Assembly: GCA_964034945.1 (NCBI GenBank)
Contig: OZ035961.1
Location: 76,510,188-76,574,187, forward strand
Length of the DNA stretch: 64,000 nt
Reading direction: 5' to 3'
Source of the DNA: Chrysopilus asiliformis
Taxonomy: Eukaryota > Arthropoda > Insecta > Diptera > Rhagionidae
Positions 1-64,000 of the stretch are shown here, in pieces (the first letter of the stretch is position 1; each line of letters begins with the position of its first letter). Under the pieces are notes generated by a model, which saw only the letters and a program-made list of their open reading frames with translations, did no database searches and was not told the origin of the DNA. Both the position numbers and the translations under genes were made by a program.

Positions 1-2865
1 CACTTTTCAGCGGTTTGCGGCGCCGCAATTATAACGACAGGGACGTAATTAGTTGCCTCATGCGCGAGCGTCATCTGACGGCATTATATCACACAATTAC
101 ACAAATCATCGAGCGGGTTTTCTTTCTCCCTCGAATGCTTGTTAGTAAACAGAGATGAACAAATAAAAACGTAAGCAGAAGACGAACGAGAAAAATCTAA
201 TGGCGACAAATTAATGGAAACTTTTGTGGAGTATTATTTTATAATGGACTTTTCTTCCGATTGCAGGTCGTGATTTTAATTGCCATTAAAATTTTTCGAC
301 AATATTGGATCTGAAATTTAAACAGATTTTAATGGGCCATCAAATTATTTTGTTTTTAATCAAAAATTTCTTTAATTTTATTTTATCGGTCAAATTTTTT
401 TTTCTTTTGCAATGAAATTTTGATGCCAATAAAATTATGCTGTTTCAAAAATTTATGCTATCCACTTTTTATGCAATATCCTTCAGTCATTCGCCTGAAA
501 TAAAAAATTTAATTCTCGAAACGAAATCGTTTCCATCAAATGTCAGTGAGAAATATGGCGGCTGAAGTCATCAATTTTTTTTTGTGTTTCTCAGACGGGG
601 AGCTTTAATGAAACTTTAGTGGCAGACTATTTCGACCCGAAAACCATCAAATGCTGCTCTATCGCTGCAGGAATTTTCATGAAGCCCCAAAGATGAACCG
701 TGGGTCACCAATTTCCCCACTAAAACAATTGTGGCTTTGCAGACGCATTATTAATCGGTGCGACGCGCTCGTCACTTCTTTCGCTTCTTTTACGGGGATG
801 TGAATTATAGGTGTAAATTTTTAGCCCCGATTGCGTAAATTGCTGCATTTTAAAGCCGCAAAGAACAAATCTCATGTTCCCGTACTTTTCGATGCTATTT
901 GGGTAGGCCCACCACCTTAATAACTTTACATGCAGCAAATTTTCAATTAAATAAAAAGCAACTGTTTTATTTTTTTTGTAACTAATATCATTTTAATTAC
1001 GCTTCATTTACTTGTCATACGACATTGCCAAAATGGTACTCATCAAAATAACTAGTTTTTTTTCAAATTACAATTCACTTACTCAAAGAAAGAGATGTGA
1101 GAAATACAAGAAACCAGTTCAGTACTTGCCATTAAATGCCACAAAAAATGTCACTTATGGTTCGCAATGCCGTTTCTTTATTTTATTCATAACTAAAAAT
1201 CGCCATTTTAAAAAAAACTATGTCCACCAATAATCTAAAACTTTTAATTATTTAACCAGTAAAAGTTTTTTTTAGCCAGCTGGCTGGTCACTTTACCATC
1301 GTTATGGCCATAGAAAAAGCGCTGACCAGCGAGTTTTTTCCGATGTCTTTAACTGGACATTAGCATTAAGCACGACTTTCACTATTAACTGCGAAATATG
1401 CTTAACCTCTGCTACTTTGACCGCAACTTAGTACCAATAACAGCAGCAACAAGTTTTTATGCTATAAGCTCGAATTAATGTATGTTTCGCTTCTAACAAA
1501 AAAATTAAGTTGCTGCTATTTAGGAAATTCCTCACATCTTCTGAAAAAATTCATTCACTTGGGAATTTGATAAAGCCTCTTAATTAATTTATCAAAAATT
1601 CAGACATAAAATTGTTAATATTTTAGTGTGGAAGATGATCATGTTGCAATTTGAGCGGTTGTTCGTAACTCTTTCAACTTTTACAACTTCTGAGATTCAA
1701 TCGCTGGAGAAGGGTTAATCAATGTTCAACGATTCACCCAAGTCAGTTTAAAAGCAATCAATGAGATGGCGATTACGTTGGATTCAATTGAAAATGTCGC
1801 AACCGATGATTTTTTATGGTAATTGACGACCTCCAGCTCATTAATAATAATGAAATGGCCCCAAAAATGCGCCTCGCATACACCGATCATGAGGCACAGA
1901 GGCATAAAACTAAAAATTTTGTAACATTACAAAAAAATATTTCGCGGTTTGGTTCAGTTCACTTCATTTAATCCGAAGCATTTGTAATATGTTTGCGGCG
2001 ATATTTCCTTAATCGCGAGTTTCTGATAATCTCGAGTTTCTGCCTTTCTTGAATGGTTAAAAATCAATTCATTTATGTGCATTTTTTCGGGTTCGAAAAT
2101 AACATAGAAATAATAGTCTATTTTCGAATGAGTATTGAATTCAAGACTTAGGGCAACAAAAAAAACCTCAACTCAATTCGATATGCGGACCATGTTTTGG
2201 TGGGTGACACCATCAACCTTTTGGTATTTGCACCTGTTTGGTATTCACCTGAAGTCACTTTCTTCTAACGATTCGATATTCAAATGCCATCGCGAACATC
2301 GATCAGGTTCCTCTTTAACTTGACTTGGCTCTGGGTATGGCTCTGGCTGGGCTATTCACTTAAGAAAATTTACTACATTATGGCCGCTTTCGTTTATTTG
2401 TCTTCTTGTGGCTTGTTTTCGAATACCTACGCTAAATAACGTAAATCCGTGCACCCATCCACCGATCATTCGAGACCTTCAATAGTTCGTAAGTATCGAG
2501 TGAGTTATGGCTTCAAAATTTATCGCCGGGGTTAATTTCCGTTATAGTTAAATATTTATTCGGTGGACTGCCAATCAAAAGTTGGGAGTTTTTTCCAAAT
2601 ATGTTTGCAAATTCCTGAAATCTAATAAATATTAAAAAGCATCGAATATTATTTCGACTGGGGTAAATGACTGAGAGAATCTTAAATCACCCAATTTTTA
2701 TTGCTTTTTAGCCATTTTTAAAAAGAATTTCGTGTCCATTTTCGAAGCATTCTGAATTATCAATACGTATAAACATAAGGAAATATCCAATATATATACA
2801 TACATATGTTAACTTCGATAGAAACTCCTATTCTCAGGAAACTCCTATTTTCATACAGTTAACTA
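1..2865. other. AT-rich non-coding stretch
   Basis: I see no exon, RNA gene or recognisable transposon here. The open frames are short and lack splice sites in matching phase. Because a plus-strand internal exon lies at 5266, this stretch may be intron or upstream sequence of that gene, but no upstream exon could be identified. Confidence 0.5.
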
Positions 2866-2945
2866 TGGTATGGGAATAAGTTTAAATCGTTTTCTCATAG
2901 ATGGCGTTAATACTCTTGCCTGCAGCTTCTCTAATCCTGTCAATA

Positions 2946-3960
2946 ACACATGGATCAATAAGTCCCGAGACTAACCCAGAGATGACGCTCGTAGTAAACC
3001 AGTAACCACGTCTTTCTAGAGTACTAACCTTTGCTTGAAACGTGTCAAAATTTTAAGTCGATCGGACCAGAAACAGCTGAGTTATCGAGGTTGGAGTAAA
3101 GTCGTTTTGTAGTTTGTTTAAAAAATGGAAAAAACCGAGTTTCGTGTTCTGATAAAACATTGTTTTTTAATGGGTAAAAACACCGTGCAAGCGAAACAAT
3201 GGATTGAAAAATGTTACCCGGACTCTTGTCCATCAAAAGCAACGATTTGTCGGTGGTTTGCCGAGTTTAAACGTGGTCGTACCGACACAAATGACGCGGA
3301 ACGCTCGGGTAGACCTGTGGAAGCCGTTACACCGGAAAATGTGAGTGAAGTGACAAAAATTATAATGAAAGATCGTAAAGTGAAGCTCCGTGAGATTGCT
3401 GAGATAACACAGATATCATATGGAAGTGCATTTACTATCCTTCATGAAAAATTGAGCATGAAAAAGGTTTTTTCCAAGTGGGTGCCGCGATTGCTTTCGA
3501 TGGAACAAAAACAGCAACGAGTCGATGATTCAGAAAGCTGTTTATCGCTATTTACTCGCAATAAAAAAGATTTCTTGAAAAAAAATCCTTTTTCACCAAG
3601 ACAATGCACCCTGCCACAAGTCGATGAAAACAATGGCAAAATTGAACGAATTGGGCTTTCATCTGCTTCCCCACCCCCCATACTCGCCAGATTTAGCCCC
3701 CAGTGACTACTGGCTCTTTGCTGATCTTAAAAAAATGCTCCAGGGAAAAAGATTTGGCTCAAATGAGGAGGTCATCGCTGAAACTGAAGCTTATTTTGAA
3801 GCGAAAGATAATTTTTTTTATAAACATGGTATTGAAAAATTGGAAAAGCGTTGGAACGATTGTATCACCCTAAAAGGTGATTATATTGATGAATAAAAAA
3901 AAATTTGGCAAAAAAAATGTTGTTTTCATTGTTAGTCTCGGGACTTATTGATCCATGTGT
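2946..3960 (+). mobile_element. Internally deleted mariner with intact terminal repeats
   Basis: Perfect inverted ends are present: ACACATGGATCAATAAGTCC at 2946, mirrored up to 3960. With the flanking TA target duplication (2944-2945 and 3961-3962) the match is 32 bp. The 1,015-bp body encodes a mariner transposase lacking its centre. Perfect ends point to a fairly recent insertion. It disrupts the older mariner at 2868-4782. Confidence 0.9.
3125..3896 (+). pseudogene. Mariner transposase with central deletion
   Basis: From the ATG at 3125 the frame encodes the mariner N-terminal helix-turn-helix region and linker (MEKTEFRVLIKHCF..., WFAEFKRG, ERSGRPVEAVTPENV, KWVPRLLS) up to KKDFLKK at about 3570. 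The segment that should carry the first catalytic Asp is gone. After the deletion the frame shifts: HQDNAPCHKSMKTMAKLNELGF (second Asp) begins near 3597, followed by PYSPDLAPSDYW (third Asp) and a C-terminus ending at 3896. Mariner transposases are about 345 residues; this copy cannot make a functional one. It could supply binding-domain fragments only. Confidence 0.9.
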
Positions 3961-4046
3961 TACATGGTTTAGAAAGGTGTATAAGTGTGCTGTATAAGAC
4001 TTTTGTTTGAAGTGTTAACAACAAGTATTCATGTCGCATCGAAAAT

Positions 4047-4717
4047 GTCAGAATTTATTTCAAAAAAGCAGCATTTGCGGGAAATTTTTTCCACTATTAC
4101 CTTTTGAACCAAAGTGCTGCGGAAATGTGCTGTTTGCTTGTGGTTGTCTCCGAAGACCATGCTTCATTGGAGCCAACTTGCAGATATTAGTTCCAACGCT
4201 TCAAAAGTGGTGATTTCGACGTCAACGACAAAAACCGCAATTGTGCCAAAAAAAATGTGTTGGAGAACGCCTTCATGCTCTGAGAATGGTTCATAATTGG
4301 ATTCCACACGAACTGAAGGAGGGGAACATTAAAATGCATTTGGTCACGTGCGGAATGTTACACGGCAAAAAATCCGGGATTAGATTCAAATCAAAATTGG
4401 ATTACACTGGACCTATATGTAATCCAATGCAAAATTCTAATGCAATAGTGTAGCAAAATTCTAATGCAATAGTAATTATAATCCAATGCAAAATTCTAAT
4501 GCAATAGTAATGATAATTTGAAGAGGCAATGTCTGGTGAATACGGTGGGTGGCAATCAGCACTTACTGGAGAACATTTCACCTCAAAGGTCGGCATCAAA
4601 AAATGGGTCAATGACTGGACCGCCTCGAGAGAAATGGAATTCTTCACTCGAGGAATCTGTTTATTGCCTGAAAGATTGTTCCTTCAGGTGGAAAATATTT
4701 CCCATAAAATCATTTAA
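4047..4717 (+). pseudogene. Fossil mariner transposase
   Basis: A decayed reading frame starts MSEFISKKQHLREIFFHYYL near 4047 and continues through several stops and shifts with FQRFKSGDFDVNDKNRN and RLHALRMVHNWIPHELKEGN, typical of the mariner N-terminal half. The catalytic centre is missing and replaced by a short tandem repeat (about 4390-4515). The C-terminal end is recognisable at 4530-4717 (HFTSKVGIKKWVNDW, EFFTRGICLLPERL). It is clearly non-functional and belongs to a different mariner lineage from the nested copy. Confidence 0.75.
4385..4515. repeat. Short tandem repeat inside the mariner fossil
   Basis: A unit containing CAAAATTCTAATGCAATAGT occurs three times, with spacers built from TAATTATAATCCAATG. 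It lies exactly where the mariner catalytic core is missing. Confidence 0.7.
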
Positions 4718-4784
4718 TATTTTCATATTCTAACTATGCTTTTTTCTACCTGAAAAATGATTTAAACTTATTCCCATACCCAAT

Positions 4785-5265
4785 AGATTTTTATAATTTA
4801 ACCTAATTAGAATCGACGGCATCGAAAAGTTTTATTTTAAACAGATTTTATCTTCCGAACTTTTTCTAAGCGACGCACTGTTTTCGAAAACAATGCAACA
4901 ATGTCCCAATGCAACAATGTCCACAAAAATAATGCAACAACAGCCCTATTAAAAAAAAAACCATTTCGAGAAAATCGCAAAAATCTTTTCCATTTATATG
5001 GGAAAGGGCGGGAGGAGGGGTTCAAGATGTGGTTCCCAAGGGTGGCACAGTGAGGTACAAACATTCACGGCTTAAACTAAGTCTCTTTCATTTTTTATTT
5101 TCAATAATAAAGCGGTCAAATCCAAATTCAGATTGGAAAAACTATTTTTAGGCATTGTAGACAATAATGGTTATTTATAGTGTCTGGAATGTGATTACAC
5201 CTGAAAAAAAATCTGTTTTAGGCGCCATTATAACGCTTTGTTCTTCTCTTCCAAATCTCTGGCAG
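4785..5265. other. Intron-like stretch, nothing recognised
   Basis: AT-rich sequence up to the polypyrimidine tract of the 5266 acceptor. The only local feature is a short doublet of CAATGCAACAATGTCC-like sequence at about 4890-4920. Confidence 0.4.
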
Positions 5266-5290
5266 GGTGGAATCTCTTCTTTTGGTATTG
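5266..5290 (+). CDS. Candidate 25-nt microexon of an unidentified gene
   Basis: A strong acceptor (TTCTTCTCTTCCAAATCTCT then GGCAG, ending at 5265) and a consensus donor (G|GTAAGC, 5291) bracket 25 nt. Read in phase 0 these give GGISSFGI plus one base. That base completes GAT with the first two bases of the exon at 5503, giving GGISSFGI-D-DPYYCGLRARVPNF. The same phase also fits the exon at 19889. The upstream exon is not identifiable. Assignment rests on splice sites and phase only. Confidence 0.6.
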
Positions 5291-5502
5291 GTAAGCATTA
5301 TTAATTAACAAAAAGGCAGAATTAATTGTACGGAACGGCAGAATACCACTTTGAAGAACTAATCATGAATCGACTCTCCACAATTGATTTTAATCGAACA
5401 AAACATAAAATTAAACAAAACAATCATTTAGTAACTAAAAAAATGCAGAAATTGCAGTGAATCAAAAATTGCAGTAATAACTTTTTTCAACTTTCTTTTC
5501 AG

Positions 5503-6830
5503 ATGATCCCTACTATTGTGGACTTCGGGCACGAGTTCCAAACTTCGTGAAATCATCGAAATCAAATAAAGAAAAAGACCTTACAAATGGCATATCACAA
5601 AAGAAGACTTCCGTGGCACACATGCAAGCAGCAGTACCCACAGCCTTAGCACCCCTACATCAAATCCATGCCATGCACCAGCATCCGCACATAATGGCAA
5701 CAGGACATCCGCACCACCACCAACAAATGATGTGGCATGCCAGAAGCTTCGAGAGCGGAATAGGTATTTACAGTCACATGAATTATATGTTAGATCATCC
5801 TTTTACTTGTCCATACCGAGACTACGTACACAACTGTACTGACGTACGACACCAACAAATCGACGGACGCTCAAAATTCATACCGACGACAACAGCGGCG
5901 AATCTGATGCTAGTACAGAATCCTTACTGCATACGAAACTGCAGTGGGGGTGTTGGTACGGCAGGAGGCTACTATGTTGGGCCCCTGCCCCCTACGACAG
6001 TTGTTAGTCCACATTTTGGTGCTTTAGGTGTCAACAATGGACTACAGTATGCCCAAAAGTGGCGAAGTGAAAGCGATATCTTCGATATGGAAAAAGACGA
6101 AGCGGAGATCAATCGAATCTATGAAATTCACGAAAAGAAACCAAATGAGAAAAGTTTACCTGTTTTACTACAGCCATCCGGGATGACCGCGACGACGCAA
6201 TCGATGTCGAGCAAATTGACGAATACGACCGACCCACGAGGCGATCTGGATACGGCGAAAAACAAGGGCTGTGAGCACATCTACCAAAAAAATAAACTGA
6301 TTGTCGCATCCAGACAGAAATCATTGGGAGACGCCCCCCACCATCATCACCATAGACGGGGTGTGCGAAATAATTTCGAAAGATCACGCAAGAAATCCGC
6401 TTCGACGGACAGTTTTTTCCAAGACGTGTATTTCGTAAATCCTGCCGCGAGCGATCATCCGAGCGACATCTACAATCGCCTAAAGGCAGGTGACGATCTC
6501 TCCTATAGCGTGCAGAAGGAACGTATCGAGCAACATCTTAAACTACTGATCAAGAAGGATAGTGCCAGCGAGAATTACCTCAAAAATCGTAACATTTACT
6601 CGCCAACCAACAATCACAGGACGACGCCAAGTGCGATACCTGTAGTGGTTCGGCGCGGTCGATCACATACCAAGGCCGCAGATAAAAACAATAATCAGCG
6701 GCGGGATCGATCGCTATATGACTATCGATCGAACGCGGCTGCTAAATTTGAAACTGATATGGAATCGATTTACGGTTATCTTAAGCCACGAAAGCCAAGA
6801 AGTCACGGAATTAAGGTTATTGCAAAATAG
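5503..6830 (+). CDS. Terminal exon of an unidentified, probably membrane-associated or scaffold protein
   Basis: The acceptor CTTTCTTTTCAG ends at 5502. The open frame starts mid-codon and runs to TAG at 6828, adding about 442 residues. No known domain is recognised. The protein begins with an ordered motif, DDPYYCGLRARVPNF. It continues with low-complexity His/Met/Gln-rich sequence (MHQHPHIMATGHPHHHQQ) and a second His run (HHHHHRRG). A charged segment follows (RSESDIFDMEKDEAEINRIYEIHEKK), then a basic tail (RRGRSHTKAADKNNNQRRDRSLYDY, ending KPRSHGIKVIAK). GC content and codon use are clearly more coding-like than the surroundings. There is no transmembrane segment or signal peptide in this exon. 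It could be the cytoplasmic tail of a receptor or a scaffold C-terminus; this is inference. The ATG-like start near 5547 is not a real start because the exon is spliced. Confidence 0.85.
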
Positions 6831-8963
6831 TATAGCATTCTTATCTATGTGCTAGTGTGTTAAGAATCGTGTTGGGCTATCATTAAATCATAATTCTATG
6901 CTCTATCGATCACCGATCGCACGGTAATTATTCTCCATTCGCTGGGGAGTCGCGTAAATTTCACTTGCGCGCTCATCCACAGGAATCGCAGCATTGTGAT
7001 CTGATAAAGGCGATCAGATTCAGTTTCACTTTATGGTTTTGTAAATTAGGTTTATATGGTATGGTGTGGTTATATGGTGATGGCCGAAAGAATTAGACTG
7101 AAGGTGATGGTAAACGCCCACCCACCTCCGGGCTCATCTATCTGGGGTTTCAAATAGAGTTACTCAATTGAATTTTCATATCGTCTTACACTAACTACAC
7201 AACAGATATCTATAAAAGTCGAAATAATAATGCCGCAATCACAAGACTTTAGAGTTGAATTCCAGTCTTAAAAATCACAGAGGTAACATAAGATTTCTGT
7301 AAGATTCAGAGTATCTTATTTTATCTGCTTGTCGTACCTTTACTTATTTTTATTACTATTATTAGTCTTTTACAATTAGTAATCTAGAGTTTGCTGCTAG
7401 ATGATACTCTTGTACACAATGACTTCGATGCTTATGCGCTAAATCGCACCACAAGGTGACATTAGTGGAAATCGCATATCGTAAAAAGATCGTCTTGTTA
7501 TAGAGCATACTCTATATGAGAATCATATAGTAGTATATTACATTTAGTATACCGTTTGTAAAGCGTGGAATTAATTGTCCAACAATGTACTACACCAGGG
7601 TGTTTGGTATGATAAAAGAGTTTATTTTCCGCATGTCCGTCCCTCTGTCCGTGAACACCATAACTTTCGAAAGGATTGAGCTAGAGGGTTGAAATTTTGT
7701 ACAGTTGCGTTTCTAGTAAATATCAAGGCTAGGTGCGATGGACAGAACTGAACTATTAACTACCATAATTTGGTGGTCGAACAAACGTTTATACTCACCA
7801 CACCGAACGTCAGAACTTTATCCTGAGAAAAGCCTGCGTAAATTTTTACACTTGGAAGACGATCATGGAACACAAAGGAAATAAATACGTTAAATATGAG
7901 TTCTATAAATTTATACATATTCGCCCTGCAAAAATGAATTGTTTTTCACCATTGTCAAAATTTGATTTTCACAAATAGATATTCAATACCGTTTTCGCTC
8001 TATCAAAATTTCGTGGATTCGTACACAGTCTTGTTCTTGAACGGACAAAACAAACCATTCTTTCCCCACCCCTATACAAACGAAACAGCTTTTTGAAATT
8101 TTCTCGAAAACGGTGAGTTGAATTGAAAAATTTATAAAGATGAAATGTGTTTAAAATACGATTTTACATAATCATGTATTCCTTCCCCCTCTCCCACACA
8201 AATGGTTTTTTTAAATAAAAATTTGGTTTTTTCTCATATAGAGTATGTGACGATTGCCTCCTGCAATTGTAGGTTGTCTTATGATTTTCAATTGATATTG
8301 AAGATGAGTGTCGTATGCTATAAATTAAGACCATAATTGATCGCAAAATATATGTTGCCTTATTGAATTTATTTAATATAAGTTGTTTCTTAATTTACAA
8401 ATTAACGGTTTCCCGTAAATCGTTTAACTGAACTAAACGAAAGATTTAAGCGATGAACTCGATTTTTGCTTGTTGATAGTTTTAATTTAATTATAGGAGA
8501 CAAGAAACAGATTAACTTACATAGATAAAAAACCGCATTTATTCCATATTTTCGCAATAAATATAGTTTACAAATTTGGTTTTAAAGGAATAAAGACTTT
8601 TATTTTTCATAGATTCTGTTATTTTCAGTGAATAAAATTCTTTTTATTTTTAAAATTAAATAAAAATCTTGGAATTTGAAAATCTTCTATTTGTAGAGTA
8701 GAGTGGTGAAATGTTATAAATTGAGCACTTTCATATAGCTTAAATTCCCGTACAAAGAGACACTTAGAATAGAAACTTTTAGATGTAGGATTGAGCCTCT
8801 CTGCCTTATTACCACTACTTATTCCTAGGTTTTCAATGTATTTATTGATAATTTAGCCCATTCTTAATCTTTTTAAAGTCAGGGAGCACTTTTGATCAGA
8901 AGAAAAATTCGCAGAGCACAAAAATCAAAGAGTCAAAAAACCAACAGACATAACTTTTATTAA
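6831..8963. other. Probable 3' UTR and non-coding sequence
   Basis: The stretch following the stop at 6830 probably contains the 3' untranslated region. AATAAA at about 7880 is one candidate polyadenylation signal, but no end can be fixed. At about 7620-7700 a piece resembling the tccgtccctctgtccgtg end of dispersed repeats is present. No other gene is seen. Confidence 0.4.
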
Positions 8964-9223
8964 CCCTCATACTGTCCTCGGGTCATTTCTGACCCAAATT
9001 CGATTTTAATTAAAAGTATCTTCTCAACTACATGAACAATGTTTGTATGGTGTAGGCTCTGTGAACCAATTTCTTTTGAATACCGAAAACAATAATCTAT
9101 TTGTTCATATTTCAATCCATTGAAGAGCACTGTAGTCTTCATGGGTCATAAATGGGTCATAATGGGTCATTCTTGACCCACGAAGACATCATACGTTATT
9201 TTTTCTTAAGGACAGTATGAGGG
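8964..9223. mobile_element. piggyBac-type MITE, TTAA target site
   Basis: TTAA (8960-8963) precedes CCCTCATACTGTCC, and the inverted copy GGACAGTATGAGGG is followed by TTAA at 9224-9227. A TTAA duplication with CCC...GGG ends is the hallmark of piggyBac-family elements. The 260-bp body has no transposase. It carries small palindromes GGGTCATTTCTGACCC and GGGTCATTCTTGACCC next to each end. Confidence 0.8.
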
Positions 9224-9392
9224 TTAAAAATTAAACTGATTATTACATAACAGTTAAAAATAACATCAATTAAAAAAATAAATTTGAAAAAATTATATAT
9301 TCGAATGAAATTTATTTGAGGCGAAAATCATTTAATGTGATACCTGAGCTTGTCGGTTTTTGCAGATTTCAGCGATATTATGTCTAATAAAG

Positions 9393-9955
9393 GGTGGTTA
9401 AATTTTAAGGGCCGATGTTGAATGTGAACCACACCTAAACGTCAAGTTTTTTTCTGCATTTCATTTGACATTTCTCAATTTCAGACTAACTCAATTTGAA
9501 CCATGGAAAGATACACAATCGAGCAACGCGTTAAAGTTATTCAGGCTTTTTATGAAAATGGGCGTTCAAATCAAAATGCATATCGTGCACTTCGTGAAAT
9601 ACGGCCCGATGATGCCGCCAGCCCATAAACCGCACCAAACAGTCACTCTTTGTGGGTGCATTGGTTTTTCGACAATCACTCTTGGATTATCATTCGCCCA
9701 AATGCGGCTGTTCTGCTTATTGACGAATCCACTGAGGTGAAAATGTGCCTCATCACTGAAGATGATTTTCTTCGAAAATTGATCGCCCATTTTCATAATA
9801 AGCCTGAATAACTTTAACGCGTTGCTCGATTGTGTATCTTTCCATGGTTCAAATTGAGTTAGTCTGAAATTGAGAAATGTCAAATGAAATGCAGAAAAAA
9901 ACTTGACGTTTAGGTGTGGTTCACATTCAACATCGGCCCTTAAAATTTAACCACC
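9393..9955. mobile_element. Snap-back Tc1/mariner-superfamily element with 172-bp inverted arms
   Basis: Positions 9393-9564 and 9784-9955 are reverse complements over 172 bp, with about one mismatch. Each arm carries the 5' leader and first codons of a Tc1/mariner-type transposase (MERYTIEQRVKVIQAFYENG in the plus arm). The 219-bp centre holds a minus-strand transposase piece. Both ends are therefore copies of the same transposase 5' end, so the element is a fold-back derivative unable to make transposase. The end sequence is GGTGGTTAAATTTTAAGGGC. Confidence 0.85.
9566..9846 (-). pseudogene. Transposase fragment of the snap-back element
   Basis: On the minus strand the start ATG near 9845 gives MERYTIEQRVKVIQAYYENG. 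An internal deletion then shifts the frame to KIIFSDEAHFHLSGFVNKQN, followed by SRIWANDNPRVIVEKPMHPQ and VTVWCGLWAGGIIGPYF. This is the first catalytic Asp block of IS630/Tc1/mariner transposases that carry a DUF4817-like N-terminus. The catalytic core after that is absent. Confidence 0.8.
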
Positions 9956-12376
9956 TATATACATAGCTACTCTCAATTCTTCGTCTAAATTAGTAAGTCT
10001 TGCGCGTTTGTTAGTTTCTATATTGGTTAATGTTGAGAAACCCAGCTCACACAAATATTTCGCGGAGCATTTGCAACAAGCTCGCGAAGCACCAGTGCTC
10101 CGCGAAGCACCGGTTAAGAATCACTGAAACCTGTAATAAAGTGCCCTGTGTTTGAAAGCATCCTACTTGTCCCTATATTATTCAATAAAAACTTAAAAAG
10201 TTACTTTAAAAAATTTGAAAATTGATATTTTTGATTGTACGAAAAGATATTACCAAATATTAATAATTGGACCACAAAAATTTTGCAATTTTGTTCATAA
10301 ATAGTTCAAACATTTCATCGTTTCAAATAAAATTCGCTAATTTTCTATAACTCTGCACAGTAAATAAATGTGTCTTGGCCTAAAAACGATAAAAAATTTG
10401 AACAGAACGAAATTATTTTATTTTGCTAGACGGCAAAAAAATTCAGAGGTCAAGTTCCAAGATAATATTTTTTTCAGATTTGAAATTGTCTTATTTTATT
10501 TATGAAAATATTTCCTTGAGTAGTTTCATTCAACCTTAGATAAACTATTAATCTAATTTTGAAATAATAGAAGTACGTACAAATTTTTGTCCCGACGACG
10601 ATGATTAACAATTTTCTGTGACGATTACTTTTACACATATGAGTGATCGGAGATAACCGAGTAAAACAAATTCATTGTACAAGAATTCTATAATCTGAAC
10701 GCAATCTTCCAACATGATTCAGTGAATGCACCCGTTTCGCTGAGATCACCTTCAAACTCAATTTCAGATTGGTTGAACTGATCATCTTTAGGTGATCATA
10801 ACATGAACACTATAAATATTTCATCTCATTTGAAATTTGTCCTTCATAGCAACATAGCGAAAGATTTTTCGTGTATAAAATATCAGAAATTATGATCTCA
10901 AGAAGTAATCGAGAGGAGTGTTGTTCATGCTGACGATTTAAATTTAGAATGTTGCTTTTATAAAATCATTACATATACACCATCAAATTCCAAATTCCTA
11001 CAAAAATACCTTTCGGTATGGTTATGATTTTCAAAGTAAAATTTTTCTTGCTTGAAGCATAAAAAGATCTAGCACAGTCAATGGATTCAGTTCAGCATAA
11101 AAACTGAAACACATCACCAACAAATCGCTGTTGTTGAGGTTATGAGGAATGCATTCTACCGATATGAGGACTATTGGAACTTCTATATTCGGTGCTAGTT
11201 TGCGGCATAAAGTCATTCGAGCACAAATTTTACAATTAAAGGTCGAACGCTCATTCTATGCAAATTTCAGTCGTCACAGATCTCTATAAGAAAGACATTT
11301 ATTGGATCTAAGATCAACCAACACATCAGTCATTAGCAATCGCCTTATTGAACTCCAGATAGAAATTCAATGTAATGCGAATGTTGTCTGAATACCTTGC
11401 CATCTAATGACACCAATGTTGTGCAAGACTTTAAAAAAAGTGAATATTATTAAGACACTCGAGTTAGTGTTTATTATGCAAAAGTCCCTGCAACAAATGA
11501 AACAGACGCATTTTAAGAGACCCATATGGAAACTCGATTTTGGTCGTTGCTTGGTTGTCTGCTGTCTGGTAACATAAAATCGTACTTACTATGTGTATGC
11601 TATCTGCTATAGACACTAAGAAACTGTATCCAACTCTATTTGGTGAACTGAATGCATACTTCACTTTAATGAACGAAACGGTTTCTAAGTTGCATACCGC
11701 ATGCATAAACGTGACAAACGGTTCACCGCACATTAATTCCTATATTGCTGAAGAAAAACGGTTACGACTTGATTTGAAATTATAGACAGAAATTTATTAA
11801 ACACATGCATAAAAGGAATACAAAACTTAAAATACTCAATGGGTGGAAAGTGGGATGAAATTGGTTTATGACACCTTTAGATAATTGTGGACTCAATTAT
11901 AATTTTACGGAAACATATTATTACATTCCTGCAAAAGGAGACAAAGTTACGATTTTATTTTTTCTCGTTTTAGAATTATACTAGCACTTTTGGTGTATGC
12001 CACGCATCTGCCACTAGGAAAGTATGTTATCTAGTGGCAGAGATTACCACGTTACTTCTTGAGCTTTATATTTTAGAGAGCGGCCAAATTATATGAAATT
12101 AAAAAAAAATGTGATACAAATTTGAAAACAAATTATTAAACACCCCAAAGAAAAGCGCCATAGGTGAACTTTTTTGACTCCTTCGCCAAACTCTATCGGA
12201 GAGAATTCAAGTAAATACTTCAACAAATACTACTGGAGATGCGGAATATTCTGTCAATTGATGAATTCGGTTTAAATTTTTTTCTATATTATTTTATTTT
12301 ATTACTTCAGGGTGTGTCTTCCTCACTTTAAACAACACGCTACTGCTCTATTATTTTCACAATTTACAATATACAT
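9956..12376. other. Non-coding stretch
   Basis: No gene is recognised. A weak open frame at 11591-11785 (plus, 64 codons) has no family resemblance and no convincing splice context. A short hairpin with stem CTGCCACTAG lies at about 12008-12044. Confidence 0.4.
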
Positions 12377-12923
12377 AAAACATAACAAAAGCTATAATTG
12401 CCAATCTGGCAATTATTGAAAACCCGTATGGTGATTTAAGTGAACAGCGAACAGTTGTATCAAAATTCCACTTTGAAGTCAAACTTTCCAATAAGATTTT
12501 TTAAAATTTATTCCAATCGGATTTTGATGTATGGGAGTTTTATGTAGAATCATATCTTAAATAACTTTTGTTCTTGGACTTTTTTGATAAGATGCACCGT
12601 TTTCGAGATATTCACAAAAAACGATTTCGTTCGTATGGGGGGTACCCCCCCTAATGGTCCATTTTTGCCCATTAACGAACTTAGCCTCGCATTTTACGAA
12701 AAACGGATCTGTGCAAACTTTCAAGTCTCTATCTCAATCCGTGCGCCCGCAATCCGCGCCACAGACAGACGGACAGACAGACAGACAGACGGACGGACAT
12801 GCTAAATTCAACTTTTTTTATCATTCTAAACACACTGGTGTAATTCATTTTTTTGTGCGATGACGGGATCTTGGCGTTACAAAAGTTAATATACCCTTTG
12901 GTTTCACCATACGGGTATAAAAA
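12377..12923 (+). repeat. Repeat family R1, copy 1
   Basis: Begins AAAACATAACAAAAGCTATA and ends with GGTTTCACCATACGGGTATA. Near the left end ACCCGTATGGTGA (12422) is inverted relative to TCACCATACGGGT at the right end. Conserved interior blocks are TCCAATAAGATTTTTTAAAA, TATGGGAGTTTTATGTAGAA, a GGGGGGTACCCCCC palindrome, and GCGCCACAGACAGACGGACA. No coding capacity is seen. The superfamily is not identified; the imperfect inverted ends suggest a non-autonomous DNA element. Confidence 0.8.
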
Positions 12924-14836
12924 TGACAGCACGTCGGTCGCAACTCGAGGGGTGCCTGTAGATCTATTACAAAAGCCTGTAGATTTACTACAAATATTTT
13001 CGAGTTTTTGTAAAGATTAATTTACAAAAACTCGAAAATATTCTTGTTATTAGGCTCATTTTGAAAACCATGAATAGTCTGTATAACGGTTCACTACATC
13101 CCTGTAATTGACTAAAAATAAAAAAAATTCTGATTCAAATATTTGGAATTTGGTCCCATAATACTACAAACTGGAGGATACTATTTTGATGGTTGAAATT
13201 TTTCGATCATTCATTTTGCCCGGAAGATTTCTAAATAGCTAAGCAAAACTAAAAGATATTAACATGGTGAAAATCTAATCCTATTGTTAGGAAATCAGGC
13301 GTGATATTCTTAGAATGAAGCGGCAAACGAATACCTTGAAATTAACATCTATCACGATCATGATTTCTTCAATTGTAAACTGACATGGACGCGGTTAAAT
13401 TTATCTGCCAGAGAAGCCGACGTCGCTAATGGTTTATTACGAACATCGTAGAACGATCACATAAATGCCTGCTCAAACTTTTCATCCACGGAGCAACCAT
13501 CATAATTTTACCATTTCTCCAAAAAACAAACAAAAATTCACGCGCCGACTGCCTACAATATCACGAAAGCAAAATATTTGAACTCACATTCATTTAGTTA
13601 TTACACTACGGTTTCATATCAAATGTTGGCATTCTTTGGAAGGCATTGCAATCGTACGATTCCTTTTTGAAAAAAAAACGAAGAAAAAAAATCAATCTAG
13701 CCACGTTTACATAACAGCAATTTGCAACCTTTTGATATAATGATGGGTATTTTTCTAACCCCTACAACATATATTCAGTCACTCCGGATTGTGAGAGTTT
13801 TTTGATCTTTTTATCATATTTTGAATGGCATAATAACTGCCGGTCAATGCGGAAAAGTAAACAGATATGCTAAGATCGTGGCAATCTCCTTCCTAGCCAC
13901 AACCGAATGCTGTTCTTCGGGTACTTATCACACAATAACTCTGTGGAAAACTAAGTGAACGAGTAAGACACAAGTTTAAGATAACCACAACATATGTTCA
14001 AAGATAATTTCTGTAAACTCTTTAAATAAACATCACTTGAATTGAACTTGCGACGGCTGACTATTGCCATTCTAAAATCCAGTTAAAGTTGGTATAAAAT
14101 AATATCTACACGGATATTACATGGACCAGTATTTGATCTTTATATCTCTGTCTTAAGAATTAGAGAACATTTTACGCAATTCACCAAGTAATATTCCGAA
14201 CAAAAGCGAATAATGAACTCTACTTGAGCTGAAATCGTTGTTGTTCTTTGGGGTGGTAAAGTGCATACTTTATGTTGGCACTTTGCGATTCAAATAGAAT
14301 TCTGGGCCATCACACTCTAGCCACTTCAAAGCATTATCTAGATATTTCTATAGAAAATTTCCTGGTCTGGACTTTTATCCTGCTCAACTTAAATGGCAAA
14401 CTCGATAAATACGATGATCATTTAAACAAGAGTGTGGGCCACATAATTAGAAGCGCAATAAAAGCATGATCATTGCTACTGTTTACATTTTTCATCTATG
14501 TTTCTGTATCGCTGGTTTTAAAGATAAATCGCACGTTGAAACTACAGACATTTTTTTTAAGTTTAAACAAACATTTTAGTGTACCACAAGTTGAAATTTT
14601 AATCTATTGTTGAAATTTTTATATTTTTTAATGGCACTACATCTCAAAATGAAACTTGGCCTCCCCATTTAAGGTTTTATACTAATTTTTTGTTCCTGCT
14701 GCGCATCTATAGTATTATACACATTGCGAATCATGGTTGAATTGCAACAATTGTGAGGCTTTTTGCAACCCATCACCATAACAGGTCGTGATATCAGTCT
14801 AGGCAGATGGTGTCGTTAGCATCAAGCAGTAACTAC
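12924..14836. other. Non-coding stretch with a perfect hairpin
   Basis: No gene is seen. At 12993-13042 a 22-bp perfect inverted repeat (AATATTTTCGAGTTTTTGTA...) flanks the 6-nt loop GATTAA. Confidence 0.5.
12993..13042. repeat. Perfect 22-bp hairpin
   Basis: Arms 12993-13014 and 13021-13042 are exact reverse complements around a 6-nt loop. The stem is AT-rich and not followed by a T-run, and no larger element boundaries were found around it. Confidence 0.8.
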
Positions 14837-15660
14837 ACACACAGAAAAAAATAGTAAACCCGATAATGCGGAATCAGAACTATAACTAAAATAGTTAATT
14901 TCAATCACAAAATAGTTAATTTCAATTACAAAAATAGTCAATTTAAGCATAAAATAGTAGTTAAATTTATTATGAAAATAGTTGGTTTTTACTATTTTTG
15001 TAATTGAAATCAACTATTTTCGTGAAAAATTTTACTTTACCGGCACGGGTCGCTAGGACCTTCATATTTTTTTTCCTATTTTTGTGAGGTAAAATACTCT
15101 CAAAAACAAAAAAAAAGTCGCTCGGTCATGGAAGGGGGCGAAATAGAATAAAAAAATAAATCGAATAGAAGGTCCGAGAATTTTTTTTTTTTGCGAAAAT
15201 TTCAAATGACGGTCGAATTTTTCTTTTTCAACCGATTTCAAAACTGTAGCCGCCAAAAGATATCGGGATCGACGAAATGGAGGAAATAGTTTACCTTCAA
15301 ATGGTTAAAACCGTTTTTCTCCAAGACATCATTAGACTTCCAGCAATTGGATATAATGGTAGTTCCGGGAAGAATCCAGTCTTTGAATATCGAAATCAAA
15401 TTTTCTCTGTCACGTTTTTCCACATGACCAAAAAATATCGACCCGTCTCCTTGTCAATACCTCCGAAAATTCATTGCCCATCTACAGCCCGCCCACGAAA
15501 AGAACTCATCTCATTTAATGGAATTATCCGTGTTGCATATATTCGTGTATATTTGTATGAGAAATGATGAAAAATCTTCGGGACACAAATTTTCTGTGCA
15601 ATTATACGTGTTTTAGGCTCTACTGTATAAAATAGTTAGATTTACTATTTTTTTCTCTGC
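14837..15660. mobile_element. Possible AT-rich MITE with ATAGTTAATTTCAATTACAA repeats
   Basis: Left ACACAGAAAAAAATAGTAAA and right TTACTATTTTTTTCTCTG are approximately inverted. The left part repeats a unit close to AAATAGTTAATTTCAATTAC four or five times, including an inverted copy near 14990. No target duplication could be defined and the interior has no recognised gene. Confidence 0.4.
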
Positions 15661-16799
15661 ATGTATCACTACTCGTTTCGATAAAGCAAGTCAAGTGAAC
15701 TTTAATTGACAGCGTGCCGCAGGCGAGGTTTATTAATTATAAAATTTAATAACAAATGTCCATTATCTAAAAACAACAATGTTTAACGGTTTTATTTTTT
15801 TTTTCTGGAAATAAAATCAAATTTTTAAAGAAACAACTTTTCCAACTCGTATAGTGCGCTCAAAATTTTTAACTTGAGCTTTTGATTAATTGTATTTATG
15901 TAAATGCAATTTTTTAACTTATTTTAAAAACTGATAACAAAAAAATATTTCCCAAAACCGTCTTGGAATATGGAATTTTTTATGACCAATTAGTTTTAAA
16001 TAAAAGTATGGCCGGCCTAATGATGACTAGTAAAAAGCTTAAAATAGCCACAAACCGCTGTATAAATAGAGATCATATGAATCATTAAACTGTTTACTGA
16101 TTTCAAATAATTTGTTTAGAATAAATACCAAAGAAATCTCAATTGACTCAGGCCGACTACTTTTATGATCTTCCGTAATTCATGCAAACTTGGAGAAGAA
16201 AAATTTGCTAAATACACAACATATGTACAAAGACTTCTGGAGTTTAGTGCGGTTTAAGAGTGCTTTAAAAATTATACTCGTAACATAAATTACTTTAGGG
16301 ACACAATTTATTTTTGAAACAGAAATTATATGAAATTGTTGCCTATAATTATCTTAATTTGAATGCTGGCACCACTTTTTCTATGTATGATTGCAATTTG
16401 TAGACGGTGCCATTTGAAATGTGAATTTTATTTCGTTTTACTGTGTACTTGGATAATGTAATTAAATATTTTCAAGGTCAATTGTGGCTTTCAATATCGA
16501 AACTCGCATTTTATTACACGCGAATTTCAACTACGCGTATGTACATACGTAAAAAACTTTTTTTCATCTTAGCTATACCTTTGATACCGGTTTTGGTTTA
16601 TTTCTTCAGGAATTCAAATTGCCTTGGCCCTTAGGCAGTACGACATTAATTACTTATATTTTTGTAAATTGAGTTTAAATTTGAGAATCTTGTAATTATT
16701 GTCATTAAAATATATATTTTAAAAATTCTCATATTAGTGAACGCTCAATGAACACCCGATATGGTGAACTCTATTATATTCATTATTTTATTATCTTTA

Positions 16800-17741
16800 G
16801 GGGAAAGTGGTCACCCTTCGTACACTTTTTGTGTTTTTGATTGTAATGTCGTGCATAACGCTCAAATTACTGTCTATTTCGTTTAACTGGATATTATAGA
16901 TATCCAGCTAATACAATGATATCAAAAAGAATATGAAAACCAACTAATAATTAAACAGTTGCCTTTTTGCCACAAGTCGAAAATTGTACGAATCCACCCC
17001 CCTAGTGGGACACTTTCGTACATGTCATGGGGAACCTATGGGAAGCATATATATATACGAAATAAAACAAGATTCAAACATAAAAAGTTAAAAAAACCAA
17101 TCTTTATTAAATTCAGCAAAAAATCGCAGAAAAATTTTTCAAATTGAGTCTTTTTACTTAATAACATAAAATAATTCAAAAAGGGGAAAAAAACATAAAA
17201 CTTAAAACAATTCAAAAATTAAAAATAAATAACTTCATAATAACGAAAAATACCTTTTCATCACTTCATATTATAAGTGCCCAAATCAATTGGAAATTTA
17301 AACATACCAAAAGTTCTAGCACGAATGTGCCCCATTTTTTTTGTACGAATGTGCCCCAAACCAAATAATACTGAATAAGTAACTTTTCTGGAAAACGGTA
17401 ATACATAAACACGATTTTTATTCAACAAATTAATTTTTAGTCAATTTTCCTCACGAAAAAAAATATTGTTAGCTGTACTTACTGTGAAAAAATATATTAT
17501 ATCACGACTGGAAAATAAGGGCACCAATTTATTTTTCGCGCGAAAAAACAGATAGGTCCTGGTTTTTCCACTCGCTGCAATGAAATTGAAGTCAAGCTTC
17601 GCTGACACGTGGCTGGGTTAATATGCAGAAAAAACATGTGTGGTTGGAGACATGTTCAGACATGTTCTGAGTTGGAGCTATGGATTGAAAAATATTCGAT
17701 GTACGAATGTGCCCCGCGTACGAATGGTGACCACTTTCCCC
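16800..17741. mobile_element. TA-flanked MITE (Tc1/mariner-like ends)
   Basis: GGGGAAAGTGGTCACC at 16800 and its inverse ending at 17741 are flanked by TA on both sides. The TTCGTAC next to the ends continues the inverted repeat. The motif GTACGAATGTGCCCC recurs at about 17339 and 17699, with related CACGAATGTGCCCC and GTACGAATCCACCC copies. There is no coding sequence in 942 bp. Confidence 0.75.
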
Positions 17742-18055
17742 TATCTACTCTAATAACTAAAAAACTAAATTGAAATTATGGGGAACCAAAACCAAATTTA
17801 CTTTACTTTAATAAACTGGTTGAATTTTCATTTTTTTTTCGGTTGCACTGGAATTACTGGAGTAACTGACTTTTATTTTATCTAACTATTTCAAGTTTGT
17901 AGTAATAATTCGCTAAAGAACATAGCACTTTGTATACGTATATCAACAATACACAGCAATTTAAATGTAAAAGTACATAAAAACTGAAGGAAAATTTTTG
18001 TGTGATATATTACCAAAATTTGAGGAAAGGGTTAAGGGGTTTTCCCCATAGTGGG

Positions 18056-18336
18056 AAGCTAACAGTCTGATTTGGATGAATTAGAGTGGAAAGTTTTTCT
18101 TTCATTCAGTACTATAAATATAAAAAAATCATTTTTGAGTGAGACCTTTAACTGGGAAGACCTACCCCTCTGCCATACTCCCCAGATCTTGCCCCTTCTG
18201 GCTGAGGGTTTAAAAAGATGGGCTGAGGGTTTAGCTTCCAATGGAACATTCTTTTAATAGAATCCATTTATAATTTGAAGCAAAAATAAAGAAGATTTTT
18301 CACAAAAAACGCTTAGAACTTATTCCCATAGCCAAC
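18056..18336 (+). pseudogene. Mariner transposase relic
   Basis: At about 18165-18205 the sequence encodes PYSPDLAPS, the signature around the last catalytic Asp of mariner transposases, in an otherwise broken frame. At 18309-18336 GAACTTATTCCCATAGCCAA resembles the right end of the older mariner at 4757-4782. The left end and most of the gene are gone. Confidence 0.55.
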
Positions 18337-18340
18337 AGTT

Positions 18341-19888
18341 TTACAGAATAAAATTAACGGAATAAAGTGTCATATGTGAACAATACCTTAGTTTTTTATA
18401 CCTGCTTTTGTTAGTATATTGGAAAGCGATTAATTATAAAATATTGTTCAATCAATGCTTTAATTTGATTTCACTGTGATTTTAATAATCTGAGACACTC
18501 ACGTTGCAAAGTTACTTTCTTACTCTCCATAAAATATTCTTTCTCTCACGGCCTTTGCTTTTGATGGGTTGCAACATAAAACCTTATAAATGTTGTAATT
18601 TATCCATGATTCGCAATCCATGTAAAACTGTAGGTGCGAAGCACGGAAGAAAATTGTTATGAGAACCTCAATTGAGGAGGCCCAGGCTCTTCGAGAGCTG
18701 TAGCGCCGAGGATGATGATTCTTTCTCGAAGAATTTTCGGTATTGTGCGATCCACTTTTTAGCAAAACTAAAACGCCAAAGTAAAGATAGTAATTTTTCC
18801 AGAAGTTAGGCAAGTAAAGATATGTCTATTCATGAACAGTTTTTTTTATATATCTTATCTTTCGTTTTTCGTTTCGTAATTATCAAAAAATTACCAATAT
18901 TTAGAATTTACAAACCAAATGAACTCAGTTCTTAGTTTTTGTATAAAAGTTTTTAATAAATTTACTTCTAAGATATTTAAACTTTTGGACCAAATACAAA
19001 AAGTTTAGCAGAGAAGTTTAAAATCAATCTATTTTCGGGTTTTCAATTTCACATATTTGTTACTTTTTTACATTTTAATGACGAATATTGAACATTTTTA
19101 TGTGGGCGTAGTATTGGAAAAAATCATCTGAGTGTTTTAGCTTGAATGCATTATATTTTTCCTGAAATATCTAACCAAAATTTCAATTTAAAGACAGTTT
19201 ATCGTTTAAAATATTTGTATCACAACGAAGTTGAAAAGTTCAACAGACATTTTATTAATTCATTGATATTTAACTTTTCGAATCTATGATTTGAACAAAT
19301 CCGTTAAGATAGTTTTTGTATAAAAATATATTAAATTCTGTGTCTCATTATTAACTATTTGTGTCTCACAATCTTCATTAACAAAAATTGTCCAAAGAAA
19401 CAGCCATCACATTTGATTTTTACACACCTTAAGAAATATTTTTGTTGTCTACAAATACAAAACAAAAAAAACTTGATTTCAATAAATTGCCGACACTTAA
19501 GCTAGGTTCTTAGCATCACTGTACTCATCAACAAGTTCAGTTAAATTGAACTAAATTTTTACGCATAAAAATTCACGCCGCAACATAACTAAAAAAACGT
19601 GACCATCATAAAACATAAACAGTACTCTGACACAGAACATATCGAAACTGACTTCTCGAGAATACGTAATTTGACCAAATAACGAAACTTTAATCACTAG
19701 ACGACATAAAAGAATCGTTTTTATTATTTTTTTACAAGACTTAATAACCAAAGCATGCATACAAAAGTCAAATATTTAAAAAAAAATCAATCATCATACT
19801 AAACATTTTTTTAAAATAAAATAATTATTCATAAAAACACTACTCAGTTTTCAGCGATCATAAATAGCTAATTTGAGATATTTTACAG
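18341..19888. other. Non-coding stretch
   Basis: No gene or defined element was found. The minus-strand open frame around 18520-18813 is not supported by any motif or splice context. Confidence 0.4.
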
Positions 19889-19998
19889 ATTCCGATATGG
19901 TAGAGTCACCTTATAACCAGATTTACGGGCGTGTTCCATTACCAACAAGAGGTTATATTCCAACGCCCAGGACCATGTACATTGGAGAATGGGACTAA
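19889..19998 (+). CDS. Candidate alternative terminal exon (35 codons)
   Basis: A branch-point-like CTAAT and TTTTACAG acceptor precede 19889. After two bases the frame reads SDMVESPYNQIYGRVPLPTR, then GYIPTPRTMYIGEWD and TAA at 19996. Its proline/tyrosine-rich sequence and codon use are coding-like, although it is too short to stand out as an open frame. The exon begins in the same phase, and with the same AT dinucleotide, as the exon at 5503. It could therefore replace that exon after the 5266 microexon. The alternative is that it belongs to another plus-strand gene with undetected upstream exons. Confidence 0.5.
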
Positions 19999-22847
19999 AA
20001 CTGAACATTAAATTTCATTTTATCTAAATTCTTATAATTTCTTTTTCTTTTGTTTTTTTTTCCGAACACAATACGAACAAATTACAAAGGAAACACAATC
20101 ATCAGTGAAAACAAAAAGTTTAAAATGTCAAGTTGAAGCTTAATTTCAAAATGGGATGAAACGATTTATATTTGCTTTTGTTAGTACGAGTATATTGGAA
20201 AGCAATTAAATTAGTTTTAGGCAGTAAGCGTTTTTATTTTTGTAATTTAATAGGGAAATATGCTTAATTTAGTTTGATCTAATTCAATTTTCCTATATTT
20301 TTCTTCTGCATTTATCATCACATTGTTAAGCTATTGCTTTCGACTAACAAACTTGGAAATTTACCTGAAATGAATTAGTCACTCAAATTTCACCAAAATT
20401 TAAACGAAATTCTAATATTTTAGTGTTTTTCTAGAACGTGCGGCAAAAAATAAAATCACTATTTTGTATTAGAAAAATCTATATTTCTCAAGACAGTTCT
20501 TGATAATTTTTCGCATTAGTAGTTGTTCTGCTAATACAAGATTTTAATGCACCAGGAAAAGCGATATTGAAGTTATTCACGATTTCCAAAAATATTAACC
20601 AAAATAATAGGAAGCTCCTATATTATTATAACGCAATATGGGATTTCCTCCCTTGGCGGAATATTAATACATAAATAAATAAATAGGAAGCTCTCCCAAA
20701 CATTTAGTACGCATTCCTTATTATTTTTTTTAGCGAATCGTTACTATGAAATTCCACAATGTCACATTTTTCCATTTTTATAGGAATCGCTCCCATTCAG
20801 GGTTTTCCCGGTACGAATAAATAAAACCTTTACAAATATTTAACAAATTTACCAAAGATTAGAAATCTAAAGATAAGCAACACCAGAACTTTCAAAATGT
20901 ATGGAAAATACTGTAGAGTTATGAATTTCAATTAAGTAATGCATACAATTTCATTATTTTTATTAATTTTTTGACAGTTATGAGTCAAAATATAAAGGAA
21001 AATAATCCTTTTGAAAGGCATACTAAAGATTCCATTTCCGCTGTCGGATTTTTTAGAACCCCCAGTATTTGTTCTAGGATTCTTATCTTTATTTACCTAA
21101 TTTTTGGTTTTAAAGTCCTAACGAATATTCTAAAAACGATATTTTGTTTGCCGTATTCCAGATCAATAAATCATATTCAGATCAACAAATTTATCAAGAA
21201 ATCTAATTATCTCAAAGGCATTCATAATATTATTATTGGTTGCAACAAAAACAACAACAACAATCCTCAAGACTTAAAAATTACATTGCAAAATACACTT
21301 TTGAGGTCAAAAACCATTTTATTGCGATTCCAAAAACTATCAAGAAGACGAATGATCTAAAGATGCTTTTTTCCCATGAAAGGCAATTTTTTTTTACTTT
21401 ATCTGGATTTCGATTTCGTATCATTCATTCACTTTTGCTTTTTTCTGATACTCGAATTCGCAATCGACTTTTGGTTAATGGGCCGAAATAGTGGAATACA
21501 TCGTAATGCTTTAATCGAGTTTTAATTTCGGGATTATGTTGCACTTGGCGTGTATGAGGCGGGCCAACAGAAACATTATTAACGTATGCTACACCGAGAA
21601 GGTAACAAAAATGTCGCAAAACCAAATCCATAACATCTACAATGACATATCCGAGACAGTGAAGTCTGGTGTCGGATTGCGTTATTCGGAGTGGATTTCG
21701 AAAACGCGTTTGTTGTCGTTTGTCACATCAATGTCGAATTTTGAAATGGATTTCAATAAAAAAAATAATTTGTACGGTTTTTGACAAAGAATAACTCATC
21801 GGCGGGCAAATATCGATAGATTAATCTTTCTTTGTTTTCTGCATTGGAATGGCATTCAAATTTTTCACTTTCTTGACTGTTTCCAAAAAACTTAAGAATA
21901 TCAACTTTAAAAATAATGGGGCTATATGCAAAGTCGCAGATTTCAGGTGAGATAAATGCAGCGATAAACTTTGTTAATTTTCAAATGTTTTGTAGGAAAA
22001 ATGACTTCATTATCGTTATAAATTGATAAAATCTCTAACGATATTAATTTCGCAAATTGTTTTCATAATTTATTGAAACATAAAAAATCTTATGACTTGT
22101 AACTCAACTATTTTCACCAAATAGAATGTCAATGAGCTATATTTGAACTGCTGAAATTGTTTATTATCAAAACATATTTGATTTATGAAGTGTAAAATTT
22201 ACATGATTAAAAATTTTTTACCTTTTTTTATTTTTTTCACAGATTAAATCACGAATGCATTTCCAAAACCTATCACAATTCAAATTCAATAACATTAATT
22301 AGAGACGTTATATTTTGCAAATCTATAACAATTCATACCGTTCGTTTGTTTTTAGTTAATAAATTGGTTACAGGATTTTAATAACTGCAAAGGTAAATTA
22401 CAGATTGGTCGTGACAATAAAATCTTTATTAGAACTAACCAAAATTGGTGACAAAAAATTGTCAAAAAACATCAAAATTGCTTTTACACAAATAATCTAA
22501 CTTCTTGACATACCATGGAATTATATTACTGTCTTTCAACATTTTTTTCTTCAATGAAACTAAACGGCTCATGATACTCTACAATTTTGCCTATTTGTTT
22601 TTTTTTCTTTGTGTCGAAAAGTTTTATTTGGGAGCATTATATTGGAATACCTTTGAGATTTCGTACAAAGAAACTTATCTTGGGTAAGCAGGAATTCTGA
22701 CAATCCGGGCTTGTTTCCTGGCTCCGTACGGTAATTCCTTAATAGAAAATATAATTTCCTAAAATTGCAGATAATAAGTGATTATTTTATTACAAACTTT
22801 AGTTACAAAATTTCAAAATTAACATTATTCGAATTAATTAAACATTG
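19999..22847. other. AT-rich stretch, no supported gene
   Basis: It may hold the 3' UTR of the 19889 exon. Open frames at 20971-21360 and 21536-21784 (plus) are not recognised. The latter is less AT-rich than its surroundings but lacks any domain. Confidence 0.4.
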
Positions 22848-23497
22848 CAGTGGAACCTCCAGATAACAAAATTCTCTGTATAAGAAAATTTTTCTAGGAA
22901 CTTTGACTTAGAAACATAAACACGAACAAAATCGTCTCCATATAACGAAATTCTCCTTATACCGAAATTCCGATTTGGTTTCTACAACTTTTGCTCTCCA
23001 TATACCGAAATTTTTCAAATGATACAAAATGGCTGCATGGAATTGTCAGAATGAATGGTAGGGACAGAAGCTAGCCTTAGTCATGAAAAAAATAAACTAG
23101 ATTAAGAAATAGGTACATTTTTTGTCTTTCACTTGCCTTAGGCAGCCCCTTAACACAATTTAAGGTAACATAGTGTTAAGAATGTGGGACTGTGGAACAT
23201 AAGTCAAAGCTTCCTAATCAATTGTTATTAATATTATTTCAAAAATTTCTGAGAAATCATTTGTCTATTCGGACAAAATAAAAAAAAGTTTTTGAAAAAA
23301 GTCACAAACAAATTCAAAGTACGATTAAACCTTTTTCTAAAACAGTTTGCTAAGAATTAATGTTGTTACTTTTCGTAGTGTTATGAAATAGAGACTATTT
23401 GTTTCTTTTTGTTTTATTCATTCATTCTCTATATAAAGGAATTTTCTCAAAAACCTCTATATATCAAAAGGTTTTTTGTTATATGGAGGTTCCACTG
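22848..23497. mobile_element. Pogo-like MITE
   Basis: CAGTGGAACCTCCAGATAAC at 22848 mirrors GTTATATGGAGGTTCCACTG ending at 23497. CAGTRGAACCTC is the end consensus of pogo/Tigger elements. A TA follows on the right; the left flank has mutated. Internally a CCATATAACGAAATT-like motif is repeated. No transposase remains. Confidence 0.8.
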
Positions 23498-23594
23498 TAT
23501 TTCAATGATTAATAAATGCTATTTGGACTTTTTGTTTTGTAGTACCGATTTTAACATTATTGTGTTCTCTCATAAACTAAAGTAATGTCAGTAA

Positions 23595-23854
23595 GGCGCC
23601 GTTTACACCTGACTCTATTCGGCGAATTTTATTCTTCGACACTAAATTTATGTTGCCGTTTACACTACCACACAAAATTCAGAAATTTATTCCTGGAACA
23701 CTCCCAAACATATCAAACCATCCGAAAAAATCCAAATTTTGACAATTTTTCCTAAGTGATTTTATTCTTCGATGGATGAATAAAATTCGCAAAACAAATT
23801 CTGAATAAAATTCGCGGAAAAATTTAAGAAAAAATCGCAAGTGTAAACGGCGCC
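23595..23854. mobile_element. PIF/Harbinger-like MITE, TAA target
   Basis: GGCGCCGTTTACACCTG and CAAGTGTAAACGGCGCC are inverted ends. Both are flanked by TAA (23592-23594 and 23855-23857), a TWA duplication typical of PIF/Harbinger elements. It is 260 bp with no gene. Confidence 0.8.
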
Positions 23855-23857
23855 TAA

Positions 23858-24870
23858 GAAAGAGCTTATAGTTTTTTTTTAAATTTCCAACGCTAGTTTC
23901 AAATGAAATATTAACCAATTATTAGTCAGCACGAAGATCAATTCCGTTTCGATGCATTAATGCAAAGATTTTTTCCTATCATTGAATCTAACAAATATAT
24001 AATAACCGTAATCATAATCTGTGCTATTTACATTTGAGATCATATTTACAGAAATCAAAAAGTATCAATGAATTGCAAAATTTTTTGAAAAATTGTGTTT
24101 TTTCAAATATTTTGCATGAGTAATGTAACTAATTAATGTGACCTATTTTTTTGTCATTACCCTATTTATTATATAATTTTTTTTATTAATTGCAGTAGAA
24201 GTTACACAATCAAACCATCACTGCCATGCAATTTTACTATTTTCCATTATTTTTTTTAATATTCAATGTAATTAAAAACTGCTTAAAAATGAACATTTGA
24301 ATAATATTTTCTAAAAAGTTTAAGTTGTCGTTTCTAAATATTTTTAAATTACGTTATTTTTTTTGTTATATTCTGACATGACGAAAAGAGGTAGACAAGG
24401 AACTAAGTATCTTTCATTTCTTATGTTGTATTTTTTTTTTCTTTTCGTATTAAAATGCCATGAAAATCTGTAAAATAAATTATTTTATTATTTAGCTACT
24501 AACCACAAGTTTAAATAAATAATAAATAAAAATGAAAATACACCAGACAAGTGAAATACTCAATAGTTTATTTAAAATGTTGTTAAATTAATTAAGATTG
24601 TAAAATTAACATATAGAATAATGTACCGTTAAATGTTATTTAAGTATAGTAGGAAAATATGTAACAAATAATTTAAAAAAATGTATCCTGTAATTTGTTT
24701 ATATAATAACGACCAATACTGCCAACGTGCATATTATTTAATCATAAATAAATTTGCTTCTTTATCTTATCTTATTTTTTAAGTAGGGTTAAGCAAATAA
24801 ATATAATTTTAGAAAAATAATTTTAAAAATTTTGTAATTGAAACTTGATTAAAAAAATTTTCAAATTTGC
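23858..24870. other. AT-rich stretch, nothing recognised
   Basis: No gene, terminal repeats or motif could be supported in this kilobase. Confidence 0.4.
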
Positions 24871-27165
24871 AAAGGCCATAGAGGGATAAGGGAACAAAAA
24901 GTGCCCCCAGAGATAGAAGCTTGAAATTTTTTTCGTAAGTTGCCACCATTACAACAAATATTTTCCCAAAATTTCAGTCCAAAAAAACTAGTAGTTTTGG
25001 AGAAAAAAAATAAAATATGAATTTTTTGAAAAAATTCTAGCTCCGTAACGGGTTAACCGATTTTGATGAAACTTGTCGCAATTTTTTCGTTGAAAGTCAT
25101 AGTTTTCAAAAAAAATTATAGCAAAGAAATTAAGTGTGAGGAACCGTTAGGAAAAAATATTTTTTGTTTTTAAAAAATTATAACGGTAACTTAACGGTTT
25201 TGCACTACTTTTATTTTTTTCTCAAAAACTCCTTAATCCCTGACCTACAAAACAAAAAAAATTACAGGGCAATCGGAGAGGTACTTCATATTCAAAAAGA
25301 ATAAAATGTGAAAGATGAATCAATTTGTGAACTAAAAAGTTTAGGCGAAGAGGTAAAGGAGGGCGAAAAAGGCAGATACTTAAAATCCGACATTATATCT
25401 GTGCTTTTATGACAAAGTCAATTAAGTCGAAAATCGGCATTTTTCAGGAGAGCGATTTTAAGAGTAAAATAAAATTCTGAAAAAACTATAAGTATTTAAC
25501 ACATGTGAAGTATAAGTACCATTCGATAGCCAAATGGGAGCTCCGTATTTCATCTATAGTATTTGCATATCTTGTTTTAAAAAAGCGATACTATTAAAAT
25601 TATAAAAAAGTTCTTTTGACTTATTAAGAAATACAATGAATTCCAATCCACGAAAAACTGTAACACAAAAGCCTTTTACCAAATAAATGACATACCAAAA
25701 CGTTGTTTAACGTTAACTTAAGTTGTTTTGCGAAAAAGATTTTATGTTTCAATAACCTTTCGAAATCATCATATGTAAACTTAGAAGTAAGCTTGTAAGC
25801 ATTCTTAATTTGGTTAAAACCACAATTTCGACTTCCGAGGTTTAGTCAAAACGAAAAATTACAGTTAGACGGGTTTTTTTTTGCGAGAAATTTTTGACAT
25901 GAGTATTTTACCAGAATTATTTTTAGAAGCTAACTATGTACAAAATAACTAATATATACCTAAAATATTTTTCGAAAACCATTGTGTATCAAAACTCTAC
26001 TTAACCCTTTGTAGCGCAACATGTTAGTTTTGAAGCAAATTTAGATTTTTGGCTTCGTTTTGCATAAAAAAACATTTTGTTCAGCAAAAAAAACGCAATT
26101 TTTTTTTGTAATTTTTTTGTTGCACATATGCAAGGCACCAAAACTCCATTGTTCTGAATATATTATTCATTATTCTGAATACATATGTTTTTCAATTGTT
26201 TTTTTTTTTCAAATAATATAGAAAAATTATACTCACTTCTTCGTATTTTTTTTCAATCACTGTTTTTAATGATTTTTAATAATTTTTAAGATTTTTTCAA
26301 AAGCGCATTTCTCGACCGAATTCTAACGCACGCCATATGCTGCCAACCAAAAAAAATTTTTTCAGTAGAAGAAACGTTGCGTTATTGCAACAATGCGTTA
26401 AAGCGTCGTTAAATATCTCTCGGCCTTTTACAAGAGAGGTTTTTAGGTATGTTGCAGAACTACAACATGGCGACACAAAGGGTTAAGTTATTTAGGCGGT
26501 TTAATATCTCTGTATTTATTAGTCGTAGAAACATACCGAAAATACCAAAATAAAGTTCTTTAAGAGCATAACACGATTCTTGACATAACTCGAAATTTGC
26601 TTAAGTCGACTTAAGTGACTTTGTCATAAAAGCACAGATATAATGTCGGATTTTAAGTATCTGCCTTTTTCGCCCTCCTTTACCTCTTCGCCTAAACTTT
26701 TTAGTTCACAAATTGATTCATCTTTCACATTTTATTCTTTTTGAATATGAAGTACCTCTCCGATTGCCCTGTAATTTTTTTTGTTTTGTAGGTCAGGGAT
26801 TAAGGAGTTTTTGAGAAAAAAATAAAAGTAGTGCAAAACCGTTAAGTTACCGTTATAATTTTTTAAAAACAAAAAATATTTTTTCCTAACGGTTCCTCAC
26901 ACTTAATTTCTTTGCTATAATTTTTTTTGAAAACTATGACTTTCAACGAAAAAATTGCGACAAGTTTCATCAAAATCGGTTAACCCGTTACGGAGCTAGA
27001 ATTTTTTCAAAAAATTCATATTTTATTTTTTTTCTCCAAAACTACTAGTTTTTTTGGACTGAAATTTTGGGAAAATATTTGTTGTAATGGTGGCAACTTA
27101 CGAAAAAAATTTCAAGCTTCTATCTCTGGGGGCACTTTTTGTTCCCTTATCCCTCTATGACCTTT
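24871..27165. mobile_element. 2.3-kb element with 560-bp inverted arms
   Basis: Positions 24871-25430 and 26606-27165 are near-perfect reverse complements of equal length, differing at a base or two (for example near the outer AAAGG and the inner AATTAAG). The ends begin AAAGG(C/T)CATAGAGGGATAA. The 1,175-bp loop (25431-26605) has no convincing open frame. The superfamily is not identified, and no target duplication is obvious. Equal, well-preserved arms indicate a recent insertion or arm homogenisation. Confidence 0.9.
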
Positions 27166-27859
27166 AACTAAGTTACACATTTTTGTTATTTTTTGTACGT
27201 ATATATTTATTATGATAATTACATGATTTTTTTTATTCCGTAACTGACTTTTAATTTGATAATTCGCAATTCTTTTTAGCATTTAAAAATATACTCTAAA
27301 GTTATAAACAGTAGGGAAAATGAAAAATAAATCTTGTGAGATTTTTCGAAGTCTATGTTTAGCAAGTCAATTTTTTATTAAGTAATTTTATTGATTGATG
27401 AATAATTATAAAGAGATCAAAATGAGGAATAGTTAAAATTAATTAATTATGACAATCATGTGATTAATTCTAAATGTAATAATATTTTTATTATATATTA
27501 TTATAAAAATGTAAAGAAATTTTTCCGAAGAATAAAAATGGTGTGGGAACATTTTTAAATTAAATTTAAATTTTAGGTTTTATTTAATTTGTGCCTGCTT
27601 TTAACAAGGCACATATCCAGTGGAGAAATGGAAAAAATACTCCTTTTTATAATTAAAATGGTTGTACGATTTAATATCATAAAAATTAAAATGGACGAAC
27701 AATAACCGATCTGATTCAATGTAGAAACATCATGTAAGTGCAAGAAAATTTGAAATGTTTCAAGAAAAATTCGGCATGAAATAAAACAAACATAAAAGAA
27801 AAATTGGAGCCAAGATCTACTTTAGAAATCAAGAATAAATACGGATTTAAATCTACCTT
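27166..27859. other. AT-rich stretch, nothing recognised
   Basis: No supported feature between the long-arm element and R1 copy 2. Confidence 0.4.
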
Positions 27860-28429
27860 AAAACATAACAAAAGCTATAATTGCCAATCTGGCAATCATT
27901 GGAGACCGGTATGGTGATATTCGTATCAAAATTCGAACAGTTGTACCAAAATTCCACTTTGAAGTCAAACTTTCCAATAAGATTTTTTTAAAATTTGTTC
28001 CAATCGGATTTTCATGTATGGGAGTTTTATGTAGAATCATATCCTAAATAACTTTTGTTCTTGCACTTTTTTGATAAGATGCACCGTTTTTGAGATATTC
28101 ACAAAAAACGTTTTCGTTCGTATGGGGGGTACCCCCCTAATGGTCCATTTTTGCCCATTAACGAACTTAGCCTTTCATTTTACAAAAAAAACGGATCTGC
28201 GCAAAATTTCAAGTCTCTAGCTCAATCCGTGCGCCCGCAATCCGCGCCACAGACGGACAGACGGACGAACAGACGGACGGACAGACGGACGGACATGCAA
28301 AAATTAATTATTTTTATCATTCTAAACACACTGATGTAATTCATTTTTGTGTGTGATAACGGGATCTTGGCGTTACAAACGGTAAGGCAAAGTTAATATA
28401 CCCTTTGGTTTCACCATACGGATATAAAA
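27860..28429 (+). repeat. Repeat family R1, copy 2
   Basis: Same order of blocks as copy 1: AAAACATAACAAAAGCTATA, an inverted pair ACCGGTATGGTGA / TCACCATACGGAT, GGGGGGTACCCCCC, then a short GACG/GACA tract (about 28250-28295). It is followed directly by repeat family R2, as in copy 3. Confidence 0.8.
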
Positions 28430-28940
28430 TGTTGCGACATGAAAAAAGTGTGGAAAAAATCCGTTGTGATCAACACAAAGCTTTCCTCTGCAATATTTAG
28501 CTTAGGAAAAAATATGTAAAAAATATTTTTTTAAAATATCTCGAGAACCGTTAAAAATACGTAAAAACCGTGATACGAAAAAATGCAAGAAATTTCATTT
28601 CCTTTGAATCTATGCATTGTTTCATAATATCGCATAATTCCCGAGAATACCCGTTATAGCTACCGTTACTTTTCCAAAAGGTGATAGAAACCTACGATTT
28701 TCGTAAAACTCATTTTAAAAAAAATTTAAGTCGCTAGAACGGGTTCTCGAGTTATTTAACCCGCATCCATCGTTTGTATCAATTTGATACAAATTTACAA
28801 TATTAATTATTATATTGTTTTAACATTCGAATATTTCATTTGAACTTTTGGCTACCTTCCTAACTTTTCAAATGATAAAAAAATAACGTTTAACAGGTGC
28901 CGCAAAATGTATCGTTAGGGCTGTACAAAAAAAATTCATA

Positions 28941-29138
28941 ATGGCTAGTACGTCAAGTGAAGATATATCTGATAGTGATATTGAAAGTTATCCATATGGA
29001 AATTATGTACCAAACGAAAGTGATTCAAATGATGAAGATGATTTTGTAGATCATGAAGCAAGTGAGCAATCAATTTTAGTACCTGACTCATGGCTTCAAT
29101 CAAAAGATACAAAAATTCAGTATATAAAGGATGATTGA
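28941..29138 (+). pseudogene. N-terminal piece of a piggyBac-type transposase
   Basis: 65 codons starting MASTSSEDISDSDIESYPYG, acidic and Ser/Asp-rich (NESDSNDEDDFVDHEASEQS), ending at 29138. Piggybac transposases commonly start with such acidic disordered segments, and the position just inside the left end fits. The DDE domain is absent, so this is a relic. Family assignment rests on context. Confidence 0.6.
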
Positions 29139-29371
29139 CCACAAAATATCAGGCGAAGTGCTGCTAATATCACTGATCATGGTTTGTATAAATTTGTGTC
29201 AATCTGATTGGGATTTCGGATTATCTTAGTACTCTTCTTAGCATACTAAGAAAACAATTCGTGTTGAAAATGCAAAAACAACCAGACTTCATTCACTATT
29301 ACAATGAAATAAAATGAGGTTTTTTGAAACAAAACTTATGTAAAAAATTCGTATGTCCTAAACATCATTAT

Positions 29372-29500
29372 AGGCCCTATCACAGAATCCGATACGAATG
29401 GTTCGAATCGTAAACTCAATGTTGTTGTTGGTATAAAACACTAACAACAACATTGAGTTTACGATTCGAACCATTCGTATCGGATTCTGTGATAGGGCCT
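29372..29500. mobile_element. Palindromic fold-back MITE, 58-bp perfect arms
   Basis: 29372-29429 and 29443-29500 are exact reverse complements (AGGCCCTATCACAGAATCCG at the outer end) around a 13-nt loop. It lies inside the piggyBac element and interrupts no remaining gene. TAT-like flanks are ambiguous. Confidence 0.9.
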
Positions 29501-29864
29501 TATATTATTTGTGACAAATGTGTCTAATTTTTTTTATCTATTTTATCCTTGTTCGAAAATAAATAAAGTCTGATGTTATCAAATTGACAAAATATAACAC
29601 CAATTTGCTTTTATAAATGATTTAATTGATCTTTTTCTAACATGTATCAAATTGATACACAACGTACTATTTGTTCGTTAAAATAAATTATGGCGCAACC
29701 CGCAGGTTAAGATATGTACAACGGACAGACAGATCCACGTACATCCTCATAATTTTGCCTAAAACGGATTTCGTACTGATCAGAAAGTTTGTATCTGCCC
29801 CCGTTCTCGATTTGGTGTCCGTCATAAATACTATACTTTCCCTCTATAGAAGTGGAAAGTAAAG

Positions 29865-30769
29865 AGTTGGTGTCTGTCTGTCTGTCCGTTTCTATTTCAG
29901 GGAGAACTACTGAACGGATTGTCTTAAAATTTGGCATGAATTTTTGTCTGGTTCCAACATAAGCCTATTAGAAAGTAGCCTAATGTTGGAGGAAGTACGG
30001 TGAGGGAGTAAACCCACTTAAATTTTACAGGATCAATATTTATTTACAAATAGCGTTAGCTAATTTACCTTATGAGGATTTTTTGTAAAAGAGATCTTTC
30101 GAGCAGTGAAATTTTTAATAAAAATCAATTTTGGCTTTGTGATACACTCTTTTTACAGTTGTTTTCAACTCTTTGGAAATGGTTGTAGTTTTCTTCAAGG
30201 TTCTCCGCAGAATTTTTTTATTGTATTTTTTCCCTACATTTTCGACAAATAATTTTTTTTAATTCAAAACAAAAAACAAAATTTCTTTCTTATTATTTTA
30301 CTAATGTTTGCGATATCACGACCTTTTTTTTAATATTCTTCGAATCTTTTAAGTGTTTTCTACATCAGTCACATTTCCTTGTAAATGAAACACTCGTTTT
30401 AAAAATTAAGACTATTAATATAAAGTAAAATCGAATCTGATTGGGATTTCGGATTATCAGCTTTAGTTTTTTTTTATTGGAAAAACAGGGTAGTTAATAC
30501 TGTTTTCGGTATTTAAGAATAACCCTCAAAAACCAGACCTGATAAAAACTACCCCAATATAATTCTGATATCTATGTTATCAACTATTTTTTATTAATCC
30601 TTAAAGTTTCCAAAGTTCATTATTCAAAAATTTACAGAATATTGGTGTATATTTTATTTTTAAGATAAAGATCGCCTCTGTAATTTAAAAAAAAAAGTAT
30701 CATAAAAAAACTGAAAGGGTAGAAACAATTTGAAATCAAAAACGAAAATACACAAGTAAAAATCACTGT
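29865..30769. other. Non-coding stretch downstream of PI31
   Basis: Starts with a piece resembling dispersed-repeat ends (GGTGTCTGTCTGTCTGTCCG). A 23-bp string starting TCTGATTGGGATTTCGG at about 30435 also occurs in the piggyBac element at 29198. No gene is seen. Confidence 0.4.
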
Positions 30770-30775
30770 TTATTT
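30770..30775 (-). terminator. PI31 polyadenylation signal
   Basis: AATAAA on the minus strand about 18 nt after the PI31 stop codon. Confidence 0.6.
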
Positions 30776-30792
30776 GAACAAGCTCTTAACAT

Positions 30793-33700
30793 TTACATAA
30801 ACATATCATCATAATCATGTGGGGGCCTGATATGATCTGGATTTGGATTGCCTCTTCGCAGAGGATCAAAATCTGGTGGACCAAAAGGATCGAACCTGGC
30901 ACCAAATGGAGCTCTGCAAAAAGTGTTTCAAATTAATTTTACTTTTAATTGTGATCAGTTTTAAAGAGTAATATTAATTTCATAAAGTAAAGATATTTCA
31001 AAAGTCAAATTCCCTTAGCAAGGCTTTTAACATATTTATGGTGGGTTTCATGAAACTTTTAGCGACCACTAAATCGAGTGAGCACACTCTTTTTGCTGGA
31101 AATTAGCAAGCCAACCTGATTTAGCGGTCACTAAAACTATCGTAAAACCCGCCATTAATCTTAAGAAAATATTTTATGATTCCAAGTACCTGGAAACGCT
31201 TCACAGAAACTTTTTATAATTGGAACAAATTTCCCATTTTATAGGAAAATTCATTTTAATTTAAAATTACGTAGCTGTATTCAATGCACTTACCTAGGAA
31301 GTCCCGGTCCAAATGGCGCAGGCGGGGCAAATGCTTGTGGAGGCTGGAATAACATTCCCCCACCACCTCTGCCTAAGGGATCAAGGTCACCCCTGCCAAC
31401 TTCAAACAATGGATCTCGACTAAAAATAATAATCGAAAACATTGAAAAAAAATCCAAACTGGCAAGCCTAATATACCATATATGGTTGAATAGAAAAGTG
31501 CACATCGATCAAAATATTCAAAAAAACATAACAAAAGCTATAATTGCCAATGGTGATTTAATTGAACGGCGTATCAAAATTTCATTTGAATTCAAATTTT
31601 CCAATAAGATTTTTTTAAAACTTGTTCCAATCGGATTTTGATGTATGGGAGTTTTATGTAGAATCATATTCTAAATAACTTTTGTTCTTGGACTTTTTTG
31701 ATAAGATGCACAGTTTTTGAGATATTCGCGAAAAACATTTTCGTTCCTGTGGGGGGTACCCCCCTAATAGTCCATTTTTGTCCATTAACGAACTTAGCCT
31801 CGAATTTTACGAAAAACGGATCTGCGCAAAATTTCAAGTCTCTAGCTCAATCCATGCGCCCGCAATCCGCGCCACAGACAAACAGACAGACGGACAGACA
31901 GACAGACGGACAGACAGACAGACGGACAGACAGACAGACGGACAGACAGACAGACGGACAGACAGACAGACGGACAGACAGACAGACGGACAGACAGACA
32001 GACGGACAGACAGACAGACGGACAGACAGACAGACGGACAGACGGACGGACATGCAAAATTCAATTTTGTGTGATGACGGGATCTTGGCGTTACAAACGG
32101 TAAGGCAAAGTTAATATACCCTTTGGTTTCACCATACGGGTATAAAAATGCATAATATTTTATTTCCTTTGAATTTGGTTATATGCCTTTTTCACAAAAG
32201 CACATTCTTTTCGAGAAATTGTCAAAATACTGTATGTATGTATGAGAGGCACCCGATATAGCTAACGTCACTTTTCCAAAAGTTGAAAGAAAACTACGAT
32301 TTTCGTAAGACTCATTTACAAAAAAAATTCAAATCGCTAGATCAACGGGTTCTCGAGTTATTTAAGATACAACGGACAGACCGACAGACAGATGCACGGA
32401 CATCCTCATAATTTTGCCTGAAACGGATTTCGTACTAATCAGAAAGGTTCTAGTTGCCCTTCGAGTCGGTCTGCGTCACGAATACAATACTATAGCAAAG
32501 GAAAGTAAAGGGTCTCTAAAATACAGAAGCAAAGCTACGGCATAGACAGCCTAGACAGCGTCTAGTAAATTGTCAACCCGTTAAGATAATACGTTTTTAA
32601 AAAATTCGAGTTTTTCAATTTCTATTTAAAAGCTACCTAAACAGTATTGTTCTGTCTTTAACTTTTCTGGCGAACGAAGCGAATTCAGATTTTTGTTGTT
32701 TTTATGGGAAACTTTGAAATTAGCTTTTTGGTTTTTTTAAATATTTTCTTATAGGTCCAAATCTAAAAAAATATAACATAAACCTTTTAATATGGAAATA
32801 TTGCTTATACTATGTTCACACCGACGCAAAATTACGTAATTTTGAAGATTTTCGTAATTTTGAACGAAATCTTGCTCGAAATCACGAGATTTTCAGTACA
32901 TTAACCTGTTTTCAAAATCACTAAAAGTATGCAATTTCCACAAAATTACGAACGAAATCAAGCAAAAACAATGTATACAACCCTGCATCACTTATTCAGC
33001 TCTCTTCAGCACATCAGTTTTGACATTTGTGCTGCATTGGAAAAACGGAAATATAAGAAAAAGAAACCGTGTTCCGCACGCGAAGAGGATATATTTATAA
33101 ACCTGTGGTCTGAAAAAATAAACAACCTACGCGGGACAAAAAAAAAATGGACCTGTTTTTGATGCGATTAGATATGAAATGGAAAATAATTGTTTATTTT
33201 CATTACAGATAATTTCCATTTTCGTCTAAAGTGTCTAATTCTGTTTGCACATATTTCATCGATGTTTTGAATTGTATTATTCATCATATTACTAAAATTC
33301 ATAGTAATCCTACACGAACTTCCTCGATCCATTTTTGAACTAACGTAGTTGAAATGTCAAACAAAATTACCTTAATCTCTGTGTGAACACTTTGGTTTAA
33401 GATCTAAATCATTTCGCAAAATTACGTGATTTTGCGTCGGTGTGAACATAGTATTACTCTTTGAAGGTTAATAAAAAATGAAATCAATTAAATTGCTCAA
33501 AAAATAGAGAAGAAAATTAAAAATTCCTTGCGATATACACAAATTTAAACAGTCCCTATTCCGGGAAAAGTAAGAATTGACCACACTCTAGCTAGAAAAG
33601 AAAGGTATTCAAGAGACCTGCTCGTTCATTGTAAAGTCAGTAAAGCCTTTTGCTTCATTTTATTTGTCATTAAGGGTATGTATGCCGTACTTTGCGATGA

Positions 33701-34866
33701 AAGTGCGCAATATAAAATATCTAAATCAAACCGTTTAACATTTATTTCACCCAAACCGACTAAAAATATCAATTGGTCGTGCTTTGCCACTGCTGAAATA
33801 CTACGACACTTCAAGATGTAGCAGACCTTTATCTAGCTCGAAATTAGTTTAACGAATTTAAAAATTCATCCCATACACTATAAAAAGGGAACAGTATCCG
33901 AGAACGAGTGGACGGATAGCAACCCTGTATTAAACTGAAGGTATCTAGTTTAATTTGATGGAGACATGTGTGGATAAATGGATATTCAAAAATCTAAGTT
34001 GGTCGTCATTAACGCAATGCAAGATTTTTTTACCCGGTGTTTACATTGCGCTCTATTGTAGATATAAAAAACAAATAGAACATATTGTCTTTGTGGTTTC
34101 ACCAGATAGTGTAGGGAATATATAAATTTATTTACTCTCTGCTTTGAAGTAAAATCGGATTTCGTGTTATGATTCGTAGAGGATCATCGTCAATCCTCTC
34201 TAACTTTGCCTCCGTCTGAGTAGTAACTTCTTTTGAAGAGCCAGAAAACACCTAACGAAATAAATTTAATAATCGAAAATATCATATAAATTGTTTCCTG
34301 TTACTGGATCAGCTAATTCTTTCTTAAAACGGTCGAGTAGCTCATTTACACCAGGAATCATTGTCATTATTGGACCATTGAGAGATTTAACAGTTTCTTT
34401 AAGATGTAGTGCTATGTTCGACACATTCCGGGAATGAACATCCTAAGAATAATGAAATAATGAGGGAAATTTCAAGTGCGCAAAGGAACGAAATTACCAA
34501 GAGATTTATAACGATTGTATCTTCTGTTTTCGCTCCAAGTAAAATATAAAGTTTCTTGTCAAAAACATATCGCAACGCATATGATTCTCCAGTTTCGTTC
34601 CATCCATCAGGGAGCAGTTCAGATCCAACTTCGGCTTCGTTGATCGTTTTCTGTAAGATTAACAAGTTTTAAATTTTCAGATAATTGAAGAATATACAAT
34701 ATAAGTTAATTATTACATCGTCACCGATTCCGATGCAACGAAAAGACATGTTCTTTGTCAGAAACCAATGTGCCAAGGCTATCAAAACATCGGCCTCCCG
34801 AGTTATGTTGCTTTCTACGGTTTTGTACAGCAAATCCCAGCCATAAAGTTCAGTAGCTGAAGCCAT
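30793..34866 (-). CDS. PI31: Proteasome inhibitor/regulator PI31
   Basis: Minus-strand exons: 34717-34866, 34498-34650, 34305-34442, 34136-34251, 31294-31419, 30793-30913. All splice sites are GT/AG and phases are consistent, giving 267 residues, close to the ~270 of known PI31. The N-terminal half ([20 protein letters not shown]..., [45 protein letters not shown]) is the PI31 FP domain. The C-terminal half has the family's Pro/Gly/Asp-rich repeats ([42 protein letters not shown]) and ends [16 protein letters not shown], the characteristic PI31 tail. PI31 binds the 20S proteasome and F-box proteins of the FBXO7/Nutcracker type, and in flies helps proteasome assembly and transport. Intron 4 (2.7 kb) and intron 5 (380 nt) carry transposons; the others are 53-66 nt. 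Confidence 0.96.
31039..31154. mobile_element. PIF/Harbinger-like MITE, TTA target, in PI31 intron 5
   Basis: TGGTGGGTTTCATGAAACTT and the inverse TTTACGATAG...CCCGCCA form ends of a 116-bp element. Inner arms TTTTAGCGACCACTAAATC match TTTTAGTGACCGCTAAATC in inverse. TTA flanks both ends (31036-31038 and 31155-31157). Confidence 0.75.
31523..32148 (+). repeat. Repeat family R1, copy 3 with expanded 16-bp tandem array
   Basis: It has the R1 block order, but the inverted block near the left end is shortened (GCCAATGGTGATTTAATTGA). Between about 31880 and 32045 the unit ACAGACAGACAGACGG is repeated about ten times. The other copies have only a few GACA/GACG tetramers here. It lies in PI31 intron 4. 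Confidence 0.85.
31875..32054 (+). repeat. GACA/GACG tandem array, 16-bp period
   Basis: About ten head-to-tail copies of ACAGACAGACAGACGG. The period is not a multiple of three, so the long Thr/Asp/Arg/Gln and Cys/Ser/Val open frames across it on both strands are artefacts of the repeat. Confidence 0.9.
32149..32510 (+). repeat. Repeat family R2, uninterrupted copy
   Basis: Follows R1 copy 3 directly. It includes CTACGATTTTCGTAA, GGTTCTCGAGTTATTTAAGA, ACGGACAGACCGACAGACAG and GCAAAGGAAAGTAAAG. It is the empty-site counterpart of the split copy at 28430-29864. Confidence 0.8.
32808..33453. mobile_element. PIF/Harbinger-like element, TTA target
   Basis: The 37-bp inverted ends, starting TACTATGTTCACACCGACGC, have one mismatch and are flanked by TTA (32805-32807 and 33454-33456). 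Inside, about 33040-33180 encodes [20 protein letters not shown] and, after a shift in an A-run, [11 protein letters not shown]. This resembles the Myb/SANT-like trihelix protein that Harbinger elements encode beside their transposase. It lies in PI31 intron 4. Confidence 0.8.
33457..34135. other. Left-over of PI31 intron 4
   Basis: No element ends or coding signal recognised. A minus-strand frame at 33626-33814 has no motif or phase-compatible splice sites. Confidence 0.4.
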
Positions 34867-34895
34867 CTTATAAAAGACTGTTCTGGAAAATAACT

Positions 34896-35042
34896 ATGAA
34901 AATTATCTCTATTGATGTAACAAACTTTTCACGTGAAAATAGAGTTTTATCTAGTGACGATGAGGGCCAGTATCGTAACGGTTTCGTCTATTCAGTGGAC
35001 TCAGAAGCAATTGGTTTTGAAGATGATATCGATATGACATGA
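34896..35042 (+). CDS. Small acidic ORF divergent from PI31 (uncertain)
   Basis: 48 codons from ATG at 34896: MKIISIDVTNFSRENRVLSS, then DDEGQYRNGFVYSVDSEAIG and FEDDIDMT before TGA. It starts 29 bp from the PI31 start on the opposite strand, so it overlaps the PI31 promoter/5' UTR. The composition looks coding. It may be a small divergent gene, an exon of a plus-strand gene, or a transposase N-terminal relic. No homology is recognised. Confidence 0.25.
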   Translation: MKIISIDVTNFSRENRVLSSDDEGQYRNGFVYSVDSEAIGFEDDIDMT

Positions 35043-35104
35043 CATTTTTTTTTATTTGTATGAAGCCAATACATTATTGAGTATATTATTTTATTGTAGT
35101 ATTA

Positions 35105-35270
35105 CATTCACGCCAACAAGTTTGCGTCCTCCGATTTAACGAAAAAAACATCCTCCCATTTAACGAAAAAAACATCCTCCCATTTAACGAAAAAAACATC
35201 CTCCCATTTAACAAAAAAAACATCCTCCCATTTAAAGAAAAAAACATCCTCCCATTTAAAGAAAAAATGC
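35105..35270. repeat. 24-bp minisatellite
   Basis: About seven copies of CATCCTCCCATTTAACGAAAAAAA, later copies with TTTAAAG. The period is divisible by three, so the minus strand reads an eight-residue repeat (SLNGRMFF). No start, splice or neighbour context supports it as a gene. Confidence 0.85.
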
Positions 35271-36349
35271 AAAAAAAAAAATTGCCAGCAAATCGTGTTG
35301 TTGATGGGAAATTCGTTCGTTTTGGTTTAACGGAAAGAATATTTTCGGAAATCAATGCAATGAAATGTCAAAATGCTGGAAAAAAAATTTGATGAAGCTT
35401 TTTAACAGAACATTCAGCCTTACGCTGAAATAACTCATATGGACTCTGCACAATGTTGAGATTTCAAGATCCCCGTTCTGGGATACACACTTTTGAGACA
35501 TCACATGGGTAATTTTTGAATTTCCAAGAAATTTTTAGAAAACAAAAATTTTACATGAATTTTGAGACGAAAACCTGGGGTGGCAAACCTCAAGGGTGTG
35601 TTTTTTGGCAGTGCAATCTAATGAAAAATTTGCACCCATAAATTTGCACAGTTTGCATTTTCGTTTTGGTTTATTTGACCAAATCAAACTCTGAAATCCA
35701 AAACGCACTTCTGAAATCCAAAATGCACTTTGGAAATATCAGCGCAAAAATTTCACTCAATATGCACTCGAGAATTATTGCCAATGTTAATTAAATCGGG
35801 AGAGTCGTTTGCATTCGCACCGCACACTTGCGAAATATAAAACACCTAAAAATTCAATGAAAACAACTAAAATTTCAATGAAAATAACTAAAATTTCAAT
35901 GAGATTTTTACTATTCCATTAATATTTCAATAGCGTTTGTCCAAAAACATAGTGAAAACAGTGGATTTGCATTTGTTCTGATTTAACGGAATTGCCATGG
36001 CGAGATCCAGTTCTAGCGAGACGACCTCTATTGTCTACATACTTTTGATAATTTTTGATCCAATGGCAACGGTTCACTGTTTCTGTTGATTTTGTGATTG
36101 TTATCCAAGCAATGGTGGTGGTAATAGTAATGTTTTATTTAGGATTTCGAATTGTGAATTATCTTTCTCTGTTAATAAATATCTGCTGGTTTTTAATGAC
36201 GACCATATCTCAGCTTTTGTGCACGTTAGAATTGTTGAAAAGTAAATAGGCAGGCACCTTTTTGTTAAATAAAAGAAGCAATATTAAAAAAAATTTAAAG
36301 TTTGAAAACTTCTTAGGAAAATATGTCTCTTAAACTTCTTAAAGTCTTG
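35271..36349. other. Non-coding stretch
   Basis: Only a short doublet is seen: AATTTCAATGAAAA(C/T)AACTA repeated near 35850-35900. No gene. Confidence 0.4.
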
Positions 36350-37169
36350 TGTACACGGTAGAAAAAATCCGCGATAGCTTTACAGAATAAAAATGTCCTC
36401 TACCAAATAGATTTACATGAGACGAGAATTTCACTCATCCAAAGTGACTCAAGAGAAAATTTTAGTAGAGCTCTACATAAACTACTTAATATTTACACGA
36501 TTGATATTTTCCTCTCGACTACAGGTACGGCGGAGCGAAAGGCATTTGCATTTTGAGGTTTCGTCCCGGTTGTATTCAAAACAATTTCTTTATAGTTCGG
36601 GAATAAACGGAATAGGAATATTCAGCAATTTCAGATAAATTTTTGTCACCGCACGATTTCCCTTTTAAGTCACTTGCTACGTTCCCTAGATAACTTCGAG
36701 ATTCATAAATTTCAATTATTTTCCGATTTTTTTGCTTTGTTCATTTATAGTCACTGCTACAGCGATTTTTTCGATCCAATGTGCATCTAATAATTTATCA
36801 GTGATTTCTTTCAAATTTAAGCCCCTCTTTATTCTTCTTTTTACATTTTTCTTAAAAACTCAATCGAAGTCAGAAACTATTACTAAATAACAAACAAAAA
36901 TCACAATACTACATTGGATGGGGAAACTGTACCGATTGAACTCAGCGCAAGAGATATTTTGCTACCACATGACTAGAAAATAGTTATACCAACTTTGTCA
37001 ACATGTTGAATAAAGTGTAGAGAAGATTTTGAGATTTCGCCTAAAATATCTCGCGTAGAAGTTGTGTAGAGCTCTAGGGCAGAGCTCTAGGGCAGAGCTC
37101 TACATGGGTGTTTACATGTCTCTAGCGAGATTTTTCTGAAACTCTCACCAATTTTTTCTACCGTTTACA
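36350..37169. mobile_element. Possible MITE
   Basis: TGTACACGGTAGAAAAAAT at 36350 is inverted as ATTTTTTCTACCGTTTACA ending at 37169; weaker similarity extends outward (CTTAAAGTCTTG versus CAAGGCTTAAG). AGAGCTCTAGGGC is tandemly repeated near 37070-37100. No coding sequence. Confidence 0.55.
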
Positions 37170-37682
37170 TTTACAAGGCTTAAGAGTTTATCTACTTAAT
37201 TTATTTTTGTTTGTTTTGTTACTTATGTTTGATTTTTTTTTAAATTATATTGAATTAAATACAGCTAAATCTATTTTAAATCACTCAAGATGTTCGCTTA
37301 ATTCTACCATAAATATAATATATGTACATACAGAGGTCGCAAGGCAAACAACTCAATTTTAACGAAAAATTTTGCTCTGGGAGGCGAAAAGCCGTCCCAT
37401 ACAATCTGTATTGTAAAGAGTGTATGCCATACACTTCGCCATCCGCTAGCAGTAGATGAGATGGCGACGGATGGAGGGAATACTCGTACGAAACGAGTCT
37501 AGCAACATAGCACGGGTAGAAAGGAATAAAAAAGTGTAAATTTTCTTTTATGCAATAAAGTGAATGATGAATACAATAGAATCGAAATTTGTTTTCTGGT
37601 TGTCGTCATCGGATTCATCTGAGACGTTCCACATACGCCATGTCCAAAAGCACAAAATGATCGATTTCATTATTTTCTTTAA
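37170..37682. other. Non-coding stretch
   Basis: No gene or element ends recognised between the MITE at 36.4-37.2 kb and the 376-bp element. Confidence 0.4.
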
Positions 37683-38058
37683 GCTAGAACCTGAATCGTA
37701 CGTCAATGCGTCCGTCATGCGTGCGTTCGGTTGACAGTTCGATGCGGTGACAGTTGGGTATGGCAACGAATCTGGAGTTAATTCATTGTTTTGCACTTCT
37801 TCTATTAGTTTATCGTCGAAACAATTACTTTTAATTTGTTCCATACTTAAATGGCTTAAATCGTAAACAAACTTTTTTGCGAAATGACATTTCCGTGCGT
37901 TGCCACATGTAAAAGTAGAAATTCGACCTACTCTATGCGGTTGCCGCATCGGAAAACGTATTATTAGGGGAGTACTCATAGCAGCCCGTTGATTCTACTC
38001 GAACTGTCAACGTGACGGACGCATGACGGACGCATCGACGTACGATTCAGGTTCTACC
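37683..38058 (-). mobile_element. 376-bp inverted-repeat element, copy A
   Basis: About 60-bp inverted ends (GGTAGAACCTGAATCGTACG...) with TTTAA on both sides. The minus strand holds an open frame starting MSTPLIIRFPMRQPHRVGRI at 37979 that reads out through the opposite end. Copy B lies 45 bp away in inverse orientation. Confidence 0.85.
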
Positions 38059-38103
38059 TTTAATTCGATAGTTTTGTAGCAGCTTGGCTTGGGCCAGCTT
38101 TAA

Positions 38104-38865
38104 GGTAGAACCTGAATCGTACGTCGATGCGTCCGTCATGCGTGCGTCCGGTTGACAGTTCGAGTAGAATCAACGGGCTGCTATGGGTACTCCCCTAATA
38201 ATACGTTTTCCGATGCGACAGCCGCATAGAGTAGGTCGAATTTCTACTTTTACATGCGGCAACGCACGGAAATGTCATTTCAGAAAAAAGTTTGTTTACG
38301 ATTTAAGCAATTTAAGTATGGAACAAATTGAAAGTAATTGTTTCGACGATAAACTAATGCTACATTTACACGAATGACAAATTTGTCATTTTTTTCTTGT
38401 CATTATGTTAATTCCCGTGTAAATGGCATAATTTTTGTAATTTTTTCTGTCAGAAAATGTCAATCTCTCATAAAAGAATGAACTTGTCCATTCTTTTATG
38501 CCAGATTGTCATTCGTGCAAACGCAATATTAGTTATGACAACTTTAGTATTCAACTTTTGTCATAACTAATATTGCGTTTGTACGAATGACAATCTGGCA
38601 TAAAAGAATGGACAAGTTCATTCTTTTATGAGAGATTGACATTTTCTGACAGAAAAATTACAAAAATTATGCCATTTACACGGGAATTAACATAATGACA
38701 AGAAAAAAATGACAAATTTGTCATTCGTGTAAATGTAGCATAATAGAAGAAGTGCAAAGCAATGAATTAACTCCAGATTCGTTGCCGTACCCAACTGTCA
38801 CCGCATCGAACTGTCAACCGGACGCACGCATGACGGACGCATCGACGTACGATTCAGGTTCTAGC
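38104..38865 (+). mobile_element. 376-bp element, copy B, interrupted by a Harbinger-like MITE
   Basis: Same ends and reading frame as copy A, but carrying a 383-bp insertion plus a 3-bp duplication. Subtracting these gives exactly 376 bp. The left flank is TTTAA and the right TTTAT. The two copies differ at about a dozen positions in the frame, mostly changing residues, so the frame shows no sign of selection. Confidence 0.85.
38358..38740. mobile_element. PIF/Harbinger-like fold-back MITE, TAA target
   Basis: TGCTACATTTACACGAATGA and its inverse bound 383 bp flanked by TAA (38355-38357 and 38741-38743). The arms pair almost throughout, with a short centre near 38540. The element A copy gives the empty site, AAACTAATAGAAG. 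Confidence 0.9.
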
Positions 38866-39566
38866 TTTATACTATTTGTAATTATACGCAGCAACCCCCT
38901 GCCCTTTTTTCCTATTTTTTCTACGGTCACCCTACGCGAAAGAATCGAACTGAGTTTTTAAAATTGAAAGGTCATCAAAATACTTAAATAAAATATCAGT
39001 AAAACAACAAAACTGCAGCAAAGTAATAACCATTAGAACGTGAGTGGTTTTATTAAGAAATGATCGTCGAAAATGCAATAATTTGAGTTGCGAATTATTG
39101 TGGATTGCATTTTACTTGGTAAAAAAATTCTTAGATGATTTTGGAATTCGTTCGGCTTTTAAATCAAGATAAAAATCAGTATTTAAAACTTTAATAAAAA
39201 AAATGGAGTTTTCTCTTTAAACATTGAATGAAAAAGTGCTTAGTCAACTTGCTAGTCAACAAACACAAAATTCAACAAGATTTTCCCAGAGAATTAAGTG
39301 AATTTTGTAGATAGATTTATAGATTCATGTGAACTACATACCTTCGTTTATCGTGCCTTCGAATACGTTTTATTAGTAACTATTAACAAAATATTATGGC
39401 AAATTTCCGCAATAAATATACCACCAAACCGCATCAAAATAAAAACCGTACTGAGTGAAAACGTCAAAGTACAGTCACATCAAAAAGTTATTGTCAGTAT
39501 GGCCGTTTTTACGTTTACTAGAACTCAAACTCTAAATAAAGACCCTGTCACTAGTAAAGCAACTAA
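38866..39566. other. Non-coding stretch
   Basis: An open frame lacking ATG around 39298-39582 is not supported by motifs and ends in the neighbouring element. Confidence 0.4.
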
Positions 39567-40006
39567 TGGGCCTATTCTGTAAGATTGCTCTGTATCTGTT
39601 ACTTTACATTTTCAGTCCACTTTGCTATTCACAAACTGTAACTTTGACATTCTGTATCTGTAACTAGCTGTCAAATCATCTGTAAGTTTATGCCGAGAGA
39701 AAACTTATCCATAAGGTTACATTTTTTAAGAAAAATGCAAAATTTTAAGAATAAAAGAAATATGTCGGACTTAATATTGTTGTATAATGGATGGGAAGAA
39801 GATTCTGAGTAAGTTAAATAAAAATACTTAGAAAGAAATGTTTATACGATTTGTTATACAGTTCAGAAGAAGCAACTGTCAGGAATCCCTATTATTCAGT
39901 TACAGTTTGTGAATACCAATTTGGAATCTAATGTAAAATTAGTGTGGATCATATGGAACATGTAAAGTTACAGTTGCAGATACATTTACATTCGTGAATA
40001 GCCCCA
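39567..40006 (+). mobile_element. PIF/Harbinger-like element, TAA target
   Basis: TGGGCCTATTCTGT and the inverse ACATTCGTGAATAGCCCCA are flanked by TAA (39564-39566 and 40007-40009). CTGTATCTGTAACT-like motifs recur inside both ends. A short frame, MSDLILLYNGWEEDSE, followed by a donor-like GTAAGT resembles the start of Harbinger transposases. Confidence 0.75.
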
Positions 40007-40034
40007 TAAAATCTAGAAAGTGAACACTGAGTAT

Positions 40035-40380
40035 AGAGAGCCTATAACCTAGAGAGTGGCCATGGGGACATCTAAAAATGGCTGTCGAGCTGAAAAACGA
40101 GTGCGAAAAACTTTAAAAATTTGATTCATTATAAATAATTGCCAAAATAACTGAAGGTGGTTAATATATGTAAAAATAGCATGTTTGAGGTATCAAAAAA
40201 AATTGGAAACTCATAGTTGTTTTGATAAATTGAAAAATTGATTACAGACTGTTCTAATCTGGAAAAAAAGCTGTTCTAACTGGCCTAATAGACTGTTCTA
40301 ATTGGAGTTAATAGACTGTCCTACTCAGTAGCACAGTCTATTAAGGTAGCATGGCCACTCTCTAGATTAAAGGCTCTCTA
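40035..40380. mobile_element. hAT-like MITE with perfect 8-bp target duplication
   Basis: 31-bp inverted ends (TAGAGAGCCTATAACCTAGA...) with two mismatches. The direct duplication ACTGAGTA lies at 40027-40034 and 40381-40388. It contains an AGACTGTTCTAAT-type repeated motif. Part of it (about 40186-40299) recurs inverted at 41083-41195. Confidence 0.85.
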
Positions 40381-40447
40381 ACTGAGTAGGGCAGTCTATT
40401 GGGCATTCCTACACAGTGTTGTAAAACAAGCAATTCAACAACCATAA

Positions 40448-40795
40448 AGGCCCAACTACGGTAGACATAGGGGCGCATATGTAAATGTCAAATTTCCAAC
40501 GAATGTTGACATACATAACTGTGAACATAAAAGCTAATCTTAATTTTACCACAAGTGGAAATTAATATGGCACCAATATTATTAAATTCACACTAAAATT
40601 TTAGGTTATGTTCACTATTTTCATATGCTAGTTCCATTTGTATCGAATCATTCATGCTTAACGAAAGTTTAACGAAGGTTTGAAAGTGGCAACACTTTGA
40701 CACATGTCTATTGTGGGTAATAACATTGACTTTCTTATTCTGGAAATGAAATCTGCAGCTACATATGCGCTCCTATGTCGATCGTAGTTGGGCCT
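40448..40795. mobile_element. PIF/Harbinger-like MITE, TAA target
   Basis: AGGCCCAACTACGGTAGACA and its inverse (with one or two changes) enclose 348 bp flanked by TAA (40445-40447 and 40796-40798). No coding sequence. Confidence 0.8.
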
Positions 40796-40798
40796 TAA

Positions 40799-41265
40799 CG
40801 ACAACAGTTCGAGTCCACACGCTGTTGTTACCAGTTGTGCCAGTTTTATATGTGTGAGCCCGAATATTGGCATTGTGGTTTGAACGTGAGTAGAGAAGCA
40901 TCGTGGTGTGAGAAATCATAATTTCACCCATGGAAAAATTTTATTGCTGTTTAGTTGTGTTAGTGCATGCAGAACTTTTGGTCGTTCTTGAATTTCGTCC
41001 ATCCGTGCATCACTTGCAAAACCCCCTCTACGAGACACTGACCAATCAGAACCCGATCCGCTGATGCACGACATCACGTGGCAGTCTATTAGGCCAGTTA
41101 GAACAGTTTTTTACCAGATTAGAACAGTCTATAAACATTTTATCAGTTTATTAAAACAACTACGACTTTCCATTTTTTTGATACCTCAGACATGAGGGTT
41201 GTCAAACAAGTTGTGTGTGAGATATCCACTCAATTTTTTTTTGTTTGAAAGAATATTTTATGGCA
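40799..41265. other. Non-coding stretch with a hAT MITE fragment
   Basis: 41083-41195 is an inverted partial copy of the interior of the 40035-40380 element (CAGTCTATTAGGCCAGTTAG). Nothing else recognised. Confidence 0.5.
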
Positions 41266-41927
41266 TTAAGTATGGAATATAACGTCGTTCAAATGTCCGC
41301 CGCGGCTTTGCTTAGTGGCACATTGGGAGGTCCAATTTTCGATGACTTTGTCGCATAGATCTGGCTGAATTTGCTGAATGTCGGTAGTTATATTGGCTTT
41401 GAGGGCATCAATTGTTTGCGGTTTATTCGCATAGACCTGCGACTTAAGATAGCCCCAAAGGAAGAAGTCTAAAGGCGTTAAATCGCACGATGGCCAGTTC
41501 ACGTCGCCACCGCGCAAGATAATCGTGGCATGCACTGTGTGGCATGTGGTGCCATCCTGTTGGAACCACATGTTGTCGGTATCCATATCATCCAGTTTAG
41601 GCTACAAGAAGTTACTTATCATCTATCTGTAGGCCGCACCGTTGATGTTTATGGCAATACCAGTTTCGTTTTGGAAGAAGTACGGACCGATGATTCCGCC
41701 AGACTAAATCCGCACCAAACAGTGACTTTCTCGGGATGCATTTAGTGCTGGTGTTTCTCGTGTGGATTGGTATCGCCCCAAATCCGGCAATTTTGCTTGT
41801 TCACATATCCAATTATCCAAAAATAAGCCTCGTAAAATTTATAAAACAAAATAAAATTTAATAGAAAATTTCGTAGAAAATAAAATTTTATAATTTGCAC
41901 ACATTGTTCAACGCTATAACTTTCCAT
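41266..41927 (-). pseudogene. Tc1/mariner-superfamily transposase relic
   Basis: From ATG at 41927 the minus strand reads MESYSVEQCVQIIKFYF. After a deletion come YVNKQNCRIWGDTNPHEK and MHPEKVTVWCGF. In another frame it ends with MWFQQDGTTCHTV, LTPLDFFLWGYLKSQVYANK and a C-terminus at 41266. The order matches IS630/Tc1/mariner transposases with a DUF4817-like N-terminus. The second catalytic Asp (QQDGTTCH) and the last motif (TPLDFFLWG) are visible, but several frameshifts and deletions disable it. The right end is probably near 42035-42050 (AGCCCTTATTGAAAGACCC). Confidence 0.8.
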
Positions 41928-42185
41928 TGCAATTTGCCATACACTACTCAACAATTCACAATAAATTTGACAGATGTTGCTTTAACAATATGGCCGCTAT
42001 AACCTAACAAACTTCGAGCAGCCCTTATTGAAAGACCCTTTATTAAATAAGTTCAGGTATTTTGGCAACTACTTATAACAATGAGTCAAATTTTTAAAGT
42101 TTTTCGCGCTCGTTTATCGGATTTTCACACATAAATGATGTTTTTATATAAACTCATACTTTATTCGTCGGGTTATAGTGTAACG

Positions 42186-43162
42186 CAGACGTGGGCAAGA
42201 GAAAATTAAAACGGGCCAAACATATACCAACAAGCCAAAATAGACTTCAGAAAATCGAGTACACTGTGAGAAAATGTCTTTTATAAAGTCCCGTCGCTGA
42301 AACATTTATTGTGCTGTGCGATTTTTAAACTGACTACAAACGAAGCTTTTTTTATTGCTTTCGAATTACATGACTTAAGCTCGATCCAGACTACACGATG
42401 TACGGGGTACGAGGTTGGCACGTACCCCGAACATCGAGTGTTTGGATGGGAAATTTGCACATGGTTTCACCTAGTGAGTAAAATCAGAAGCTGTTTGATT
42501 ATCCTCGTACGTGGTAACCGCGTACACGAATGAGCAAAACCCTGTGCAGTGTGGATGCAGTTCCATGTACGAGGAAACCAAAAACCTCGTATCTCGTACC
42601 CCGTACATCGTGTAGTCTGGATCGAGCTTAAGTTTTCTGCTCTGTTATAACATTAGCAGTGCATGTAGTTTTCTTTAGTCTTCTTTTAATTTTGTAAAAA
42701 TTAATTTTCTCCTTTCACCATCAAAATCAAAATCCCTTTTGTGCTTGGCTACATAATGCCTTTGCATTGCATATTTTTTGATGTGGGAAAGCTTAAGAAA
42801 ACAAACCAAGCATTGTACCAGGGATTTCTACAAAAAAAAAATCCTCCTCCCATTGATCTTTGAAGTTTCTATTATTATAGAAACGCTTCATATTTATTTC
42901 AGTGTATATGCGCAAATAACAAACACAACCTACTTAGTGGAGTGCCTGATGGCGAATGACATGAAAACAACTCAGAGCGACCGATGGCTGTGATGTGTTT
43001 TCGCTCATCGCTGTGAAAGTAGAGAGTTACAAGCACTGTGTATAAGCATGATACTAAATTTAGCCCAGTTGCAATTGTATTTGGCCCAGTTGCAATTGTA
43101 TTATTTCGGTTCTCTCAAACTGGGCCAAATGGGCCAAAAAGGCCACACTTTGCCCATGTCTG
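42186..43162. mobile_element. Possible hAT-like element
   Basis: CAGACGTGGGCAAG and inverse CTTTGCCCATGTCTG bound 977 bp. Flanking octamers GTGTAACG and ATGTAAAG agree at six of eight positions, as expected of an old 8-bp duplication. GGCCCAGTTGCAATTGTATT is tandemly duplicated near 43068-43105. No transposase is recognisable, and a smaller MITE is nested inside. Confidence 0.55.
42379..42627. mobile_element. MITE with 35-bp ends at TTAA
   Basis: GCTCGATCCAGACTACACGA... and a near-perfect inverse bound 249 bp, flanked by TTAA (42375-42378 and 42628-42631). The TTAA target suggests piggyBac; ends do not start with CCC, so the family is uncertain. Confidence 0.75.
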
Positions 43163-43824
43163 ATGTAAAGTAAGGACGTAGATTTTGTATAAAAAAATCA
43201 TACGCTGTTCACAACAGACAGTATCTTTTTTTGATCCAAAAATCCCTCAAAGATTGAGAAATCGTGGAAAATTTTCATTGATTTTTTCTCTATAATTTGC
43301 TTTTTCTTTGTGACCCATCCGCCCGGGTACGACCCAGCGCCTCCTTGGGCCTGTTCATAATCTAGAAGGCATTGATTTGGTGTTATTCTTCGTGCAATAA
43401 CGATATTGCAGGAATGAATGTAAAGGATTTTGCGGGTGAGCAAATTTTAACATATTTGTATAAAATATTTGTGTGATTTTTTAACTCTTTGAATACTTTG
43501 TACACTTGGCGAATATAAAATACGTCCGTCCAAAGACTTTAGAAAATGTGATTGCTGGCACAAAACAGTTTACACAGACTAATCTTTTATTTGAAATTAT
43601 GAAATAGTTAACTGTAAAAAAAATATTTTCAAGTGAAATATAAGAAACTACGATTGAAAAACGGTGTTGCTAAAAATTATCAAAGAGAATAAAACTAATT
43701 TTAAATAAAATTAAACACATTCTACATACTGAATAGTGTATAAAATACTTTTTTTTTCTTTTGCAAAAAAGATTAATATTTAATTAATCTACTACTATTA
43801 CAATACAAAATATACAAAAATATA
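43163..43824. other. Non-coding stretch downstream of SHPRH
   Basis: Contains the probable SHPRH 3' UTR, with a minus-strand ATTAAA at 43779-43784 as a weak polyadenylation signal. No other gene. Confidence 0.4.
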
Positions 43825-44678
43825 TTATTCCTGAAATTTCACTGTGAAGAAATTTTTTAAATTGCTAATTGTAAAATCTTGATTTTCCCAAGTTCTGGTT
43901 TCATCATTTGAAACAGTATTGTAAATGTTTTCTTCTATTGTATTTTTAACGATAAATCGATGTACTGTCGTAGGCCTATCAAATGTTTCAAAGTCAGTTA
44001 TATTCAAGTGAAATTATTTTAAAACGATTACTTTTCCTGTCCAATACGATGGATCCTGCCGATGGCTTGAACCTCTTCACCAGGATTTAGTATTGGTTCA
44101 ACTAAAAATACATGAGTCGCTTCTATTAAATTTAATCCTTTCGAACCACTGGCCAACAGCAAAAGTAAACAAGTAACTCCTAATTTTGCACTCTAAATCA
44201 AAAATTATCAAAAATTATTAATTTGAAATCATGAATGCGAATAATAATACAAACCTTAAACTGTTTTATCGCTTTATTGAACGGTTCTTTAAATCTATAT
44301 TCAACTTTATTTTCGGCTAAAGCATCTCCAATTACGCCCAAAATTGGTGACCAGTGAGAAAAAATGATTATTTTCACCTAAAATTTTTTTTTATAAAATT
44401 AAGAAAGTATAGAGGTTTTTATCTAGGGGTAGTAATAAATTATTTTCTAGTAAATTGTTAACATACATATTTTGTACAATATTTCGTACAAGAATGTCAA
44501 ATGTTATGTGAACTTATAAAAAAGTAACAAATAAAAAAATAGTTTATTTACTTCTGGCTCATTCCGTCGTAAGAATAGAACTGTTCTAACGATTTCTGTA
44601 ACTTTTGACGCGTACTCTCCTTTAATTAGAATATCATCTTTGTTAATTTTTATTGCTTTCAGAGTTACGTAGTAAACA
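43825..44678 (-). CDS. SHPRH: SHPRH exons 12-15: helicase C lobe
   Basis: Exons 44552-44678, 44255-44377, 44032-44192 and 43825-43975 encode [53 protein letters not shown] and [20 protein letters not shown]. These are the SF2 motifs V and VI of Rad5/SHPRH-type remodellers. Stop TAA is at 43825-43827. Confidence 0.93.
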
Positions 44679-47600
44679 CTGAAAATAAAAACTTTTAGAA
44701 AATTTCACAATACAAAAAAAAAAGGTGCCGTACTTTTGAAAACTTTGACGGTTTCGGCAGACAGCGCATGTTAGATAATTTTTTTGGAATTGGCTCATTC
44801 CAGAGAAGCACATAAAACACATATGATGACCACATTCAAGCACCGTATACTAAATATGAAATACACAAAATATTTTCTTAACTCCAATTACAAACATTTA
44901 CCTTCTCATCTGGAATTTGTGTACAAATTGGACATTCTTTAACTTCCTCTGTATCTGAATTACTTTTCAAGTGTTTTATGTAATTTAATCTGGCTGATTT
45001 TCGTACGAATTCTCTTTCGGCTGTTGCTAATTCATATTCTAATTCTTGATAATTTAGTTCGAGCTAAAATTTTAGCAATTTTTTAAATATGAAAGTTCAA
45101 TAAAAACGGGAAATACTGTAAATTCTACAGTGTAAAACTTACTTCATGTTCAGATATTTGATACAGATTTTTGTTGCTTTTCTTGCTCTTGTCATTTTCA
45201 TCATTTTGTTGTGAATTTATAAATTCCAAACGCATTTTACACATATCGAGTTCATCATATGCTTTCACTGTGTATTCGACTTCAATCCAAAGTTTACTGA
45301 AATCCTATTTGATGAAAACATTAAAAAACTGCTCCTTAATAAATTATTTACAATTGTTTTGATGTTCAAAACTAGCTTTGACTTTTTGTAAAGCCATTCC
45401 CATTTTAAACAGGTTGCATCTAAGCGGGTAAAAATAACTTGAGAACACGCATAAGTGGTATCGCAATTATCTACAAACTGTGTGAACAGTGAAAATCGAT
45501 TATATCAAAATGAATTGTTTCCGAAAAAAATGCGCAAAATTTGGGGTATTCACAGAAGGTATTAAAATAGAAGGTATTATACTTGTATATTAACCGCTTG
45601 GTGTAAAATATTTAATTTGGATAAATGTATGAAAAAAATAAAAAAAAACTAAACTGGGAAATTCGCTCATATTTGGCAGTTTTAGTTAATTGTATATTAG
45701 TACAAAAAGTGTTGCGAAACTGTGTTTAAAAGACTAGAATTTGTAGTGCTTAGTATTTTAATTAATTGTGTGATTAGTATACTGTGTATAGGGTATATTT
45801 TGTATACTGTGAATTATACAGTTGTATAACAACACCAATAGGGCAATGAGCCTTTTATTGGGTATAGAAATTAGCAAAACTGGGAAAAAATTAAGTTAAA
45901 TTTTACAATATTGCAGGTTTTTACAAGACTAATTCAGAAAGATGTGTAATATAATAATATTTTATAATTTTGGGAACATACACCCAAATACCTCGAGACA
46001 AAACTCTTACTCAGAAATAAAAATTTAAATTGATGCAAGACTGGAGATAATTATAAGCATAATCGTAGGAGAACTAATTAGCCTACAACAAGGAAAACTA
46101 AAAGTTATATACTCGCATAACGAAAAGAGACTCTAGGTATGCACATCAAATAGATATTTAAGGGTTAATTCTGGTGCCCGACTTAACTCGAAAAAAACCA
46201 CTTCCTAAATAGATCAACATTTTTCAGGGACCGAAGTTCAAGGAGAAAGACATTCCAAATCCTGACATTTTTGACGTAAAATTACAAGTTCATGATTTTA
46301 TATGAATGTCTAGCTAAAACGACACGATATAAGCGTCCGGAATTTACAAAATACCTTCTGAAAGTAGAACACTTCGCGGAAAGTAAGATGAGTATCCAGA
46401 TTGCAGCTTAGTATAGATCCTACAGAAGAACAGATCAAGTTTTCTCACACGATAGATATACCTAGCTACAGAATTTTTTTAACCGTTCAAGCTGCGAAGC
46501 AATATTGAAAAAGAGTGGTTTACGGTTTGGAGCAAAAGCTATCATTTAGTATTATTTTACGACAGCTAGTTTAGTACCTTGTGTGAATATCCCTATTAAT
46601 TATGTCTATGGTAGAGATAAGGAGTATCTACTGTTTAACTAAGTTGGATGACAATGTACGGAAGAATTGTATGAAAACAAATCAAAAACATTTTACAATG
46701 CTTGTGTTTAACCATTAAACTCTATAAGATTTTTCTGAAATACTAGAACCTGGACTAGTCGTTACCGGCTTAAAGTGCTTTTAACATATTGAATGCCATG
46801 GCTATGACATGCACTAAGTTTCATGAGGAACCCCGGCTACAAGTATAAATTCTGCATAAATACATACATATATACATATAAACATACATTTTACACACAT
46901 AATACAGGTCTACATGTATTTGGCATTTCCGTTAAAAATTTGCAAAAATTGTTTGGCAGTCAACGTGTTAAGCTTTACAAATACCCAAAAAAAAAAATTA
47001 GAAATCGCTTTAATGGTAATGAGCAGAGAAGATAATTATAAGCACGTACATATAGCTTGCTTATTTTGCATATTTTGGCCTATCGTGCATATTTATTTTG
47101 ATCGAGCATATTTTTTTGATTTCTCGTGATATTTTTCTTTATATCGCCTTTGAACTTGCTAACAAGATGGAAGTGTTGTTCGCATCACTACATAAACTAT
47201 ACAGCACAAAGAATTCTGTATACAGCCATTACAATTTGCATTGAAAAGTTTTTGACAGCTGAGTTTGTTTTCCTCCAGCGCCACACATACCATGCACTCA
47301 TTGCCGAATTATACAAGGTCTGTTTGGCAGCTCAGTTGCTTCTGGCTCTGACGTCATCGGCAAGAAAATCTTATAAGACTGAATGGGAATTTTCCCTAAT
47401 TCTCAAATCTAGCTAACATCTAGCTAAACAACTCCGTACGCACAATCAACATTACAAAGAATTTCTTGCCGATGACGTAGCAAAATGGTGGCTGTCAAAA
47501 AATAACCAGCAGACCTGTATAATTCGGCCATGCCATGCACCATTCAAACAAAGATACAAAATCTTACTCCAAATGAGCTGGCGATGTTCAAATATTGTCA

Positions 47601-50600
47601 TGTCACGTCAGCTGATGTCGAACGATCATTTTCTGCTTACGGCACATTTTTGACAGAAAGACGTAGACATTTTTTATTCGAAAATCTTAAGCAAGATGGT
47701 TGTTCATTGTAACCGTTACTGCAACGATGAATAAAGGTGTTACTTGTGCTTGTTTTGGTTTGTTTAGCTTTTTTTCGTGCATATTTTTCGAACATATTTG
47801 GCAATTTTTTCATGCTTTTTTAAGCGCTTAAAATCGATTTTTTCATGCTTATAATTATCTTCTCTGGTAATGAGGCTCCCTAATGTGTCTGGAGAAAATG
47901 TGGACAAAAAAGACTATTTCGTCAACATCCTTACAGAATTGTTCGTCTCGCATTTTTACATTAGTTTTGTGATCAGCGATCTCAAAAATTCTCGAAAGAA
48001 ACGTTTCAGCTTTCTAACGGTCAGGCTTTATTTTAAATTCAATGTTAAAGAAATCAAAAACCGCAAAAAATATATATATATACAGCCATGTTCAAAAGTG
48101 TTAGGCACCATTTCAAAATAAATTATATATATATAAATTTGAACCCTTTATATAAGTGTAATGAACAGATAGTTCTTCTCACCTTATATTCCTTTTTATA
48201 ACACTCAATTAATTGCAGTAACGTCTCGAAATCTTGTAAGGTTTTCCTGTCTGCAATTCTATTCTTTGCAAACATGTAGATTGCTATACAATTAATAAAA
48301 TTAGATGAAAAATTTATTTGACAAAAATATTCAGCAAATAAATTACTTCTTAACACATTTTCCTGAAACGATGGATTCCATGTGCCTTCAGTTAATAGTG
48401 TACCTTCGTTGTCGTTTCTTTCATCCAGTGTTTTGTCGAATATTACGCATTCATATTTCGCTAAGAGTTTCTCTAGCACACATAAATCACATACGCGTTT
48501 CTTCGCCTTTGCATTTATTTCTTTCTTGCTTTGAGATTCATTTTGTAATATCTGTAACAACATTTTAGTTTAATACTTTTTTAACACAAAAATAATGGTA
48601 TAGATAATTACTTTATTTAAGTGACAGTTAAAAATTTCTTTTACAAATTTTTCCATTTGGTTTTGAATTTTTGGTGAGAGTTCACTTTTCGGTTTAATAT
48701 TGGTTGTATAATGCTTTAATTTCTTAAAATGATGTAATACTTCAGTTCGATGTTGGCACAAATTATCATACCACTTAGTTAAAAGGTAATCGATACCATC
48801 ATCCGACCTAAAACTGAAACAAAATGAGAAAATATATTATGTACTTGAACGTTTCGCAGTTCAATTTTAAAAAAACTTACTCTGCGTACAACTTGTGCCC
48901 AAATGAAATCCTCTTTTCTTCATTGATTCTTTCAATTATTTGAATTTTATGTCCATTATAATCTAGAGCCTTTAACATTCTTCTCCAGCAATTACTTTCC
49001 TCAAATGTTAATTGATCTCTAGTGTCATTCACTGCGTCAATTGATGACTGGGCGCTTAGTTTGATCTTCTTGAAATTACTATAATATGTTTCTAAATACT
49101 TCCATTCTAATTTCATGTTTTCCTCCAGTAACTCTTTGCATATCTCCTGGTTTCTTGCATTAGTGACACCTGAATCTTGCATCTGATAAACTTCAATTAA
49201 ATTGTGGAGAGCGTGTATCCGAAGTAGTGTATCCACACTGCATTGAATGAAAAGTTTAGTGCATGCTAAATAAAAAGTTTTTTTTTTTAAATTTAAATTA
49301 GGTTGGCTCAGTAAAAACTATATGGCCATGTACGTGAGTTAATCTTCTCTCACTGCGCATAAATGGTGCAGCGAGTAGGTTTTATGAAATAATGTTTTTA
49401 CACGTGCGCCATGAAAATGGCGACACGTATGATCTGGCGTGTACAGTCGGGATCGCGACCGACACCCGAGCCCCCCTGGAACACACAACTCTGCACTCTA
49501 AAGACACTCAAAGTGGCGATTCCTCCGATTGGAACCAATCTCGACCACTCCAATCAGCAGCTCTAAAGAGACTGAAATATAAAGTTTCTAAAAATTGTAA
49601 AATAAACATAATAAAAGCTACAATTGTCAGAAATTTTTTGACATCACATTTTCCATCTGTATGGGGGAGGGGAGAAGAAGTCGTTGGATTAAATTTTAAA
49701 GTATAAAAGAGTTATGAAAATCATATACTAAACACATTTTATCTTTATAAGTTTTTCGACACAATGCACCGTTTCTATTTCATTCCAAAAACTTAGCTCC
49801 ATGTTTTACAAGAAACTTATTTGTGCAAAATTTGAGGTCTGTTCGATATGAGTCCTGGACTTACTCGGAGTAAAATTTTTTACTCTTTTCTGTTCGATAT
49901 GAGTCCTGGACTTACTCCGAACACATATCGAACAGAAAAGTGTAAGTCCAGGACTCATCTTTTCAGTCCTGGACTTACTCTTGCCTTTAGCTAGAGTAAA
50001 CTTTTGACAGCTGATATTTGTCAGACATAACCTCTCTTTTACAGTGTTTGGAAGTCAAGAAAAATTTATAAAATGTGTAATTATGAAAATTTATATGTTG
50101 AAAATCATGACGGAGAATTTCGAGTATACCAAGTTGAGCGTAAGTTTACAAAACAGGTTTCATGAAATACATTTAATATATTAAACGACAGTTCAAACGT
50201 GACTTACTCTGAACTTACTCCAAGTTGTTCGATAAAAACAAATTCAGAGTAAGAAAATCTGCCATTTTGTGGAGTAAAGTGAAAATATTCGGAGTAAGTC
50301 CAGGACTTATATCGAACAGACCTTTGGTCTCTAGTTGAATTCCTTCGAGATTTATTGTGTTCATGGGCACACCGACAGACAAACACATGAACAGACGGTA
50401 GCGCTGTGCTCACCCTGGGGTGCGTTCCGTTATTCCGGAGTAAAGTAAAGGTTGGGTTTGTCAAAGTTAAAACAGCTGATTGCCAAAGTTGAAAATAACG
50501 TAAACTGTACTCTGGCGTTTCGCAACGTGATTTGGTTAACTTTGACAGTTATTGGAATCCTGACTAAATCACCTAAAATTATCATACTTTTAATAATACT

Positions 50601-53600
50601 TTCCTGCTAAATGCAATTAATAAAATACCTTGGGAATTCTTCGCCATTATGGTATTGTCTTTAATATCATAATTCCCTCCAACCAAAATAATTTCAAAGG
50701 TCTCCGTTGCCATCACGCACAAATTTATTCATTTTGTTTCTCAATTTTAATAATTTACTTGTTCTTGTCGAACTTGTTCATTAAATCACTCACAATGAAA
50801 ATAACGACTTAACCTCAAATAGGTTTTCAGTACTGTCAAAGTTAACCAAATCGCGTTCCAAAATGCCCGAGTAAAGTTTACTTTTCTCAACTCTGCTATT
50901 GAGCAAAGTTGAAAAAGTTAACTTTGACAGCTCAACTGTGGTGTTTTGGAACGCAAGTATAGTTTACTTTGCGTTAACCGTATATGTTTTGGAACGACTT
51001 TCAGTTAACCGTGGTCGAACGCGGTTAACCGTGGTTAGTAATGGAACGCGGCCCTGGGCGTGCGCGGTCTTCTTAACCTAACCTAACCTATCAGTCAGTC
51101 AGCTTTACCAATGTTATTGCAAGAACAAGTTATTTAGGATATGATTCTACATAAAACATACACAAAAATCCGATTGGAATAAATTTTAAAAAAATCTTAT
51201 TGGAAAATTTGAATTCAAATGAAATTTTGATACAACTGTTCGCCGTTCACTTAAATCACCATACGGGTTTTCAATAATTGCCAGATCGGCAATTATAGCT
51301 TTTGTTCTGTGTTTGGAACAATTAAACATAACAAAAGCTATAATTGCCAATCTTTTTGATCAGATGCACCGTTTTTGACATATTCGCAAAAAACGTTTTC
51401 GTTCGTATGAGGGGTACCCCCCCTAATGGTCCATTTTTGCCCATTAACGAACTGAGCCTTGCATTTTACGAAAAACGAATCTGCATAAAACGGACGGACG
51501 GACATGCAAAATTAAATTTTTTTATCATACTAAACACACTGGTGTAATTCATTTTTTTGTGTGATAACGGGATCTTGGCGTTACAAACGGTAAGGCAAAT
51601 CTAATATACCCTTTGGTTTCACCTAACGGGTATAAAAAGTACAAATTAGAGTTAAATAAAAAGTGTAATCTTTGTTATATACATAATAGAGGTATTCATA
51701 AAAAATTTCAACTGGGCTGTTATTGTCATAAAAGCATACTTATTGATATAACTTTACTCCAAACCGAAAAAAAACTGAAAACATAATTTTATACTAAAAC
51801 TGAAAACATGATGGGGATATTCACAATTACCAAAGATCATGTTGTATAATATAAAGATATGTAGAGTCAAACAATCGTTCTTCACAGCCAGAATCAGATT
51901 TTGACTATGAAAAATGACTGTTCGATTCAATATATCTTTATATTATACATGATCTTTGTTATTTCTTTAGCTATTATAGTGGCAAAATAATACTAAATGA
52001 TAAAGTTTAACTTTAAACTGAAAGATACTCAAATTTCCACTCACATTTTTTTACTTGATTGGTTTTTGTTTTTCGAAAATTGGAAACCACTCTAATGATT
52101 TTCACTAATCACAAAATGACTTAAAACAAAACACTAGGTACTACAGATTCTAGTCACTTAAACACTTTTGTACAAAAAACTTGTCAAATATGAGTAGATT
52201 TTCAAGCTTAGAGTAAGTTCGGGTATTGTGGTACACCTTCATTTGTTTTCATAATAAATCACTCGTTTTAAAAGCAATCATGTTAGAATTTCGCATACGA
52301 CACCTCCAGAGGCTTGCCTATAAAATTCCACAACAATGTTACCAATTATAAACATAAAAGCAAAATTATGATCAAAAAAGTACACTAACTGAAAAAAAAG
52401 TGCTTCAAAAAATTGGCGGGTAATGTGGTATACTGTTTCTTCCATACAAATATTTAAGGCGGGTAATGTGGAATACTGTTTCATCCATTCAAATATTAAA
52501 TATTTGTATGGAAAAAATAGTATGCCACATTAGCCGTTCTCACCATGACAAACCAAAAAAATGATTTCTTAGTCTAATTCGCTTGAATCCAAAAATTTTC
52601 TTTTCAAAAATTAAATGTGTTGTCTAAATAATCGTTCACTGATTCACAGTTAAAAAAACAACTTAAAATTGGCTTTCGAGATTCATTTGAATGTGGAGAC
52701 AATAAAATGTTGATTGTGCTCAAAAACGTTTTTCAGAAAATTCCGATATAACCTGATAAACCATGGACTTGTCAACACCAACAATGGTTGCAGAATTTCA
52801 CAAAAAACAGTATTGTATGTTTGATCTTGCGATGCGGCATCTCATATCCGAGAAATGATGGGGTACCACATTACCCGCCTATACCACAATACCCGAACTT
52901 ACTCTACTAGGTTTTATTTTTTGCTTATTTCATATATTAACCCAAATTTCATATATTACACCAACCCATTAAAATATAATAAATTATGATAAGGCTGCAA
53001 AAAATAATGCCATATATTTTGTTGTTGTTTACCAAAACTTTAACAATTGGTATTATTTTACAACGATACCAGCGCAGTTGTTGCATCTAAGTAAAATAGA
53101 TCAAATAAAAAAACTTAAACAAAAATTAAGTTTAATTTGGTAAACCAAAATTCAGTTGACATGCAAATTTATGAAATTCATTGAAAAAATATTTATCTAG
53201 TAAAAGAAACCCACCTGACTGTTCCAGTTTGTTCTCTGGCCTTTTTGAGTACTAATTTATAACATTTTATAGCTTTGTCAAAATTATTCTGTAGAATATG
53301 AATACCAGCCATTCCTACAGTCATATTAAAAAAAATATCTTTTAAAAAACTGAATAGCAAGTATTTGTTTACCATTTATACTGGAGACGATGGTTCGCAA
53401 ATGGGTTTTGCATTCTATTTCGTTGGTGCTTTTTAGATGTTCTAGCAGTTCATTTGGTTGCAGTAACTTCTTAATGATAGAATGATCAGACTTTTGAAAT
53501 AGCATTGGAATTGTACATTCTTGCCGAAGACGAAGCAAAGGTTTTAACACCTGAAATATTATTATATTAATTGTTTTCCTTACATATTTCTTCAAATTGG

Positions 53601-56600
53601 GTTTTTACCAATTTTAAAGTCTTCGCATCGATGTTTGTTATAGATTCTGTAAAAATTGCTAACTTCCTAATATTTTCATCAAATGCAAACTCGTAGCTGA
53701 TGTGCTGAGTACGATAGAAAAGTGCTTGCACATCACACATCCTTACATAGTGAACTTGCTCGGTTTGCGGAGGTATTCCGAGCTCGCTCAATACAGAGTT
53801 CTTGCTGGTACGCCACATAAGTTTACCTAAAATATTTAATAATGGCTGCGTATCGCCATGTGTGTATAATCTCTGCAAAATTTTCCATTCGTATATATCG
53901 CTAAACGGATAAACATCAAGGAATTCGAATATTCCCCGAATATCGTTGAGAGATCTTTGAATTGGAGTTCCGGTGACTGCCCACCGATGAATTGCTTTTA
54001 TGAAATAAAAAAAAAGATTATATTGTCGTGTCTTATGTAAATATGAACCATTTTAAAGGGCAACAAATGACACTCTTCAGTGAGTAAGAAGACGTCAGCG
54101 AATATTCTTTGGAAGAATTTTACAATTGATTCATTCGCGAAAGAATGAATTACACGACATAGACTTGATTTCATTCTTTTCGTGAGAGAATTAAAACTAT
54201 TTATTCCCAACATCAAAAATTCGCGAATGACAAAGAATGAAAAAGGATATTCTATTTCTTTGTTATATACAGTAATCCCCCGACTCACGAAGGCTCGTTT
54301 TACGAAATTTCGAAGTTACGGACATCATTCGTAAAGTACAAAATTTGTTATACGAATGAAAAATTCGCTATTACGAACAAAACTTAAAAAAAAAATCGTG
54401 TGAAAAATAAAATACACATGCACCTACAAAGGATTTCCATTATTTACAACAACACATTTAGTTATCAACATACAAAATTTAGCTGCCAAGCGTTTTAATT
54501 CCACGTGCTTAATAGCTGAATGTTTAGTTTTTTTGAGTTTGTATGGTTTGAGGTTGCACTAAGTCTATTGGCTTACACAATTCAATTTGGGAAATCCACT
54601 AAAACAATAAATTATTTTTCTTTTATTTTCTAATCACATTGTTTTAAATGTTTCTAAAAATTTTGGGTACGCATCTATGTATTTTTAGTACCAACTTATA
54701 CTAATATGGATCTCGTTTTACGAATATTTTCAATCACTGGAACGTATCTATTTATTTTCAATAAAATGACATACTAATATTGGGCTCGCTATACGAATAT
54801 TCAATATACGTACACTTTCACAGAACGTATCCTGTTCGTAAAGCGGGGGATTACTGTATGTTGTTTTACGGTTAAAGTGAAAATTATAGAGCGTTGTATC
54901 GTCTATAATTTTGCACTCCGAGTTTTCTAAAGAAAAAAACGTGGGAAAAAAATCAAAAAAACGCAAAATTTTAAGATATTAATGCCAATATCTCCAGAAC
55001 AAATATGGCTAATTGTAAAAAGGGCGTAGTGGGGAATCATGTCCCAGATTTGGCATCTATCTGAGATTTGAAATCGCAAAAAACTATATAACAGTATATC
55101 TTGATAACGATTTGAGATACACATGCTTATTCACAAAAGCTATTATTGCTTGTTAATACCCATAACAATTGTTTAAATAGAAATCGGTATTCACATTTCA
55201 CTTTGCTTGCTATGAACTTTCGATAATATTGTTAAGCTAAAAATTGTCAAATAAAACCGTATTCAGAGTGCACTATTGCTTGTTAGAAATGGTTAACAGT
55301 GTTGTTACGATTAGAAAAATAAATTTTAGTTGTTTGGGAAGAAATATTTTTTTTTTCAATCAAAAAAATTGATTTTATAATTCCAATTATGGACATTGTG
55401 GCGGAAGAAGAACGGTAAGATAAAAGGATGTGATTTAAAGCCATGAATTATCCATTGATACAGTAAAACACACTTAAATGCAACACGCTTAAATGCAAAG
55501 CTCGTGTAATTGCACGCAAAATTTGTGCCTGGAGGATTTTAAAGCATTTTTCATATGAATATATACACACGCTTAATTGCAATACTTACTTAAATGCAAC
55601 CATTTTCATACTGAAAAAGTATAAATTACATGAAATTTTACACGCTTAAATGCACATGTGCAAAAATAAAATGTAATCACACAAAAAAAAAGTGATTTTT
55701 GTTATTTTTATGTGATAAAATGAATTCTTAATTAGATTCTTTGTTTTTGTGTAGCCTAATTGAATTTAAATGTTTATTCCAGGAATATTAAAGTTGCATG
55801 TTTATATTTGACTCGCATAATTGCACATTAATGTGTATTACTCCGTGCTTCCGTGCTACGGATAAATGCAAAACACGGATAAATGCACATTAAATTCTGC
55901 GAAATTCGATGTGCATTTAAGCGTGTTCTACTGTGTTGCTTTTTTAAAGACATTATGTTGGATTACCACGTGGATTACCAAGTCAAGTTCTTCGCGATAC
56001 CAGCGATCCGTTTTCCATAGAAGAAAACAGTTTTAAAAAATATTTATCGTCTCCCCGCAATGCAATACAACAATCCGCGAATGCAATACAACTGCAACTA
56101 TTAAAATAATTCACAAAACTGTTGCCATAACAACACAACGAACATTTTTAACGAAACTTTTTAACAAGCAAAATTGTGATTACCATTTTCTTTATGGATT
56201 GCTATGAAATTTATTGTTACTTAACAATATTGTTAACTAACAATAAATTTGTGAATAAGCATGACAGTGTTCCAGTGAAAGGCAAAGTTGTAGAAAATTT
56301 TCACAGTTAGCTATTTGTAATATAAAAGATGTTCTAACTAACGAAGTTCAATTCGTTGAGTGTTGCCTATAGCTCCGTTATTTATTTTAACCTGCTGGCG
56401 GAGGTACCAGCAATTTAACAGGCGTCTAAAAAGACTGCCAGAATGTTAATGAGAAAAAGACGAACTGCTCAATTAAAGCGTAAGTTTAATTCTGAATTCT
56501 TCCTAGAGCTAATACGGCTTTTATAGGCGCCGCTTTCTTATTTACAATATTGCACATAATTCTACAAGTGCCCTAATTCTTAAATACATAATTACTTTCT

Positions 56601-59449
56601 TAAATGTTAAATAAACTTTTTCTCACGGTGCACTTTGTTGTCTTAGGTTCGAAATCATAAATTATCAAATCGTCAATTGTGTCATCCGAATCAAATTTCA
56701 TCTTCGATTTGAATGCACCTGACTACCGTATGCTTGTGCATTGAGTGGACTTTATGTTGAGTCATGAAGTTCACAGCACGAGTAACCCATTGCATGCATA
56801 CTTATGGTCATGTCATAATTTGTCATCGATTGTTTGTTTTGTTTTTAATTTACGATTTCGATACCATTACACCCTCATCCTCAAGATAAAATTTATGAAT
56901 GAAATGTGTTACAATATTTCATGAAAAAATTTTAGCTTAACCTAATAAATGTATTAATTAAATGTTGAATAATCATAAATTTCTTATCTGGTAATTGTAT
57001 TCATTAATTGTCTTATAAGGAATTTTAATTATATATGTATTTCTTTAAGTTATTGTTGTGAACTAATGTTTCTACACCATCTTTATCTATGATACTATTT
57101 ACACCTTCTCTTTTAATTAATTTATATGGTCCTTTATATGGACTGTTTCTTTTGGTATTATTAAAAGATCTTAAAAATACTAAATCACCTCCTTTGAAAT
57201 TAGATGGATTTGAATTCTTTTGGTTTTTTATTCTTTCATTTTTAGCACTTTCAATGAGACTCTGTGCTTTGTCGAGAGCTCTTTTTAATCGCATTTTTAG
57301 TTCTACTGCGTAATTTTCGATATTATAGATTGGTTTATTATTCATTATAGTGTCGTGTGGTAAGTATGGCAATTTTCCAAATATGAGTTCATAAGGAGAA
57401 TATTCTGTATCTATATGTGGTGTTATATTATATGCAAATGTATAGTATGGTATCCATTTGTCCCATTCATGATCTGTAGAGAATGATAACAGGTATTCAT
57501 TTAAGACTCTGTGATTTCGTTCTATAGATCCTAATGTTTCATGATGATATGGTGTTCCAAATGTCTGTTTGGTATCTAAAAGTTTGCATATATTTGTAAA
57601 TAGTTCGTTTTTAAACTCTGTTCCGTTGTCGGATTTCAAAACTTTGAACATTCCATATTTAAGAATAAATTGTTCGACTAGGGTTTTTGCAACTGTACGT
57701 GCATCTTTAGATTCCATTGGATGTGCTATTATGTATTTTGTTAATTCACATTGAATTGTTAATATATATCGATAGTCATTTGATATTCTTAGAGGTCCTA
57801 CAGTGTCGATTGCAATTGTTTCAAAACTTGTTGTAGGTGTGTCTGTTTTTATCATTTTTTCTTTTGTATGTTTTGTTATTTTATTTTTGGTACATAAAGT
57901 GCAATGATTTATGTATTTCTTTACCATTTTTCTCATGTTTTTCCAAATATATCGCTGTTTTAATTTTAATATCGTTCTTCTAATTCCTGTATGTCCTCCG
58001 TGTGGTGTTATATGAAAATTCTTTATCAATTCTATTTGTTCGTCTTTGTTCTTTATTTGAATTGGAGCTTTATATATCATTATATTCAATTTCTTTATAT
58101 TCTCTTGCTGCAGCATATTAAATTCATATTTAAATCTTTCTTTTTCAATATATTCGAATATTTTATCATTTTCTTCTAGCGCTAGTTCTTTTATATTCTT
58201 TTTTATCATTAAGTCTTGCAGTTTCTCCATAGTCAAAACTAGTTTTGCAGGATTATCACTGTAAGTTACTATTACTTCATCTTTCATTATACGTACGTTT
58301 ATTTTTTCCTTTTTGTCGACATTAAATCTTAATTTCATTACATTTTTGACGTCAGATATAGATGTGCAGTCCCAAATATGAAGTTGATCAGGCTTCGTTG
58401 GTTCTTTACACTCTTTATTTTTATTATTATTCATGCTCCTTATATTTTCATTTTTATTCTTCATGCTCCTTGTAATTGCGAACAGTTTTTTCGGTGAATT
58501 TTCATCTGTTTCAGGAATTAGTTTTTTCAATGTTTCTGTATTTATCGGTATGCGTGATAGTGTATCTGCGTTTGTATTTATTTTACCCTTTTTATAGACA
58601 ATTTCAAAATCATATTCTGATAATTCTAAACGAATTCTTGTTAGTTTCGATGATGGATTTTTATGTGAGAATAGTGAAACAAGGGGTCTGTGGTCAGTTA
58701 CTACAATAAATTTTTTTCCGTAAAGATATGGTCTGAAAAATTTTATGCCCCAATGTATAGCTAAAAGTTCCTTTTCGATTACTGATTTATTAAGATCATG
58801 CTTTTGCAATGATTTGCTAGCATAAGATATAGGTAAGTCAGAACCTATTTCACCTTGTGATAGAATTGCGCCTAAAGCATAATTTGAAGCGTCAGTGGTT
58901 ACAATGAAAGGTTTTGTAAAATCTGGATATTGTAATATCTCTGAGCTTATTAATTTTTGCTTTAATAATTCGAATGCTTTTTGACATTCGTCAGTCCAGT
59001 TGAAAGTATGATTCTTCTTTAGGAGATCGTTTAGATCTTTTGCAATTTTTGCGAAATCTTTAATAAAACGTCTGTAGTAATTGCAGAGTGCAACAAATCT
59101 TCTGACCTCGTCAGCATTTTTAGGAATAGGATAATTTTCTATAACTTCATACTTATTCTGAGAAATGTCTATTAAAATTGGGGATGGGTTTAATTGCCGT
59201 TTCCATAATGAAATTTGCTATTTTATTTGTAAGTTTTCCTTTTCGTTGGATGTTATTTTCTTCCACAGTGTTATCTTTTTCTTCACTATCAGTGTAAGTG
59301 AAGCTGATGTGTTGCTTTCTGTTATAAATTTATCAAAACTTTTTATAATTTCTTTTGCTAATGATAAGTTTAAAATTTCCTATTCGGGGTTTTTTTTGTA
59401 TATATTGTCTAATAATATTTGGAATCCATCCATCTAGATTATGAAAGTA

Positions 59450-59483
<34 letters not shown>

Positions 59484-62400
59484 CTTCAGCTTTTTGATTT
59501 TATTTCAAATTTTAGCGGATTTTTATTTTACATTTTAATCTTCGATTTTCAAATTGTTTTCTTGTTTTTACATGATTTCTTTTCATTTCACTTTACGTTT
59601 AAAAACTACATTTTGTATACATATGGAATATATTTGACTTGTTTCTTTTATTTGCTTTCGTTTCTTTTATAAATTTAAGTCAATTCATTAATATTCATTT
59701 TTTTATATCCATTTTTTTTTAAATTCATTTTTTTTTAAATTCATTTTTTTTTTATTTTGTATTTCATTCAATTATTTTGTTTTGTTGTAAATCTTATTTT
59801 AAATAACATCTCAGAAATAATTTTTTTTGTTTGTAATTATATAATAATAATAATATTAATTATTTTTATTTATTATTTTGTTAAATTAATTTTTTAATTC
59901 GGTGCTGTTTGGATTTTACTTTTTCTTATTTTTAGCTCCTTTGGCATCTGTGTTATTTTTCCATCTTGGTTTCTTCTTTGGCTGTCCTTCGTCCTTATTC
60001 TCTTCGCCTTCGTCCTCTTCGTCGGTGTCTTCGCCCATATCGACAACTTCGACTCCGTCCTTTACATTTGTCCCAAGGATGTGAACGGGAACAACGCCTG
60101 CATTAGTTTGAATGTCAATGATGTGTCGTAGAATTCGATGTCGGGATTAACGGATCTTGTTTCACCCGGTTTCAATACAGCAATTGAAATTTTTATTTCC
60201 TAGTCTTTATCTGTTTGCACCTCAACTACATTGAATTCCTCGTCTTTCGCACCGGCCACCAGTAAAATCATTTTTGTGGTCAGCTTTTGGCCGCGGGGAA
60301 AGTCTTCATCGTTGCAACGAACATTCCAGTCCATTTCGCGTGGTTGGATCGTCCGCAGGATCGTCCGCAGGATCGCCATGTAATATATAAGATCTGGCAG
60401 GATCGCCATGTAATATATGAGATGTTCTAACTAACGAAGTTCAATTCGTTGAGTGTTGCCTATAGCTCCGTTATTTATTTTAACCTGCTGGCGGAGGTAC
60501 CAGCAATTTAACAGGCGTCTAAAAAGACTGCCAGAATGTTAATGAGAAAAAGACGAACTGCTCAATTAAAGCGTAAGTTTAATTCTGAATTCTTCCTAGA
60601 GCTAATACGGCTTTTATAGGCGCCGCTTTCTTATTTACAATATTGCACATAATTCTACAAGTGCCCTAATTCTTAAATACATAATTACTTTCTTAAATGT
60701 TAAATAAACTTTTTCTCACGGTGCACTTTGTTGTCTTAGGTTCGAAATCATAAATTATCAAATCGTCAATTGTGTCATCCGAATCAAATTTCATCTTCGA
60801 TTTGAATGCACCTGACTACCGTATGCTTGTGCATTGAGTGGACTTTATGTTGAGTCATGAAGTTCACAGCACGAGTAACCCATTGCATGCATACTTATGG
60901 TCATGTCATAATTTGTCATCGATTGTTTGTTTTGTTTTTAATTTACGATTTCGATACCATTACATATTGTTTGTTCTCGAGATATTAGCATTATTATCTG
61001 AAAATTTTGCGTTTTTTTGATAACCAATAGTTTTTTTTAGAAAAGTCGCAGTGCGAAATTATTGACGATACAACGCACTACAATTTTGCCTTTAACCGTA
61101 AAATAAAATCATGTGCTGTTCAGAAATTTTCTGTGTCATTTTATTTTTCTCTGTAATACACCCAACTCTTTTTCCCATGGTAGATACTTTTCTCATAAAA
61201 TTGTGTAAAAAAACGTGTAAAAAAATATATGTTTCTTATAGTAAAATTGGAAATACGGTTCATGTTATCCGAAAACCCTCCAAGCTTAAATAAGGAACTA
61301 TATTTATATACGAATGATATATGTATACATATGAATTTTTTTTGGGCAATAAAACCTAAGATACATGCATAGATAAAAAAAAACAAATCACAATAAAAAA
61401 AACATTTCATAGATAAAAAAACAAATTTGGTAAACCAAAATTAAGAATACACAGAAAACTTAAAACAGAAATAAAGAAATTCAATATTTTATTAATGTAA
61501 TACAGTGGAGTCTCGGTTACGTGAACACTTCATTATATGAACAATCCAGTAACATGGATCGCCTCGCTGTCTGCATTGAGTATCTTACAACGTGAACAAA
61601 CAAGAAAACTGGTACTCTATAACGTGAACAAAAATTACACTAACTGGAGTTCCATATGCGGAATACAACTTCTTTTTCTTCTGTATATGTATGGAATATA
61701 AATGTAATGAATAGTCTTCTGTAGAGAGTTGAAATCTTTACTCGTGCTGTGCAATGGGCCGAAGATCGAAACCTTGAATGGGATACTGTATTGGTGCTCA
61801 AGAAATTAAAAGAACAAGCAGTAATGGAAACCACTAGCAAAACACAAAAACAAACAAAAATTACAGAATACTTTTTGTAATGCGTCACTTTTTATATTGA
61901 ATACAGAAATTTCTTTCTTTTATAATAATGTAAGCATGTTTTTTTTTATTAAAATTTTCTTGAAAAATTTCACCTCTTGAACGTTAACAAATTCACAAAT
62001 GTAAACAAGCCATGTCTGATGTGTGTTCACATTACCGAGACTCCCCTGTATTTAGTTACATAATAATGAGATTATTACTTTAAAATCGTGTTAAAAATTT
62101 TCCAAAAAAGGAAAACTTTTTTGAACCTTGTAACTAGAAATTCGTGTAAAAAAAGAGTTGGGTGTATTTTCCAAAAAAAATCGATTACTACCTAGTTCCA
62201 GGAGTTTAGGCTAGGTAAGCAAAATAATGAAGACGAATACTCTTTAAAACAAAACGCAACATTTTCATGACTCGCGAATTTTTGATGTGTGGAATAAATG
62301 GTTTTCATTCTCTCGCGAAAAGAATGTTTCCATAAACATTCCCGGATCTAATATTATCGAAAGAATGTTTTACCCAAAAATTCATTCGCGAATTAAAAAG

Positions 62401-63887
62401 AATGAAAAAGAATGTATTTCTCCGCATCCTGGTTTTTATATGAATGTAAACTCAAAACTCGAAAGACAGTATATGATCATGCAAAGTAAAAAAAATATTT
62501 TTGAAATCGAAATTACCTGGCAAAATTTTAACCATCTGCGCTGCGTTGGTGCTACTTGATTCTACCATTTGAGCCTCATCTAAAACAACTCGCCACCATC
62601 GAAGTAAAAGAATAGGGGACGGCATTCGCATATAGCGTTTATCATTTCTGAATCGGTATTCTTTTATATTCGTGTGGTGGATTTCTCTTTGTAGGACATT
62701 ATATGAAGTCAACACAACGTCATAACAATTCAATTCTTCGGGACTAATCCAACCCGATGCTGACAATCCTTCATAATTGAGAACCTTAAACGACTCAGAG
62801 ACGTGTTTTTGAATTTCTGACATCCACTGCGATTTGATAGCAAAAGGAGAGACAATTATTGTTGATCCGCTTTCCATCAATGGGGTTGTTTCCCAACATT
62901 CTGGACATTTATGCTTTTTTTCGTCATGTTGTTCTTGCGAGTGTTTTCGAACACACGAGACATGCTGAAGTCGCCCACAGTCGCAGCATTCAATGAGCTT
63001 TTTGTTTTCCAGTCTATCGACACAAATGCAATGCACAAGTTCGACCTTCAACTTTTTAGCGGGAGGCGGCTCTATCTTATGATTAAATATTTCTCTTGAA
63101 TGGAGTGGTGGTTTCCTTTTGTTATGAAGTATTAAGGCTAGCATTTCCACGGTCTTCCCTAGTCCCATTTCATCTGCTAGTATTCCCCCTGATGGCAACA
63201 AATAATCGGCTGGTTTCGAATCAAACAACTTTAGCGTCATGGAATGCAAATAAAAATCTTGATCTGGAATATCTTCACAAGACATTTTTAAAAAGTTCCT
63301 AGATATCGTTTCGGGAACAATTTCTCGATTAATCGCCCATCTTACTGCCGCTGATTGATACGGCCGCAAGATAGGTTTGAGGTGTGCATGTTGTACATTC
63401 TCCGGAACATTTGGATCCAACTGGTCATGCACACGGTGAAATTGGGGCAGGGATTGATACAAGAGATTGGTAATCTGGAATAATTTTAATGCTGAATTGT
63501 GCGAATTTGTCGCGACTTCCGTGCCTGTACTGAACACATTTTCCGACATTTTAAACACGAAATGCAATAACCGTTCTCGTATTTGTGGCCTGGTGATCCG
63601 AAGATTTTCTGTCGGCATAAAGAAAAGCCCAAGATATTCTCGTCCATCGCGCTCAGTAAATATCTTTAACTGGAAATCTTTATTTTTTACAACATCTGAA
63701 ACAGAATTTAGTTATCAAGAGATCTATATAAATTTCAGTAATTAATACCTAACTGAATTGATGTGAAATTCGTGTTGACGAGTTTTGCAAAAATCTTTTT
63801 TTTGTATATAAATAGTTCACAGTCTGGATTTTCATCTGTTGCAACGACCGCTATTTTTCGAACACAATAGGAAAGATTAGAGCTCAT
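43825..63887 (-). CDS. SHPRH: E3 ubiquitin-protein ligase SHPRH (SNF2-PHD-RING)
   Basis: Fifteen minus-strand exons: 63749-63887, 62517-63695, 53609-53994, 53373-53550, 53215-53314, 48881-49237, 48612-48813, 48183-48551, 45143-45304, 44902-45063, 44734-44849, 44552-44678, 44255-44377, 44032-44192, 43825-43975. All are GT/AG and phases agree throughout, giving 1303 residues. The start is the ATG at 63887 ([20 protein letters not shown]). Domain order is SNF2 N-lobe with [13 protein letters not shown] (about 216-228), inserted PHD finger (about 270-313), DEAQ box (about 419), [14 protein letters not shown] (about 1068-1112) and helicase C lobe ([19 protein letters not shown]). This order is unique to SHPRH. 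Vertebrate SHPRH is about 1680 residues with a linker-histone-like domain, which I do not see here. The family promotes PCNA polyubiquitination and damage tolerance in the nucleus. Introns 2, 5 and 8 (8.5, 4.0 and 2.9 kb) are full of transposons; exon 7 could start at 48807 instead. Confidence 0.96.
44734..45063 (-). CDS. SHPRH: SHPRH exons 10-11: RING finger
   Basis: Exon 10 (44902-45063) ends with [11 protein letters not shown]. Exon 11 (44734-44849) continues [15 protein letters not shown] and [10 protein letters not shown]. Together they form a C3HC4 RING in which a 52-nt intron splits the domain just after the first zinc-binding pair. It is preceded by a long charged helix ([20 protein letters not shown]). 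Confidence 0.93.
45305..47023. other. SHPRH intron 8, left part
   Basis: AT-rich intron without recognised elements up to the hAT-like insertion at 47024. Confidence 0.4.
47024..47866 (+). mobile_element. hAT element, deleted, with perfect 8-bp target duplication
   Basis: Ends CAGAGAAGATAATTATAAGC and the inverse, flanked by GTAATGAG at 47016-47023 and 47867-47874. The 843-bp interior ends with a hAT-type transposase C-terminus. Near its centre AATTATACAAGGTCTG (about 47310) and CAGACCTGTATAATT (about 47512) form a possible nested MITE. It lies in SHPRH intron 8. Confidence 0.9.
47560..47712 (+). pseudogene. C-terminal hAT transposase fragment
   Basis: Reads [20 protein letters not shown], then [20 protein letters not shown] and ENLKQ before TAA at 47710. 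The SADVERSFS...L..RR..F..ENLK pattern is the hAT dimerisation region. The rest of the transposase is missing. Confidence 0.7.
49600..50412 (+). repeat. Repeat family R1, copy 5 (diverged, interrupted)
   Basis: Begins AAATAAACATAATAAAAGCT (compare R1 AAACATAACAAAAGCTATAA) and contains CACAATGCACCGTTT, AACTTAGCTCCATGTTTTAC and GTGCAAAATTTG. A 489-bp element then interrupts it, and TCTCTAGTTGAATTC and CCGACAGACAAACACATGAA follow. It is older than copies 1-4 and lies in SHPRH intron 5. Confidence 0.6.
49835..50323. mobile_element. Harbinger-like element with 3-bp TTG duplication
   Basis: AGGTCTGTTCGATATGAGTC and its inverse bound 489 bp, flanked by TTG. GAGTCCTGGACTTACTC recurs several times in both orientations. 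A short frame starting [20 protein letters not shown] ends at a donor-like GTAAGT. The family is inferred from TSD length and layout. Confidence 0.65.
50417..51054. mobile_element. Probable MITE
   Basis: GGGGTGCGTTCCGTTATTCC and TAATGGAACGCGGCCC are imperfect inverted ends. CAAAGTTAACTTTGACAG-type motifs and TTTTGGAACGC recur within. The target duplication is ambiguous. Confidence 0.55.
51108..51638 (+). repeat. Repeat family R1, copy 4 with inverted partial copy
   Basis: 51108-51305 is the reverse complement of the left part of R1 (CACCATACGGGTTTTCAATA then ATTGCCAGATCGGCAATTAT). It is followed at 51327 by a forward copy with an internal deletion that joins AATTGCCAATCT directly to TTTTTGATCAGATGCACC. 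The GACA tract is reduced to GGACGGACGGACATG. It lies in SHPRH intron 5. Confidence 0.8.
51831..51958. mobile_element. Small fold-back element
   Basis: CAAAGATCATGTTGTATAAT at 51831 pairs with ATTATACATGATCTTTG ending at 51958, with further pairing inward. 128 bp, no coding. Confidence 0.6.
52211..52904. mobile_element. TA-flanked MITE with repeated interior motif
   Basis: GAGTAAGTTCGGGTATTGTG and its inverse are flanked by TA (52209-52210 and 52905-52906). GCGGGTAATGTGG(T/A)ATACTG occurs twice near 52418-52470, and inverted relatives CCACATTACCCGCC occur at the right end. Layout is the same as the element at 16800-17741, though the sequences differ. Confidence 0.75.
52905..53214. other. SHPRH intron 5, end next to exon 5
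   Basis: AT-rich with no recognised element. Confidence 0.4.
54270..54856. mobile_element. Pogo-like MITE, TA target
   Basis: CAGTAATCCCCCGACTCACG and inverse GCGGGGGATTACTG, flanked by TA (54268-54269 and 54857-54858). Repeated TACGAA-containing motifs (CTCGTTTTACGAA, CTCGCTATACGAATATT) lie inside. No transposase. Confidence 0.75.
55123..56262 (+). mobile_element. Harbinger element remnant
   Basis: ATGCTTATTCACAAAAGC and inverse TTTGTGAATAAGCAT bound 1,140 bp. Near the left a frame starts MDIVAEEER before a donor-like GTAAGA. On the right about 55945-56060 encodes [25 protein letters not shown], close to the N-terminus of HARBI1-type transposases (LRD-SNPF pattern). A pogo-like MITE splits the two. 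Confidence 0.65.
55461..55933. mobile_element. Pogo-like MITE with many CTTAAATGCA motifs
   Basis: CAGTAAAACACACTTAAATG and inverse CATTTAAGCGTGTTCTACTG form the ends; the left flank is TA. The decamer-like motif (CACG)CTTAA(A/T)TGCA is repeated roughly ten times in both orientations. It is nested in the Harbinger remnant. Confidence 0.75.
56316..56871 (-). repeat. 3' LTR
   Basis: 556 bp, TGTAAT...ATTACA, adjacent to the purine-rich tract on its upstream (right) side. Confidence 0.92.
57025..59218 (-). pseudogene. Truncated Ty3/gypsy-type pol: RT thumb, RNase H, integrase
   Basis: The frame is open on the minus strand from about 59218 to TAA at 57025, without a natural start ATG. It begins with the end of RT ([28 protein letters not shown]). 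RNase H follows ([52 protein letters not shown]). The integrase has an HHCC-type zinc region ([11 protein letters not shown]...CTLCTKNK) and core acidic residues in [20 protein letters not shown] and [14 protein letters not shown]. The YxDD box of RT and everything upstream are gone. The remaining frame is intact, consistent with recent activity or recent origin. Domain order RT-RNase H-integrase marks the Ty3/gypsy group. Confidence 0.92.
59454..59483 (-). other. Poly(A) tract of the captured cDNA
   Basis: Thirty T on the plus strand (A on the sense strand), 15 nt after AATAAA. It marks the 3' end of the captured transcript and the junction with retrotransposon sequence (TATATACTTTCATAATC). 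Confidence 0.9.
59454..60340 (-). pseudogene. Captured nucleoplasmin-like (Nlp-type) cDNA inside the LTR element
   Basis: Minus-strand sequence reads [40 protein letters not shown], then an in-frame TAG. It continues with [29 protein letters not shown] and, after a one-base frameshift near 60090, [20 protein letters not shown] and an acidic tract ([16 protein letters not shown]). A lysine-rich tail [14 protein letters not shown] ends at TAA 59916-59918. The order and motifs match insect nucleoplasmin-like histone chaperones such as Drosophila Nlp. The first 15-20 residues are missing at the junction with the retrotransposon. There are no introns, and a ~430-nt 3' UTR leads to AATAAA (59499-59504) and 30 A residues (59454-59483). 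It is a processed mRNA copy that cannot encode the full protein. Confidence 0.9.
60341..60408 (-). repeat. Duplicated LTR edge and primer-binding region
   Basis: In sense, the LTR end ATTACA is followed by TGGCGATCCTGCCAGATC, a second TATATATTACATGGCGATCC, and then two GGACGATCCTGC units. The ~30-bp LTR/primer-binding junction is thus present twice. Primer-binding sites start TGG immediately after the LTR, which fits here; the tRNA is not assigned. Confidence 0.7.
60409..60964 (-). repeat. 5' LTR
   Basis: 556 bp, matching the other LTR except TG for AA at the ninth and tenth base from its left end. The sequence just inside it contains a partial second copy of the LTR edge. Confidence 0.92.
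61503..62048 (+). mobile_element. Pogo element, deleted, TA target
   Basis: CAGTGGAGTCTCGGTTACGT and inverse CATTACCGAGACTCCCCTG, flanked by TA (61501-61502 and 62049-62050). GTGAAC-containing motifs (ATAACGTGAACAAAA) repeat on the left. It keeps the transposase 3' end. Confidence 0.85.
61731..61880 (+). pseudogene. C-terminal pogo transposase with PCNA-binding-like motif
   Basis: Fifty codons: [20 protein letters not shown], then [20 protein letters not shown] and QTKITEYFL before TAA. The AVQWAE...L..LR/K pattern is the extreme C-terminus of pogo/Tigger transposases. QTKITEYF fits the PCNA-interacting (PIP) consensus QxxIxxYF described at the pogo C-terminus. All upstream coding sequence is gone. 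Confidence 0.7.
62517..63695 (-). CDS. SHPRH: SHPRH exon 2: SNF2 N-lobe with PHD finger
   Basis: This 1,179-nt exon holds the ATP-binding motif [15 protein letters not shown] and the PHD-type zinc cluster [19 protein letters not shown]...HVSC...CPECW inserted between motifs I and Ia. Further on are [27 protein letters not shown] and [12 protein letters not shown] (motif II). It ends at the donor CCAG|GTAATT. Confidence 0.95.
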
Positions 63888-64000
63888 CTTAAATGGGTTT
63901 TAGCAGAAAATTACAAAAATCAAACTCCAAAATATAAATAAACAAAACGTCAGATACAGCGTTTGCGCTGCTACTTTTCTTCCTGCCATATGGCAACATT

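Follow-up and report, generated by a model that had tools for sequence, protein, structure and literature searches.

How does an LTR retrotransposon come to carry the coding sequence of a host histone chaperone, and does such a chimaera move as a unit? The question is raised by a minus-strand element in a 64,000-nucleotide stretch of the Chrysopilus asiliformis genome (hereafter called the window), in which an earlier note had read the capture of a nucleoplasmin-like (Nlp) mRNA. Our analyses make it very probable that host RNA was serially transduced into a helper-dependent LTR satellite, which carries sequence of two host genes.

Architecture of the window element

The element and its flanks are composed of the following features (window coordinates).

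56312..56315, no strand: left target site duplication (TSD) TATT, repeating the right TSD exactly
56316..56871, minus: 3' LTR, TGTAAT...ATTACA, from the 5'/3' LTR comparison; the element sits on the minus strand
56872..56882, minus: polypurine tract GAGGATGAGGG adjoining the 3' (left) LTR, identical across 8 of 8 paired copies shown
57025..59156, minus: 3' part of pol (RT end, RNase H, integrase), from Pfam domains
59157..59433, minus: 5' end of gag, with a stop codon at the join to the RT end, from the copy alignment; gag ATG at 59433-59431
59454..59483, minus: 30-nt A-run, earlier read as poly(A); a shorter A-run lies at the same place in the kinase gene
59484..59910, minus: casein kinase I alpha 3' end (3'UTR), the second host segment, by homology to C4:21.66M (L040), where an exon encodes the CK1 alpha C-terminus
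59916..60339, minus: intronless Nlp coding sequence that starts at approximately codon 17 and reaches the stop; it contains a TAG (60202-60200) and has lost 1 nt near 60100
60332..60334, minus: ATG of the captured Nlp frame; GTG at the same site in the parental gene
60340..60408, minus: primer binding site TGGCGATCCTGC; site and LTR tail are doubled here, forming a tandem repeat of 30 nt (60367-60423), after which come short GGACGATCC repeats
60409..60964, minus: 5' LTR, from the LTR comparison
60965..60968, no strand: right TSD TATT, repeating the left TSD exactly

The matching LTRs, TATT duplication and purine tract described earlier were all recovered: the LTRs, 556 nt each, are identical at 554 of 556 positions (2 mismatches), TATT is present at both flanks and GAGGATGAGGG adjoins the left LTR. 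The RNase H and integrase assignments also hold, as the minus-strand ORF 57025-59217 matches the Pfam families RT_RNaseH (8.6e-35), Integrase_H2C2 (1.4e-16) and rve (3.2e-10). With its paired TG...CA LTRs, 4-bp TSD and RNase H preceding integrase, the window element is a non-autonomous Ty3/gypsy-type LTR retrotransposon, which has lost nearly all of the RT, the protease and the greater part of gag. No env was found in the window between integrase and the 3' LTR, where there is no space for it (the pol frame stops at 57025 and the LTR ends at 56871); by the env criterion, the element is not of the Errantivirus or insect endogenous retrovirus type. TGG... immediately follows the LTR at the primer site in 7 of 7 complete copies, and the putative primer site TGGCGATCCTGC may be complementary to tRNA-Arg.

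The Nlp segment and its parental gene

Nlp homology in the window lies on the same strand as the element. The Pfam Nlp match of the broken window piece (4.7e-5, 24.3 bits) is below the cut-off of 25.8, and the corresponding part of another copy, L014, matches at 8.3e-14 and hits PDB entry 1nlq (Nucleoplasmin-like protein) at 2.8e-25. The comparison with the parental gene advocated in the earlier note led to C2:4850525-4859120, a locus with two introns and 155 codons. Capture extends from approximately codon 17 to the stop, so that the first ~16 codons are lacking; a 5' truncation inside the coding sequence is compatible with both LINE retrocopies and LTR transduction. The exon 2/3 join is seamless in all 15 copies that cover it. 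Because the parental gene has introns and each of the 15 copies read at the position of the large one lacks it, the data support derivation of the Nlp segment from spliced RNA. The earlier description of a same-strand, intronless cDNA stands, with the N-terminus missing.

Nlp occupies the position of the leader and not that of gag, to which it had been assigned: it follows the primer site and precedes the start of gag, a 5' piece of which is retained, and at the corresponding place the autonomous relative L003 carries a leader of ~730 nt. The Nlp frame is dead in the window copy, with a 1-nt frameshift common to the whole window group and, additionally, a TAG stop, and Nlp has probably become a dead passenger in this lineage. 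In other lineages it is open (L041, L043-L046, L051), or open save for the last three codons (L042). Between copies, the Nlp segments are mostly 94-99% identical in ungapped bins, with lower values where low-complexity sequence disturbs the alignment; a divergence of ~10% was rejected, as this BLAST figure included gaps.

Copies in the genome and mobility

The genome search, in which 34 of 34 first-look candidates were scored, yielded parental and copy matches. Seven complete copies, including that of the window, have a common order and common LTR-PBS-Nlp and A-run-gag/pol joins, and their perfect 4-base TSDs all differ (TATT, AACC, GAGC, ATAG, CAAG, GTAT, ATAC). As each complete copy combines the same order with its own TSD, the LTR-Nlp-kinase chimaera transposes as one unit, and has done so repeatedly, in agreement with the mobile chimaera that had been postulated. 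The recovery of identical junctions at several places in the genome excludes chance joining. Within the seven complete copies the two LTRs differ by 1-2 mismatches per 535-556 compared positions (plus 7 gap columns in L013), and LTR identity among eight chimaeras is 94.9-99.1%.

Nlp was also found at nine further places that were partly read, four of which belong to a different LTR family, and at a tenth known from its match and flanks. This census is a lower bound; beyond it there is a match at C3:45.97-45.99M, along with some short ones. Long LTR matches number at least 40 in the genome, with 40 of 135 candidates scored. L029 was considered as a pre-capture progenitor and rejected, since it is a chimaera interrupted by other repeats.

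A second host gene at the A-run

In addition to Nlp, the element contains sequence of casein kinase I alpha. The segment next to the A-run matches the terminal-exon/3'UTR region at C4:21.66M at 79%, and the translated exon there matches CK1 alpha in PDB at 1.8e-12. At the matching place, the kinase gene itself contains a shorter A-run, and AACAAA stands where the element has AATAAA; in L009, kinase homology runs on beyond the A-run, and the same extra sequence is present in L011-L013. Given the A-run of the kinase gene and the homology past it in L009, the run is not demonstrably a poly(A) and is not that of Nlp. Both it and the AATAAA lie within casein kinase I alpha 3'-end sequence. Of the AATAAA and 30-nt poly(A) reported earlier, the A-run itself is confirmed, its attribution to Nlp is not, and the reading of the 3' junction as a poly(A) of Nlp was rejected. 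None of the junctions read shows an unambiguous mRNA poly(A) tail, and the A-runs coincide with A-rich parental sequence; junction matches are A-rich and short only, and old junctions may have decayed. The kinase segment lies inside one exon, and hence intron loss cannot prove its RNA origin.

The kinase 3' end is present in the window group, L043-L046 and L051, while L041 and L047 retain the start of Nlp's own 3'UTR and L042 a longer part of it. On these distributions, the best reading is that captures were serial, with Nlp probably acquired first and the kinase 3' end later. Of the proposal that packaged Nlp mRNA was joined to the element, the spliced RNA origin is retained, and the single capture gives way to an old, serial process involving a second gene.

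Autonomous relatives and a second LTR family

The window LTR is 99.6% identical to that of the autonomous copy L003, pieces of which have open gag and RT frames, and another relative, L016, matches RVT_1 (8.9e-33), indicating that RT is present in the family. Window pol is mostly 95-100% identical to pieces of autonomous copies (250-nt bins). At the sequence level, the chimaera is thus shown to have its LTR and 3' pol in common with a relative endowed with open gag and RT. The loss of RT, protease and most of gag, together with the existence of this relative, supports the notion that the chimaera would depend on a helper, as proposed in the earlier note.

The window element and L014 share 96.1% identity in the LTR and 99% in the Nlp segment; relative to the copy at C3:58.96M, LTR pieces are just 84% and 76% identical, and the Nlp-tail segment 99%. 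These contrasts speak for a mosaic history of the chimaeras. In L043-L046, the Nlp-kinase cassette lies within a second LTR family. The L044 copy has a pol 70-79% identical to that of the window (in pieces) and an LTR pair with 2 mismatches in 632 nt; no matching TSD was found for the one second-family copy read to both LTR ends (TGGG versus AAAT, by eye). Between the parental gene and 15 copies, Nlp dS is 0.14-0.26, as against a within-copy LTR divergence of up to 0.4%. The best reading of these values is that the satellite lineage is probably far older than its sampled insertions.

Proposed mechanism and alternative origins

We propose that particles of an autonomous relative would package Nlp mRNA, and that minus-strand synthesis would switch from element RNA to Nlp mRNA, returning to the former close to the primer site. 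A similar switch or other recombination would later have swapped Nlp's own 3'UTR for the kinase 3' end. The chimaera would be mobilised in trans and would continue to recombine with RNAs of helpers and sister copies, so that its LTRs and pol would be refreshed, and recombination may also have carried the Nlp-kinase cassette into the second LTR family.

An intronless Nlp copy with an A-run downstream might also result from a LINE-type processed retrocopy that inserted into an LTR element and then spread along with it. We consider this very unlikely, as no TSD was seen around the insert itself and its junctions are not confined to the window (alignment of 7 copies), its tail belongs to another gene, the kinase, and in the basal copy L042 the Nlp 3'UTR ends without a poly(A). 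Moreover, a leader like that of L003 is missing from the insertion site, not split by the insert, although the true progenitor may have had a different leader. Repeats are error-prone in genome assemblies, and an artefact might have fused unrelated sequences; identical junctions on contigs C1-C4, with differing flanks and TSDs, make this explanation almost inconceivable. Serial transduction of host RNA remains our preferred reading.

Is the Nlp frame useful to the element?

The element might retain a translated, trimmed Nlp as a useful gene, for instance to disturb host Nlp/HMR complexes that restrain transposons. Oligomer-deficient fly NLP is reported not to bind HMR, with F6 and V79 described as required for oligomers (PMC6277087), and loss of Hmr or Lhr is reported to increase transposon expression (PMC8412352). 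In line with such a role, an in-frame ATG was created at or beside the junction, and the frame is open in the lineages listed above. Coding indels are multiples of three in 7 of 8 cases (by-eye count without a private L012 insertion that lies in an already shifted frame; P 0.0026 versus 1/3), whereas the adjacent non-coding sequence has 3 of 14, which becomes 6 of 21 when gaps near the A-run are counted (Fisher P 0.005 and 0.007).

However, copy-to-copy dN/dS values, which are based on few changes, range from 0.09 to 1.5 and are often >0.5, and past the frameshift, differences in the old frame are almost all amino-acid-changing. Stop-free frames are unsurprising (probability 0.23-0.40 if change is random, and 0.46-0.62 when the number of changes is halved), and the absence of stops was therefore rejected as proof of selection. 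The window group moved on despite loss of the frame. Presumably, F6 is missing in the copies read at the 5' end and the V79 region in L043-L046. A useful Nlp frame thus appears unlikely. Still less probable is the full scenario, in which an animal LTR satellite lineage would maintain its own trimmed histone-chaperone gene, ending in a kinase 3'UTR, pass it between LTR families and use its product against the transposon-silencing Nlp/HMR chromatin machinery of the host, the window copies representing a lineage that lost the gene.

Relation to known systems

Host genes are captured in retroviral oncogene transduction and, reportedly, by endogenous retroviruses of crocodilians, and satellites of the Veju TRIM and BARE-2 type move in trans. 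Like endogenous retroviruses with captured genes, the chimaera is an animal LTR element bearing host coding sequence; unlike them, though overlap is possible, the window family has no env and the window copy no working host frame. The non-autonomous satellites Veju TRIM and BARE-2, as described in PMC13317346, similarly retain LTR, PBS and PPT and have lost coding capacity or gained foreign sequence, but the cargo of the window element is identified host gene sequence. The same source describes the maize LTR element Bs1, with segments of three host genes. As in that account, multiple host genes apparently contributed segments, one after another; here, in contrast to the plant element, the host is a fly, copies are many, at least two LTR families are involved and the host frame is lost in the window lineage. 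LTR-mediated retroposition in metazoans, including flies (Tan et al. 2016, as cited in PMC5408686 and PMC8232201), similarly copies host mRNA between LTRs by template switching, which is probable here. Its described products are retrocopies, whereas this chimaera transposed on, acquired sequence from a further host gene and is also present in an additional LTR family. In the review texts consulted, LTR-element capture concerns mainly plants, and animal cases appear as retrocopies. A literature search for nucleoplasmin capture by an LTR element or retrotransposon returned no relevant paper, and a similar animal case may exist. The class of mechanism is known; its long-lived, multi-copy, two-gene form is unusual.

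This genome displays, next to one another, the uptake of a first host gene, that of a second, deletion and the presence in a second LTR family, and it also contains the two parental genes. The old parent-copy divergence next to young LTRs suggests that a satellite lineage may far outlive its single copies, and retrovirus-style transduction by ordinary retrotransposons becomes directly testable here.

Structure and insertion site of the window copy

The chimeric LTR element at 56316..60964 of the window lies on contig C2 of a 429-Mb assembly (42 contigs) and is organized as follows, in the order of the minus strand.

60964-60409, minus strand: 5' LTR
next, minus strand: primer site
next, minus strand: segment of the host gene for the nucleoplasmin-like histone chaperone Nlp
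next, minus strand: casein kinase segment with A-run
next, minus strand: 5' end of gag
next, minus strand: end of the reverse transcriptase (RT) region
next, minus strand: RNase H
next, minus strand: integrase
next, minus strand: purine tract
56871-56316, minus strand: 3' LTR

TATT is present on both flanks and the two LTRs carry 2 mismatches over 556 positions, confirming the matching 556-bp LTRs and the TATT duplication described in the earlier note. A 30-nt tandem repeat (60367-60423), unique to this one of the seven complete copies, doubles the LTR-tail/primer-site unit; it looks like a slip of reverse transcription, perhaps an aberrant strand transfer. The copy sits within an intron of a same-strand host SNF2-domain gene (window 53570-63711): the Pfam profile of that domain is split exactly there, at position 151, between ORFs 62455-63711 and 53570-54052. 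By eye, a frame at 3122-3706 of the window resembles a mariner-type transposase fragment. The window also harbours a 16-bp GACA-rich tandem array (31877-32051), and a similar array was seen by eye within a repeat in L051, a genome piece from contig C4.

Mobility of the chimera

An LTR search of the assembly, with 40 of 135 candidates scored, yielded at least 42 matches, at least 40 of them long. Among the matches listed, seven LTR pairs enclose Nlp (the window copy and L009-L014). As the earlier note had anticipated for a mobile unit, all seven are flanked by perfect and different four-base target-site duplications, read by eye (TATT, AACC, GAGC, ATAG, CAAG, GTAT and ATAC). Their within-copy LTR mismatches number 2, 1, 1, 1, 1, 1 and 2, with 7 additional gap columns in L013. 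Single LTRs show matching four-base duplications by eye in 16 of the 18 listed, the other two being truncated.

L018 retains the end of the kinase segment, the A-run, the gag start, pol and the 3' LTR; a tandem satellite cuts it on the 5' side, ahead of Nlp (L018 7680-9001). The chimera in L047 is likewise cut by a tandem satellite (positions 1-200), these cuts lying on the 5' side or inside Nlp. In L014, an additional ~0.8-kb insertion of other sequence adjoins the A-run.

Origins of the captured segments

A search of the assembly at nucleotide level for the Nlp-plus-tail segment (34 candidates, 42 matches) identified the parental Nlp gene at C2:4850525-4859120, with three exons encoding 155 residues. 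Its exon 2/3 intron of ~7.9 kb is gone without a scar in 15 of the 15 copies covering that point (L047 does not reach it), so that the intronless state reported previously holds. Copies start at about parental codon 16-17, and most have ATG at the position of a parental GTG. Against Nlp of the fruit fly Bactrocera latifrons, the Nlp piece of L014 shows 69% identity over 87 residues, which makes a fly the probable host.

Rather than the parental Nlp 3'UTR, the tail of the window copy matched C4:21.66M in the same search (79% identity). There a splice-acceptor-like site precedes a terminal exon of ~54 residues, which matches casein kinase I alpha in PDB (E 1.8e-12), and the 3'UTR present in the chimera. 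This gene has AACAAA in place of AATAAA and a short, encoded A-run, and further kinase sequence continues beyond the A-run in L009, with the same extension in L011-L013. The A-run is therefore no evidence of an mRNA end: the AATAAA and poly(A) earlier taken for the terminus of the Nlp mRNA belong to kinase 3' sequence.

Autonomous relatives and sister lineages

Two autonomous relatives of ~6.3 kb each were read in pieces (L003, L004 and L016 for the first, L017 for the second). The first has a ~730-nt leader, and both its gag and its protease-RT-RNase H frame are open. Of these parts, the leader, the protease, most of gag and nearly all of RT are absent from the chimera, whose gag remnant has a stop at the join to the RT end. 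Between primer site and gag, the leader contains a ~128-aa frame (L003:1061-1444, minus strand), for which a Pfam search gave nothing above cut-off. The LTR and pol of the window copy are 95-100% identical to the autonomous pieces in 250-nt bins (90% in the join bin), whereas the gag remnant reaches only about 65-87%; the parts of the chimera therefore differ in history.

Sixteen places that hold Nlp together with element sequence were read, and a 17th was inferred. L052 (C1:56.52M) falls in the window group, which shares an Nlp frameshift; C3:58.96M belongs there by a 99% match and flanking pieces, with LTR pieces only 84% and 76% identical to those of the window. In L041 (C3:59.21M) and L047 (C1:105.11M, the other half of L029), Nlp is followed by the start of its own 3'UTR. 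In L042 (C1:72.37M) the Nlp 3'UTR is longer and the 5' end extends slightly further; its LTR and pol look diverged by eye. L051 (C4:42.12M) combines the kinase tail with an open Nlp frame of 125 codons. At four places (L043-L046), leader and LTR tail belong to a second LTR family; there the Nlp frame is open over ~106-116 codons and the kinase tail is shortened. In the second-family copy whose two ends were read (L044 with L053, L054 and L057), pol pieces are 70-79% identical to those of the window and the LTRs have 2 mismatches in 632 nt; its flanks carry no duplication that would mark an integration of its own.

Possible use of the Nlp frame

It seems unlikely that the element uses its Nlp frame. 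The frames are open in L041, L043-L046 and L051, and in L042 up to the last three codons. Seven of eight coding indels counted by eye preserve the frame (+3, -3, -15, -12, -42, -69 and -30; the exception is -1), leaving aside a private insertion of L012, whose frame was already shifted; the corresponding count for the adjoining non-coding stretch is 3 of 14, or 6 of 21 once gaps near the A-run are added (pure A-run gaps excluded from both). However, each frame would be open by chance with a probability of 0.23-0.40, dN/dS between copies, based on few changes, spans 0.09 to 1.5, the window group kept transposing with a dead Nlp frame, and the N-terminal residues are missing from those copies whose 5' end was read. 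Deployment of the trimmed frame against the host silencing machinery of Nlp and its chromatin partner HMR is more doubtful still.

Proposed history

In the simplest order, the element would have captured Nlp, lost the Nlp 3'UTR and gained the kinase 3' end, after which the chimera would have spread with exchange between lineages. Exchange is proposed because a 12-nt deletion of L041 recurs in L012 and L013, both in the frameshifted group. Parent-to-copy dS is 0.14-0.26 (15 copies) against LTR-pair divergence of at most 0.4% in seven window-family copies; the chimeric lineage therefore appears to predate its sampled insertions by far, with no age in years assigned since RT errors could inflate dS.

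Gene capture has reportedly occurred in crocodilian endogenous retroviruses. An accepted capture route is for reverse transcription to switch templates between the RNA of an element and a packaged host mRNA (PMC5408686; PMC13317346), and maize Bs1 carries parts of three host genes (PMC13317346). No report of nucleoplasmin capture was found in the literature searched. The kind of event is already known; what is unusual here is a transduction lineage that is animal, two-gene, multi-copy and two-family.
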